DNA from: an uncultured Pelagibacteraceae bacterium
Lineage (GTDB): Bacteria; Pseudomonadota; Alphaproteobacteria; Pelagibacterales; Pelagibacteraceae
Length of the DNA stretch: 64,000 nucleotides
Direction of reading: 5' to 3'
NCBI GenBank assembly: GCA_902629695.1
Contig: CACORY010000004.1
Coordinates: 1-64,000 of the forward strand
In this document: piece by piece, positions 1-64,000 of the stretch
Layout of the letters: each line of letters opens with the position of its first letter
Position numbering within the stretch: the stretch's first letter is position 1
Notes under the pieces: generated by a model
The model's input: only the letters and a program-made list of their open reading frames with translations
The model's database searches: none
What the model was told of the DNA's origin: nothing
Translations under genes and position numbers: made by a program

Positions 1-64
1 GTAATAATTATTAATAACTATTGGTAATCTCGACATACATAAGTCTGAGTGATAGCATTGAAAT

Positions 65-1225
65 ATGAAAAAATTTTTTTGTTTAATAATTATTTTTTTT
101 GCCTCAGGATGTCTAGAAACTCCCAAGGGTAAGCTACCTTCAATTAATCAAGCAGAAATTGATATGGAAGCTGAAAGACAAAAAAGAGTTTCATATGCAA
201 AATTTATTGAACAAATGTCATTAGTAAAAAGAATAGGTTATAAGGTAAATAGCTCGAATGCTGATATCTGCAATAAAATAGATTTTAAATCTGGTTTAAC
301 ATTTGCTAATGAAAATGTAATTGGTTTAAAGATTGCAAAATTTTTTCCCCCAAAAATTAATTTAGGATCAAGAGTTTCAATAATTGATATTGTTAAGGAC
401 TCGCCAGCCGATAAAGCAGGACTTGCTTTAGGTGATGTAATTCTAGAAGTAGATGACTTTATATTTCCTGAAGGAAAAAATGCTCTAAAAAAAATTTCTA
501 AACATTTTAAAGATGTAGAGGAGAAACAAGTAAAAAGGATTAAGGTTGACAGAAAAGGCGAAATTTTAACGTTTAATATTAATCAAAAAAAAATTTGTAA
601 CTACCCAATAATTTTTACCCAAGATAAAATTGTTAATGCTTATGCAGATGGCAAGTCAATTATCATGACCCAAGGTATGGTTGACTATGCAAGAGATGAT
701 AATGAAATTGCAATGGTAATCGCCCATGAATTAGCTCATAACGATAGAGGTCATCTAGATGCTAAGAAAAAAAATACTTTAATAATGGGATCTATAGGTT
801 TCATATTGGATCTTATGACAATTTATTATAGCGGAGGTACAGCAGGTGGAGATGCACAAAATACGGAACTGTGGTCAAAGATTGGCTCACAAGCATACTC
901 AGTAGAATTTGAAAAAGATGCAGACTATGGAGGCGTATATTATGCCTACAGAGCAGGTTATGATATTTCACAAGTCAAAAATTTTTGGGAAAGAATAGGT
1001 TCAGAAAATCCAAAACAAATTGCAATAAGTAGTACACACCCGGCTACAGCTGAAAGATACTTACAAATAGAAAAGACCGTTGAGGAAATTAAAAAGAAAA
1101 AAAAAGATGGACTTGCGTTAGTACCAAATGAAAAAGAAATTAAAACAGAAAATAAAGAAACAGAGACCAAGAAAAAAAAAAAATTTGATTTAAAGAAACT
1201 TATAAAAGTTAAGGAAAAAAATTAA
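65..1225 (+). CDS. PDZ-domain-containing M48-family metalloprotease, predicted lipoprotein
   Basis: ORF 386 aa; N-term signal with lipobox-like FASGC; PDZ-like segment 'VKDSPADKAGLALGDVILEVDD'; zinc motif HELAH followed by downstream 'EFEKDADYGG'. Confidence 0.85.
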   Translation: MKKFFCLIIIFFASGCLETPKGKLPSINQAEIDMEAERQKRVSYAKFIEQMSLVKRIGYKVNSSNADICNKIDFKSGLTFANENVIGLKIAKFFPPKINLGSRVSIIDIVKDSPADKAGLALGDVILEVDDFIFPEGKNALKKISKHFKDVEEKQVKRIKVDRKGEILTFNINQKKICNYPIIFTQDKIVNAYADGKSIIMTQGMVDYARDDNEIAMVIAHELAHNDRGHLDAKKKNTLIMGSIGFILDLMTIYYSGGTAGGDAQNTELWSKIGSQAYSVEFEKDADYGGVYYAYRAGYDISQVKNFWERIGSENPKQIAISSTHPATAERYLQIEKTVEEIKKKKKDGLALVPNEKEIKTENKETETKKKKKFDLKKLIKVKEKN

Positions 1226-1301
1226 TGGTGCCCCCGCACGGATTCGAACCGCGGACCTATTGATTACAAATCAATTGCTCTACCAGCTGAGCTACAAGGG
1301 C
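1226..1301 (-). tRNA. tRNA-Thr (anticodon TGT)
   Basis: Reverse complement gcccttgtagctcagctggtagagcaattgatttgtaatcaataggtccgcggttcgaatccgtgcgggggcacca folds as cloverleaf; encoded CCA. Confidence 0.95.
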
Positions 1302-1334
1302 GTGTGCAATAATTATTAATAATTTTAGTATTAA

Positions 1335-2078
1335 TCAACAATTTTTTTTAACAAAACTCAAATGATGAAATACAATAGACGCACTATTTGATATATTTAA
1401 GCTTTCAATTTTATTATTAATATTAATCTTTACTAAAAAATCCGCATATTTGGATGTATGATGATGCAAACCAAATCCCTCAGAGCCAAATAAAAGAATA
1501 TTATTTCCTTTCCATTCTATATCTGTAAAGTCTTTTTCGCCTTTTCCATCAAAACCATAGACCCAAAAGTTTTTTTCCTTTAAGTTTTTTAATGTAGAAT
1601 TAATATTTGCTACTTCAAATATATTTATATATTCAATAGCTCCACTAGCAGCTTTGTACATTAGTTTACTATCATTTGGAAAACTTCTTTCTTTAATTAT
1701 TATGCCATCTATATTAAATGACGCTGCGCTTCTAATTAAAGACCCAATATTTCTTGGGTCAGATACACCATCTAAACACACAAGAGTTATATTATTTTTT
1801 GTTTTTATGTATTCTTTTAAAATTGGCTTTTCAAGTTGCTCGACTTCAGCAACATAACCTTGATGAAGTAAATTTTCTTTAGTACTATATTTATCTAACT
1901 CTTTTTTTGTTTTAAAATACACTTTTACGCCATCTAAGAGATTTATATTTGGGCTTTTTTTATGAATATTTTTTTTACTTTCTTCAGTTAAAAATACTCT
2001 TAGAACATTTCTCTTTGGATTTCTTAGAGCTTCGATAACTGCATGTTGACCAATGATAAAAAAAGAAGATTTATTCAT
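1335..2078 (-). CDS. rlmB: 23S rRNA (guanosine-2'-O)-methyltransferase RlmB / TrmH-family SpoU methyltransferase
   Basis: 'GQHAVIEALRNPKR', 'CLDGVSDPRNIGSLIRSAASFNIDGII', 'LLFGSEGFGL', 'SLNISNSASIVFH' SPOUT motifs. Confidence 0.9.
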   Translation of the reverse strand: MNKSSFFIIGQHAVIEALRNPKRNVLRVFLTEESKKNIHKKSPNINLLDGVKVYFKTKKELDKYSTKENLLHQGYVAEVEQLEKPILKEYIKTKNNITLVCLDGVSDPRNIGSLIRSAASFNIDGIIIKERSFPNDSKLMYKAASGAIEYINIFEVANINSTLKNLKEKNFWVYGFDGKGEKDFTDIEWKGNNILLFGSEGFGLHHHTSKYADFLVKININNKIESLNISNSASIVFHHLSFVKKNC

Positions 2079-2208
2079 AAATTTTACTAAGTTTTACACG
2101 TTTTTTTTAATATTTTCTTAAAAAATCACATATTGCAATTGCACAAATAAAATATATAAAACGCTTGTTGTTTGAAGCTTTATTGAACAAGGGGACACTT
2201 CCCCTAAG

Positions 2209-2294
2209 GGAGGGGTTCCAGAGCGGTCAAATGGGGCGGGCTGTAAACCCGTTGACTTCGGTCTTCGAAAGTTCGAATCTTTCCCCCTCCACCA
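2209..2294 (+). tRNA. tRNA-Tyr (anticodon GTA)
   Basis: ggagggg acceptor pairs with cccctcc; long variable arm; anticodon loop ctGTAaa; encoded CCA. Confidence 0.95.
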
Positions 2295-2340
2295 TTCAAT
2301 AAAATTTTGAATAATACTGGAGTGATATTCTTGGGGTTGT

Positions 2341-2414
2341 GCGGGTGTAGTTCAATGGTAGAACGCTAGCCTTCCAAGCTGGATGTAAGGGTTCGATTCC
2401 CTTTACCCGCTCCA
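2341..2414 (+). tRNA. tRNA-Gly (anticodon TCC)
   Basis: gcgggtgtagttcaatggtagaacgctagccttccaagctggatgtaagggttcgattccctttacccgctcca; anticodon loop ctTCCaa; encoded CCA. Confidence 0.95.
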
Positions 2415-2448
2415 AGAAATAAAATAAAAATTAACAAAGGTAAAAGTA

Positions 2449-3639
2449 ATGTCGAAAGAAAAATTTGTAAGAAATAAGCCGCATTGTAATATCGGTACTA
2501 TTGGTCATGTCGACCATGGTAAAACTACTTTAACAGCTGCCATCACTAAAGTTTTGTCAGAAAAAGGTGGAGCGCAAGCAGTAGCTTACGATCAAATTGA
2601 TAAAGCTCCGGAGGAAAAGGAGAGAGGAATTACAATTTCAACTGCACATGTAGAGTATGAAACAGAAAAAAGACACTACGCACACGTAGATTGTCCTGGA
2701 CATGCTGACTATGTAAAAAATATGATTACTGGTGCTGCTCAAATGGATGGAGCTATTTTAGTTGTTAATGCTGCAGATGGTCCAATGCCACAAACTAGAG
2801 AACATATTCTTTTAGCAAGGCAAGTTGGTGTACCAGCAATAGTTGTTTACTTAAATAAAGTTGATCAAGTTGATGATAAAGAAATGATTGACTTAGTTGA
2901 AGAGGAAATTAAAGAATTATTAACTTCTTATAAATTTCCTGGTGACAAAACACCTATAGCCAAAGGTTCAGCTTTAGCTGCAGTTGAAGGTAGAGATGAT
3001 GAGATTGGTAAAAATTCAATTATGGAATTAATGAAAAACGTTGATGAGTTTATACCTCAGCCTGATAGACCAAAAGATAAAGATTTCTTAATGCCTGTTG
3101 AGGATGTTTTTTCGATTTCAGGAAGAGGTACAGTTGCAACTGGGAGAGTGGAGTCAGGTGTGCTAAAAACTGGTGATGAATTAGAAATCGTTGGTATTAA
3201 AGAGACAAAAAAATCAGTTTGCACAGGTGTTGAGATGTTTAGAAAACTTTTAGATTCAGGTGAAGCTGGTGATAACGTAGGTGTGCTTTTAAGAGGTGTA
3301 GAAAGAACAGATATTGAAAGAGGTCAGGTACTTTGCAAACCCGGTTCAGTTACACCACACACAAAATTTGAAGCTCAGGCTTATGTGCTTAAAAAAGAAG
3401 AAGGTGGAAGACATACTCCTTTTTTTACTAAGTATAGACCGCAGTTTTATTTTAGAACAACAGACGTAACTGGTGAGGTAGAATTACCATCAGGCACTGA
3501 AATGGTAATGCCTGGAGATGATGCTAAATTTACAGTTAAACTGATTACTCCAATAGCAATGTCAGAAAAATTAAACTTTGCAATTAGAGAAGGTGGTAGA
3601 ACTGTTGGAGCAGGAGTAGTAACTAAAATTATAGAGTAA
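2449..3639 (+). CDS. tuf: Elongation factor Tu
   Basis: [40 protein letters not shown] motifs; 396 aa. Confidence 0.99.
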
Positions 3640-3648
3640 GCTCTATAT

Positions 3649-3724
3649 AGGAGTGTAGCTCAATTGGTAGAGCGCCGGTCTCCAAAACCGGAGGCTGAGG
3701 GTTCGAGTCCCTCCGCTCCTGCCA
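3649..3724 (+). tRNA. tRNA-Trp (anticodon CCA)
   Basis: aggagtgtagctcaattggtagagcgccggtctccaaaaccggaggctgagggttcgagtccctccgctcctgcca; between tuf and secE as in many bacteria. Confidence 0.96.
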
Positions 3725-3744
3725 ATTAAGTTGATGAGTTAATT

Positions 3745-3936
3745 ATGAAGAACCCAATTAGATTTATTCAGGAAGTAAAACAAGAGGCTTTTAAAGTTAC
3801 TTGGCCAACTGGAAAAGAAACACTTCAAGGTGCATTGATGGTTTTTTTAATGGCTGTTGTAATGTCTCTATTTTTTCTTCTTTTAGATCAAGCTTTAAAG
3901 TTTTTTCTAGATTTACTACTTAAGGTGAGCATCTAA
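3745..3936 (+). CDS. secE: Preprotein translocase subunit SecE
   Basis: 63 aa, 'FIQEVKQEAFKVTWPTGKETLQGALMVFLM', position before nusG. Confidence 0.93.
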   Translation: MKNPIRFIQEVKQEAFKVTWPTGKETLQGALMVFLMAVVMSLFFLLLDQALKFFLDLLLKVSI

Positions 3937-4466
3937 TGAAAAATTGGTACATAGTTCAGTCTCATTCAAGTTTTGAAAATAAAGTAGCAGGCCTCATAAA
4001 AGAGGAGGCTGATAAAGCTAAAATTTCTGATAAATTTGAAGAAATTATTGTTCCAACGCATGATGTTACTGAAGTAAAAAGAGGAAAAAGAGTTCAAAGA
4101 AAGAAAAAGTATTTTCCTGGATATGTTTTAATCAAAAGTGAAATGGATAATAATATTTATCATATGATTAAAAATATTAAGAGAGTCAGTGGTTTTTTAG
4201 GAACAAAAGGTATGCCAGTTCCAGTTTCAGACAAGGAAATTGAAAAAATTTTAGGACAAATAAAAGATGGTGTAGCGCAGCCAAAATCTGGTATAGAATA
4301 CAGTGTAGGTGAAAAAGTACAGGTTGTTGATGGGCCTTTTGCATCGTTTAGTGGAATGGTTGAGGAAATTGATGAAGAAAAGTCTAGACTTAAGGTTTCA
4401 GTTTCTATATTTGGACGTCCAACTCCTGTAGATTTAGAATATAATCAGGTTGAGAAGGTAAGTTAA
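3936..4466 (+). CDS. nusG: Transcription termination/antitermination protein NusG
   Basis: '[22 protein letters not shown]', 'FPGYVLIK', KOW '[17 protein letters not shown]'. Confidence 0.97.
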
Positions 4467-4897
4467 TGGCAGCAAAAAAAGAAATAAGTGGTTTTATAAA
4501 ATTACAGATTAAAGGTGGACAAGCTAATCCAGCACCTCCTGTTGGTCCAGCTCTTGGACAAAGAGGTGTTAATATAATGGAGTTTTGTAAAGCTTTTAAT
4601 GATAAGACAAAATCTTTAGCTGGCAAACCTGTTCCAGTAGAAATCACAGTTTATAAAGATAAAAAATTTGATTTTAAAATTAAATCACCTCCAGCTTCAT
4701 TTTTTATACGCGAAGCAGCAAAATTAAAAAGTGGTTCTCAAGAACCTGGAAGAAATATTGTTGGTTCAATTACAAAAAAGCAAGCTGAAGAAATTGCAAA
4801 ACAAAAGATGAATGACTTAAACGCAATTGATTTAAATGAGGCGGTAAAAATCATTGCAGGTTCTGCTAGATCTATGGGAATTGAGGTTAAAGAGTAA
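4466..4897 (+). CDS. rplK: 50S ribosomal protein L11
   Basis: '[35 protein letters not shown]'. Confidence 0.98.
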
Positions 4898-5586
4898 TGA
4901 TATCAAAAAGATTAAAAAAATTACCAGAGATGACAAATAATTTAGCTCCAGAGGAAATAGGTAAATTAATTCCAACAATTAAAAAAAATTGTACAACAAA
5001 ATTTGATGAGTCTATTGACTTAAGTTTTCAAATTAATAACAGACAAAAAAAAAGCGAAATTAATATTAGAACAGTTGTGAATCTTCCTGGAGGTACAGGA
5101 AAAAAAGTAAAAGTAGCTGTTGTTTGTGAAGACAATAAGGCTGCTGATGCTAAAAGCGCGGGTGCAGATTTAGTTGGTGGTGATGATTTTATTGAAAAGA
5201 TAAAAAGTGGTGAAATAAATTTTGAAAAGTTAATTTGTACACCTGGAATGATGGTAAAACTGTCAAAACTTGGAAAAGTTTTAGGACCAAAAGGTTTAAT
5301 GCCTAATCCTAAACTTGGTACTGTTACTGATAATTTAAAAACTGCTGTAGCTGATGCTAAATCAGGACAGGCAGAGATAAGAAATGATAAAGATGGAAAT
5401 ATTGGTGTAAGTATAGGAAAAAAATCATTTAGTGATGATAAACTAATCAAAAATTTTAATGCTATTATAGAAACATTAGAAAAAGAGAAATCAAATAACA
5501 CTGTTAAAGGAGATTTAATAAAATCAGCTTTTATTACATCTACAATGGGGGTGTCGTATAAATTAAAAATTGGAAAAAGTATTTAA
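4897..5586 (+). CDS. rplA: 50S ribosomal protein L1
   Basis: 'LGKVLGPKGLMPNPKLGTVT'. Confidence 0.98.
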   Translation: MISKRLKKLPEMTNNLAPEEIGKLIPTIKKNCTTKFDESIDLSFQINNRQKKSEINIRTVVNLPGGTGKKVKVAVVCEDNKAADAKSAGADLVGGDDFIEKIKSGEINFEKLICTPGMMVKLSKLGKVLGPKGLMPNPKLGTVTDNLKTAVADAKSGQAEIRNDKDGNIGVSIGKKSFSDDKLIKNFNAIIETLEKEKSNNTVKGDLIKSAFITSTMGVSYKLKIGKSI

Positions 5587-5591
5587 TCGTT

Positions 5592-6113
5592 ATGATGAAT
5601 AAAGAACAAAAAAAAAATTATATTACTGAAATCACAGCTCAGTTTGAAAATAGTAAAGCTGTGATGGTAACACATTATCAAGGACTTACTATGGTGCAGT
5701 TGGACGATCTTAGATCAAAAATGAGAGAACATGGTATAATTTTTAGAATTACAAAAAATAGAATAACTAAATTAGCTCTTGAGAAGACAAAGTGTAAAGA
5801 TTTATCGAATCTATTTACAGGACCAACTGCTGTTGCTTTTGGTGAAGATGCAATAATGTCAGCTAGAATTCTATCTAAGTTTGCCAAAGACAATCAAAAC
5901 CTGAAATTGATTGGTGGAATGATGGAAAATGAGGTTTTGGATCAAGCAGGAGTAATGAATGTCGCAAGTTTACCGACTTTAGATGAGGCGAGAGCAAATA
6001 TTATAGGTATTTTGAATGCTTCAGCATCAAAATTAGTGAGTATTTTGCTTGCACGATCGGAAAAAATGAGTAGTTTACCCACTGAAAATTCTGAAACAAA
6101 ACCTAAAGAGTGA
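5592..6113 (+). CDS. rplJ: 50S ribosomal protein L10
   Basis: 'VTHYQGLTMVQLDDLRSKMREHGI', position before rplL. Confidence 0.96.
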   Translation: MMNKEQKKNYITEITAQFENSKAVMVTHYQGLTMVQLDDLRSKMREHGIIFRITKNRITKLALEKTKCKDLSNLFTGPTAVAFGEDAIMSARILSKFAKDNQNLKLIGGMMENEVLDQAGVMNVASLPTLDEARANIIGILNASASKLVSILLARSEKMSSLPTENSETKPKE

Positions 6114-6116
6114 AAT

Positions 6117-6482
6117 ATGCCAGACCTTAATAAAATTATAGAAGATTTATCAAGCTTGACAGTTGCTGAAGCTGCTGAGCTTTCAAAACAATTAGAAGAA
6201 AAATGGGGTGTAACCCCAATGGCAGCGGCAGCACCAGCAGCAGCTGGAGGCGCAGCAGCAGCAGAAGACAAAGATGATTTTACAATCATGCTAGTATCTG
6301 CAGGTGACAAGAAAATAAATGTCATAAAAGAAGTGAGAGCAGCAACATCTCTTGGCTTAAAAGAGGCCAAAGACTTAGTAGAAGGTGCACCAAAAGAAGT
6401 AAAAGCAGGTGTTCCTAAAAAAGAAGCAGAGGAAATTAAAGCTAAGCTTGAAGCTGCAGGCGCAAAAGTAGAACTTAAATAA
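6117..6482 (+). CDS. rplL: 50S ribosomal protein L7/L12
   Basis: Ala-rich hinge and '[28 protein letters not shown]'. Confidence 0.98.
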
Positions 6483-6500
6483 ATTTATAAGGAATTTTTT

Positions 6501-6531
6501 TAAGTACTGTTTGAATTTAATACAGTGCTTA
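6501..6531 (+). promoter_or_regulatory. Intergenic rplL-rpoB hairpin (candidate RNA-processing, attenuation or RBS-occluding element)
   Basis: TAAGTACTGT (6501-6510) pairs with ACAGTGCTTA (6522-6531), 10 bp with one G-U, 11-nt loop, ending 7 nt before the rpoB ATG. Confidence 0.65.
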
Positions 6532-6538
6532 ATAGAAG

Positions 6539-9500
6539 ATGCAAATATCTTTTACTGAAAAAAAAAATATTAGAAAAAGTTTTGGTAAGCTTAAAGAAAG
6601 TCTATCAATTCCAAATTTAATTGAAGTACAAAAAAATTCTTATAAAGAATTAACTGAATTTCAACCAGATGCTGGAGATTTAACGAAAGGTTTTGATAGA
6701 GTTTTTAAAAGTATTTTTCCAATTGAGGATTTAAATGATAAAGCAACTTTAGAATATGTTTCGTACAGACTTGAAAAACCAAAATTTGATGTTGAAGAAT
6801 GTATAGCAAGAGGATTAACTTATTCATCAGCATTAAAATGCACTTTAAGACTAGTTGTTTACGAAATAGATCAAGAAAATAATACTAAAGATATACTTTC
6901 AGCAAAAGAGCAAGAAGTCTACATGGGTGAAGTACCAATGATGACTAATAGTGGTACCTTTATTACTAATGGTGTTCAGAGAGTTGTGGTAAATCAAATG
7001 CATAGAAGTCCTGGAGTATTTTTTGACCATGACAAAGGCAAAACTCACGCAAGTGGAAAATTATTATTTAATTGTAGGGTAATACCAAATCGTGGATCAT
7101 GGTTAGATTTTGAATACGATATCAAAGACTTACTTTATTTTAAAATTGATAGAAAAAAGAAAATTTTAGCCTCAACTTTATTACTTGCATTAGGTTTTTC
7201 TAAATCTGATATTGCAAAAGAATTTTATGAGAGTGAGCAATTTAGCTATGATATAAAATCAGAAAAATGGAAAACAAAATTTAATCCAGAAAATTATAAA
7301 GCTAAAAATTTTTCTGAAGAAGTAATTGATGCAAAAACAGGCAAAGTAGTTATTAAACTTGGTGAAAATATAAATTACTTAAATGCCAAAAAATTATCTA
7401 ATGAGGGACTGAAAGATATATTAGTCTCAAGAGAGTCTTTGTTTGGTAAATTTTTACACAGTGATATAAAAATAGATGAAAGTGAAACAGGTGTTCTAAA
7501 AATAGGTACAGAATTAAATGATACTATTATCCAACAAATTTTAGACGCAAATATACATGCTATAAAAATCGCAACAACTAACTCAATTAACAAAGGTCCC
7601 TATTTATTATTAACAATCTTAAATGATAAGAATAATACGAAAGATGAAGCAATAACTGAAATTTATAAAATGCTTAGACCAGGTGAACCACCAACAATTG
7701 AAATTGCTACACAAATATTTAACAACCTGTTTTTTAGTTCCGATAGATACGATTTGTCAGATGTTGGAAGAGTAAAAATGAACTCAAGACTTAATTTAGA
7801 ATGTTCTGATAAAATAACAATTTTGAGAAATGACGATCTTATCGCCATCATACATAAAATGTTAGATTTAAGAGATGGAAAAGATGAAGTTGATGATATT
7901 GATCATCTAGGTAATAGGAGAGTTAGATCAGTTGGTGAGCTAGTTGAAAACCAAGCAAGAATTGGTGTTTACAGAATGGAGAGAGCAATTAAAGAAAAAA
8001 TGACAACTTTAGATGTTGAATCTGCAATGCCACAAGATTTAATCAATGCTAAACCTTTGACTGTTTCTTTAAAAGATTTTTTTGCAAGTTCACAATTATC
8101 TCAATTTATGGATCAAACAAACCCTTTATCAGAGATAACACACAAAAGAAGGGTTTCAGCTTTAGGACCAGGAGGTTTAACAAGAGAGAGAGCTGGATTT
8201 GAGGTTAGGGATGTTCACCCAACTCATTATGGAAGAATTTGTCCAATTGAAACACCAGAGGGACCTAATATTGGACTAATAAATAGTTTATCAACTTACG
8301 CTAAAATAAATAAGTATGGATTTATTGAGAGTCCTTATAAGAGAGTAAAAGAAGGAGTAGTTCAAGATAAAGTTGAGTACTTATCTGCAATGGAGGAAAC
8401 AAAATTTACAATTGCTCAAGCAAATACTAAAATTGATAAAAGTGGAAAAATAGTAGAGGAATTAGTTTCTTGTAGACAAAATTTAAATTTTCTTTTAGCT
8501 AAACCAGAGACGATTGATTATATAGACGTTTCTCCAAAACAACTTGTTTCTGTTGCTGCTTCTTTAATTCCTTTTTTAGAGAATGATGATGCTAATAGAG
8601 CTTTGATGGGCTCTAATATGATGAGACAAGCTGTTCCATTATTAAAACCTGAAGCACCTCTAGTTGGAACAGGTATTGAAAGCGATGTGGCCTTAGACTC
8701 TGGTGTAACTATTGTTGCCAAAAGAGATGGTATTGTTGATAAAATCGACGGTAAAAGAATTGTAATTAAAGTGACTGAGGAAATTGACTACACAAAATCT
8801 GGTGTAGATATTTACAATTTACAAAAGTTTAAAAGATCAAATCAAAACACATGTATTAATCAAAGACCTTTGGTCAGAGTAGGTGATAAAGTTAAAACTG
8901 GCGATATAATAGCTGATGGTCCCTCAACAAAGATTGGTGAATTAGCATTAGGAAAAAATGTGACAGTCGCATTTATGCCCTGGCAAGGTTATAACTTTGA
9001 GGACTCTATACTAATTTCAGAAAGGTGTGTAACAGATGATGTATTCACCTCTGTACACATTGTAGAATATGAAATAATGGCTCGAGATACAAAGCTTGGA
9101 GAAGAGGAAATAACTAGAGATATTCCTAATGTTAATGAAGAAGCTTTAAAAAATTTAGATGAGTCTGGAATAGTTTACATTGGTGCTGAGGTAAATGCTG
9201 GAGATATTTTAGTTGGAAAAGTTACACCAAAAGGAGACTCTGCATCAGGACCAGAGGAGAAACTGTTAAGATCTATTTTTGGTGAAAAGGCTATTGATGT
9301 AACTGATACATCTTTAAGAATGTCAAGAGGAAGCAGTGGAACTGTTGTTGACGTAAGAGTTTTTAATAGACATGGTATAGAAAAAGACGAGAGATCTATT
9401 ACAATTGAGAGAGCTGAAATCGAACAGGTTCAACAAGATAAGATTGTAGAAGAAGAGATTTTAGAAAGAAGTATTAAACAAAGAGCTTCAGATATACTAT

Positions 9501-10627
9501 CTGGATCTTCATTAAATAAGAAAATTAAAGATTTAGAGTCAGGAGCAAAATTAAATTTTGAAAATATTAATAAACTTAGTATTAACGATGTCTTTAAAAT
9601 TACAACTAATAATTCAAAAGATGAAAATACTTTAAATCAGCTAAAAGATCAGTACACAAAAGCAAAACAAGACATTACCGAAAGATTTGAAGATAAGGTT
9701 TTAAAGATTAGAAGTGGCGATGATTTATTACCAAGCGTTATGAAAATGGTAAAAGTATTTGTTGCTATTAAAAGAAGATTAAGACCTGGTGATAAAATGT
9801 CAGGAAGACACGGAAACAAGGGTGTAGTTAGTAAAATTGTACCAGTTGAAGATATGCCATATAGGGAGGATGGAAGACCAGTAGATATTGTTTTAAATCC
9901 ATTAGGTGTTCCAAGCAGGATGAATGTAGGTCAAATTTTAGAAACACATTTGGGCTGGGCTTGTAAAGAATTTGGTGAAGAGGTAAAAAGATTAGTTAAT
10001 GAAAATAACAAAAGAATTGAAAAAACTGAAAAAATTTCTAGTTTCTTAAAGTCTGTTTATGGACAAGAGCTTTTTAGTGAAAAAGTAGATAAATTAAATA
10101 AAAACGAATTTAGAGATTTATGTGAGAACTTACAAAATGGAATTGCAATTTCAACACCAGTTTTCGACGGTGCGAAAGAAAAAAATGTAACAGAAATGTT
10201 AGAATTAGCAAAATTGCCAGGTTCAGGACAAACTTTTTTATGGGATGGAAGAACAGGGGAAAAATTTGATAGACCAGTCACTGTTGGTATTATTTATATG
10301 CTTAAACTTCATCATTTAGTTGAGGATAAAATTCATGCTAGATCAACAGGCCCTTATAGTTTGGTTACTCAACAACCTTTAGGTGGTAAAGCTCAACTTG
10401 GAGGACAACGTTTTGGTGAAATGGAAGTTTGGGCTTTAGAGGCATATGGCGCGTCATATACATTACAAGAAATTTTGACTGTAAAATCTGACGACGTTGC
10501 TGGTCGTGTTAAAGTTTATGAGACAATTGTTAAAGGTGAGGAAAATTTTGAGTCTGGTATACCAGAATCATTTAATGTCCTTGTAAAAGAAATTAAATCG
10601 TTAGCATTAAATGTGGAGCTGAATTAA
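6539..10627 (+). CDS. rpoB: DNA-directed RNA polymerase subunit beta
   Basis: 1362 aa; '[61 protein letters not shown]'. Confidence 0.99.
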
Positions 10628-10629
10628 TA

Positions 10630-13600
10630 ATGAAAAAAGAATTATCAGAGTTATTTAAAAATTCAGAAATAATAGAGTCTCAAAATTTTAATAGCATTAA
10701 AATTTCTTTGGCAAGTCCTGAAAAAATAAAATCTTGGACCTATGGTGAGATAAAGAAACCAGAAACAATTAATTATAGAACTTTTAGACCTGAAAAAGAT
10801 GGACTTTTTTGTGCAAGAATATTTGGTCCAATTAAAGACTATGAGTGTTTATGCGGTAAATATAAAAGAATGAAATTTAGAGGGATAATATGTGAAAAAT
10901 GTGGTGTCGAGGTAACAAAGTCAAATGTTAGAAGAGAGAGAATGGGCCACATAAATCTTGCTACTCCTGTTGCCCATATCTGGTTTTTAAAATCTTTACC
11001 AAGCAGAATTGCTCTAGCGGTCGATATGAAATTAAAAGAAATTGAGAGAGTTTTGTACTTTGAAAATTTCATAGTAATAGAACCTGGGCTAACAGGATTA
11101 CAAAAAAATCAACTTTTAAATGAAGAGGAACTAGCAAAATACCAAGATGAATTTGGAGAAGAAGCTTTTACAGCTGGTATAGGTGCAGAGGCAGTTCTTG
11201 AAATGTTAAAAAGTTTAAATTTAGAATCTGAAAGAAAAAACCTAGTTAACTATATTAAAGAAACAAAATCAAAAGTTAATGAAGAAAGAGCAATCAAAAG
11301 ATTAAAGTTAATTGAGTCATTTATTGAAACTGGTCAAAAACCTGAGTGGATGATTATGACTGTTGTTCCTGTAATTCCACCAGAGTTAAGACCTTTAGTT
11401 CCATTAGATGGTGGAAGGTTTGCAACATCTGATCTAAACGATCTTTATAGAAGAGTAATAAATAGAAATAATCGTTTGAAAAGATTAATGGATTTAAAAG
11501 CTCCTGACATAATTGTTAGAAACGAAAAACGTATGCTCCAAGAATCTGTTGATGCACTTTTTGACAATGGAAGAAGAGGTAGAGTAATTACTGGCACAGG
11601 CAAAAGACCATTAAAATCGCTTGCCGAAATGTTAAAAGGTAAACAAGGAAGATTTAGACAAAATTTATTAGGTAAACGAGTTGATTACTCTGGTAGATCA
11701 GTAATCGTTGTAGGACCAGATCTAAAATTACATGAATGTGGTTTGCCAAAAAAAATGGCATTAGAATTATTTAAACCATTTTTATATGCTAGGTTAAATA
11801 AATTAGGGTTAGCATCAACTATCAAACAAGCAAAAAAATTGGTTGAAAAAGAAACCAATGCTGTATGGGATGCATTAGAACTTATTGTAAGAGAACACCC
11901 TGTTTTATTAAATCGGGCTCCAACTCTTCATAGACTTGGAGTTCAAGCTTTTGAACCAAAATTAATTGAAGGAGATGCAATTGAATTACATCCATTAACA
12001 TGTGCAGCTTTTAACGCAGATTTTGACGGAGATCAAATGGCAGTCCATGTACCTTTAAGTCTTGAAGCTCAATTAGAGGCAAGAATTTTGATGCTTTCAA
12101 CAAATAATATTTTATCCCCATCTAATGGGAAACCTATAATTGTACCGAGCCAAGATATGATTTTGGGTATCTATTATTTATCCCAAGAACCAGTAACTGA
12201 TAAACCAATGGGTTATTTTTTAGATGCTGATCAAATTGAATTTGCATTGTCTTCTGATCAGATTAAAGTTCATAGCACGATTATTTCAAGATTTGAGACA
12301 GTAGATGAAAAAGGTAATAAAAAATTTGAAAAATATACGTCTACTGCTGGAAGGTTTTTATTAGCAAATTTACTTCCTAAAAATTTTAATATCAAATTTT
12401 CTTTAATTGATAGGCTTTTACCTAAAAAAACTGTTTCAGAAATTATTGATGTAGTTTTTAGATTTTGTGGTCAAAAAACAACTGTAATTTTCTGTGATAA
12501 ACTGAAAGACTTAGGTTTTAAGCATGCGTTTAAAGCTGGAATTTCATTTGGTAAAGATGACTTGGTAATACCAGAAAATAAAACACAACTAATTGATGAC
12601 ACTAAAAAATTAATCGCAGATTATGAAACACAATACGCAGAAGGTTTAATTACTAGAGGTGAAAAATATAATAAAGTGGTTGATGCTTGGTCAAAGTGTA
12701 CAGATAAAGTTGCAGGTGAAATGATGAAAGGTATTTCAGCTACAGAGAAAACTTCTGAAGGACTTAAAATCAATTCAGTATTTATGATGGCTGATAGTGG
12801 TGCTAGAGGCTCAGCTGCTCAAATGAAACAATTAGCAGGAATGAGAGGATTAATTGCAAAACCATCTGGAGAAATTATTGAAAGTCCAATTACTTCAAAT
12901 TTTAAAGAGGGTTTGACTGCTCTTGAATATTTTAATTCTACTCACGGAGCTCGAAAAGGTTTAGCTGATACAGCTTTAAAAACTGCTAGTTCAGGTTATT
13001 TAACAAGAAGATTATGTGATGTCGCCCAAGACTTAACAATTACAAAAAAAAACTGTGATACCCCAGGGTTCATTGAATTATCAGAAATTTTAGAAGGGGG
13101 AAATGTTGTTGTTAGTTTATCAGAAAGAGCACTAGGGAGAGTAGCAGCTTCTGATGTAAAACATCCATTGACTGGAGATGTGATAATTAAAAAACTTTCA
13201 ATGATAGATGAGTTTGGATGTGATGAGATTGATGCAGCAGGTATAAAGTCACTAAAAGTTTTTTCTGTGATGACTTGTAGCTCAAAAGAAGGAGTTTGTG
13301 CTACCTGTTATGGAAGAGATTTATCTAGAGGTAAAATGGTCCATGTCGGCGAGGCAATTGGAATGATCTCTGCACAATCAATTGGTGAACCAGGAACTCA
13401 ATTAACCATGCGAACTTTCCACGTTGGTGGTACTGCATCAGTGAAACAAGATTCTCAAATTGTAACTAAAAATGAGGGAGTTTTGAAAATTATAAATTCA
13501 AATATTTTAGAGGACTCGAAGAAAAATCTAATAGTTATGGGTAGAAATACTCAATTATCTATTGAAGATGATAATGGAGTTCAAGTTGCAATTTATAAAG

Positions 13601-14793
13601 TTGCTTATGGTTCAAGATTATTTTTTAAAAATGGTGATAAAGTAAATGCAAACACAAAAATTTGTGAATGGGATCCATACACAACACCAGTAATTGCTGA
13701 AAAAAGTGGTATAGCAAGTTATGTAGACTTAATTGATGGAGTTACTATACAAGAAACTACTGATGATGCGACTGGTATTTCCTCAAAATCAGTTATTGAT
13801 TGGAGATCACAGTCAAAGAGTTCTGAATTAAAACCTCGTATTACATTAAGAGATGAAAAAGGAAATGTAATTAAAAAAGCAGATGATAATGAAGCAAGAT
13901 ATTATTTAGTTCCTGATTCAATTTTATCAGTAAAAGATGGTCAAAAAGTTTCAGCAGGAGATGTAATTGCACGACTACCTAAAGAGACAACTAAAACAAA
14001 AGATATTACTGGAGGTCTTCCAAGAGTAGCAGAATTATTTGAGGCTAGAAAAGCAAAAGATAGTGCAATAATAGCAGAGAATGATGGACAAGTTGTTTTT
14101 GGTAAAGAGGTACGTGGCAAACAAAGAGTTTCAATTGTTCCTGAAGATGGATCTGAACCCTCAAATTATTTAATTCCTAAGGGTAAACATATTAATTTTA
14201 ATCAGGGTGAAAAAATTAAAAAAGGTGAATATCTTCTAGATGGCCAACCTCTTCCGCATGATATTTTAAGAATAATGGGAATAAAAGATTTAACAGAATA
14301 TTTCGTTAATCAAGTCCAAGAAGTTTATAGATTACAGGGAGTAATTATAAATGATAAGCATATTGAAACGATTTTAAGACAAATGCTTAAAAAAGTTGAA
14401 ATTAAATCTTCAGGTGATTCATCATATTTGCCTGGTGAAATTGTTGATCGAATAAAATTCGAAAATATGAACGAAAAATTAAAATCTGAAGGAAAAAAAC
14501 CTGCTCTTGGTGAAAGAGTATTAATGGGTATTACTAAAGCATCATTACAGACTGAGTCATTTATATCTGCTGCATCATTCCAAGAGACTACTAGAGTACT
14601 TACAGATGCTGCAATAAAAGGTAAAGTTGATCCTTTGAATGGTCTTAAAGAAAATGTAATTGTAGGTAGATTAGTTCCTGCTGGCACTGGAAATATTAAG
14701 AACAAGTGGAATAAAAAAGCTCTTGAGGATGATAATAAATTCTTGTCAGAACAGGAGAAGATAGAGCCTTCTGAAAGCCAGACAAATCAGTAA
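10630..14793 (+). CDS. rpoC: DNA-directed RNA polymerase subunit beta'
   Basis: 1387 aa; '[16 protein letters not shown]' catalytic motif; zinc-binding '[23 protein letters not shown]'. Confidence 0.99.
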
Positions 14794-14822
14794 AAATAAG
14801 TATTAAAATCAATAGTTTTAGT

Positions 14823-14850
14823 TTGACAAAATCAAATTAATAAGTAATTT
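14823..14850 (+). promoter_or_regulatory. Candidate sigma70-type promoter for rpsL-rpsG-fusA
   Basis: TTGACA (14823-14828), 16-nt spacer, TAATTT (14845-14850); would place the start at the base of the structured leader. Confidence 0.4.
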
Positions 14851-14854
14851 GGCG

Positions 14855-14935
14855 ATATTTTTGGTTGGAACGTAGTACTACTTAACGTACTAAACGCTGC
14901 CATAATAACCTGTCAGTTATTTCACTCAAAAATAT
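14855..14935 (+). ncRNA. Candidate structured 5' leader RNA upstream of rpsL
   Basis: Closing helix ATATTTTTG (14855-14863)/CAAAAATAT (14927-14935) enclosing two hairpins: TAGTAC/GTACTA (14873-14878/14887-14892) and AATAAC/GTTATT (14904-14909/14916-14921). Confidence 0.55.
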
Positions 14936-14959
14936 TAACTAATTTAAAAAATAAGAATT

Positions 14960-15331
14960 ATGCCAACGATTAATCAGTTGTTAAAAAAAAAAAGAGTAAA
15001 ACAAATTACCAGGAATAAAGTACCTGCTCTTGAAAAACAACCTTTGAAAAGAGGTGTATGTGTGAAAGTTTATACAACTACTCCCAAGAAACCTAATTCA
15101 GCTTTAAGAAAAGTTGCTAGAGTGAGATTATCCAATGGTTTTGAAGTTACAGCTTATATACCTGGTGAAGGACATAATTTACAAGAACACTCAGTTGTTT
15201 TAATAAGAGGTGGAAGAGTAAAAGATTTGCCGGGTGTTAGGTACCATATTTTAAGAGGAAACTTAGATACTCAAGGTGTTGCGAATAGAAAAAAAAGAAG
15301 ATCTTTATACGGAACAAAAAAAGGTAAATAA
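14960..15331 (+). CDS. rpsL: 30S ribosomal protein S12
   Basis: '[63 protein letters not shown]'. Confidence 0.99.
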
Positions 15332-15333
15332 CA

Positions 15334-15804
15334 ATGTCCAGAAAAAAAACTCAGCCTAAAAAAAATATTGTTCCAGATCCAAAGTATAATTCCACTATAA
15401 TTCCAAAATTAATAAATAATATTATGTATGATGGTAAGAGAGGTGTAGCAGCTAAGATTGTTTATGATGCTATTGAAAAAATCAAAACAAAATCTAAAGA
15501 AGATCCAATTAATATTTTTAATGAAGCGATTAATAACATCAAACCTACTGTCGAAGTAAGATCTAGAAGAGTTGGTGGAGCAACTTATCAAGTTCCAGTT
15601 GAGGTAAAAAGTAAAAGAGCTCAAGCTCTTGCAATAAGATGGTTAGTTGATTCAGCAAGAAAAAGAAAAGATAAGTATATGTCAGATAAAATTTTCAGTG
15701 AACTTTTTGATGCTTATGAAAAAAAAGGTGCTGCTGTAAAAAAAAGAGAAGATGTACACAAAATGGCAGAGTCGAATAAAGCCTTTGCACACTTTAGATG
15801 GTAA
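15334..15804 (+). CDS. rpsG: 30S ribosomal protein S7
   Basis: 'VEVRSRRVGGATYQVPVEVKSKRAQALAIRWLV'. Confidence 0.99.
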   Translation: MSRKKTQPKKNIVPDPKYNSTIIPKLINNIMYDGKRGVAAKIVYDAIEKIKTKSKEDPINIFNEAINNIKPTVEVRSRRVGGATYQVPVEVKSKRAQALAIRWLVDSARKRKDKYMSDKIFSELFDAYEKKGAAVKKREDVHKMAESNKAFAHFRW

Positions 15805-15810
15805 TATTTT

Positions 15811-17889
15811 ATGGCTAGATCACATACATTAGATAAATATAGAAACATTGGGATCATGGCTCATATCGATGCTGGTAAAACTACTACTACTGAAAGAATT
15901 TTATATTATACAGGAAAAAGTCATAAAATAGGTGAGGTACATGATGGTGCTGCCACAATGGACTGGATGGAACAAGAGCAGGAGAGAGGAATAACAATTA
16001 CCTCTGCAGCTACTACATGTTTTTGGCAAGATCATAGAATTAATATTATAGATACTCCAGGTCACGTTGATTTTACTATTGAAGTTGAAAGATCATTAAA
16101 AGTTTTAGATGGAGCTGTAGCTGTATTTGATGGTGTAGCAGGTGTAGAGCCACAATCCGAAACAGTATGGAGACAAGCTGATAAATATAAAGTTCCAAGA
16201 ATTTGTTTTGTTAATAAATTAGATAGAACTGGAGCTGACTTCTTTAGATGCGTTGATATGATTAAAGATAGATTAGGAGCTAAGCCATTAGTTTTACAAA
16301 TTCCGGTTGGAATTGAAGCATCATTAACAGGTGTTGTAGACCTAGTAAAAATGAAAGCTCAAATTTGGAAAAATGAAGCCTTAGGCGCAGAGTGGGAATA
16401 CAAAGATATACCTGATGATTTAAAAGAATTAGCTAACAAATATAGAACAGAATTAGTTGAAATTGCAGTTGAGCAAGATGAAAAATTAATGGAAAGTTAT
16501 TTAAATGGTGATGAAATTAAAGAAGATGACCTTAAAAAATGTATAAGAAAAGGAACATTAAATTTTGATTTTGTTCCAGTTTTAACTGGATCAGCATTCA
16601 AAAATAAAGGTGTTCAACCATTATTAGACGCTGTTGTAAACTATTTACCAAGCCCTTTAGATATTGGTTCAATTAAAGGCACAAAAGTTGGATCTGATGA
16701 AGAAGTGGAAATGAAATTTGATGATAATGCAGCATTTTCTGCATTAGCATTTAAAGTTGCCAATGATCCATTCGTTGGATCTTTAACGTTTATAAGGATT
16801 TATTCTGGAACCATTAAATCTGGTACTGCAATATATAATTCTTCTACTGATAAAGAAGAGAGAGTAGGAAGAATGTTACTTATGCATGCAAATTCTCGAG
16901 AAGATATTAAAGAAGCAAATGCGGGTGATATAGTTTCGTTAGCTGGTCTTAAAAATACAATGACGGGACATACTTTGTGTAATAAAGAAAATTTAGTTTT
17001 ATTAGAGCCAATGGAATTTCCTGATCCAGTTATTGAAATCGCTGTAGAGCCAAAAACAAAAGGTGACCAAGAGAAGATGGGAGAGGCTTTGGCAAGATTA
17101 GCAAAAGAGGATCCATCATTTAGAGTTTCTTCGGATGAAGAGTCGGGACAAACAATAATCAAGGGTATGGGTGAATTACACTTAGATATTATCGTTGATA
17201 GAATGAAAAGAGAATTCAAAGTTGAGGCAAATGTTGGAGCTCCACAAGTTGCTTATAGAGAAACTATTGAGAAATCTGCTGAATTTGAATACATCCATAA
17301 AAAACAAAGTGGTGGTGCTGGACAGTTTGCTAAAGTAAAACTTTTTGTCGAGCCACAAGAACCTGGTGAAGGAAGACTTGTCGAAAGTGCAATTAAAGGT
17401 GGTGCAATTCCAAAGGAGTTTATACCTGGTGTAGAAAAAGGCATAGAAACAGTTTCTGATAGTGGAATTTTAGCTGGATTTCCAATGATTGATTATAAAG
17501 TAACGATAGTAGATGGATTGCATCATGATGTTGACTCGAGTGTATTAGCTTTTGAATTAGCAAGTAGAGCTTGTTTTAAACAAGCTTGTACTAATGGTGG
17601 ATTAAAATTATTAGAGCCTATTATGCGAGTTGAGGTCGTGACACCTGAAGATTATATGGGAGATGTTATTGGTGATTTAAATAGTAGAAGAGGTCAAATT
17701 AGCACTCAAGAACAAAGAGGTAATGCTACTGTAATAACTGCTATGGTTCCTTTAGCTAATATGTTTGGATATATAAACAATTTAAGATCGATGTCTCAAG
17801 GTAGAGCTCAATACTCCATGTTTTTTGATCATTATTCAAAAGTACCACAAAATGTACAGGACGAAGTAACTAAGAAAGTAGCTGGGTAA
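15811..17889 (+). CDS. fusA: Elongation factor G
   Basis: 692 aa; '[23 protein letters not shown]', '[23 protein letters not shown]'. Confidence 0.99.
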
Positions 17890-17890
17890 T

Positions 17891-18199
17891 ATGGAAAAGC
17901 AAAATATAAGAATTAAACTTAGGGCGTATGATAATAAAATTCTAGATGCTTCTACTGAAGAAATAGTAAATACTGTAAAAAGAACGGGAGCTACTATAAA
18001 AGGTCCTATACCATTACCAACAAGAATTGAAAGATATACAGTTCTTAGATCACCCCATATTGATAAGAAAAGTAGAGAACAATTTGAGTCTAGAACACAT
18101 AAAAGATTAATTGATATTATTGAACCAACCCCACAAACTGTTGAAGCTCTCATGAAATTGGACCTAGCTTCAGGTGTAGACGTGGAGATTAAGATATAA
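17891..18199 (+). CDS. rpsJ: 30S ribosomal protein S10
   Basis: '[61 protein letters not shown]'. Confidence 0.98.
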
Positions 18200-18201
18200 T
18201 T

Positions 18202-18912
18202 ATGAATGAAATAGCTTTACTAGGAAAGAAACTTGGTATGACAAGAGAGTTTTATAAGACTGGTCAACTGGTGCCAGTAACTGTCTTGAAAATGGAAAAA
18301 GCAAGAGTAATTCAAGTAATTGATCAAGAAAAGAGAGGTTACAAGGCAGTTCAACTAGGCTACGGCAAAATTAAAAATTCAAAATTGACAAAGGCTATGA
18401 AGGGTTATTTTACAAAAAAGAATACTGAGGCAAAAAAAAGATTAAAAGAGTTTAGAGTTATTAGTACAGAAAATTTTAAAGAGGGAAATGAGTTTGGATT
18501 AGAAATATTTAAGGATATTAAATTTGTAGACACTAAATCAAAAACAATTGGTAAAGGATTTGCAGGGGCAATGAAAAGACATAATTTTGGTGGATTAAGA
18601 GCAACTCATGGTGTTTCTATATCTCACAGATCTCATGGTTCAACTGGCCAAAGACAAGATCCAGGTAAAGTCTTTAAAGGAAAAAAAATGGCCGGTCATA
18701 TGGGAGACAAACTGAGAACTATGCAAAATATAGAAATTATTAAAACAGATTTAGAAAATGAACTTTTATATCTAAAAGGATCGATACCAGGATCAAAAAA
18801 TTCAGAAGTATTAGTTAAAGGATCTGTAAAAAACATTAAAAAATTAACAATTGCTGAAAAAGCTAAAGCTGCTGAAATTGCTAAAAAAACACCAGAGAAA
18901 AAGAAAAAATAA
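18202..18912 (+). CDS. rplC: 50S ribosomal protein L3
   Basis: 'GKKLGMTREF', 'RATHGVSISHRSHGSTGQRQDPGKVFKGKKMAGHMG'. Confidence 0.98.
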   Translation: MNEIALLGKKLGMTREFYKTGQLVPVTVLKMEKARVIQVIDQEKRGYKAVQLGYGKIKNSKLTKAMKGYFTKKNTEAKKRLKEFRVISTENFKEGNEFGLEIFKDIKFVDTKSKTIGKGFAGAMKRHNFGGLRATHGVSISHRSHGSTGQRQDPGKVFKGKKMAGHMGDKLRTMQNIEIIKTDLENELLYLKGSIPGSKNSEVLVKGSVKNIKKLTIAEKAKAAEIAKKTPEKKKK

Positions 18913-19535
18913 TGAAAGTAGAAAAATTAAATTTAAATGGAAAAAAAGATTCTATCGAGCTTTTAGATAAAATTTTTTCAGTCAAGATAAATTCAAAACT
19001 GGTAAATAGTGTTCTTTATAAAACAAACGCTAATTACAAAGGTCGACATGCTAAGACAAAACAACAAAATGAAGTTTCAGGTCCTACATCTAAAATTTAT
19101 GCTCAAAAAGGCACAGGTAATGCAAGACATGCAAGTAGAAAAGCTCCTATTTTTGTTGGTGGTGGTATAGCTCATGGTCCAAAAGGTGAGTCATCCTATA
19201 AAAAGAGAAAATTAAACAAAAGTGAAAAAAAACAAAGCATTGCCTCTTTATTTAGTGAAAAAATTAAGAATAAAAATCTTTTAATTTTTAATGATTTTGT
19301 ATCAGAAATTAAAAAAACAAAAGAGATGAATATCATTATTAAAAAATTTGATATTACAAATTCATTAATAATTTTAGATAAAGTTTCAAAAGATAAAATT
19401 GAAAAATCTATAAGAAATATTCCAAATATTAAAGTGACAGATATAAATCATTTTAGTGCATTTGATATTGTCAAATTTAAAAAAGTTGTCTTTACAGAGA
19501 GCTCAGTTAAAGAACTAGAAAAGAGGTATGCTTAA
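18912..19535 (+). CDS. rplD: 50S ribosomal protein L4
   Basis: 'YAQKGTGNARHASRKAPIFVGGGIAHGPK'. Confidence 0.97.
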   Translation: MKVEKLNLNGKKDSIELLDKIFSVKINSKLVNSVLYKTNANYKGRHAKTKQQNEVSGPTSKIYAQKGTGNARHASRKAPIFVGGGIAHGPKGESSYKKRKLNKSEKKQSIASLFSEKIKNKNLLIFNDFVSEIKKTKEMNIIIKKFDITNSLIILDKVSKDKIEKSIRNIPNIKVTDINHFSAFDIVKFKKVVFTESSVKELEKRYA

Positions 19536-19830
19536 TATGAATAAAATTCATTTATACGATAAGATTTTATCACCTCAAGTAACAGAGAAATCGACTAATT
19601 TGTCTGAACAAAATAAAATTGTATTTAAGGTACCATCAGCAGCCAATAAGAAAAATTTAAAATCAAATATTGAAAAAATTTTCAAAGTAAATGTTACTAA
19701 AATAAATATTATCAACAAACAAAGTAGAACAAAATTAACAAGAGGAAGAAAAACTAAAGTTTCAGGATTTAAAAAAGCGATAGTTACATTAAAAAAAGGT
19801 CAAAGTATTGATCTAACAACAGGAATATAA
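19528..19830 (+). CDS. rplW: 50S ribosomal protein L23
   Basis: 'LSPQVTEKSTNLSEQNKIVFKV', position between rplD and rplB. Confidence 0.96.
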   Translation: MLNMNKIHLYDKILSPQVTEKSTNLSEQNKIVFKVPSAANKKNLKSNIEKIFKVNVTKINIINKQSRTKLTRGRKTKVSGFKKAIVTLKKGQSIDLTTGI

Positions 19831-19831
19831 A

Positions 19832-20671
19832 ATGGCACTAAAAACTTTTAAACCTTACACAAAATCAACAAGAGGAACAATTCTTGTGGATCGAAATGGT
19901 CTTTGGAAAGGAAAACCTTTTAAATCTTTAGTTTCACCAAAAAACTCAATGAAAGGTAGAAATAATTATGGACGAATAACTTCTGTTAACAGAGCAGGGG
20001 GTCATAAAAAAATGTATAGACATGTCGATTTTTATAGAAAAAAATTTGATATGCCAGCAATTGTGGAAAGAATTGAATATGATCCAAATAGATCTTGTTA
20101 CATTATGTTAGTAAAATTTGATGATAATTCACATGCTTATTATCTAGCACCTCAAAAAATTAAAGTTGGAGACAAAATTGAAAATGGATCTAAAAAAGAA
20201 ATTAAAGTTGGAAATTGTATGCCATTACAAGATATTCCAGTTGGTATTAATATTCATAATGTTGAAATTCAGCCAGGAGGTGGTGGAAAAATTGCAAGGT
20301 CTGCAGGAACTTCAGTCACCATAAGTGGTTTAGATGGAAATTATACTTTGATTAAGTTAGCCTCTGGAGAGGTGAGAAAAATTGATTCAAGATCTTTAGC
20401 TACAATTGGAGTTTTAAGTAATCCAGACCAAAAAAATATCAAAATTGGTAAAGCAGGTAGATCTAGATGGCTTGGCAGAAAACCTCATACACGAGGAGTT
20501 GTAAAAAACCCTGTTGATCACCCACATGGAGGTGGTGAAGGAAAAACAGCTGGGGGTAGACACCCAGTTTCTCCAACAGGTCAATCAGCAAAAGGTTTAA
20601 AAACAAGAGATAACAAAAGAACAGATAAATTTATAGTTAGAAGAAGAAATAAAAGAAAGGATACAAAATAA
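19832..20671 (+). CDS. rplB: 50S ribosomal protein L2
   Basis: '[34 protein letters not shown]'. Confidence 0.99.
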
Positions 20672-20970
20672 TGGCAAGAGCTGTGTGGAAGGGGCCTTTT
20701 GTTGAGCTTAATTTGATCAAAAAAGTTGATAAATATAAAGCTGACTCAAAAAAAATACCTATTAAAACATGGTCTAGAAAGTCAACAATTATTCCTGACT
20801 TCGTAGGAGTAAGTTTTTTAATTTATAATGGAAAAAAATTCATTCCAATAACTATTTCGGAGGATATGGTTGGGCATAAGTTAGGAGAATTTGCACCAAC
20901 TAGAACTTTTTTTGGACATACACCAGCTGATAAAAAAGCAAAACCAGCAGAAGCGGATGAAAAAAAATAA
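20671..20970 (+). CDS. rpsS: 30S ribosomal protein S19
   Basis: '[11 protein letters not shown]', '[18 protein letters not shown]', '[18 protein letters not shown]'. Confidence 0.98.
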
Positions 20971-20973
20971 GAT

Positions 20974-21372
20974 ATGAGTAAAAAAAAGAAAAAAGACCTT
21001 AACAAGAACAAGATTGTTAGATCTGTGAATAACAATATTAGATCTAGTGTAAGAAAATTAAATCCGATATTAAAGAATATAGTTGGAAAAAAAGTTGAAG
21101 TAGCCATAAGAGATTTGCAATTTTCTGAAAAAAGAGTCACTAAAGATATAAGAAAGACTATAAGTTCAGCGGTTGCGAATGCTGAGAATAACTTTCAATA
21201 TGATATCGATAAATTAATAGTTAAAGAAGCTTATTGTGGAAAAAAAATTATCATGAAAAGATTTAGACCAAGAGCAAAGGGAAGAGCAGCGCCAATATTA
21301 AAACCTTTCTCAAGTGTAACTATCATTCTTTCAGAGGCAAAAAAAGTGGAGGCACATGGGACAAAAAGTTAA
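20974..21372 (+). CDS. rplV: 50S ribosomal protein L22
   Basis: '[21 protein letters not shown]' C-terminus; operon position. Confidence 0.95.
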
Positions 21373-22036
21373 TCCTGTCGGTTTTAGATTAGGTGTCAAT
21401 AGAGGATGGGACTCTGTTTGGTATGCTAAAAAGAAAGATTTTGGAAATTATTTAATCGAAGATTTTAAAATACGAGAATATATTAAGAAAAATGTAATAA
21501 ATTCTGGAGTTTCAAAAGTAATGATCGAAAGGACTGCAAATAAATGTTATGTAACTATTTATACTTCAAGACCAGGGTTCGTAATTGGAAAAAAGGGAAG
21601 CGATATTGATAAAATTAAAAATAATTTATCAAAATTTACTTCAAATGAAGTTACTCTAAATATAAAAGAGGTTAAAAAACCGGAAACAAATGCTTATCTT
21701 GTAGCTGAAAATATTGCTCAACAATTAGTAAAAAGAATTTCTTATAGAAGAGCAATGAAAAGGGCTATGCAATCTTGTTTAAGATTAGGAGCTAAAGGAA
21801 TAAAAGTTTCTATAAGTGGACGACTTGGTGGAAATGAAATAGCAAGAACTGAATGGTTAAGAGACGGAAGTATACCATCTCATACACTTAGAGCAGATAT
21901 TGATTATGCTGAAGCAGAAGCACTGACAACTTATGGTATTATTGGTATTAAAGTTTGGATTTATAAAGGAGAAGTTTTTGCGAAAGAATTTAGTCAAGAG
22001 ACAAACAAAGTTTCTCCAAAGGAAGGTAAAGAATAA
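21356..22036 (+). CDS. rpsC: 30S ribosomal protein S3
   Basis: '[24 protein letters not shown]', KH '[10 protein letters not shown]'. Confidence 0.98.
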
Positions 22037-22446
22037 TGCTTCAACCAGTAAGAACAAAATGGCGAAAAGCCCATAAAGGAAGAATCCATGGTAATGCTTC
22101 TAGAGCTAATTTTATAAATTATGGCGCCTATGCATTAAAAGCTTTAACCCCAGATAGAGTAACTGGTAAACAAATAGAGGCAGCCCGAGTTGCTCTAACA
22201 AGACATATGAAAAGACAAGGAAGGGTATGGACTAGGATTTTCCCAAATATTCCTGTATCAAAAAAACCAATTGAAGTCAGAATGGGAAAAGGAAAAGGTT
22301 CACCAGAATTTTATGCGTGTAGAGTAAAACCAGGTAGAATTTTATTTGAAGTTGATGGAGTATCAGAACAAATTGCAAAAGAAGCATTATATAAAGCTTC
22401 AGCAAAACTACCTATCAAAACTAAAACTATAAAGAGGTTTGCTTAA
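22036..22446 (+). CDS. rplP: 50S ribosomal protein L16
   Basis: '[43 protein letters not shown]'. Confidence 0.98.
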
Positions 22447-22635
22447 ATGAAAAAAAAAGAAATTAAAAAATTATCTAAAGACGAAATTTTAAAAAATATT
22501 GATAAATTTAAAAAAGATTTATTTAATTTTAGGTTCCAAAAAATTAGTTCGCAGGTTACAAATCCTGCAAAAATTAGTGAGACTAAAAAAAATATTGCAA
22601 GACTTAAAACAGTTTTAAGAGGAAAAAATGCCTAA
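22447..22635 (+). CDS. rpmC: 50S ribosomal protein L29
   Basis: 62 aa, '[31 protein letters not shown]'. Confidence 0.94.
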
Positions 22636-22864
22636 AAAAATATTAAAAGGTGTAGTTGTGAGTGATAAACCAAACAAAACTATTACAGTAATGGTTGAAA
22701 GAAAATATTCTCATCCATTATTAAAGAAGGTAGTTAAAGTAAGAAAAAAATATAATGCGCATGATGAGAACAATAAATTTAAAATTGGTGATAAAGTTTC
22801 TATTATCGAAAGTAAACCAATTTCTAAAAACAAAAAATTTCAAGTTATGGATGGTTTAAAATAA
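22628..22864 (+). CDS. rpsQ: 30S ribosomal protein S17
   Basis: '[42 protein letters not shown]'. Confidence 0.97.
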
Positions 22865-23232
22865 TGATACAAGTACAAACAGAATTATTAGTTGCTGACA
22901 ACACTGGAGCAAAAAAAATTGAGTGTATTAAAGTTTTAGGTGGATCAAAGAGACGATATGCAAGCATTGGTGACACAATTGTAATTGCTGTAAAAGAGGC
23001 AATACCAAAAGGTAAAGTTAAAAAAGGCTCTGTTCATAAAGCTGTGGTTGTGAGAGTTAAAAAAGGTATTCATAGAGATGATGGGTCTAAAGTAAGATTT
23101 GATAATAATGCAGCAGTTTTAGTTGATGATAAAGGTGAACCTGTTGGAACAAGAATATTTGGACCAGTGACAAGAGAATTAAGAAATCGAGGTCAAATGA
23201 AGATAATTTCTTTAGCGCCGGAGGTTTTATAA
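22864..23232 (+). CDS. rplN: 50S ribosomal protein L14
   Basis: '[37 protein letters not shown]'. Confidence 0.98.
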
Positions 23233-23480
23233 TGATTAAGAAGGGTCTTAAAGTAATTGTTTTAACTGGAAAAGATAAAAAAAAAGAAGGCGAAATAATT
23301 GAAATAGACAGACAAAATAATAGAGCGAAAGTTAAAGATATTAATATGGTAAAGAAACATATTAAAACAACAAAAGAAAAAAAAGGTGGAATTGTTTCAA
23401 TAGAAAGCTTTATTAATTTATCTAATCTAAAATTAGTAGAAGAAAAAAAGAAAAACAAAAAAGTTGAGGTGAAAAAATAA
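23232..23480 (+). CDS. rplX: 50S ribosomal protein L24
   Basis: '[22 protein letters not shown]' KOW motif; operon position. Confidence 0.95.
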
Positions 23481-24034
23481 TGACACCAAGATTAAAAGAA
23501 TTGTATTTTAAAGAAATTCAACCTGATTTAAAAACAAAGTTAGGCTTAAAAAATATATATATGGGACCTAAAATACAAAAAGTTATTTTAAATATGGGTT
23601 TAGGACTAGATGGAAATGACTCTAAAGTTTTAAAATCGTGTGAGGAAGATTTAGCAAAGATAACTGGTCAAAAACCTGTCGTAACAAAATTTAAAAAATC
23701 AGTTGCAAATTTTAAAACTCGTAAAGGATCGAATGCAGGTTTAAAAGTAACTTTAAGAAAAGATAAGATGTATGAATTTCTAGATAGACTTGTTAATATT
23801 GCTTTGCCAAGAATTAAAGATTTTAGAGGTTTGTCTGTAAATGGTTTTGATAATTTTGGAAATTATTCATTTGGAGTAAAGGAACATATTATTTTTCCAG
23901 AGGTTAGTTTTGATAGAGCAGATAAAGTAAGAGGGCTAGATATAATTATTGTTATATCTGCCAAAAATAAGGAACATAGTTTTGCTTTATTAGAAAAGTT
24001 GAATTTCCCATTTATTAAAAAAGGAGATAACTAG
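23480..24034 (+). CDS. rplE: 50S ribosomal protein L5
   Basis: 'KIQKVILNMGLG', 'GQKPVVTKFKKSVANFKTRKG', 'IALPRIKDFRGLS'. Confidence 0.98.
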   Translation: MTPRLKELYFKEIQPDLKTKLGLKNIYMGPKIQKVILNMGLGLDGNDSKVLKSCEEDLAKITGQKPVVTKFKKSVANFKTRKGSNAGLKVTLRKDKMYEFLDRLVNIALPRIKDFRGLSVNGFDNFGNYSFGVKEHIIFPEVSFDRADKVRGLDIIIVISAKNKEHSFALLEKLNFPFIKKGDN

Positions 24035-24035
24035 A

Positions 24036-24341
24036 ATGGCTAAATTAAGTTCAATAAATAAGAATAACAGAAGAATAAAACTTTCAAATAAGTTTTATAA
24101 AAAAAGAGAAAAATTAAAAAAGATCATTATGAATAAAAAGCTTCCGCTAGATGAAAGATTTATAGCGCAACAAAAGTTATCAAAATTGCCAAGAAATTCA
24201 GCTAAGGTAAGAGTGATGAACAGGTGTCAAATTACTGGAAGACCTCACGGTGTTTATAGAAAATTAAGAATATCTAGGATTGCATTACGTCAACTCGGAT
24301 TGCAAGGAAAGATACCTGGATTAGTAAAATCAAGTTGGTAG
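24036..24341 (+). CDS. rpsN: 30S ribosomal protein S14 (long, zinc-independent type)
   Basis: 'LPRNSAKVRVMNRCQITGRPHGVYRKLRISRIALRQLGLQGKIPGLVKSSW'. Confidence 0.98.
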   Translation: MAKLSSINKNNRRIKLSNKFYKKREKLKKIIMNKKLPLDERFIAQQKLSKLPRNSAKVRVMNRCQITGRPHGVYRKLRISRIALRQLGLQGKIPGLVKSSW

Positions 24342-24351
24342 AAAGGATAAT

Positions 24352-24747
24352 ATGAGTTTAAGTGACCCAATAGGAGATATGATTGCAAGAGTAAAAAATG
24401 CTCAAGATAGAAATCATAAAAAAGTTAGTTTGCCATCTTCTAATTTTAAAACAAAAATTGCTGATATATTGAAAAATGAGGGATTTATAAAAGACTTTAA
24501 AGTTAGTAATGATAATAATAAATCAATATTATCTTTAGAGCTAAAGTATCACTCAGGAAATCCAGTGATAAGCGCTTTTGAAAGAGTTTCAAAACCAGGA
24601 AGAAGAATTTTTTCAAGTGCTGATGGATTACCAAAGATAAATAATGGTCTTGGTATTGCAATTATTTCTACACCTAAAGGTGTTATGACTGATATTGACG
24701 CAAGAAAACAACGAGTAGGTGGAGAAATTATTTGTAAGGTATTTTAA
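24352..24747 (+). CDS. rpsH: 30S ribosomal protein S8
   Basis: 'SDPIGDMIARVKNAQ', 'VSKPGRRIFSS', 'GLGIAIISTPKGVMTDIDARKQRVGGEIICKVF'. Confidence 0.98.
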   Translation: MSLSDPIGDMIARVKNAQDRNHKKVSLPSSNFKTKIADILKNEGFIKDFKVSNDNNKSILSLELKYHSGNPVISAFERVSKPGRRIFSSADGLPKINNGLGIAIISTPKGVMTDIDARKQRVGGEIICKVF

Positions 24748-25283
24748 TGTCTAAAATTGGTAAAATAAATATATCTATCCCTGATAAAGTAAAAGTCGCT
24801 TTAGCGGGAAATATCTTAAATGTAGAGGGTCCACAAGGTAAAAGTTCAATTGATATAGACCTAGATATCTTTAACCTTGATATTAAAGACAAAGAAATTT
24901 CGATTAAACCTAAAAAAATTGATGAAAACACAAAAAGATTATGGGGCATGAATAGAAGTTTAATAAACAACGCTGTAATTGGATCAAGCACGGGTTATGA
25001 AAAAATTCTTGAATTAGTGGGAGTTGGATACAGAGCAGCATTAAAAGAAAATAAATTGAGTCTTCAACTTGGATATAGTCATGACATAGATTTTGATATC
25101 CCTGATGGAATTAAAATAGTTGTAGAAAAACAAACTACATTAAAGATAACTGGTTCAGACAAACAAAAAGTTGGTTCAGTAGCTTCCAAGTTGAAAACTT
25201 TAAGAAAAATTGAGCCATATAAAGGTAAAGGTGTTAGAGAAAAAGGACAATATGTTCTTAAAAAAGAAGGAAAGAAAAAATAA
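24747..25283 (+). CDS. rplF: 50S ribosomal protein L6
   Basis: '[29 protein letters not shown]', '[24 protein letters not shown]'. Confidence 0.98.
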
Positions 25284-25639
25284 TGAAACTTAATACAACG
25301 ACTAGAAAAAGATTTAGAGTTAGCAATAAGGTTAAAAAAGTTGCCTCAGATGGAAGATTTAGACTAAGTATATCAAGATCATCAAGAAATATTTCAGCTC
25401 AAATAATTGATGATAAAAAAAATATTACACTTTTAGCAGCATCTTCAATTGAAAAAGACATAAAATCAAAATCTAAAGTTAATAAATCTGATTTATCAAA
25501 AATTGTAGCAGAAAAACTAGCAAAAAAAGCTCAAGAAAAAAAAATAACAAAAATATTTTTTGATAGAGGCGTTTATAAATATCATGGAAGAATAAAAATA
25601 TTTGCTGAAACTTTAAGAAAAAATGGGATGGAATTTTAA
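25283..25639 (+). CDS. rplR: 50S ribosomal protein L18
   Basis: '[18 protein letters not shown]', '[29 protein letters not shown]'. Confidence 0.97.
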
Positions 25640-25640
25640 T

Positions 25641-26153
25641 ATGGAAAATAAAGATAAAAAAAGTGATAATATTCTCGAAAAGCTCGTTCATATCAACAGA
25701 ATAACCAAAGTTGTTAAAGGTGGTAGAAGGTTTGGGTTTTCAGCATTAGTAGTTGTAGGAAATCAATCTGGAAGAATTGGAATAGCTCATGCAAAAGCTA
25801 AACAAGTTCCTGATGCTATTAAAAAAGCAAATGAAATGGCAAGAAGAAAATTGATACATATTCCATTAAGAGAAGGAAGAACTATTCATCACGATGTTAA
25901 GGCAAAGGATGGATCAGGGAAAATAGTATTGAGGGCTGCCTCTAAAGGAACAGGTATAATAGCAGGAGGACCAGTCAGAGCTGTTTGTGAAGTATTGGGT
26001 GTTAAAGATATTGTTGCAAAATCTATGGGTACTTCTAATGCTCATAATGTCATAAGAGCTACAATGAAAGCTTTGTTGAAGCAAAGTTCACCAAAACAAA
26101 TCTCTACAATTAGGAATAAGAAAATATCAGAAATTATAGAAAAAAGAGGATAA
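25641..26153 (+). CDS. rpsE: 30S ribosomal protein S5 (start chosen at the internal ATG; ORF track begins 25623)
   Basis: '[47 protein letters not shown]'. Confidence 0.96.
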
Positions 26154-26605
26154 TGATTACATTAAATAATAGAGTAAAATTAAACAAAACTAAAATAAGA
26201 GTTGGTCGAGGAATAGGTTCAGGTAAAGGGAAAACTTCAGGTAGAGGTGTGAAGGGACAAAAATCTAGATCGGGTGTAGCTATAAAAAGTTTTGAGGGTG
26301 GTCAGATGCCCTTATATAGGAGACTGCCAAAAAGAGGGTTTAATCCTATTGGAAATAAGAATATAGCAATTCTTAATTTAGATAAAATTCAATTATATAT
26401 CGATAAAAAAAATATCAAAGCTAGTGATACAATAAACACATCTTTGTTAAAAAAATTAAAATTAATCAATAAGAATTCCGTAAAACTTAAAATTTTAGGA
26501 TCGGGTGAAATTAAAGACAAAATCAATATAGAGGCGGATTTGGCCTCAAAATCGGCAGTAGAAAAACTTGAAAAAGTTGGTGGTTCTATTCAAATAAAAA
26601 AATAA
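26153..26605 (+). CDS. rplO: 50S ribosomal protein L15
   Basis: '[26 protein letters not shown]', '[20 protein letters not shown]'. Confidence 0.97.
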
Positions 26606-26615
26606 TTTTTAGTTT

Positions 26616-27899
26616 ATGAGTTCGTCTTCATCAAGTAATGATTTAAAAAATAGAATAATTTTTACAATTGCAATACTTGCAGTCTATAGATTAGGAACAT
26701 TTATTCCTTTACCAGGCATTGACCCTGAACAATTAAGAATAATGATGGAAGGAAATCAAAAAGGGTTACTAGGAATGTTTAACGTATTTGCTGGAGGTGC
26801 TGTGAGTAGAATGGCAATTTTTGCTTTAGGAATAATGCCATATATTTCCTCATCAATCATTGTTCAACTTTTAACAGGAGTTTCTGATTATTTTAAAAAT
26901 TTGAAAGCTCAAGGTGAGATAGGCAGATCAAAAATAACTCAGATAACAAGATATGGAACAGTTTTATTAGCGACTGTACAAGGCTACGGTTTAGCTGTTG
27001 GATTAGAGTCATCTGCGAATTTAGTTATTAATCCGGGTTTATTTTTTAAAGTTTCGACTGTAACTACTATCGTGGCAGGAACAATATTTCTTATGTGGTT
27101 AGGAGAACAAATTACTCAAAGAGGAATTGGTAATGGAATATCTCTAATAATTTTCGCTGGTATCGTTGCTGAAATCCCAAGAGCTTTGGTTACAACTTTT
27201 GAATTAGGTAGAACTGGAGCAATATCAACTGTAATGATAATTGGAATTTTTGTTTTATTAATTTTAACAATTTTATTTATTGTTTTTATGGAGAGAGCTT
27301 TGAGGAAAATTTTGATTAATTACCCTAAAAGACAGATGGGTAATAAAATGTATGGAGGAGAGTCATCACATCTTCCACTTAAGATAAATCAAGCAGGTGT
27401 GATTCCCGCAATATTTGCATCTGCATTACTATTATTACCAGTTACTTTTTCTAATTTTAATTTTTCTGAAAATGAAACTTTTTTAAATTTAAGCTCTTAT
27501 TTTACCCAAGGGCAGCCTTTGTATATGTTATTGTATGCTTCTGGAATAATATTTTTTACTTTTTTTTATACTTCAATTACGTTTAATCCTGTAGAGACTG
27601 CTGATAATTTAAGAAAGTATGGAGGATTTATTCCTGGTATACGCCCTGGTGAGAGCACTGCTTTATATATAGAAAATATTTTGACAAAATTAACAACAAT
27701 TGGAGCATTATATTTAACACTTGTTTGTTTGATGCCTGAATTTTTGATTGCAAATTATCCGATACCATTTTATTTAGGTGGTACCTCAATTTTAATTGTA
27801 GTTGTAGTTGCAATTGACACAGTCACTCAAATTCAAACTAGACTTATGAGCTCGCAATACGAACAGCTAATAAAAAAAACAAAGTTTGGAAGATCTTAA
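26616..27899 (+). CDS. secY: Preprotein translocase subunit SecY
   Basis: 427 aa multi-TM; 'LGIMPYISSSIIVQLLT', 'RGIGNGISLIIFAGIVA', 'GGTSILIVVVVAIDTVTQI'. Confidence 0.99.
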   Translation: MSSSSSSNDLKNRIIFTIAILAVYRLGTFIPLPGIDPEQLRIMMEGNQKGLLGMFNVFAGGAVSRMAIFALGIMPYISSSIIVQLLTGVSDYFKNLKAQGEIGRSKITQITRYGTVLLATVQGYGLAVGLESSANLVINPGLFFKVSTVTTIVAGTIFLMWLGEQITQRGIGNGISLIIFAGIVAEIPRALVTTFELGRTGAISTVMIIGIFVLLILTILFIVFMERALRKILINYPKRQMGNKMYGGESSHLPLKINQAGVIPAIFASALLLLPVTFSNFNFSENETFLNLSSYFTQGQPLYMLLYASGIIFFTFFYTSITFNPVETADNLRKYGGFIPGIRPGESTALYIENILTKLTTIGALYLTLVCLMPEFLIANYPIPFYLGGTSILIVVVVAIDTVTQIQTRLMSSQYEQLIKKTKFGRS

Positions 27900-28463
27900 G
27901 TGAATATTATCCTGTTTGGACCTCCTGGAGCTGGAAAAGGCACTCAAGCAAAATTTTTAGTAACAAAACTCAAAGGTTATCAAATATCCACAGGTGACAT
28001 GTTAAGAGATGAGATACAAAAAAATTCAGATATTGGAAAAAAAATAATTGATGATATGAATGAAGGAAAATTTGTGAGTGATGTGATCGTTAATAATTTA
28101 ATTAAGAATGTTATATTTGATAATCAAAAAAAAGGAAAATTAATATTTGATGGATATCCAAGATCTTTAAGTCAAGCAGAGAATCTAGATTTACTATTAA
28201 AAAACTCAAATCAAAAAATTGATTTTATTTTTTTTCTAAATGTTAATAAGGACACAATAATTAAAAGAATTGAAAAGAGAAAAATAATAGAAAAAAGATT
28301 AGACGATGAATTGGATACCATTCTGAAAAGATACGATACATATATGGAAACAACAAAACCAGTATTAGAATTCTATTCAAAAAAACCAAATTTTTATGAA
28401 ATTGATGGTGCTCTAGAAATTGATCAAATTACTAATAAAATTGGGGCTTTTCTTAGGGTTTAA
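27900..28463 (+). CDS. adk: Adenylate kinase (GTG start)
   Basis: 'NIILFGPPGAGKGTQAKFLVTK', 'QISTGDMLRDEI', 'IFDGYPRSLSQAE'. Confidence 0.97.
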   Translation: MNIILFGPPGAGKGTQAKFLVTKLKGYQISTGDMLRDEIQKNSDIGKKIIDDMNEGKFVSDVIVNNLIKNVIFDNQKKGKLIFDGYPRSLSQAENLDLLLKNSNQKIDFIFFLNVNKDTIIKRIEKRKIIEKRLDDELDTILKRYDTYMETTKPVLEFYSKKPNFYEIDGALEIDQITNKIGAFLRV

Positions 28464-28467
28464 GACA

Positions 28468-28495
28468 TTGACTTTGGAAGATCTTCTTATATAAA
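28468..28495 (+). promoter_or_regulatory. Candidate sigma70 promoter for rpsM-rpsK-rpoA-rplQ, with palindrome GAAGATCTTC in the spacer
   Basis: TTGACT (28468-28473), 16-nt spacer, TATAAA (28490-28495); 10-bp perfect palindrome at 28477-28486. Confidence 0.55.
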
Positions 28496-28518
28496 AGGCT
28501 AAATTTATCACAAAATTT

Positions 28519-28902
28519 ATGGCTCGTATTGCAGGTATTAATATTCCACAAAATAAACTAGTCCATATAGGGTTGACTTATATTTATGGTATTGGAAATA
28601 AATTTTCCCAAAAAATTTGTAAATCTTTGGAAATTCCAAGAGAAAAAAGAGTAAATCAATTAACTGATGAAGAAATATTAAAGATAAGAGAATATATTGA
28701 TCAAAATTTTAAAGTTGAGGGAGATTTAAGAAGAGATTATTCTTTAAGTATAAAAAGATTAATCGACCTAGCTTGTTATAGAGGCTCAAGGCATAGAAAA
28801 AAATTACCAGTAAGAGGCCAAAGAACGAGATGTAATGCCAGAACTAGAAAAGGTAAAGCAATTGCTATTGCTGGTAAAAAATTAACACCGCTTAAAAAAT
28901 AA
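28519..28902 (+). CDS. rpsM: 30S ribosomal protein S13
   Basis: '[25 protein letters not shown]', '[27 protein letters not shown]'. Confidence 0.98.
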
Positions 28903-28904
28903 TT

Positions 28905-29354
28905 ATGGCTAAAGTTGATAAGGTTGAAAACAAAGACCAAAAAGTTGAAAAATCTTCAAAGAAGGTAGCTAAAAGCTCTTATTCTAAAAAGAAAAAAACA
29001 AAAAAAAATATTTTAAATGGAATTGCCTATGTACAGTCTACATTTAATAATACGATAATTTCTATTGCTGATACAAACGGAAATGTAATTTCATGGGCTT
29101 CAGCTGGTCAAAAAGGTTTTAAAGGGTCAAGAAAATCAACTCCATATGCCGCTCAAATTGCTGCAGACTCAGCTGCTTCCAAAGCATTAGAATTTGGAAT
29201 GAAAACTTTATCCGTTGAAGTGAAAGGTCCCGGGTCGGGAAGAGAAACTGCTTTGAGAGCTTTGCAAGCAAGAGGCTTTAAAATTTTATCTATAAAAGAT
29301 ACTACACCAATGCCACATAACGGTACAAGACCACCAAAAAAAAGGAGAGTTTAA
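28905..29354 (+). CDS. rpsK: 30S ribosomal protein S11 with Lys/Ser-rich N-terminal extension
   Basis: '[49 protein letters not shown]'. Confidence 0.98.
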
Positions 29355-30382
29355 TGGAAACTGAAAACGTAAACGTAAAAAATTGGAAATCACTTATTAA
29401 ACCAACTAAACTTGATGTAAAGATAAGTGATGATTTAACCCAAGCAACAATTATAGCTGAGCCATTAGAAAAAGGTTATGGACTAACATTAGGTAATTCG
29501 CTAAGAAGAATACTTTTATCATCTATAAGAGGTGCGGCCGTCACTTCAATTCAAATTGATGGAGTTTTACATGAATTTACATCTATCAAAGGTGTAAGAG
29601 AAGATGTCACTGATATTGTTTTGAATGTAAAGTCCTTAGCTTTGAAATGTTCATCTGAGGGTACAAAAAAACTTGTTTTAGATGCAAAAGGTCCAGGTGA
29701 AATCAAAGCATCAAATATTACCCCTGTTGCTGATGTCGAAATACTGAATCCTGATCTAGTAATTTGTAACTTAGATGAAAATACAAATTTTCACATGGAA
29801 ATGAATGTAAATACTGGAAAAGGTTACGTGCCTGCTGAATTAAATAAACCAGAAGAGCCACCTTTAGGATTAATAGCCATAGACTCTTTATACAGTCCTG
29901 TAAAAAAAGTTTCATACTCTGTAAGTACAGCTAGAGAAGGAAAAGCTTTAGATTATGATAAATTAACAATGGTCGTCGAAACTAATGGATCAATATCTGC
30001 TGAGGATGCAGTTGCTTATTCAGCAAGAATTTTTCAAGATCAATTAAAAATGTTTATAAATTTTGATGAACCAGTCGAAGTTCCAGTAAAAGAAGTTTCA
30101 ACTGAGCCTGAGTTTAATAAAAATTTATTAAGAAAAGTTGATGAGTTAGAGCTATCGGTGAGATCAATGAATTGTTTAAAAAACGATAATATTATCTACA
30201 TAGGTGATTTAGTTCAAAAATCAGAGGGAGAAATGTTAAGAACTCCTAACTTTGGAAGAAAATCTCTTAATGAAATTAAAGAGGTTTTAACTGGTATGTC
30301 ATTATATCTAGGTATGGAAATTCCAAACTGGCCACCAGATAACATTGCTGAAATGTCTAAAAAACTAGAGGAGGCTATTTAA
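29354..30382 (+). CDS. rpoA: DNA-directed RNA polymerase subunit alpha
   Basis: '[43 protein letters not shown]'; alpha-CTD '[27 protein letters not shown]'. Confidence 0.99.
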
Positions 30383-30828
30383 TGAGACACGGAATGGCCA
30401 ATAAAAAGTTAAATAGAACTTCTGAACACAGAAAAGCTTTGTTAATGAATATGCTTAATTCATTAATTAAATATGAGCAAATAAAGACTACTTTACCAAA
30501 AGCTAAGTTTTTAAAACCTCAGGCTGATAAGATAATTACATTAGGAAAGAAAGATTCATTACAAACAACAAAAATATTAGTTTCAAAATTACAAAATTCA
30601 CAATCAGCAAATAAAGTAAAAAAAACATTATCCAAAAGATATGAGAAAAGAAATGGCGGATACACTCGAATTGTTAAAGCTGGTTTTAGATATGGTGATA
30701 ATGCACCAATGGCAATTATAGAGTTTGTAGATAGAGATTTAGAGGCAAAAAGGGTCGATAGAAAAAAGAAAGATGACAAAAAAGAGGCAACAAATCAAGA
30801 AGATAAAAAAGTAGCCTCATCAAAATAA
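30382..30828 (+). CDS. rplQ: 50S ribosomal protein L17
   Basis: '[42 protein letters not shown]'. Confidence 0.98.
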   Translation: MRHGMANKKLNRTSEHRKALLMNMLNSLIKYEQIKTTLPKAKFLKPQADKIITLGKKDSLQTTKILVSKLQNSQSANKVKKTLSKRYEKRNGGYTRIVKAGFRYGDNAPMAIIEFVDRDLEAKRVDRKKKDDKKEATNQEDKKVASSK

Positions 30829-30846
30829 AATCTTTAAATATAATTC

Positions 30847-31761
30847 ATGAATAAAAGTTTTGTTGTTGATTCAACATTTGTCGATATGCGACTTGATAGA
30901 TTTTTAAGAAATAAATTAGGAAATTTACCTCAAAGTTTAATCGAAAAAAATCTAAGAAATGGAAAGATAAAATTAAACAAAAAAAAAGCAAAAAGTTCAT
31001 TTAAATTAAAGTTTAACGATAGAATTGCAGTGTTTAATCTTAATTTTCAACAAAAAATAATAAATGATAAACTAAAATTTAGCCCTTCAAATACAACAAT
31101 AAAAGAAAATGAAGATTTAATTATTGATAATAATGAAGATTTTATTGTTCTTAATAAAAGTTCAGGAATTTCAGTTCAGGGTGGAACAAAATCAAAAAAA
31201 AACTTAATAGATATATTTTCAAAAAGTAAAATTTTTGAAGGTGCCAAACCCTTTTCAGTTCATAGATTAGATAAAGAAACATCAGGTGTTTTTATCATGG
31301 CTAAAAATAGAAAATCTGCTCAGTTACTAACATCTCTTTTTAGACTCAGAAAAGTTCATAAAACTTATCTAGCAATTTGTCACGGTGAGATAGAAAAAAA
31401 TTCTGGGGAATGGAACGATGATTTGATTAGATATGAAAATAAAAAAAAAATTATAGAAAAAGCCAAGACTATTTATAAAGTATTAGATAAAAACTCTAAC
31501 TCGAGTTTAGTTGAAATGAAACCAATTACTGGAAGAAAGCATCAATTAAGGAAACAACTATTTAATATTGGTCATCCTATATATGGAGATGATAAATATA
31601 AATTGATTGATTCGATTAAAAGATCAAATAAAAATTTGATGTTACACTCTTATCAAATTAAGTTTATGATAAAAAATAAAAAGTTTACTTACAAAGCTTT
31701 ACTACCAGATTATTTTAAAAAATTAATAAAAAGTAAGAGACTTAATTTTTTAGATTTATGA
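30847..31761 (+). CDS. rluC: RluC/RluD-family pseudouridine synthase
   Basis: S4-like N-term; '[31 protein letters not shown]', '[25 protein letters not shown]'. Confidence 0.85.
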
Positions 31762-32362
31762 TAAAATTTTCAATAAGTTTTTTTTCAAAATAATTATAAT
31801 TTTGACTTTTAATAGTATTTAGATTTATCACTCCCTTATCCTTAATACCACAAGGTACTATAGATTTATATTTATTGAGATCATTATCGATATTTATTGC
31901 AAAACCATGATAAGCTATCCATTTACTTACTCTAACACCAATCGCAGCAACTTTTTTTATCTCAGATCCATCATTATACCAAATTCCTATATTTTCTTTA
32001 TCAGGAAACGTGTCAATATCATAAAATTTAATTGTATCTATGATTGTTTTTTCTATGGTTGATATAAGTTTCCTTATATTTTTTTTTCTTTTTTTTAAAT
32101 CAATCACAAAATAACAAATTAATTGACCTGGTCCATGGTAAGTAATTTTTCCACCTCGATTTGTTTTTATTATATTAATTTTTTTATCTAAAATTTCATT
32201 TTCATTAAAACTTGTGCCCGCTGTATAAATTTCATTATGTTCTAGCGTCCAAATTAATTCATTTGCCTTTTCTTTGCTTAAATCAATCAATCTATTTTCC
32301 ATTAATTGAATTGCACTTTCATATTTTACAGGTTTTTCTGACTTTTTAATCTCTATATTCAT
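31742..32362 (-). CDS. lipB: Lipoyl(octanoyl) transferase
   Basis: '[24 protein letters not shown]', '[22 protein letters not shown]', '[13 protein letters not shown]'. Confidence 0.95.
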
Positions 32363-32422
32363 TTAAAAATTGTATTCTTCTCATTTTGTATTAAAAGATC
32401 CATCTGAATAATAGGTAAATTT

Positions 32423-33796
32423 ATGACTTTAATTAAAAAAATCAAAGATAAAAAAGTCAACTTTGAATTCAATAAAGAATATATCAAAGTAGTTACAGAT
32501 AAAATTATAAATAATGATGTAGATTTTATTACAAATTCTTTTAGTGAAATGCATCCTGCAGATGCAGCAGATATTATTGAGCATCTAAGCCAGGGTGATC
32601 GTGAAAATTTACTTAAATTGAATAATTTTAAGATTAATCCTGAGGTATTTGTTGAATTAAACGAGTCAGTGCAAACAGAAATTATTAAATATTTATCATC
32701 AGACTCAATTGTAAGAATTTTGAAAAACCTCGAGTCAGATGATGCAATTGCAATTCTAGAAAATGTTGAAGAAAAAGATAAAAATTCAATTTTAGAGGCC
32801 TTACCACCTAAAGACCGTTTTGCTTTATTGGAAGGCCTTAGTTATCCAGAAGATAGTGCAGCAAGAATAATGCAAAGGGAATTTACTGCCATACCAAGTA
32901 ATTGGTCAGTAGGTCAAACAATTGATTATTTGCGAGAAAATAAAGATTTACCTGAACAGTTTTTAGAGATTTTTATTGTAAATGAAAACTTTAAACCAGT
33001 TGGTATGGTTCCGTCATCTAAAGTTTTAAGAACTCCTAGAGAGTCTAAAATGTCATCAATTATGGATAATACAATTTTTTTAGTTCCTGTCGACATGGAT
33101 AAAGAAGAAGTTGGTAATTTATTCGAAAATTATGGTCTAAACTCTGCATGTGTAGTTGATAAAACTAATAAATTAGTCGGAATGATTACTTCAGATGATA
33201 TTTTAACAGTTTTAAAGGAAGAAGCTGAGGAAGATACTTTAAGGTTGGCCGGTGTTGGTGACGAAGAAATAACTGATGGAGTGTTAACAAAAACAAAAAG
33301 AAGATTTAATTGGTTACTCCTTAATTTATTCACAGCTTTTTTAGCAACATGGTGTATAAGTTTGTTTGGTGCTACAATTGAACAAATGGTAGTATTAGCT
33401 TTCTTGATGCCAATTGTTGCTTCAATGGGTGGAAATGCAGGAATGCAAACTTTAGCAGTCACAGTTAGAACCTTAGCTACTAATGATTTAACTAAAAATA
33501 ATTTCAATCAAAATATACTCAAAGAATTTAATATTGGAATATTGAATGGAATTATATTCGCAATCATAAGTTCTTTTATTGTACAAATATGGTTTCAAGA
33601 TATTCAGTTGTCTTTAATAATTTCTATTTCTATGGTTTTAACAATGATAGTAGCAGGACTTTTTGGGATTTTAGTTCCAGTCACACTAAAAAAGATGAAT
33701 ATTGATCCAGCAATAGCTTCAAGTGTTTTTGTTACAACAATAACTGATGTAATTGGATTTGTTTCATTTTTAGGTGTTGGAGCTTACTTTTTGTAG
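32423..33796 (+). CDS. mgtE: Magnesium transporter MgtE
   Basis: MgtE_N repeats, CBS pair, C-terminal TM 'PIVASMGGNAGMQTLAVTVRTLA'. Confidence 0.95.
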   Translation: MTLIKKIKDKKVNFEFNKEYIKVVTDKIINNDVDFITNSFSEMHPADAADIIEHLSQGDRENLLKLNNFKINPEVFVELNESVQTEIIKYLSSDSIVRILKNLESDDAIAILENVEEKDKNSILEALPPKDRFALLEGLSYPEDSAARIMQREFTAIPSNWSVGQTIDYLRENKDLPEQFLEIFIVNENFKPVGMVPSSKVLRTPRESKMSSIMDNTIFLVPVDMDKEEVGNLFENYGLNSACVVDKTNKLVGMITSDDILTVLKEEAEEDTLRLAGVGDEEITDGVLTKTKRRFNWLLLNLFTAFLATWCISLFGATIEQMVVLAFLMPIVASMGGNAGMQTLAVTVRTLATNDLTKNNFNQNILKEFNIGILNGIIFAIISSFIVQIWFQDIQLSLIISISMVLTMIVAGLFGILVPVTLKKMNIDPAIASSVFVTTITDVIGFVSFLGVGAYFL

Positions 33797-33799
33797 TGC

Positions 33800-34612
33800 T
33801 TAAATGTTATCAATTAATCTTATATTATTTACATAATAAGCAAAAAATAAATTGGAATTATTTATATTATTTGATTTACCTAGGTTTATTTTATTTCTCA
33901 ATTCTAAATATTCAATTTTGACTTTATATTTTTGACTTAACTCCTTTTTTTTTTGATAAATATTTTTTACAATCTCCTTTTTTATTTTTAAATTTTTTTT
34001 AAAATTAATTAATTCTTTTGTTAATTTAGCAGCTTTAATTAATTGACTTTTTTTTAAATTCAAATTTCTAGATGATAATGCAATCGAATTATTATCTCTT
34101 ATGGTTTTACATGGAATAACTTTACTATCATATTTTTTTTCAATATATTTTTTAACTAAATATAATTGTTGAAAGTCCTTTTCCCCCATAAAAATTTTTG
34201 TTGGTTTTATAATTTTTGTTAATCTTTCCATTACCTCAATTACTCCCTCAAAGTGTCCTTTTCTGTATTTTGCACATAATATTTTTTGGCTTTTTAATAG
34301 CTTTATTTTCTTTGTTTTTTTTGAAGTATAAACTTGTTCTTTATTAGGTTTAAATACAAAGTTCACATTAAGTTTTTTTAAAATTTTAATATCTTTTTTA
34401 AAATTTCTAGGGTATCTAAAAAAATCAGCTTTATTATTAAACTGGGTTGGATTTATAAAGATACTTACAATTGTTTTATTGCATATTTTTTTAGATTTTT
34501 TGATAAGGGATATATGTCCTTTATGAAGACTACCCATAGTTGGAACAAAACCTAAATTTTTGACATTATATAATGCCTCATTTAAATCATCTTTATTGAA
34601 TAAAATTTTCAT
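33800..34612 (-). CDS. panC: Pantoate--beta-alanine ligase (start chosen at internal Met)
   Basis: 'VPTMGSLHKGHISLI', 'SIFINPTQFN', 'IFMGEKDFQQLYLVKKYI', 'DNNSIALSSRN'. Confidence 0.92.
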   Translation of the reverse strand: MKILFNKDDLNEALYNVKNLGFVPTMGSLHKGHISLIKKSKKICNKTIVSIFINPTQFNNKADFFRYPRNFKKDIKILKKLNVNFVFKPNKEQVYTSKKTKKIKLLKSQKILCAKYRKGHFEGVIEVMERLTKIIKPTKIFMGEKDFQQLYLVKKYIEKKYDSKVIPCKTIRDNNSIALSSRNLNLKKSQLIKAAKLTKELINFKKNLKIKKEIVKNIYQKKKELSQKYKVKIEYLELRNKINLGKSNNINNSNLFFAYYVNNIRLIDNI

Positions 34613-34646
34613 TTGTATAAATAATTTTAATAAGTAAAACATTTGA

Positions 34647-35462
34647 ATGATTAAACAAGCAATAATTCCTTTAGCAGGACTTGGTACTCGTTTATTGCCT
34701 TTAACAAGTGTATTTGCAAAAGAACTTTTGCCTATTAATGGTAAACCTGGAATTGAATATATTCTTGATGAATGTGTTCAAGCAGGTATTAGAGAAATTA
34801 TTTTTGTTATATCTAATAAAAAAAAAATGATCAAAAATTATTTTTACAACGATAAATTTTATAAAAAGATTATAAAAAAGAAAAAAGACAAAAGGGTTTT
34901 ACAAGAATATAAAAAAATACTTAGATTTAAGAAAATGATTAGGTTTGTATATCAAAATAAGCCTTTAGGAACTGGTGATGCGGTATTGAAAACAAAAAAA
35001 TATATTAAAGATAAATTTTTTTTAATGTTATTACCAGATGATTTAATTATTAAAAAAAATTGTTCAAGGTCAATGATTGCTTTGCATAAAAAATATAATT
35101 CCTCTGTAATGGCAAGTATGAATATAAAGAAAAATAATGTTTCAAGATGGGGAATTTACAGATTATCAAAAAAAATAAATAAGAATAATTATATGATTAA
35201 AGGAGTGGTTGAGAAACCCACTATTAAGAATGCTCCATCTAATAAAGCAGTTATAGGTAGATATATACTGCCAAGAAAAATTTTTTCTAAACTATCAAAA
35301 TTAAAACCAGGTAAAGGTGGAGAAATACATATTACTGATGCAATTCAATCTTTGATTAATGATGATGAAAAGTTTATAGCTCACAACTTTCCAGGAAAGT
35401 ATTTAGATTGTGGAAGTATGAGTGGTTATATAAAATCAAGCTTGGAGATATCTAAATTATGA
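34647..35462 (+). CDS. galU: UTP--glucose-1-phosphate uridylyltransferase
   Basis: 'KQAIIPLAGLGTRLLPLTSVFAKELLPINGKPGIEYILDE'. Confidence 0.94.
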   Translation: MIKQAIIPLAGLGTRLLPLTSVFAKELLPINGKPGIEYILDECVQAGIREIIFVISNKKKMIKNYFYNDKFYKKIIKKKKDKRVLQEYKKILRFKKMIRFVYQNKPLGTGDAVLKTKKYIKDKFFLMLLPDDLIIKKNCSRSMIALHKKYNSSVMASMNIKKNNVSRWGIYRLSKKINKNNYMIKGVVEKPTIKNAPSNKAVIGRYILPRKIFSKLSKLKPGKGGEIHITDAIQSLINDDEKFIAHNFPGKYLDCGSMSGYIKSSLEISKL

Positions 35463-36757
35463 AACTTTGTATGATAGGAACAGGATACGTTGGTTTAGTA
35501 AGTGGTGTTTGTTTTTCAGATTTAGGAAATGATGTGATATGTGTAGATAAAGACAAAAACAAAATTGATTTACTTCAAAAGGGTAAAATACCTATTTATG
35601 AACCTGGTTTATCGGAATTAGTAGTAAAGAATTTTAAAAATAAAAGATTATCATTTTCAACAAATTTGAAAAAATCTGTTAATGAATCCGATATTATATT
35701 TATTTGTGTAGGTACGCCAACCAAAAAAGGTGGTAGTTCAGCTGATTTAAGTCAAATTTATAATGTTGCAAAAGAAATAAGTTCCTCAATAAATAAATTT
35801 AAAATAATCATAACTAAATCAACAGTACCAGTTACTACCGGTGATGAAATAGAAAAAATTATTTCAAAAAAAAATTCTAAAAAAAAATTCTCAGTTGCCT
35901 CTAACCCAGAATTTTTAAGAGAGGGTGAGGCTATACGAGATTTTTCTTTTCCTGATAGAATAGTAGTTGGATCAAATGATAAAAAAACAAATCGTATTTT
36001 AAGAAATTTATATAGTCCTTTAATCTCAAAAGGAGCACAATATTTAAATACATCTAGACGGGCAGCAGAATTAATAAAATATGCTTCAAATGCTTTCTTA
36101 GCCACAAAAATTACATTTATAAATGAAATTGCAAATTTGTGTGAAAAAACAGGCATAAATGTTGAAGATATATCTATCGGCATGGGTTTAGATAAAAGAA
36201 TAGGTAGTCGATTTTTAAGAGCTGGTCCGGCATATGGTGGATCTTGCTTTCCAAAAGATACAAAAGCAATTATTTCAACAGCTGATAAATTTAAACTAAA
36301 TCTCTCAGTAATAAAATCAGTAATTAAATCTAACGAAAATAGATCAAATGTTTTGTTAAAAAGAATAAGTAAGATTTTAAATAATAAGATTAAGAATAAG
36401 AAGATATCTTTTTTAGGTGTTACGTTTAAAGCTAATACAGATGATATGAGAGACTCATCAAGCTTAATAATGATACCATGGTTATCTAAAAAAGGTGCAA
36501 TAATTAAATATTATGATCCTACTGGGTTTAAAAAAGAATTATCAAAAAATAAAAACGTAATATGCGAAAATTCAATTAAAAAAACATTAGAAGGTTCAGA
36601 TCTTGTTATAATTCATACAGAATGGAATGATTTTAAATCAATAAACTTTAAAAGTTTAGCTCAGAAAAAGAAATTTATTATATATGATATGAGAAATATT
36701 TATTCATCTGAAAAGATGAAAGAACAAGGTTTAAAATATTTTAGTGTTGGTAGATAA
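35459..36757 (+). CDS. ugd: UDP-glucose 6-dehydrogenase
   Basis: 'MKLCMIGTGYVGLVSGVCFSDLGNDVICVDKD', 'GPAYGGSCFPKDTKAI'. Confidence 0.94.
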   Translation: MKLCMIGTGYVGLVSGVCFSDLGNDVICVDKDKNKIDLLQKGKIPIYEPGLSELVVKNFKNKRLSFSTNLKKSVNESDIIFICVGTPTKKGGSSADLSQIYNVAKEISSSINKFKIIITKSTVPVTTGDEIEKIISKKNSKKKFSVASNPEFLREGEAIRDFSFPDRIVVGSNDKKTNRILRNLYSPLISKGAQYLNTSRRAAELIKYASNAFLATKITFINEIANLCEKTGINVEDISIGMGLDKRIGSRFLRAGPAYGGSCFPKDTKAIISTADKFKLNLSVIKSVIKSNENRSNVLLKRISKILNNKIKNKKISFLGVTFKANTDDMRDSSSLIMIPWLSKKGAIIKYYDPTGFKKELSKNKNVICENSIKKTLEGSDLVIIHTEWNDFKSINFKSLAQKKKFIIYDMRNIYSSEKMKEQGLKYFSVGR

Positions 36758-36761
36758 GGTA

Positions 36762-37223
36762 TCAATTTAACTCAAATATTGCGTCAACTTCTACTGAAAC
36801 ACCTAAGGGTAAGCTATTTGTACTAACAGCTGCTCTAGTGTGCATACCAGCTTCACCAAAGACTGATGCTATAAGGTCAGATGCACCATTAATTACTTTT
36901 GGCTGATCTGTAAAGTCATCAGTTGAATTAACAAAACCGGTTAATTTCACACATGATTTGATCTTCGACAAATCATCATCACAAGCTTTTTTTACTTGAG
37001 CAATAATACTCAATGCACATCTTTTAGCAGCGTTATAACCTGCTTCGATATTTAATTCTTTTCCAACTTTTCCCTTAATAAGCTGACCATTTTCATCAAT
37101 AGAAATTTGTCCTGATATAAATAACATTTTACCTGAAAGTTTAGTTGCAACATAATTGCCAACTGGGGGTTTTGCCTCGGGAAGTTTTATTTTAAGTTCA
37201 GTAATTTTATCATCATAATTCAT
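36762..37223 (-). CDS. RidA/YjgF-family protein
   Basis: 153 aa; 'GKMLFISGQISIDENGQL', 'VKLTGFVNSTDDFTDQPKVINGASDLIASVFGEAGMHTRAAVSTNSLPLGVSVEVDAIFE'. Confidence 0.88.
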   Translation of the reverse strand: MNYDDKITELKIKLPEAKPPVGNYVATKLSGKMLFISGQISIDENGQLIKGKVGKELNIEAGYNAAKRCALSIIAQVKKACDDDLSKIKSCVKLTGFVNSTDDFTDQPKVINGASDLIASVFGEAGMHTRAAVSTNSLPLGVSVEVDAIFELN

Positions 37224-39805
37224 TTCAATTTCCTTTTTTTTGATTTTTTAATTTTATCGTATTCTTTTCTTTTCTCAATTAATATTAAAGCTTCTTCCAT
37301 CGTTAATTCTGTAGGATCTTTTTCTTCAGGTATTGTTGCATTAAGTGATTTGTACTTAATATAGGGACCGTATTGACCTTTCATAACTCTAACAGGTTTT
37401 TTATCCTCAGGATGCTCACCCAAATCTTTTATCATTGATGAAGACATACGACCAGGTTTAGCTTCTGCTATTAGTGTGATTGCTCTATTCAAGCCTATAG
37501 AAAATATATCCTCAACATTTTCTATTCTTGCAGATTTATTTTCACATTTCAAATAAGGACCAAATCTTCCTGTGTTTAATGTAATTTCTTTTTGATTATC
37601 AGGATTAATACCTAAAGATTTAGGCAATGAACATAAGAATTGAGCTTTTTCTAAATCAATATTTTTCAATTCTAGACCCTTAGGAATTGAAACATTTTTT
37701 AGAAGTTCGTTAACATCTGATTTAGATTTTTTAGTTTTTTTCTTTTTCTTCACAGTTTTTTCAATTTCAAGATCTGCGGGGATTTTTTCGTACTGAAGAT
37801 AGGGCCCAAATCTTCCATTTTTTAAATATATATCATTTCCATTATCATGTTTTCCAATTAACTTTGGCTCAGATAATTGTGCTTGAGCTGCAGCTTTTAC
37901 TTTTGATAAAGGTCGTGTAAATTTACACTCAGGGTAATTTGAACATCCTATAAAAGCTCCACCTCTAAAACTATTTTTTAAACTAAGAGTTCCAGTGCTG
38001 CATAATTGGCATTTTCTAACTATATTTCCATTATTATCTTTATCAAAGATTAATTCACCTAAGCTATCATTAAGTAAATCTAAGACCTCTCTAGTCCTTT
38101 TTTCTTTCACTTCTGAAACGTTATTATTAAAGTCTTTCCAAAAAAGTTCTAAAACTTTAATCCAACTTTCTTTTCCAGTAGTAATTTCATCAAGTTGATC
38201 CTCTAATCCTGCTGTAAAATTGTAATCTACATATTTTGAAAATAATTTTTCTAAAAAAGCTGAGATTAATTTGCCTCTATCAGTAGGAAAAAATCTTTTA
38301 TTTACTATTTCTGCGTATCCTCTATTAGCGATAGTAGAAATTATACTTGCATATGTAGATGGTCTTCCAATACCTAGTTCTTCAAGTTTTTTTACTAAAC
38401 TTGCTTCTGAGTATCTTGGTGGAGGTTGTGTATAATGTTGCTCGTCTAGTAATGCTTCTATATTTACAAGACCTTTAGATACAACTGGCAAAATATTTTC
38501 ATCATCATCTTTACTTTGATTATTATAAATTTTTAAAAATCCATCAAATTTAAGTACAGACCCGCTAGCCTTACAAACAGTATCTTTATTGTCTGAAGTT
38601 ATGGTGATAGTATTTCTATCAAACTTAGCTGATTCCATTTGAGAAGATAAAGCTCTACTCCAAATAAGTTCATATAGTTTATTTTGATCTGAACTTAAAT
38701 ATTTTTTAATACTTTGTGGTGTTCTGATAATATCTGTAGGTCTTATCGCCTCGTGAGCCTCTTGAGCATTTTTAGCTTTTTTACCAGAATAATTTAAAGC
38801 ATCATTAGGAAGATATTCATTACCAATTTCTTTTTGAATATAATCTCTGAAAGCTGAAACTGCATCTTTAGATAAATTAGTTCCGTCAGTCCTCATATAA
38901 GTAATCAAACCAATTGTTTCACCTTCTATCTCTATACCTTGATAAAGTTTTTGCGCAATTTGCATCGTTCTAGATGCACCAAAACCTAATCTACTTGATG
39001 CAGTTTGTTGAAGAGTAGATGTAGTGAATGGTCCAGATGGATTTCTATTAACAACTTTACTTGAGATATCTGTAATACTAAATTTTTTTTTATTTATACT
39101 TGATATAGCTTTATTTATTTCATCTTTATTTCTGAATGAAAATTTTTCAATTTTATTACTGTCTAACTGACTGATACTTGCAGTAATTTTTTGATCATTT
39201 TGATCTTTAAAATCCACACTTAAAGTCCAAAATTCCTCTGGATTAAATGACTCAATTTCATGTTCTCTCTCGGTAATTAATTTTAAAGCAACAGATTGAA
39301 CTCTTCCTGCAGATTTTGAACCTGGGAGTTTTGTCCAAAGTATCGGTGAAATATTAAAACCAACTAAGTAATCTAGGGCTCTTCTAGCCATATAAGCATC
39401 AACTAAATGAGGCTCAATTTGTCTTGGGTTTTCAATTCCTTGTATAACAGCTTTTTTAGTTATCTCATTAAACACCACTCTTTCAATTTCTTTATCTTTT
39501 AAAAGTTTTTTTTCATTTAAATATTCTTTTACATGCCAAGCAATAGCTTCACCTTCACGATCTGGGTCAGTAGCTAATATAATCTTAGATGAGTCTTTTG
39601 CTGCATTAGTTATTTCTTTAAGATATTTTTTTGAGAAACTATCAACTTCCCACTCCATCTTAAAATCCTTATCGGGATCAACAGACCCGTTTTTAGAAGG
39701 TAAGTCTCTTATGTGACCGTAACTTGCTAAAACTTTATAATTGTCACCTAAATATTTATTAATAGTTTTTGCTTTAGCAGGACTTTCTACAATGACCAAA
39801 TTCAT
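37220..39805 (-). CDS. topA: DNA topoisomerase I
   Basis: 861 aa; TOPRIM 'NLVIVESPAKAKTINKYLG', 'ATDPDREGEAIAWHV', 'GLITYMRTDGTNLS'; 4-Cys zinc finger and C-terminal GRFGPY repeats. Confidence 0.98.
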   Translation of the reverse strand: MNLVIVESPAKAKTINKYLGDNYKVLASYGHIRDLPSKNGSVDPDKDFKMEWEVDSFSKKYLKEITNAAKDSSKIILATDPDREGEAIAWHVKEYLNEKKLLKDKEIERVVFNEITKKAVIQGIENPRQIEPHLVDAYMARRALDYLVGFNISPILWTKLPGSKSAGRVQSVALKLITEREHEIESFNPEEFWTLSVDFKDQNDQKITASISQLDSNKIEKFSFRNKDEINKAISSINKKKFSITDISSKVVNRNPSGPFTTSTLQQTASSRLGFGASRTMQIAQKLYQGIEIEGETIGLITYMRTDGTNLSKDAVSAFRDYIQKEIGNEYLPNDALNYSGKKAKNAQEAHEAIRPTDIIRTPQSIKKYLSSDQNKLYELIWSRALSSQMESAKFDRNTITITSDNKDTVCKASGSVLKFDGFLKIYNNQSKDDDENILPVVSKGLVNIEALLDEQHYTQPPPRYSEASLVKKLEELGIGRPSTYASIISTIANRGYAEIVNKRFFPTDRGKLISAFLEKLFSKYVDYNFTAGLEDQLDEITTGKESWIKVLELFWKDFNNNVSEVKEKRTREVLDLLNDSLGELIFDKDNNGNIVRKCQLCSTGTLSLKNSFRGGAFIGCSNYPECKFTRPLSKVKAAAQAQLSEPKLIGKHDNGNDIYLKNGRFGPYLQYEKIPADLEIEKTVKKKKKTKKSKSDVNELLKNVSIPKGLELKNIDLEKAQFLCSLPKSLGINPDNQKEITLNTGRFGPYLKCENKSARIENVEDIFSIGLNRAITLIAEAKPGRMSSSMIKDLGEHPEDKKPVRVMKGQYGPYIKYKSLNATIPEEKDPTELTMEEALILIEKRKEYDKIKKSKKRKLK

Positions 39806-39841
39806 TAACTACAAATTACTCAAAAGACTTAGATAGTCAAT

Positions 39842-40420
39842 TTAATAAATTTTTGTCTTAGTTTCTTCTTTATTTATCAATCTTTTAATATTTTCTCTAT
39901 GGGTAAAAAATATCAGTACAAACATGATTGTAAAAAATATTACTTGATCAAATTGAGTTAAAATTACCAAATATATTGGTATAGAGGCTGCTCCAATCAA
40001 AGATGATAGGGAGGAAAATTTTGAAATAAAAAATGTTATAAACCAAGATATAATAAAAATAATCCCAAAATAAAAATTAATAGCAAACAAAATTCCGAGA
40101 TATGTAGCAACACCTTTTCCACCCTTAAACTTTAACCAAATTGGAAATACATGGCCTAAGAAAGCACACAAAGATGCAATGTATAAGAAATCTTGGTAAA
40201 AAATTTTTACATAAATTACTGGAGCTATAGCTTTTAAAATATCCAAGATTAATGTTGAATATCCAAGAGTTTTATTTCCAGTTCTAAGAGCATTAGTCGC
40301 TCCAATGTTACCTGAGCCAATGTCTCTAATATCTTTTTTTAAAAATATTTTTGTAAGTATGAATCCAAAGGGTATTGAGCCCATAAGGTAGGAAATTATA
40401 CCTATCAAAAAAATATCCAT
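39842..40420 (-). CDS. plsY: Glycerol-3-phosphate acyltransferase PlsY
   Basis: 'YLMGSIPFGFI', 'DIRDIGSGNIGATNALRTGNK', 'FPIWLKFKGGKGVATYLG'. Confidence 0.95.
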   Translation of the reverse strand: MDIFLIGIISYLMGSIPFGFILTKIFLKKDIRDIGSGNIGATNALRTGNKTLGYSTLILDILKAIAPVIYVKIFYQDFLYIASLCAFLGHVFPIWLKFKGGKGVATYLGILFAINFYFGIIFIISWFITFFISKFSSLSSLIGAASIPIYLVILTQFDQVIFFTIMFVLIFFTHRENIKRLINKEETKTKIY

Positions 40421-40421
40421 T

Positions 40422-41708
40422 CTATAGCTTAAATAATTCTTTTCCTTTTACAAAGGTATTTGTAACTTTACCTTGAAGTTTTTTATCTTCAATTGAGGTA
40501 TTTTTTGATTTAGAGATTAATTTTTCTTTTTTTACAATCCATGGTTTATCAATATCCACAATACACAAGTCAGCATCATTCCCTATGGATAGACTGCCTT
40601 TATCAATTTTAAGTATTTTTGCTGGATTAGAAGTTAGAGCTCTTATAATAGTCTCAAGTTTAAGAGACCCATTATGATATAATTCTAAACTTAAAGATAA
40701 TAGCGTCTCAATACCAGAAGCACCCGTAGCAGCTTGGGCAAATGTTAATCTTTTTGATTCCTCATCTTCGGGTTTATGATCAGAGACAATTACATCAATT
40801 AAACCGTCTTTAAGTCCTTGAACTAAAGCTAATCTATCTTCTTCTCTTCTAAGTGGAGGAGATAATTTTAAAAATGTTTTAAAATCTCCAATATCATTTT
40901 CATTTAAAGATAAGTTATTAATTGATACTCCTGAGGTGAATTTAACAATTTCTTTTCTATATTTTATTACCTCTATTGATTTTTGCGATGATAGCTGAGA
41001 AATATGATATCTACATTTAACTTTTTCTAACAATGTTAAATCTCTTTCAATTAAAATTCTTTCAGCAATTTCTGGTATACCAGATAATCCTAATTTAGAG
41101 GCAATAATTCCAGAATTTATCATACCATTTTTTGCAAGCTCATAATCTTCAGCGTGCTGCATAATTAAACATCCTAAATCTTTAGCTGCATTCATTATTC
41201 TTGACATTAATCTTGGATTTTGAATTGTTATAATCCCGTCTGTGAAAGCAATTATTCCTTTATTTTGTAAAAGACCAAATTCTGTCATGTTAGTACCTTC
41301 AGTATTTTTAGTTAGTGATGCACATGGGAAAATATTTATTTTTGACTTATCTCTTCCTCTTCTTTTTAAAAAGTCTACTATTGATACATTGTCAATTACA
41401 GGATCTGTATTAGGCATTGTAACTACTGATGTTACTCCACCAGATAGCGCTGCATTACTTAAAGTTCTAAAATTTTCTTTATATTCATAACCAGGCTCAC
41501 CAACAAAAACTCTCATGTCTACCAATCCTGGGAAAATATATTTTCCTTTTAAATCAATTGTCTTCTCTCTGCTTGGTAGATTATTGGTATTTACTTTTTT
41601 TCCTATGGCTTCAATCTTACCATCTTCACCAATAATTAATCCTCCTATTTCATTTATTGAATTATGTGGATCAATTATATATGCATTTATAAAATATTGT
41701 TTTTTCAT
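40422..41708 (-). CDS. pyrC: Dihydroorotase-like protein (PyrC'/PyrX-type; HxH metal motif replaced)
   Basis: 428 aa amidohydrolase; 'PGLVDMRVFVGEPGYEYKENFRTLSNAALSGGVTSVVTMPNTDPV'; adjacent to pyrB. Confidence 0.88.
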   Translation of the reverse strand: MKKQYFINAYIIDPHNSINEIGGLIIGEDGKIEAIGKKVNTNNLPSREKTIDLKGKYIFPGLVDMRVFVGEPGYEYKENFRTLSNAALSGGVTSVVTMPNTDPVIDNVSIVDFLKRRGRDKSKINIFPCASLTKNTEGTNMTEFGLLQNKGIIAFTDGIITIQNPRLMSRIMNAAKDLGCLIMQHAEDYELAKNGMINSGIIASKLGLSGIPEIAERILIERDLTLLEKVKCRYHISQLSSQKSIEVIKYRKEIVKFTSGVSINNLSLNENDIGDFKTFLKLSPPLRREEDRLALVQGLKDGLIDVIVSDHKPEDEESKRLTFAQAATGASGIETLLSLSLELYHNGSLKLETIIRALTSNPAKILKIDKGSLSIGNDADLCIVDIDKPWIVKKEKLISKSKNTSIEDKKLQGKVTNTFVKGKELFKL

Positions 41709-42659
41709 TTATGTACAAAATATTTTTAAACATGCCATTCTTACAGCTACACCTAACTCAACTTGCTCTTTGATTACACTTTTATTGATGTCATCAGCTA
41801 ATATTGTATCTATCTCTATACCTCTATTCATTGGCCCAGGATGCATGATTAAAGCATCAGTTTTTGCATATTCTAATTTGTCTGTAGTTAATCCATAATA
41901 TTCATAATATTCTCTATTTGATGATAGATATGAGCTTGTCATTCTCTCATTTTGTAATCTTAACATCATAACGATGTCACAATCTTTCAGACCTTTTTTC
42001 ATATCTGTAAAAGTGTTAACACCAAATTTTTCAATTTCCTTTGGCATTAAATTTGTTGGTGCAACTATATTTACTTCAGCACCCAACATATTTAACAAAT
42101 AAATATTTGATCTAGCTACTCTTGAATGAAGTATATCTCCACATATTGCAATTTTTAATCCTTCAATTTTATTTTTACGAGTAAGGATAGTCAAAGCATC
42201 TAATAAAGCTTGGGTAGGATGTTCTCTTCTTCCATCACCAGCATTTAACACAGCACAATTTACTTTTTGAGAGAGCAAGTTACAAGCTCCAGAATCTTGA
42301 TGTCTTATTACAATAATATCTGGATGCATTGCATTTAAAGTCATCGCAGTATCGATTAATGTTTCACCTTTTTTAATTGCAGAGTTACTAATATTCATAG
42401 ACATTACGTCTGCCCCAAGTCTTTTGCCAGCTAATTCAAATGAGCTTTGAGTTCTAGTAGAAGGTTCAAAGAATAAATTGATTTGAGTTTTTCCTCTTAA
42501 AACATCAGTCTTTTTGTTTTTGCTTTGATTAACTTTTATAAATGTGTGTGCTTCATCAAGTATTAAATTTACATCATTAATTGATAAATCTTGTATACCT
42601 AACAAATGTTTTTGAGAAATTTTAATAGCTTTATTAATTTTAATTGCCATTAAAACCAA
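41709..42659 (-). CDS. pyrB: Aspartate carbamoyltransferase catalytic subunit
   Basis: '[25 protein letters not shown]', '[12 protein letters not shown]', '[12 protein letters not shown]'. Confidence 0.97.
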
Positions 42660-42692
42660 CTCTATAGCTATAAATGACTACAATAGCAAGTA

Positions 42693-43148
42693 TTAATTAT
42701 TTAAAAAATCTATTGCTCCTTGTAATATAAAAGCAGCAGCATTTTCATCGATTTTCTTTTCTCTTTTACTTACATTGATATCTAATTGGCTAGATAGATT
42801 AAATGCACCAACTGTTGATAATCTTTCATCCCATAGACAAATAGGAATACTTATGTTTTCCTCAATTTTTTTAGAGGTATCCTTCACAGATTGTGTTGAC
42901 CTACCTGATGAACCATCCATATTAAGTGGATTTCCGATTATGACTCCTTTGATATCATTTTCATCAATAATTACTTTAAGCTCTGAAATCAATTCATTTA
43001 GGGAATTTCTATTTATTGTTTTTAGCGGAGTAGCAATTAATTGTTTTTCATCACAAATAGATACACCAATTCTTTTAGAACCAAGGTCTAAACCTATCAA
43101 TCTACACTTATCTGAGTATTTTTTTTTAAATTCTTCCAAAGTGATCAT
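42693..43148 (-). CDS. ruvX: Putative pre-16S rRNA nuclease (YqgF/RuvX)
   Basis: 'LIGLDLGSKRIGVSICDEKQLIATPLKTI', 'GNPLNMDGSSG', 'LWDERLST'. Confidence 0.94.
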   Translation of the reverse strand: MITLEEFKKKYSDKCRLIGLDLGSKRIGVSICDEKQLIATPLKTINRNSLNELISELKVIIDENDIKGVIIGNPLNMDGSSGRSTQSVKDTSKKIEENISIPICLWDERLSTVGAFNLSSQLDINVSKREKKIDENAAAFILQGAIDFLNN

Positions 43149-43198
43149 ATTGTATATTTACAACTTAAGTGATAGTTTGCGTCATATTTAAATAGCAT

Positions 43199-43486
43199 AT
43201 GAGTATAGATCTTAAAATAATAAAACATATCTCTAAATTATCAAGAATTTCAGTTAATGAAAAAAAAGCTGAAAAATTAGCTGGTGATTTAAATTCAATT
43301 TTTGACTTTATTGAGAAACTTAATGAATTAAAAACAGACAATGTCGAGCCATTAACTTCTGTTGCTGAAACAACATTAAAACTTAGACCTGACAAGGTTA
43401 AAAGTGAAAATATTAGAGAACAAATTGTTAAAAATTCCCCTCAAGATAATGAAGATTATTTTGTTGTACCAAAGGTGATAGAATAA
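43199..43486 (+). CDS. gatC: Asp-tRNA(Asn)/Glu-tRNA(Gln) amidotransferase subunit C
   Basis: '[48 protein letters not shown]'. Confidence 0.95.
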
Positions 43487-44943
43487 TGTCAGATATAACA
43501 AAACAATCATTAACAGAACTAGTTATCAATATTAAAAATAAAAAACTATCTTCAACAGAAGTAACTAAAGCATTCATAGAAAGATCTGAAAAGTCTAAAG
43601 AACTTAATGCATATATTACCGAAGATTTCACGTCGGCTCTAGAAAAAGCAAAAAGATTTGATCAAAAACCAAATTTTGATTTAAAATTGTCAGGCATTCC
43701 AATGGCAGTAAAGGATTTATTTTGTACAAAAGATGTTAAAACAACTGCTGGTAGCAAAATTCTAAATAATTTTGTACCAACATATGAGTCAACCGTTACT
43801 GAAAATATTTGGAAAGAAGGAGGAATTCTCTTAGGGAAGTTAAATTGTGATGAATTTGCAATGGGCTCATCTAATGAAACTAGTTTTTTTGGAAATGTTC
43901 AAAATCCTATTGATAAAGACTTAGTTCCTGGTGGTTCATCTGGTGGATCTGCTTCTGCAGTGGCTGGACAATTAACACCAATTACAATTGGAACTGATAC
44001 TGGAGGATCAATTAGACAACCAGCCTCATTTACAGGAACTGTTGGTCTAAAACCAACATATGGAAGTTGTTCACGATATGGAATTGTTGCTTTCGCATCA
44101 TCTTTAGATCAAGCAGGACCTATGGCACAAAATGTTAAGGATTGTGCCTTACTACAAGAAGTAATAAGTACTTATGATCCGAAAGACTCTACTTCAATAG
44201 ATTTTACAAGAAATCAATACAGTAAAGAACTTTCAAACAACATAAAAGGAAAAAAAATTGGGATACCAAAAGAATATAGAGTTGATGGGATGCCTAAAGA
44301 AATTGAAGATCTTTGGCAAAAAGGAGTCCAGTATGTTAAAGATTGTGGTGCTGAGACTATTGACATTTCTCTTCCCCATACAAGTTATGCTTTACCAACC
44401 TATTATATTGTTGCTCCTGCTGAAGCATCTTCAAATTTAGCAAGATATGATGGTGTTAAGTATGGATTTAGATCTAAGGGTGAAAACTTAATTGATATGT
44501 ATGAAAAAACTAGATCTGAAGGATTCGGTGCCGAAGTTCAAAGAAGAATCATGATTGGAACTTATGTTTTATCTTCTGGTTATTACGATGCGTATTATTT
44601 AAAAGCTCAAAAAGTAAGAAAACTTATTAAGAATGATTTTGATGAAGTATATAAAAAAGTAGACGCAATTTTAACTCCGTCTACTCCTAGTTCAGCTTTT
44701 AAAATAGGTGAAAAAACAAATGATCCAGTTTCAATGTATCTTAATGATATATTTACAGTTCCAGTAAATTTGGCAGGTCTGCCAGGTATATCAATACCAG
44801 CAGGTCATGACTCGAAAGGCTATCCTTTAGGTTTGCAAATTATTGGTAAGGCTTTCGATGAACAAAATATACTAAATATAGCATATGCTATGGAGGAAAA
44901 GATAAATTTTAAAAATAAAATTAATGATTGGTGGATTAAATGA
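43486..44943 (+). CDS. gatA: Asp-tRNA(Asn)/Glu-tRNA(Gln) amidotransferase subunit A
   Basis: '[24 protein letters not shown]', '[35 protein letters not shown]'. Confidence 0.97.
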
Positions 44944-46415
44944 GCAAAAAAAATTTAGAATATTTGATCAATCGAAAAGATAATCAATATGAAGTTGTAA
45001 TTGGTTTAGAAGTTCATGCTCAAGTATTATCTAAGTCAAAACTTTTTTCTGCTTCAGCTACTAAATTTGGAGCTGAACCAAATACACAAGTAAGTTTAGT
45101 TGATGCGGCATTTCCAGGTATGTTGCCTGTAATCAATGAATTTTGTGTTAAACAAGCTATTAAAACTGGTATTGGCCTTAACGCAAAAATTAATAAACGA
45201 TCTGTATTTGATAGAAAAAATTATTTTTATGCAGATTTACCTCAAGGATATCAGATTTCACAATTCAAAGATCCTATAGTAGGTGAGGGAAAAGTAATTT
45301 TAGATATGCCTAATGGACAAAAAGAAATAGGTATTGAAAGATTACATTTAGAGCAAGATGCAGGAAAAAGTATACATGATCTTGATCCACAAAATACTTT
45401 TGTAGATTTAAATAGATCAGGTGTGGCTCTAATGGAAATCGTAAGCAAACCAGATCTTAGATCTCCCGATGAAGTAAGTGCTTATATTAAGAAACTAAGA
45501 TCGATTATGAGATATTTAGGAACATGCGATGGAAATATGCAAGAGGGATCATTAAGAGCAGATGTTAATGTTTCAGTAAGAGCAAAAGGCTCGAAAGAAT
45601 TTGGAACAAGATGTGAAATTAAAAATGTAAATTCCATCAAATTTATGCAAATGGCTATTGAATATGAAGCAAATAGACAAGTTGATTTAATCGAGGAAGG
45701 TAAATCAATTGATCAAGAAACAAGATTATTTGATACAAAAAAAAATGAAACAAGATCAATGAGATCAAAAGAGGATGCCCATGATTACCGATATTTTCCA
45801 GATCCTGACTTATTACCTTTAGAAGTTTCTGATGAATTTATTAATGAGCTTAAGAATAATATTCCAGAGTTACCAGACGATAAAAAAAAAAGATTTATTG
45901 ATGAATTTAAATTATCATCATATGAAGCTACAATCTTAGTTTCAGATATTGATACAGCAAAATATTTTGAAGAAGTTGTAGCTAAGATGGGCAAAAACAA
46001 AGATATGAAATTAGCTGTTAACTGGATAACAGGTGAATTATTTGCAGTTTTAAACAATAAAAATTTAGAAATTTCTCAAAGCCCAGTAAGTGCAAAGAAT
46101 TTAGCTATATTAGTTAATTTAATAAAGAATGGAACAATTTCAGGAAAAATAGCAAAGACAGTATTTGAGTTAATGCTAGATGGAGATAAGGATCCTCAAA
46201 AGATTGTTGAGGAAAAAGGATTAAAACAACAAAGTGATCCAAAGACGTTAGAAGCTTTAATTGATAAAATAATTAATGACAACAGGGAAAAGGCCATAGA
46301 ATATAAACAAGGTAAAGAGAAATTATTTGGATTTTTTGTTGGACAAGCAATGAAAGCCTCTGGTGGTAAAGCTAACCCGCAATTAATCAATGAGATCTTA
46401 AAGAAAAAATTATAA
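44940..46415 (+). CDS. gatB: Asp-tRNA(Asn)/Glu-tRNA(Gln) amidotransferase subunit B
   Basis: '[48 protein letters not shown]', '[18 protein letters not shown]'. Confidence 0.98.
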
Positions 46416-46419
46416 GGTT

Positions 46420-47070
46420 ATGGGTTCTGACCTTAACATCACTAAACAATTACAAGATTATATCTTAAAACATGGATTAAAACTTCATCCAATTCAGAAA
46501 GAAATAATAAATTATAATTTAAAATTAGGAGATGATAAAAGAATGCAAATATCTATCTCACAATGCCAATTTCTACATTTAATTATAAAAGTTTCTAAGA
46601 TTAAAAAAGTACTAGAGATTGGAACTTTTACAGGTTTAAGCACATTGTCTATGGCATTAGCATTACCTGATGATGGTCAAATTATTGCTTTAGATAAAGA
46701 TGAAAAAACAAATAAAATTGCTGTTGATTTTTTTAAAAAGTCTCATCAGGAACATAAAATTAAAACAATCATTAAACCAGCTTTAGAAACTTTAATAAAA
46801 ATTAGAAATGAAAGATTTGATTTAGTTTTTATTGACGCTGATAAAATGAATTACAAAAAATATTATCAAATTTCCCTAGAGTTATTGAATAATGGAGGTT
46901 TAATTATAATTGATAATGTTTTGTGGCATGGGGAGGTAGTTGATAAGAATATAAACGATAAATTTACCAAAAATATAAGAGAATTAAATGATTTTATCTC
47001 TAAAGATAAAAAAGTTGAAAAAGTAATAGTTCCTTTTGGTGATGGAATGACTGTTTGTAGAAAGATCTAA
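46420..47070 (+). CDS. Class I SAM-dependent O-methyltransferase (caffeoyl-CoA O-methyltransferase-like)
   Basis: 'KVLEIGTFTGLSTLSMALALPDDGQIIALDKDE', 'FDLVFIDADKMNYKKYYQISLELLNNGGLIIIDNVLWHGEV'. Confidence 0.85.
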   Translation: MGSDLNITKQLQDYILKHGLKLHPIQKEIINYNLKLGDDKRMQISISQCQFLHLIIKVSKIKKVLEIGTFTGLSTLSMALALPDDGQIIALDKDEKTNKIAVDFFKKSHQEHKIKTIIKPALETLIKIRNERFDLVFIDADKMNYKKYYQISLELLNNGGLIIIDNVLWHGEVVDKNINDKFTKNIRELNDFISKDKKVEKVIVPFGDGMTVCRKI

Positions 47071-47978
47071 TGTTTACAGTATTTGGTTTTTATAAGTTTC
47101 AGAAAATTAATGATTTAAGAAAAAATCAGAAAATTTTAAGTAATATCTTAGTTGATAACAATATATATGGTTCAATTATTATATCTAAAGAAGGTTTAAA
47201 TGGATCTATATCTGGAAAGAATAGGAATATCAAAAATTTTATTACCAAATTAAAAAAAATTTTTGGAGTTAAAAATTTTGATAGTTTTAATAATTCAAAA
47301 AGTAAGTTTAATCCTTTTCACAAACCAAAAGTAAAAATAAAAAAAGAAGTTGTCCCTATGGATCTAAAAATATCTAAAAGAATTAAAAAAAAGAATAGTC
47401 ATATTGAACCAAAAAATTGGAATAAATTAATTAGTAATAAAAATACATTTCTATTAGATGCAAGAAAGCCTTTTGAAAACAAGGTTGGATCTTTTAAAAA
47501 ATCATTTAATCCGAATATTAATAATTTTAGAGATTTTCCAAAATATTTAAAAGAATTAAAAAAAGATCAACCAATAGCTATGTTTTGTACTGGCGGAATC
47601 AGGTGTGAAAAAGCTTCAGTATATTTAGAAAAAAAAGGTTTTAAAAATGTTTATCAATTAAAAGGTGGAATTCTTAATTATTTAAAGAAAATTAAACCAA
47701 AAATTAGTCTATGGAAAGGTGAATGTTTTGTATTTGACAATAGAGTAAGTTTAAAACATGGATTAATACAAGGAACATATTCTATTTGTGGTGGTTGTAG
47801 ACACCCAGTTTCAACTAAAGATAAAAAATCTAAAAGATATGAGGAGGGAGTTACTTGCCCAAATTGTTTTAATAAAATTACAAAAGATCAAAAATCTCGT
47901 TTCAGAATGAGACAAAGTCAGGTATATAAAGCTAAACAATCTGGAAAAAAATATAATTTTCAAAAAAGATACAATTAA
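47070..47978 (+). CDS. trhO: Rhodanese-domain tRNA uridine hydroxylase (TrhO/YceA family)
   Basis: 'FLLDARKPFENKVGSFKKSFNPNINNFRDFP', active-site loop 'MFCTGGIRCEKAS'; Cys-containing C-terminal segment. Confidence 0.85.
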   Translation: MFTVFGFYKFQKINDLRKNQKILSNILVDNNIYGSIIISKEGLNGSISGKNRNIKNFITKLKKIFGVKNFDSFNNSKSKFNPFHKPKVKIKKEVVPMDLKISKRIKKKNSHIEPKNWNKLISNKNTFLLDARKPFENKVGSFKKSFNPNINNFRDFPKYLKELKKDQPIAMFCTGGIRCEKASVYLEKKGFKNVYQLKGGILNYLKKIKPKISLWKGECFVFDNRVSLKHGLIQGTYSICGGCRHPVSTKDKKSKRYEEGVTCPNCFNKITKDQKSRFRMRQSQVYKAKQSGKKYNFQKRYN

Positions 47979-47986
47979 GGATCTAT

Positions 47987-49357
47987 TTGTCGCAAACACT
48001 TAAACTCACCAAAGATCCAATATGGTTTTTACTTAGAAAAGTAACTATTCCTGCGAGTGTTGGTTCATTGTTCCAAACTTTTTATAATCTAGTTGATACT
48101 TGGTTTGCAGGTAGAATTTCAGCTGAAGCAATAGCTGCTATAGCAAAATCTTTTCCAATTTATTTTACGATTATCGCTATTGGAGTTGGATTGACGGCTG
48201 GAACAAATACTTTAATTGGTAACAATATAGGTGCAAACAACAAAAAAAAAGCCTCATTGTTTGTTGCACAGTCAATAATATTTGCAATTTTTTTATCTAT
48301 TTTAGTTACCTTTTTTGGATTAAACGTATCAGACTTTTTACTTTCTATAATGGGGTCAGATCAAGAGGGTATAATCTTATCAAGAAAATATTTAGACATT
48401 ATTTTTTATGGAACAATAATAGTTTTAATTCAGATATCTTTAAATGGCGCTTTAAATGCCCAAGGTGATACAAAAAGTTATAGAAATGTTTTGATATTTA
48501 GTTTCTTTTTGAACATCTTTTTAAATCCCTTATTCATTTTTGGTTATGGATTTATTCCAGCTTTTGGTATTTCTGGATTAGCTATAGCAACTGTTGTTGC
48601 TCAGTTTATTGGTTTACTTTATTTGGCTCATAAAGTTTATTGTTGTGAATTAAAGCAATATTTAGAACTTCAATGCTTTATTCCAAAGATCAATCTTTTA
48701 GGAGAGCTTGTTTACCAGACTATTCCTGTAATGTTTAGTATGTTGTTAATAGGTGTTGGGTTATTTAACATACTTTATTTTATTGGTCAGTTTGGTGATT
48801 TAGCAACTGCAGGTTATGGTGCTGCCTTAAGAATTGAGCAAGTTTTTTTACTTCCAGTAATTGGACTGAATACAGCGGTGTTATCCATTGGTGGACAAAA
48901 TTTTGGTGCTAAAAGTTATGATCGTTTGAGAGAACTATATAAAAAAGCACTTTTATTTGGATCTTCCTTTATGATTTGTGCAGGTATTATAATTTTTTTT
49001 GGGGCAGAATTTTTAGTTTCTTTATTTACAGATAATTTAGAAGCTATTAAACATGGTGCAATTTATTTAAAGGTTGCTGCATTAATAGGACCTATTTATC
49101 CAGTATTTTTTATAACAACTGCAATATTCCAGGCAGTTAAAAAACCATTATATAGTCTTTATATGAGCATTTTACGATTAACAGCTTTTCCATTTTTAAG
49201 CTTGTGGTATGTAATAAATATTAGAGGTGGAGACTATGAAGATATTTTTTACACTATATTAGTAACAAATTGGTTAATGGGAATTGTAGTTTTAATATTT
49301 ATTGGATATTTTTTAAATAATGTTTTTAAACAAAATAAAAATTTTTTTACTAATTAG
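47987..49357 (+). CDS. MATE-family efflux transporter (TTG start)
   Basis: 456 aa, 12-TM-like; 'IPASVGSLFQTFYNLVDTWFAGRIS', 'GALNAQGDTKSYRN'. Confidence 0.88.
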   Translation: MSQTLKLTKDPIWFLLRKVTIPASVGSLFQTFYNLVDTWFAGRISAEAIAAIAKSFPIYFTIIAIGVGLTAGTNTLIGNNIGANNKKKASLFVAQSIIFAIFLSILVTFFGLNVSDFLLSIMGSDQEGIILSRKYLDIIFYGTIIVLIQISLNGALNAQGDTKSYRNVLIFSFFLNIFLNPLFIFGYGFIPAFGISGLAIATVVAQFIGLLYLAHKVYCCELKQYLELQCFIPKINLLGELVYQTIPVMFSMLLIGVGLFNILYFIGQFGDLATAGYGAALRIEQVFLLPVIGLNTAVLSIGGQNFGAKSYDRLRELYKKALLFGSSFMICAGIIIFFGAEFLVSLFTDNLEAIKHGAIYLKVAALIGPIYPVFFITTAIFQAVKKPLYSLYMSILRLTAFPFLSLWYVINIRGGDYEDIFYTILVTNWLMGIVVLIFIGYFLNNVFKQNKNFFTN

Positions 49358-49847
49358 TATCTGTCTTATTTTTTTCCTCTTTACATATGATAATGTGAAA
49401 TCAGAAGAAATTAAGATCATTTCAGGTATAGCAAAAGTAACTGATGGTGACACTATTAGAATTAATAAAAAGAGAATTAGACTTATGGGTATAGATGCTC
49501 CAGAAAAAAAACAAATGTGCAAAAAAACCTGGTTAGCAATATCATTTATTTCTTTTCAAAAGGATTACCCTTGTGGTCAAATTTCAACTAATAAACTTAA
49601 AAGAAAGATTAATAATAAATCAGTTATTTGCAACTATACCGACAAAGATCAGTATCAAAGATATATTGCCGAATGTTTTATAGATAAAACAAATATAAAT
49701 GCTTGGATGGTTCGTAATGGGCAAGCTGTAGCATATAAAAAATATTCAAAAAAATTTGTTGCACAAGAAAATATTGCTAAAAAAGAAAAGTCAGGTCTAT
49801 GGTCAGGTACATTTGAAATGCCTTGGGACTGGAGAAAAAATAACTAG
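49320..49847 (+). CDS. Thermonuclease (SNase-like) family protein with N-terminal signal or anchor
   Basis: Hydrophobic N-term; 'AKVTDGDTIRINKKRIRLMGIDAPEKKQMC', 'DQYQRYIAECF', 'VRNGQAVAYKKYSKKFV'. Confidence 0.88.
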   Translation: MFLNKIKIFLLISICLIFFLFTYDNVKSEEIKIISGIAKVTDGDTIRINKKRIRLMGIDAPEKKQMCKKTWLAISFISFQKDYPCGQISTNKLKRKINNKSVICNYTDKDQYQRYIAECFIDKTNINAWMVRNGQAVAYKKYSKKFVAQENIAKKEKSGLWSGTFEMPWDWRKNN

Positions 49848-50575
49848 TCTTTTTGAAGTTTTTTTTCTAATTTCCTAACCAAATAAGAAACAATTAATAT
49901 CAAAATTAAATATTCTAATATTAAAAAAGTATAGATTTCTAATGGTCTATAAGTTGTGACAACTAATTCATTAGCTTTTCTAGTTAGATCACCAATACCT
50001 ATAATTGAAACTAGTGAAGACATTTTTAAAACGTAAACAAACTGATTACCAATAGCTGGTAAAATATTTTTAATCGCTTGTGGTAAAATAACTAATCTAA
50101 GTTTTCTAAAAAAACCAAATCCTAATGAGCTTCCAGCTTCCCATTGAGATTTTTTAATTGAATTGATACCCGCTCTAAATATTTCTGCTTGAAAAGCGCT
50201 TTCACTTATTGATAAGGCAATTATGCCAGATACAAAAGGACTAAAGCTTATTCCAGTCATTATTGGTAAACCATAATAGATCCATAAAATTAAGACTAAT
50301 AATGGTATTGCTCTGACAATTTCGACATAACCTATATTTAAATAAGTTAAAAATTTGTTCTTAGCTAAAGAAGGGATTGCAATAACTAACCCCAAAAAAA
50401 TAGAAATGATTATTGAAACTATAGAAATAAAAATTGTTGTTGTTAAACCGCTTAGTAAAAATTTGAGATTAGTTAATCCCTCCATATTGTTTGGAGATAA
50501 AATTAACCAGTTAAGTTCACTTTTACCACATGAGGTTAAAGGTAAAATTAAAAGTAAAAAAAATAAATTTTTCAC
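49844..50575 (-). CDS. Polar amino-acid ABC transporter permease
   Basis: 'LLSGLTTTIFISIVSIIISIFLGLVIAIPSL', EAA-like 'QAEIFRAGINSIKKSQWEAGSSLGFGFFRKLRLVILPQAIKNILPAIGNQFVYVLKMSSL'. Confidence 0.92.
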   Translation of the reverse strand: MKNLFFLLLILPLTSCGKSELNWLILSPNNMEGLTNLKFLLSGLTTTIFISIVSIIISIFLGLVIAIPSLAKNKFLTYLNIGYVEIVRAIPLLVLILWIYYGLPIMTGISFSPFVSGIIALSISESAFQAEIFRAGINSIKKSQWEAGSSLGFGFFRKLRLVILPQAIKNILPAIGNQFVYVLKMSSLVSIIGIGDLTRKANELVVTTYRPLEIYTFLILEYLILILIVSYLVRKLEKKLQKD

Positions 50576-50615
50576 TCTTAAAGTTATAAAGAATTAATAA
50601 TTAATTACTAATTGA

Positions 50616-51383
50616 TTATAAGCTTTTTAAATTGTATTTACTTAATAAGTTGGTAAAGAAACCCGATGATTTTTTCTTTTTAATCCAATCATTAACATAG
50701 TCGTTCCATTTACTATCACCTTTTGGAACCATCATTGCTAAGAAGGCTGGATTTTTCTCTCCATCAGGAACAATTGCTAATTGTGGGTATTTGATTACTA
50801 ATTTATTGGCTTCTGTTGAACTAGTTATATTTCCATCGGCTCTTCCAGCTAAAACTTCCTGAAAATCTCTAGCAGGAGCTTCTACTGAATTTAATTTTGA
50901 TTTTGGAAAAAATTCTTTTGCTTTTTCTTCTTGTGATGTTCCAAGAGTAGTAGCAATCGTTACATTTGAATTATTTAAAGAGTCCCATGTTGAGAATTTT
51001 TTTAAATTTTTCTTAAGTACCAACGGAACAGTTCCATATTTGTAATATGTATCTGTAAATCCTGCCACCTCGGCTCTTTTTGGAGTTTTTGTTACACTTG
51101 TAGAAATATCATATCTTTCAGATGTAATACCTGAAACAATTGTTTTCCATTCAGCAGGCACAAATTCAATCTTAACACCCATGTCTTTAGCCAATTCATT
51201 CATTACATCAATATCAAATCCTTTATATTTATTTGTCGCTGGATCTTTCATAGTCATAGGATCCCAATCACCTGTTGTTCCAACTTTTAAAATTCCTGAT
51301 GATAAAATTTTATCTAAATTCGACTCTGCATTTGAAGAAAAGGGTAAAAGAGCAAATAATGCTATAAAAAGTATTTTTTTCAT
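50616..51383 (-). CDS. Amino-acid ABC transporter substrate-binding protein (SBP family 3)
   Basis: Signal peptide; '[57 protein letters not shown]'. Confidence 0.92.
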
Positions 51384-51417
51384 ATTTCTTAATAGCTTAT
51401 TTAAATTTTAAATGAGA

Positions 51418-51981
51418 CTATAATCTTGACGCACTATCATTCGCCCATGAGAATAAATGTTGTGAAAATGAGCGTCTCACAAAAAGATTCACTTCATTTT
51501 GGTTTTGATTATGAATAAGAACATCAATTTTAGCGAGAATCGTTTGAGTAACTGACCCTTTTTTGTTTCTAAAATCATTGAAATTAAAAGGAGATCCGGT
51601 CTCTAATAAGTCAAAAATTTTTTCACCTTTAATATTTATTAGAACAAATTGATCGGTAACATCTGTCACAGCTCCTAAATTTTTTTTTGAAATATTTTTA
51701 TTAAGTAAATTTTCAGTTTCATAGTCATTACTTTCAGAGTTTAATGTTTCATTAGAGTAAATCATCCATTCATCTGGACTAAGCCAAAGAGCAGTTAATT
51801 TTTCACTTCTTGATGATGTGTTAGCTTCAGTGGGTAATAATAAATTTAATGATTTACCAATAGCAGACAAAAATTCTCTATTTCTACCTCTTAAGATTAA
51901 TTTCATTACAGGTTTGATTTCTTTCATTTGTAAACCTGAGTAAGATTTTTCTTCAGTTATTGAATTTATATAATTAAGCAT
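51418..51981 (-). CDS. soxG: Sarcosine oxidase subunit gamma
   Basis: 'ALWLSPDEWMIYS', 'VTDQFVLINIKGEKIFDLLETGSPFNFND'; downstream of soxA with 8-bp overlap. Confidence 0.88.
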   Translation of the reverse strand: MLNYINSITEEKSYSGLQMKEIKPVMKLILRGRNREFLSAIGKSLNLLLPTEANTSSRSEKLTALWLSPDEWMIYSNETLNSESNDYETENLLNKNISKKNLGAVTDVTDQFVLINIKGEKIFDLLETGSPFNFNDFRNKKGSVTQTILAKIDVLIHNQNQNEVNLFVRRSFSQHLFSWANDSASRL

Positions 51982-54979
51982 TTAATTTTTTATTTTCCCT
52001 ATCTAAAAAAACTGGGTCTGCAACAGTAACGTTAATTTCTTTATTTTCCATTGGAATGATTAATTTTTGACCCATCATTTTTTTTCCACCTCTTACGACT
52101 CCAAGAGCAATAGATTTTTTTAAATTTGGACTATAATAACTTGAAGTTACATGGCCCAACATTTCAACTGGTGATTTTTTAATATCAGCAACGATTTGAG
52201 CACCCTCTTCTAAAACTTCATCTGGATTCTCAGTTAGTAAACCAACCAATTGTTTCCTATCTTCTCTTATTGTATCAGATCTATATAAAGATCTTTTTCC
52301 TATAAAATCGAATTTCTTTTTACTAACTATCCAATCCATTTGTAAATCAATTGGAGTCATGGTTGCATCAGTATCTTGACCAACAATGATAAAACCTTTT
52401 TCAGCTCTTAATAAATGCATGGTTTCAGTTCCATATGGAGTAATATTAAATTCTTTTCCTGCTTCCATACATTTTTCCCATACTGATTTACCATAATTAG
52501 CTTGAATATTTATTTCGTAGCTCTGTTCACCGGTAAAACTAATTCTCATTACTCTACATTTAATTTTACCAATTTTAGCATTTTTAAAAGACATATGTGG
52601 AAAATTTTCATCTGAAAAATCAAGATCAGGAACTATTTGAGAAACAATTTTTTTGCTATTAGGCCCACAAACACTGACTGTTGCATAGTGGTCAGTTACA
52701 GATGTTAAATAGACATCTAATTCAGGCCATTCAGTCTGCAAATAATCTTCTAGCTTTCCTAAAACAGTTGCAGCTCCGCCAGTTGTAGTAGTCATAATAT
52801 AATGATTTTCACCTAATCTAGTTGTAACCCCATCATCATAAACCATACCGTCTTCATTAAGCATTAATCCGTATCGACATTTTCCAATAGCAAGTTTTGA
52901 CCATGCGTTGGTATAAACTCTGTTTAAAAATTCAGATGCATCACTTCCTTGAATATCAATTTTACCTAAAGTGGAAGCATCTAATATACCGGCACTATCT
53001 CTTGCCGCTTTACTCTCTCTTTGAACTGCATCGTGCATATTCTCACCATCTTTTGGATAATACCAAGCTCTCTTCCATTGACCTACGTTTTCAAATTCAG
53101 CTTTATTTTTAACATGCCAATCATGAATAGGAGTTTTTCTAAATACATCAAAATATTCACCCACATTTCTTCCAACAATTGTTCCAAAAGTTAGAGGAGT
53201 GTAGGGTGGTCTAAAAGTTGTTGTGCCAAGTTCTCCCATTTTAGAACCTGCTGTTTCCGAAATAATCCCTAGTGCATGCATATTACCAAGTTTTCCTTGG
53301 TCAGTTCCCATACCTGTAGTTGTATATCTTTTAACATGTTCAATTGATCTAAAGCCCTCTCTTAATGCTAATTTGATATCTTTTGCCGTAGCATCATTTT
53401 GGTAATCAACAAATGGTTTTGTTTTACCAACAAGTTTGTCTGAGGGAAGTAACCATATATTTCTCTTAGATTTATTAAATGAAGATTTGACTTCGAGATT
53501 TTCATAATCTGTTTTTTTTAAATCTAAAAATTCTTTAAGTGTATTTGGGATATTTAATAATATTTCATCTAAAGTAAAATCTCCGTTACATGAACCAATG
53601 CTAATTTGATCAGATGAATATATATTTGGAATAAAAACTTGATCTTCATCTCTAAATTTTAATTTACCACCTGATTGCGTAAAGAGGTGAACAGCTGGAG
53701 TCCATCCTCCAGAAACTCCAAGACAGTCGCATGTAATAGAAATTTTAGAACCCACAACTTTTTGACCATCTTTAGAAAGTTGCATAATTGAAATTTTATT
53801 TATTCTTTTATACCCCGATGTATCAACAACGGTATATCCTTTATAGATTTTAATATTATTTTTTTCAGCTTCTTTTATTAATCTTGAATCAATTTCCTCT
53901 CTATTGTCAATTATAGTCTCTATATTAATACCTTTTTGAAATAAACTAATAGCAGTCTCATAAGCACTGTCATTATTTGTGAAAAGAACATTTTTTTCAC
54001 CACAAGCTACACCAAAAAAATTTGCATATTTTTCAACAGCTGAGGAAAGTAAAATACCAGGACGATCATTATTATCAAAAATTAGTGGTCTTTCCAAAGA
54101 TCCTGTTGCAGTAATGACTTTTTTCGCTCTTATTTTTAGTAGTCTTTGACGAATTTTATTCTTTCTTTGTTCAAGAGGCAAATGATCAGTTAAATTTTCG
54201 CGTGCTAATAAAAAATTATATCCATGATAAGCTGCTACAGATGTTCTTGTTTTGATTTTTAAGTTTTTAATTTTTTTAATCTCACTAATTTCTTTATCAA
54301 GCCAAGAACTGGATATTTGATTATTTATTTTAAAATGTTCAGAATTCTGATAAATGGTTGAACCTCCAAGATAAGATTTTTCATCAACCAGAAGAGTTTT
54401 GAACCCATTTTTGGCAGCTATTTTTGCAGCCATAATTCCAGAAATACCTGCTCCAACAATTAATACATCACAATGAATATATTTGTGTTCATAAATATCA
54501 GGATCAGGCTCAGTTGGAGATTTACCTAAACCAGCAGATTTTCTAATAAAGTATTCATATTTTTCCCAGAAGCTAGCTGGCCACATAAAAGTTTTGTAAT
54601 AGAAACCTGCTGGCAATAATGGACTTAAAAAATTGTTTATACCACCAATATCAAAATTTACACTTGGCCAACAATTTTGACTTGAGGCCTCTAGACCTTC
54701 ATAGATTTCTATTTCGGTGGCTCTCACATTTGGTTCTGTTCTTGAAGTATTTTTATGTAATTGAACAATTGCGTTTGGTTCTTCTGATCCGGCTGTCATT
54801 ATTCCTCGAGGTCTATGATATTTAAAACTTCTTCCAACTAAATGAACATTGTTAGCTAAAAGTGCAGAAGCTAAAGTGTCTCCCTTATATCCATAGTAAG
54901 TTTTTCCATTAAATTTAAATGAAATCTTATATGTTTCATCAATAAACTTGCTTGTTTTTACTCTTAATTTTTTTGTCAT
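51974..54979 (-). CDS. soxA: Sarcosine oxidase subunit alpha
   Basis: 1001 aa; 'FNGKTYYGYKGDTLASALLANNVHLVGRSFKYHRPRGI', FAD-binding 'CDVLIVGAGISGIMAAKIAAKNG', C-terminal GcvT-like domain. Confidence 0.95.
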   Translation of the reverse strand: MTKKLRVKTSKFIDETYKISFKFNGKTYYGYKGDTLASALLANNVHLVGRSFKYHRPRGIMTAGSEEPNAIVQLHKNTSRTEPNVRATEIEIYEGLEASSQNCWPSVNFDIGGINNFLSPLLPAGFYYKTFMWPASFWEKYEYFIRKSAGLGKSPTEPDPDIYEHKYIHCDVLIVGAGISGIMAAKIAAKNGFKTLLVDEKSYLGGSTIYQNSEHFKINNQISSSWLDKEISEIKKIKNLKIKTRTSVAAYHGYNFLLARENLTDHLPLEQRKNKIRQRLLKIRAKKVITATGSLERPLIFDNNDRPGILLSSAVEKYANFFGVACGEKNVLFTNNDSAYETAISLFQKGINIETIIDNREEIDSRLIKEAEKNNIKIYKGYTVVDTSGYKRINKISIMQLSKDGQKVVGSKISITCDCLGVSGGWTPAVHLFTQSGGKLKFRDEDQVFIPNIYSSDQISIGSCNGDFTLDEILLNIPNTLKEFLDLKKTDYENLEVKSSFNKSKRNIWLLPSDKLVGKTKPFVDYQNDATAKDIKLALREGFRSIEHVKRYTTTGMGTDQGKLGNMHALGIISETAGSKMGELGTTTFRPPYTPLTFGTIVGRNVGEYFDVFRKTPIHDWHVKNKAEFENVGQWKRAWYYPKDGENMHDAVQRESKAARDSAGILDASTLGKIDIQGSDASEFLNRVYTNAWSKLAIGKCRYGLMLNEDGMVYDDGVTTRLGENHYIMTTTTGGAATVLGKLEDYLQTEWPELDVYLTSVTDHYATVSVCGPNSKKIVSQIVPDLDFSDENFPHMSFKNAKIGKIKCRVMRISFTGEQSYEINIQANYGKSVWEKCMEAGKEFNITPYGTETMHLLRAEKGFIIVGQDTDATMTPIDLQMDWIVSKKKFDFIGKRSLYRSDTIREDRKQLVGLLTENPDEVLEEGAQIVADIKKSPVEMLGHVTSSYYSPNLKKSIALGVVRGGKKMMGQKLIIPMENKEINVTVADPVFLDRENKKLNA

Positions 54980-55257
54980 TATTTATTAGTTGGAGGTTTT
55001 TCACCCATTTTATAAACTGCTGTAATTTCATCATTAGATGTATCTCTTACTACATTAAACCATTTTCTACATCCATGTGTATGTACCCACCTCTCAAATT
55101 GAATACCTTTTATATTTTTTCTCATAAATAGATATTCTGCCCACTGATCATCACTTAATTCAGTTGGTTGCTTAGGCCTGACTATGTGAGCTTCACCACC
55201 TGCTTTAAACTCACTTTGTTCTCTTTCACCACAGTAAGGACAATTAATAACAAACAT
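54979..55257 (-). CDS. soxD: Sarcosine oxidase subunit delta
   Basis: 'INCPYCGEREQSEFKAGGEAHIVRP', 'QFERWVHTHGCRKWFNVVRDT'. Confidence 0.94.
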   Translation of the reverse strand: MFVINCPYCGEREQSEFKAGGEAHIVRPKQPTELSDDQWAEYLFMRKNIKGIQFERWVHTHGCRKWFNVVRDTSNDEITAVYKMGEKPPTNK

Positions 55258-56510
55258 TAGTGTGCTACTGCTGCTGCACCATGTTCATCTACAAGATCAC
55301 CACTAACAAATCTATTAAGATTAAATGCAGCATTTAGCTTGTGTGGCTCATCATTTGCAATTGTGTGCGCAAAAAGATCTCCTGAACCAGGTGTTGCCTT
55401 AAAACCTCCAGTGCCCCAGCCACAATTAAAATATAAACCTTTAATAGAGGTTTTGCTTATTATTGGACTTGCATCAGGACATATATCAACAATTCCACCC
55501 CATTGTCTCAACATTCTCATTCTACTAAATATTGGGTATAATTCTAATATAGCATTTAAAGTTCCTTCTACTATGTCATGACTACCCTTTTGTGAATAAG
55601 AGATATAATCATCTGTACCTGCACCGATAACCAATTCACCTTTGTCAGACTGACTTACATAAGCGTGAACAGCATTTGACATAACAACAGTATCAATAAT
55701 TGGCTTTACGGGTTCGGAAACTAAAGCTTGAAGAGGTTTACTTTCTAAGGGTAATCTTAAACCTGCCATGTTTGCAATTACACTTGAATGACCAGCTGCT
55801 ACAACACCAATTTTTTTAGTTTTTATAAAACCTTTCGTAGTTTCAATTCCTTCAACACTATTACCATTTCTTTTAATACCTTTAACCTCACAATTTTGTA
55901 TGATATCTACACCCATCTCATCTGCTCCTCGTGCGTAACCCCATGCAACAGCATCATGACGCGCTGTACCAGCTCTTCGTTGAAGAGTTCCACCTAAAAC
56001 TGGATAACGAATATCAGGTGAAGTATTTATTATTGGACAAAATTTTTTTACTTGTTCTGTGTTAAGATAAACAGCATCAATACCATTTAATCTATTTGCA
56101 TGAGTTCTTCTTTTTAAATCTCTGACATCTTGAAGATTGTGGGCAAGATTCATTACTCCTCTTTGACTAAACATTACATTGTAATTTAATTCTTGTGAAA
56201 GTCCTTCCCAAATTTTTAAGGCATGATCATATAGACCCGCGCTAGCATCCCATAAATAATTAGATCTAATTATTGTAGTGTTTCTACCTGTATTACCTCC
56301 ACCAATCCAACCCTTTTCAACAACAGCAATATTTTTTAAATTATGTTTTTTTGCTAAATAATAAGCTGTTGCTAGACCGTGTCCTCCACCTCCAATTATC
56401 ACAATTTCATATTCTTTTTTTGGCTCAGGATCTTTCCATGCTTTTTCCCAATTTTCATGATATGAAAAAGCATTTTTAACCAGTGAAAATATAGAGTACT
56501 TATTTTTCAT
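55257..56510 (-). CDS. soxB: Sarcosine oxidase subunit beta
   Basis: '[53 protein letters not shown]'. Confidence 0.95.
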
Positions 56511-56573
56511 TATTATGAATAATTACTTTATAAATATTGATTATTCAATACAATCAGAAGTGACAAATTTCCT

Positions 56574-56662
56574 GGAAGAGTGGGTGAGAGGCTTAAACCA
56601 GTCGTTTGCTAAATGACCGTGCGAGGAAACTTGTACCGAGGGTTCGAATCCCTCCTCTTCCG
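56574..56662 (+). tRNA. tRNA-Ser (anticodon GCT); 3' CCA not encoded
   Basis: Acceptor ggaagag/ctcttcc; long variable arm; anticodon stem gtcgt/atgac with loop ttGCTaa; followed by ccg rather than cca. Confidence 0.93.
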
Positions 56663-56667
56663 CCGCT

Positions 56668-58875
56668 TTAAAATAGAGGATTATCTATAAAATAATTCTT
56701 CATAGAAATGGGTTTTTGCTCCAATATATATCTATAAACATTGTAATTTTCTAAAACTCTTTGAACATAATTTCTAGTTTCTCTAAACTTTATTAATTCA
56801 ATCCAGTCAACGTAATTAATTTGATTTTTTTGAGGATCTTTATTAATTTTTTTCCAATATCTAACTCTTTTAGGTCCAGCGTTGTAAGCTGCTATTGCAT
56901 ATGGATAGGCACCATCATATTCGAGTATTAAACCAGCAATATAATGAGATCCAAGATTAATATTGTATTCAGGATCAGTAGTAAGTCTAGATTTGGAGTA
57001 AGGTAATTTTGCCTGCTTAGCAACTAACTTAGCTGTGTATGGCATTAATTGCATCAAGCCTTTAGCTCCAGCATGACTATTTGCTTTTAAGTCAAACTCA
57101 CTTTCTTGTCTTATAATTGATAATACAAAAGCAGTTTCAGGAATTTTTCGTCCATTTATATAATTAGGTGTGCTTATAATTGGATAATTATATTTGTTAT
57201 GAAATCTTTTTTCGTAAGAGGCAATTTTTGCAATTTGAATTGCAAAATCAAATCTTTCTATATTAGTAGCTAATTCTGCTGCTAATATTTCACTTCCACT
57301 TTCTATATTATCATTTGCTAAGTATCTTAGTATGTGTTTTGCATATTTATCTTGGTTTAATTCATCTAAAAGATAAACAATTTTTACTAATTCTTTTTTG
57401 AAAAAATAATTTCTATATTCTTTCTTAACTTCTTGATCTTTTGATAATTCAAATTTTTTATCACCGTTTAATTCCATGAATGCTAATTGTCCGTAATAAG
57501 TTGTTAAATAATTTGCAGCTTCTTGGAACCATTTTAAAGACAAATCATTATTTCCTAATCTTTTATAACTTTTACCTAACCAATATGCACCTCTCGATAC
57601 ACTTATCGGATAACCAACATTATTATAAAAGTTTTCAAAATGTTCTTTAGCTAATAATGGGTCGTCTAAAAAACTTAATGCTATCCAGCCACTCATCCAT
57701 TCAGCTTCAGCATATTTAGGACCATCACTTAAAGCATGATTACTAGCTATTTTATAAGCCAACTCATATTTATTTTTATAAATTAGTGATCTCGAAATAA
57801 TTTCTCTTTCAATCCACCATTTATCAGGCCTTACTAAATAATCTTCTGTATTTTTAATTTTTAATAATATTTCAACTGAACTATCTACTCGACCTCTTTT
57901 TCTTCTCCACTTAAGTCGATCGTAATTTAATCCAGCATCATTTTTAAATTTATCAGGAACTTTTGATATTGCATTATCAACACCATATGACCTACTCATT
58001 AAAAGTTGTCGAGCATTGTATAATAGCTCATAATCTTTGGGTAAATATCTCAAAAGTCTTCTTAGATCCCAATATTTATTATTCCATGCTAAATAATCAG
58101 CTCTTTTAATATAATCATCTGTATTTAAATATTTTCGAAATTTTTTTCTATAAAATCGTAGTTGTGATTTATTTAATTCAGCATTTACCCAACCCTCTTT
58201 AATCAATTTTACTCCTTCTTGCTGATTACCGTAAAGAATTAAACTTTCTCCTAAAATCATTTTACCAAATCCACTTAGTGGTTCGTTTGGTCCAAACCAA
58301 TCAATTATCTTATTTGGTGAGATTTTATCAGTAGATAATTTGTGTTCAGCTAAATATTTTACCCTGCCAATTCTGGGAAAATTTTCATTTTTATCAATAA
58401 ATGTTTTGTAATCATAAAAAGAAGCTCTGTTTCCCTTTGTTAAAAGATGCCTCCATTGGATGAAATTATATATGGATTTATCTCTAGCTCTTTTTGCAAT
58501 TTTTAATGCATCAGTCCACTTTGCTTTTTTCATTTCTAAAATAGCTTTTCTTGCTATTGTGAAATCTTTTTTGCTGTAAAATTTTGATTTTTTAACTGAT
58601 CCTAAAGATTTAGTTCCAGCTATTACAGGTTTTTTTTTGGGTAAAATTATACCAGCAATCTTTGGTATTTCTGGTTCAATTTTTTTATCTATTTTTTTAA
58701 TTTGATCTTTAGTAACTGGTTTTGGAAGAGGCTTTAGTACATCAACTAGTAATTTTTTTTCTTTTTCCTCTTTAGATTGTGATGGTTTTTTAATTGGGAC
58801 AATATCTGCTGAAACTAAATTAACTATATTTATTAGTATTAATGTTATAATTAGAAATGATATTTTTTTGAACAT
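56668..58875 (-). CDS. slt: Soluble lytic murein transglycosylase
   Basis: 735 aa; SLT motif 'SIIRQESEFDLKANSHAGAKGLMQLMPYTAK', 'DPEYNINLGSHYIAGLI', 'AIAAYNAGPKRVRYW'. Confidence 0.93.
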   Translation of the reverse strand: MFKKISFLIITLILINIVNLVSADIVPIKKPSQSKEEKEKKLLVDVLKPLPKPVTKDQIKKIDKKIEPEIPKIAGIILPKKKPVIAGTKSLGSVKKSKFYSKKDFTIARKAILEMKKAKWTDALKIAKRARDKSIYNFIQWRHLLTKGNRASFYDYKTFIDKNENFPRIGRVKYLAEHKLSTDKISPNKIIDWFGPNEPLSGFGKMILGESLILYGNQQEGVKLIKEGWVNAELNKSQLRFYRKKFRKYLNTDDYIKRADYLAWNNKYWDLRRLLRYLPKDYELLYNARQLLMSRSYGVDNAISKVPDKFKNDAGLNYDRLKWRRKRGRVDSSVEILLKIKNTEDYLVRPDKWWIEREIISRSLIYKNKYELAYKIASNHALSDGPKYAEAEWMSGWIALSFLDDPLLAKEHFENFYNNVGYPISVSRGAYWLGKSYKRLGNNDLSLKWFQEAANYLTTYYGQLAFMELNGDKKFELSKDQEVKKEYRNYFFKKELVKIVYLLDELNQDKYAKHILRYLANDNIESGSEILAAELATNIERFDFAIQIAKIASYEKRFHNKYNYPIISTPNYINGRKIPETAFVLSIIRQESEFDLKANSHAGAKGLMQLMPYTAKLVAKQAKLPYSKSRLTTDPEYNINLGSHYIAGLILEYDGAYPYAIAAYNAGPKRVRYWKKINKDPQKNQINYVDWIELIKFRETRNYVQRVLENYNVYRYILEQKPISMKNYFIDNPLF

Positions 58876-58912
58876 AATCTTTATGAATCAGTAATCTATG
58901 TTATAAGTATTT

Positions 58913-59794
58913 ATGTTTAAAGGTTCAAATGTAGCTTTAGTCACTCCATTTAAAGATAATAAACTTGATGTTGAAACTTACATCAAGTTGATTCATTTTC
59001 ATATCCAAAATGGGACTAATGGCCTTGTACCAGCTGGAACAACTGGTGAATCTCCAACTTTAAGTCATGATGAACATGAGAAAGTAATTGAATTGTGTGT
59101 TAAAGAAAGCAAAGGAAAATTACCCGTATTTGCAGGCACTGGATCAAATTCTACAGAAGAAGCAATATCATTAACGACACACGCTGAAAAAATTGGGGCT
59201 AATGGAGCATTGATAGTTACACCTTATTATAACAAACCAACACAAGAAGGTTTGTACCAACACTATAAATCTATAAATGATAAATGTGGAATTCCAATTA
59301 TAATTTACAATATACCTGGGAGATCAGTAATAGATATGTCTGTTGATACAATGGCGAGACTTTATGAACTAAAAAATATAGTTGGAGTAAAAGATGCAAC
59401 AGGTGATCTTAATAGAGTTGATCAAACATTAAAAAAGATGGGTAAAGATTTTATACAATTAACTGGCAATGATGATAATGCGCTTGAATTTAATAAGAGA
59501 GGTGGAGTAGGGGCTATAAGTGTTACTGCTAATATTGTTCCAAAACTTTGTTCAGATTTTCAAAAATTTTCAAAGTCAGAAACTGATAATGAATTAAAAG
59601 AAGCAGAAAGATTAAATAAGATATTACAACCTATTCATCATGCTATGTTTGTTGAAAGTAATCCAAGTCCAGTTAAATATGCAGCAAAATTATTAAATTT
59701 ATGTGATGATGAGGTAAGGCTACCATTAGTTAAGGTTACAGATAATACAAAAAAAATTGTAAAAGAAGTTCTTCTTTCTGCAAAATTGATTTAA
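58913..59794 (+). CDS. dapA: 4-hydroxy-tetrahydrodipicolinate synthase
   Basis: '[25 protein letters not shown]', '[20 protein letters not shown]', '[14 protein letters not shown]', '[10 protein letters not shown]'. Confidence 0.97.
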
Positions 59795-60264
59795 TGAGAA
59801 AAAAAACCAATAATGGTTTAAAAATAATTTGTTTAAACAGGAAAGCAAGCTTCAATTATTTTTTTGAAAATTTGATTGAAGCTGGAATTGTTTTAAAAGG
59901 ATCTGAAATAAAATCTGTAAGAGAAGGTAAAGTAAATATTGCAGATTCATATGCAGTCGAAAAAAATAATGAAATAGTTTTAATAAACTCACATATTGCA
60001 TCATATAAACAAGCTAGTTATATAAATCATAAACCTTTAGATGAAAGAAAATTATTATTAAATAAAAAAGAAATTAATAAACTTATTGGAAAAATACAAC
60101 GAGAAGGATTTACTATTATCCCAACTAAAATGTATTTTAAAAAAGGAAAAGCTAAAATTGAACTAGCTGTTGCTAAAGGAAAAAAACAATATGATAAGCG
60201 ATCGGCAATAAAAAAAAGGGATTGGAATCGTGACAAGGCAAGATATATCAGGAAATCAAGTTAA
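59794..60264 (+). CDS. smpB: SsrA-binding protein SmpB
   Basis: '[40 protein letters not shown]', '[27 protein letters not shown]'. Confidence 0.97.
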
Positions 60265-60742
60265 ATTAGTCTATTTGGCTTTAGGCTCTAATTTAGGTAA
60301 TAGATTAATTAATATTGAATTAGCAAAAATAAAACTTTTAGAAAAAGGAATCATAATTTTGAAATCTTCAAGTCATTATGAAACTTTATCTTGGCCAAAT
60401 CCAAATCTGCCAAAATATATTAATATTGTTTTGGAAGTTAAGACATGCCTTGCTCCAAATAATTTAATGCAAGTTTGTAAAAAAATTGAAGTTTCTTTAG
60501 GACGAAAACAATCGGTTAAAAACTCTCCAAGAGAATGCGATATTGATATTTTGGATTATGATCAAAAAATTATGGATAATACCATTAATTTGCCACACCC
60601 AAGAATGCATAACCGTAATTTTGTTTTAATTCCTTTATTTGAAATTAATAAAAAATGGGTTCATCCAAGATTAAAACGTCACATAAAAAGACTAATTTTG
60701 ACACTCCCAAAAAAAAATATTACATCTATTAAACAAATCTAA
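60230..60742 (+). CDS. folK: 2-amino-4-hydroxy-6-hydroxymethyldihydropteridine pyrophosphokinase (GTG start, overlaps smpB)
   Basis: '[17 protein letters not shown]', '[11 protein letters not shown]', '[19 protein letters not shown]'. Confidence 0.92.
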
Positions 60743-60762
60743 TTTGATGATATACTAAATAG

Positions 60763-62508
60763 ATGCAAAATTCTGAAGAATTAATAAATAAAGTTAAAGT
60801 TTATAATAAATTTCTTAATCTTGAAAAATTAAATAAAGCATTTAAATTTGCAGTCAAAGCACATAGCAATCAAAAAAGAGCGTCCGGTGATCCTTATTCT
60901 GTTCACCCTATAGAAGTTGCTAATATCTTAACAGATTTAAAATTAGATAGTGCAACAATAGCAACAGGTTTATTGCATGATACTATTGAAGATACATATG
61001 CAACTTACGAGACAATTAAAGGCGAATTTGGGGTTGAAGTTGCAGATTTAGTAGATGGTGTTACAAAAATTTCGGTTTTAGAAAATACTGCATCATCTAG
61101 CTCTAAAGCTGAAAATTTTAGAAAGTTAATCTTGGCCACATCAAAAGATATAAGAGTTTTACTAGTAAAAATTGCAGATCGGTTACACAATATGAGAACT
61201 ATTAAAGCTATTAGTCGTGAAGATAAAAGAAAAAGAATTGCACAGGAAACTATGGAGATTTATGCACCTTTAGCTGATCGTATGGGTATGCACAGAATAA
61301 GAGATGAATTAGAGGATCTGTCTTTTGAAATTCTTAATCATGATGCAAGGTCATTAATACAAAAAAGACTTGATGAAATTAAATTAGATAAAAAAGATAT
61401 TTTTGAAAATCTCTCTAACGAAATTGATATATTATTGAATCAAAATAATATTAAATCAAAGATTTACGGAAGAGAAAAAACACCATTTTCAATTTGGCGA
61501 AAAGTACAAAAAAAAAGAGTTTCATTAGAACAAATAACGGACATTATTGGTTTTAGGATTATTTTAAACAATATAGACGATTGTTATAAGTCTTTAGGTA
61601 TTTTACATAAAAATTGGAATTGTATACCAGGAAAATTTAAAGATTATATATCATCACCGAAAATCAATGGATATAAATCTATACACACAGCTGTAATTGG
61701 TTCATTTAAAAAACCAATAGAAATTCAAATTAGAACCAAAGAAATGCATGATTTTGCTGAAAGAGGAATAGCATCTCATTGGCAATATAAATCATCAGAA
61801 AAATTTAATTCTTTAACTTGGAAGGAATATGATTGGTTGAAAGATTTAGTTGAAATAATTGAAAAAAATGAAAATCCCGAACATTCATATGAATATACAA
61901 AATTACAGATGTTTCAGGAAAATGTTTTCTGTTTTACACCAAAAGGATCTGTCATCAAACTTCCGAAAGATGCAACACCTATAGATTTTGCATATGCAGT
62001 TCATACTAAAGTGGGTGACACAGCAATAGGATGTGAAATTAATGGAAATAAAAGTGAACTTCAATCAATTTTGAGGAATGGAGATACTGTAAAGATCCTA
62101 ACATCTAAAAGTAATTCCCCATCACTTCATTGGATACCGATTACAAAAACAGGGAAAGCTAGATCAGCTATAAGAAGATATTGGCACGATAAAGGAGAGA
62201 AAAAACAGGAAAGAGTTAAGAAATATAATACTACACTATGGATTTCTTTACCCGATAAACCTGGTCAATTAGGTAATGTAAGTTCTTTGATTGGACAACA
62301 TAAATTGAATATATCTAATTTAGAAATGGCAGGAAAAAACCCTAATTACATTAATTTTAAATTTCAATTAATTATCAGAGATTTAAAAAATTTTACTAAT
62401 TTTATTGCAGAGCTTAAGCAAAAAGGTATAAAATTTAAAATAATTAGACACGAAGATAAAAGAAATGCTTTCACACAAAAAATCCTTAAATATTTTAAGA
62501 AAAACTAA
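60763..62508 (+). CDS. RelA/SpoT-family bifunctional (p)ppGpp synthetase/hydrolase, short form
   Basis: 581 aa; HD 'TGLLHDTIEDTYATYETI', synthetase 'DIIGFRIILNNIDDCYKSLGILHKNWNCIPGKFKDYIS..NGYKSIHT', TGS 'CFTPKGSVIKLPKDATPIDFAYAVHTKVGD', C-terminal ACT 'ISLPDKPGQLGNVSSLIGQHKLNISN'. Confidence 0.94.
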   Translation: MQNSEELINKVKVYNKFLNLEKLNKAFKFAVKAHSNQKRASGDPYSVHPIEVANILTDLKLDSATIATGLLHDTIEDTYATYETIKGEFGVEVADLVDGVTKISVLENTASSSSKAENFRKLILATSKDIRVLLVKIADRLHNMRTIKAISREDKRKRIAQETMEIYAPLADRMGMHRIRDELEDLSFEILNHDARSLIQKRLDEIKLDKKDIFENLSNEIDILLNQNNIKSKIYGREKTPFSIWRKVQKKRVSLEQITDIIGFRIILNNIDDCYKSLGILHKNWNCIPGKFKDYISSPKINGYKSIHTAVIGSFKKPIEIQIRTKEMHDFAERGIASHWQYKSSEKFNSLTWKEYDWLKDLVEIIEKNENPEHSYEYTKLQMFQENVFCFTPKGSVIKLPKDATPIDFAYAVHTKVGDTAIGCEINGNKSELQSILRNGDTVKILTSKSNSPSLHWIPITKTGKARSAIRRYWHDKGEKKQERVKKYNTTLWISLPDKPGQLGNVSSLIGQHKLNISNLEMAGKNPNYINFKFQLIIRDLKNFTNFIAELKQKGIKFKIIRHEDKRNAFTQKILKYFKKN

Positions 62509-63052
62509 TGCATTATTAGAAGGACATTTTGTTTTATCATCAGGTTTACATTCCACTAAATATATTCAGTGTGCTAAATTATTGAGCCAACCACACTACG
62601 CAGATAAAATATGCAAATCCCTTGCTAAAAAAATAAAAAAAAATGTTAAGAAATTTGACATTATACTATCCCCAGCAATGGGTGGAATTATAATTGGATA
62701 TGAAATAGGTAAAATTTTAAAAAAAGAGACAATTTTTTGTGAGCGTGTAAAAGGAAAATTTACACTTAGAAGAGGTTTTAACATAAATAAAGGTGCTAAA
62801 GTTTTAATAGTTGAAGATGTAATAACAACAGGTAAATCAAGTATGGAATGTTTAAAGTTAATTAAGAATGCCAAAGCTAATTTAGTAGGATTTGCTGCTA
62901 TTATTGATAGATCATCAAAAAAAACACTAAAAATTAAAAAAAAAATAATTTCACATTTACGTATAAATGTTCCAACCTTTAGAAAAAACAGATTGCCTAA
63001 AGATCTAAAATCTATACCGATAACTACACCTGGAAGTAGGTTTGTTAAGTGA
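62465..63052 (+). CDS. pyrE: Orotate phosphoribosyltransferase
   Basis: 'LLEGHFVLSSGLHSTKYIQCAKLL', PRPP loop 'VLIVEDVITTGKS'. Confidence 0.93.
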   Translation: MLSHKKSLNILRKTNALLEGHFVLSSGLHSTKYIQCAKLLSQPHYADKICKSLAKKIKKNVKKFDIILSPAMGGIIIGYEIGKILKKETIFCERVKGKFTLRRGFNINKGAKVLIVEDVITTGKSSMECLKLIKNAKANLVGFAAIIDRSSKKTLKIKKKIISHLRINVPTFRKNRLPKDLKSIPITTPGSRFVK

Positions 63053-63765
63053 AAAGGTTAGGAGTAAATATAGATCATGTGGCTACACTTAGAAATGCAA
63101 GAGGTGAAATTCATCCAGATCCAATTAAGGCTGCAAAATTTTTAATCAATATTGGAGTAGATTCAATTACAATTCATTTAAGAGAAGACAGAAGACACAT
63201 TAAAGATTTAGATGCAAAAAAAATTTGTTTACTTAAAAAAGTTCCAGTTAATTTAGAAATATCAACTAACAATAATATCGTAGATATAGCTCTAAAAATT
63301 AAACCTGATTTTATTTGTATTGTGCCTGAAAATAGAAATGAGATTACAACAGAAGGTGGGCTAAATTTAAAAAGAAATGCCTCAAAGATAAAGAAAATAA
63401 TTTCAATATTTAAAAAAAAAAAGATACGAACAAGTTTATTTATTAATCCAAATATTTCTGATATTAAGATTTCAAAAAATTTAAATGCAGACTGTGTGGA
63501 AATTCATACTGGACGACTGTCAAATTTAGTCAAATTAGGAAAAAATTATCAAAATGAATTAGATAAGATAAAGAAATGTTCAAATATTGCTAGTAGCTTA
63601 GGATTAGATGTACATGCTGGCCATGGTTTAGATTACAAAACTACAAAAATTTTAACTAAAATTAGTACAATTAAAGAATTTAATATTGGGCATTTTATAA
63701 TTGGTGAATCAATTTTTTTTGGTCTAAAAAAAGTAGTTAAAAAGTTCAAAAACATAATTGAATAA
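63049..63765 (+). CDS. pdxJ: Pyridoxine 5'-phosphate synthase (GTG start)
   Basis: 'LGVNIDHVATLRNARGEIHPDPIKAAKFLINIGVDSITIHLREDRRHI', 'VHAGHGLDY', 'NIGHFIIGESIF'. Confidence 0.96.
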   Translation: MKRLGVNIDHVATLRNARGEIHPDPIKAAKFLINIGVDSITIHLREDRRHIKDLDAKKICLLKKVPVNLEISTNNNIVDIALKIKPDFICIVPENRNEITTEGGLNLKRNASKIKKIISIFKKKKIRTSLFINPNISDIKISKNLNADCVEIHTGRLSNLVKLGKNYQNELDKIKKCSNIASSLGLDVHAGHGLDYKTTKILTKISTIKEFNIGHFIIGESIFFGLKKVVKKFKNIIE

Positions 63766-63766
63766 A

Positions 63767-64000
63767 ATGAAAGTTTTGGGCATCGGAGTTGATATAATAC
63801 AAAATAAAAGATTTAAGTTATTAGCACAAAAAAAAATCTTTATAAAAAGAATATATGGGAAAAATGAAATTAGATTTTCTAAAAATGTTAAAAATAAGTT
63901 GAATTATCTTGCTAAAAGATTTGCTGCCAAAGAGTCTTTATCAAAAGCTTTAGGCACTGGTTTTAGAAAAAATTTAAATTATAAAGATATTGAAATTTTG
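63767..64000 (+). CDS. acpS: Holo-[acyl-carrier-protein] synthase, truncated by window end
   Basis: Translated by eye: MKVLGIGVDIIQNKRF...YGKNEIRF...AKRFAAKESLSKALGTGF; AcpS motifs GvDi and AaKEA-like. Confidence 0.88.
   Translation, partial: MKVLGIGVDIIQNKRFKLLAQKKIFIKRIYGKNEIRFSKNVKNKLNYLAKRFAAKESLSKALGTGFRKNLNYKDIEIL

Follow-up and report, generated by a model that had tools for sequence, protein, structure and literature searches.

A hairpin in the rpsL leader of SAR11 bacteria looks to be shared across the Alphaproteobacteria

The gap between rpoC and rpsL in a 64,000-nucleotide stretch of DNA from an uncultured Pelagibacteraceae bacterium (the window) contains an already known element, a member of the Rfam family RF01823. 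We found here that the strongest conserved unit of this leader is, on comparative evidence, one hairpin made up of a helix called Px, an internal loop ending in G opposite RAC, and a further helix, P2. The published structure lacks Px, which covaries across the genera of SAR11 and very strongly outside SAR11. A control element that was thought to be confined to SAR11 now looks to be class-wide, and we think it probable that, taken as a whole, this is a 5' leader of the rpsL operon with its own promoter and a class-wide core, which would exert autogenous control. The Px core, the class-wide placement before rpsL and the cases in which the core precedes rpsJ all appear to go beyond the RF01823 record.

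Results

The locus and its promoter

The end of rpoC (10630-14793) is separated from rpsL by 166 nt (14794-14959), a long gap compared with the spacing of only 0-10 nt between the genes downstream of rpsL. This had been pointed out in a first-pass annotation of the DNA, and every feature described there is present in the sequence where it was placed. The promoter that it proposed (Table 1) is confirmed by conservation: TTGACA and a TANTTT box at 16-nt spacing occur in 64/64 unique related leaders. The pair went unscored in a simple promoter scan of the window because its -10 box is weak, and the better evidence for this promoter is conservation. A leader RNA with its own promoter is upheld, and a start near 14857 is plausible. 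In the window copy TTGACA lies 39 nt from Px, and a terminator scan found no terminator-like hairpin between the core and rpsL. Further downstream, rpsJ directly follows fusA without an intervening tuf (17887-17891); a 396-aa open reading frame at 2449-3639, adjoining tRNA genes, may be tuf.

Table 1. Coordinates of the promoter, the leader RNA and rpsL in the window.
Feature	Position	Strand	Remarks
Promoter: TTGACA 14823-14828, 16-nt spacer, TAATTT 14845-14850	14823-14850	+	conserved in leaders
RF01823 (rspL / rpsL motif) match	14849-14936	+	81.9 bits; first positions overlap the -10 box
P1 closing helix, 5' strand	14855-14861	+	pairs with 14929-14935; from the sequence
Px 5' strand UGGUUG	14862-14867	+	pairs with 14897-14902; new helix
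Internal loop, 5' side GAACG	14868-14872	+	final G before P2 near-invariant class-wide
P2 5' strand UAGUAC	14873-14878	+	covariation
P2 3' strand GUACUA	14887-14892	+	covariation
Internal loop, 3' side AACG	14893-14896	+	class-wide form RACG
Px 3' strand CUGCCA	14897-14902	+	covariation
Second hairpin AAUAAC/GUUAUU	14904-14921	+	alternative to published P1b and P3; 67-81% of cells paired
P1 3' strand	14929-14935	+	ends 24 nt before the rpsL ATG; from the sequence
rpsL (S12)	14960-15331	+	NCBIfam; first gene of the rpsL-rpsG-fusA-rpsJ-rplC-rplD-rplW-rplB-rpsS series

Identity with RF01823

The suspicion, raised in the first-pass annotation, that an existing Rfam family might be involved proved right. 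The leader is a full-length match to RF01823 (model positions 1-89; 81.9 bits against a gathering threshold of 37; E 1e-13 in 64 kb, far beyond chance), it is the only copy recovered by a search of the genome, and it lies between rpoC and rpsL as RF01823 does. P1 and P2 are identical in the window copy and in RF01823. The two descriptions differ further in, since the published structure, which is also that returned by cmscan, has helices P1b and P3 where the present analysis has Px. For the 'rpsL motif', reported only from 'Ca. Pelagibacter ubique' and marine metagenomes, no ligand could be named (Meyer et al., 2009; PMC2704228). Its first conserved positions (UUGGCGAU, window 14849-14856) overlap the -10 box and the presumed start of transcription; because the Rfam model begins inside the conserved -10 box, these positions are probably promoter DNA and not RNA.

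Matches to RF01823 occur in 229/398 genomes of the SAR11 order, all in one genus, with one match per genome in every genome among the matches listed. When 20 non-matching relatives of the genus were checked, 5 had an intact rpsL immediately preceded by a diverged copy; rpsL was cut at a contig end in 3 and no rpsL was found in 12, so that most absences look like assembly gaps. When viral contigs were searched for the Pelagibacter core pattern, none matched it exactly.

The conserved fold

The first-pass annotation had drawn three stems and looked to covariation to check them. The outer stem, P1, in which ATATTTTTG (14855-14863) pairs with CAAAAATAT (14927-14935), covaries by eye in other SAR11 genera (for example CUUUUUAAGG/CCUUAAAAAG), and P2 covaries in 4/6 pairs; both are supported. 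The third stem, AATAAC/GTTATT (strands at 14904-14909 and 14916-14921), has fared less well, being paired in only 67-81% of cells within Pelagibacter and lying outside the class-wide core. The helix that was missed is Px, the best supported of all outside Pelagibacter. The folding stability of the window leader is modest (z -1.94, with 9/200 shuffles folding equally well).

Within the genus Pelagibacter strong compensatory change is seen in P2 only, and the changes in the published P1b and P3 are mostly one-sided. RNAalifold picked Px instead, pairing UGGUuG with CuGCCA around P2. Px and the published P3 share letters: GCUG at 14896-14899, overlapping the 3' strand of Px, doubles as the 5' strand of P3. 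In most Pelagibacter leaders the published fold is the predicted best, and the probability of Px there is about 0.07. As candidates for a third stem, P3 and AAUAAC/GUUAUU each have some support within Pelagibacter and neither has any outside it.

It is the other SAR11 genera which appear to decide in favour of Px. P1, Px and P2 are kept before rpsL in four other genera of the family, with Px in forms such as GGUAG/CUACC and UGUUAG/CUAACA, and the sister family of SAR11 keeps Px (AGUAG/CUACU, AGAAG/CUUCU), the loop and P2 before rpsL; in all of these Px encloses the same loop and P2. P1b and P3 are not recognisable in either group. Over five SAR11 lineages 24/25 Px pairs form, and when the Px arms were re-paired 2/120 arrangements did as well, the true pairing among them. 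A MAFFT alignment of the SAR11 cores (A3) misplaced the other genera and was left out of these counts.

These observations bear on whether the leader might be bistable, with the published fold and the combination of Px and the second hairpin as mutually exclusive states between which a ligand or co-transcriptional folding selects. Such an arrangement is possible, if doubtful. Two strands, GCUGCCA and GUUAUUUC, have a choice of two conserved partners each in the common Pelagibacter class, where the Px state is predicted to be less stable than the best fold by about 2.7 kcal/mol; in the most diverged clade of Pelagibacter the Px state is itself the best fold, with a Px probability of 0.93. However, the second hairpin is incompletely paired within the genus and missing outside Pelagibacter, and strands so rich in A and U may find partners by chance. 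An H-type pseudoknot formed by P3 and the second hairpin was dropped, as no linker remains to cross the helix. Separately, in one Pelagibacter clade (L049-L058, about 1550-1590) CACUA recurs downstream, and pairing of this second copy with the 5' strand of P2 would disrupt P2 in a fold predicted at about -21.6 kcal/mol.

The core outside SAR11

A covariance model of Pelagibacter leaders restricted to P1 and P2 (R1) found nothing outside the genus at E 0.001 in 386 genomes of the class. A strict descriptor of the core also matched two other Alphaproteobacteria, both before rpsL, and inspection by eye of 29 upstream regions revealed the core, as GGNNGUAG...CUARACRC inside a longer Px, in 14 of them; a scripted descriptor gave about 12 matches at the leader in the 29 regions against 0.56 expected. 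In these 14 non-SAR11 cores the covariation of Px and P2 is 0.402 compared with 0.183 after shuffling, a value reached in 0/500 shuffles.

A second covariance model (R2), built from the 14 non-SAR11 cores alone, matches 79/386 class genomes at one place each: 76 directly before rpsL, 2 before rpsJ and 1 that looks like noise. Sixty-five of the 79 matching genomes were outside its training set. Covariation in 72 aligned cores is 0.457 against 0.203 shuffled (0/500 shuffles), although this alignment was fitted to the model and the result from the 14 sequences is therefore the cleaner. The promoter travels with the core, TTGAC being found within 75 nt upstream in 71/72 cores as opposed to 7/72 random windows, and 38-47 nt before Px in 70/72. 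All six core matches in a 299-genome sample of the phylum fall in the same class. At about half of the 29 rpsL loci sampled, R2 gave no match, so the core is not universal in the Alphaproteobacteria. No Rfam family reaches threshold on the ten non-SAR11 core loci examined, and we found no description of such a class-wide leader in the accessible literature.

The window copy has Px, the G/RAC loop and P2 just after a TTGAC promoter and before rpsL, as the class-wide core does. In the SAR11 sister family R2 detects the leaders with E values of 0.0014-0.003, and 10/11 of the matches that it makes across 59 kb of SAR11 DNA coincide with the leader. In the 64-kb window its single match is the rpsL leader, but at 10.4 bits and E 6.8 the score is not significant. 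A further model, R3, did not find the window copy and was rejected as over-fitted to the non-SAR11 form, so that it loses Pelagibacter. Given these scores, the membership of Pelagibacter rests on intermediates and on position. Common descent of the Pelagibacter and class-wide cores nevertheless seems to us quite likely, since a chain leads from Pelagibacter through the other SAR11 genera and the sister family to other Alphaproteobacteria, with the same gene and the same promoter spacing. In sister-family genomes a conserved GUA...UAAAC hairpin-like match was also seen inside the downstream coding region (L097-L108, + or - strand, about 3138-3180), and is probably a coding coincidence.

The same comparisons make it unlikely that RF01823 is a SAR11-specific leader only, with the published fold (P1b GGAAUG/UAUUUC and P3 GCUG/CAGU) and no relation to the hairpins of other Alphaproteobacteria. 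Such a view would accommodate the weak scores obtained when models compare Pelagibacter directly with the class-wide core, the published fold being that of minimum energy in most Pelagibacter leaders, and the compatible changes in P3 in several clades, including one G-C to A-U pair. Against this, the most diverged Pelagibacter clade, the one that favours Px, has either lost P1b and P3 or shows them only doubtfully, and they are unrecognisable in the other SAR11 genera and the sister family, whereas the class-wide core shares its promoter distance, its GUA...UARAC loop and its gene with the SAR11 element.

Between the core and rpsL, terminator-like hairpins occur in 32/53 unique non-SAR11 leaders compared with about 10 expected under a rough null, which suggests that transcription attenuation may operate outside SAR11. 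These are GC-rich hairpins followed by T runs (L123-L229), at about three times the expected frequency.

Discussion

The model that we favour is one in which the leader heads the long rpsL-rpsG-fusA-rpsJ... operon and would be transcribed from a promoter of its own between rpoC and rpsL, with the core hairpin beginning roughly at the expected start of transcription. A ribosomal protein made from the operon would, when in excess, bind the core and lower expression of the operon. In SAR11, rpsL translation would be the step controlled, by way of P1, which adjoins the start region; translation is the putative output step because there is no terminator there. In many other Alphaproteobacteria, control may instead act by transcription attenuation at the terminator-like hairpin between the core and rpsL.

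The identity of the ligand is suggested by the two exceptional placements. In one genome (G447, L215) the core lies before rpsJ, which encodes S10, and there is none before its rpsL; in another (G751, L220) the core likewise precedes rpsJ. This placement was seen in these two genomes only, with the region upstream of rpsL examined in G447 only. If the same protein binds everywhere, a core that precedes rpsJ would imply a ligand encoded at or after rpsJ, and the G447 arrangement points to the S10 part of the superoperon, with L4 as the first candidate. The ligand would more likely come from that part than be S12 or S7, and L4 is a first guess by analogy. The core model gave no convincing match in the 16S-23S region of the genome. 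Mimicry of rRNA was rejected as a guide, since a relaxed descriptor returned 216 hits, the foremost being a long 16S helix that arises by chance; with no core-like rRNA site found, mimicry supports no ligand.

The first-pass annotation had suggested an autoregulatory site for S7 or S12, and our data do not support this. It is a natural thought, given that rpsL and rpsG are the first two genes of the operon and that the E. coli str operon is regulated by S7 (PMC10931766). A leader of this kind would be expected to show constant linkage to rpsL or rpsG, but the core precedes rpsJ in G447 and G751, and G447 is without a core at rpsL. Moreover, the S7 site of E. coli is located between rpsL and rpsG and, according to Meyer et al., is not resembled by the motif, and similarity to 16S rRNA was not found. 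We therefore regard S7 or S12 as an improbable ligand. That the gap holds promoter and spacer only, its RNA being without function, can be set aside as very improbable: the most invariant part does include the promoter, but downstream of it both P2 and Px show strong compensatory change, which would already refute such a reading unless the alignments are wrong.

A fuller version of the favoured model can be proposed, albeit tentatively. RF01823 may be the derived SAR11 form of an Alphaproteobacteria-wide autoregulatory leader, whose ligand, from the S10 operon and not S12 or S7, would recognise an internal loop that does not mimic rRNA, with attenuation in most of the class and translational control plus a switch between two folds in SAR11.

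Since its description in 2009 the rpsL motif of SAR11 has remained an orphan: it was known from one lineage, no ligand had been named, and tests are difficult because SAR11 bacteria do not lend themselves to cultivation or manipulation. Should the core be class-wide, the question shifts to tractable laboratory Alphaproteobacteria and to a 40-nt hairpin, and the largest ribosomal protein operon of the class would gain a control element. The finding of Px also appears to correct which helix Rfam should model.

Among known systems, the leader of the E. coli S10 operon is bound by L4, a known regulator of that operon. In that case an S10-operon protein controls its own operon from a 5' leader, and in view of the rpsJ placements this may be a working likeness; the E. 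coli leader is set apart by its place, the core described here usually lying before rpsL, and the likeness is one of mode of control only. Autogenous feedback on the same genes is exerted through the S7 site of the E. coli str operon (PMC10931766), but this site is in a different place, acts by breaking the coupling of rpsL and rpsG, and shows no structural resemblance (PMC2704228). RNA from the rpsL 5' UTR is reported to be produced in Rhodobacter sphaeroides (PMC7866481). The alphaproteobacterial L2 leader (PMC7247131) is a ribosomal protein leader from the same bacterial class, found before rplB inside the S10 operon and not before rpsL. Finally, the rpsL attenuators of Naville and Gautheret (2010; PMC2965389) are leaders with terminators before rpsL in several phyla, for which no conserved feature, and nothing in common with the SAR11 element, was reported. 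Many Alphaproteobacteria resemble them in having terminator-like hairpins 3' of the core, but the core itself, unlike those attenuators, is conserved.
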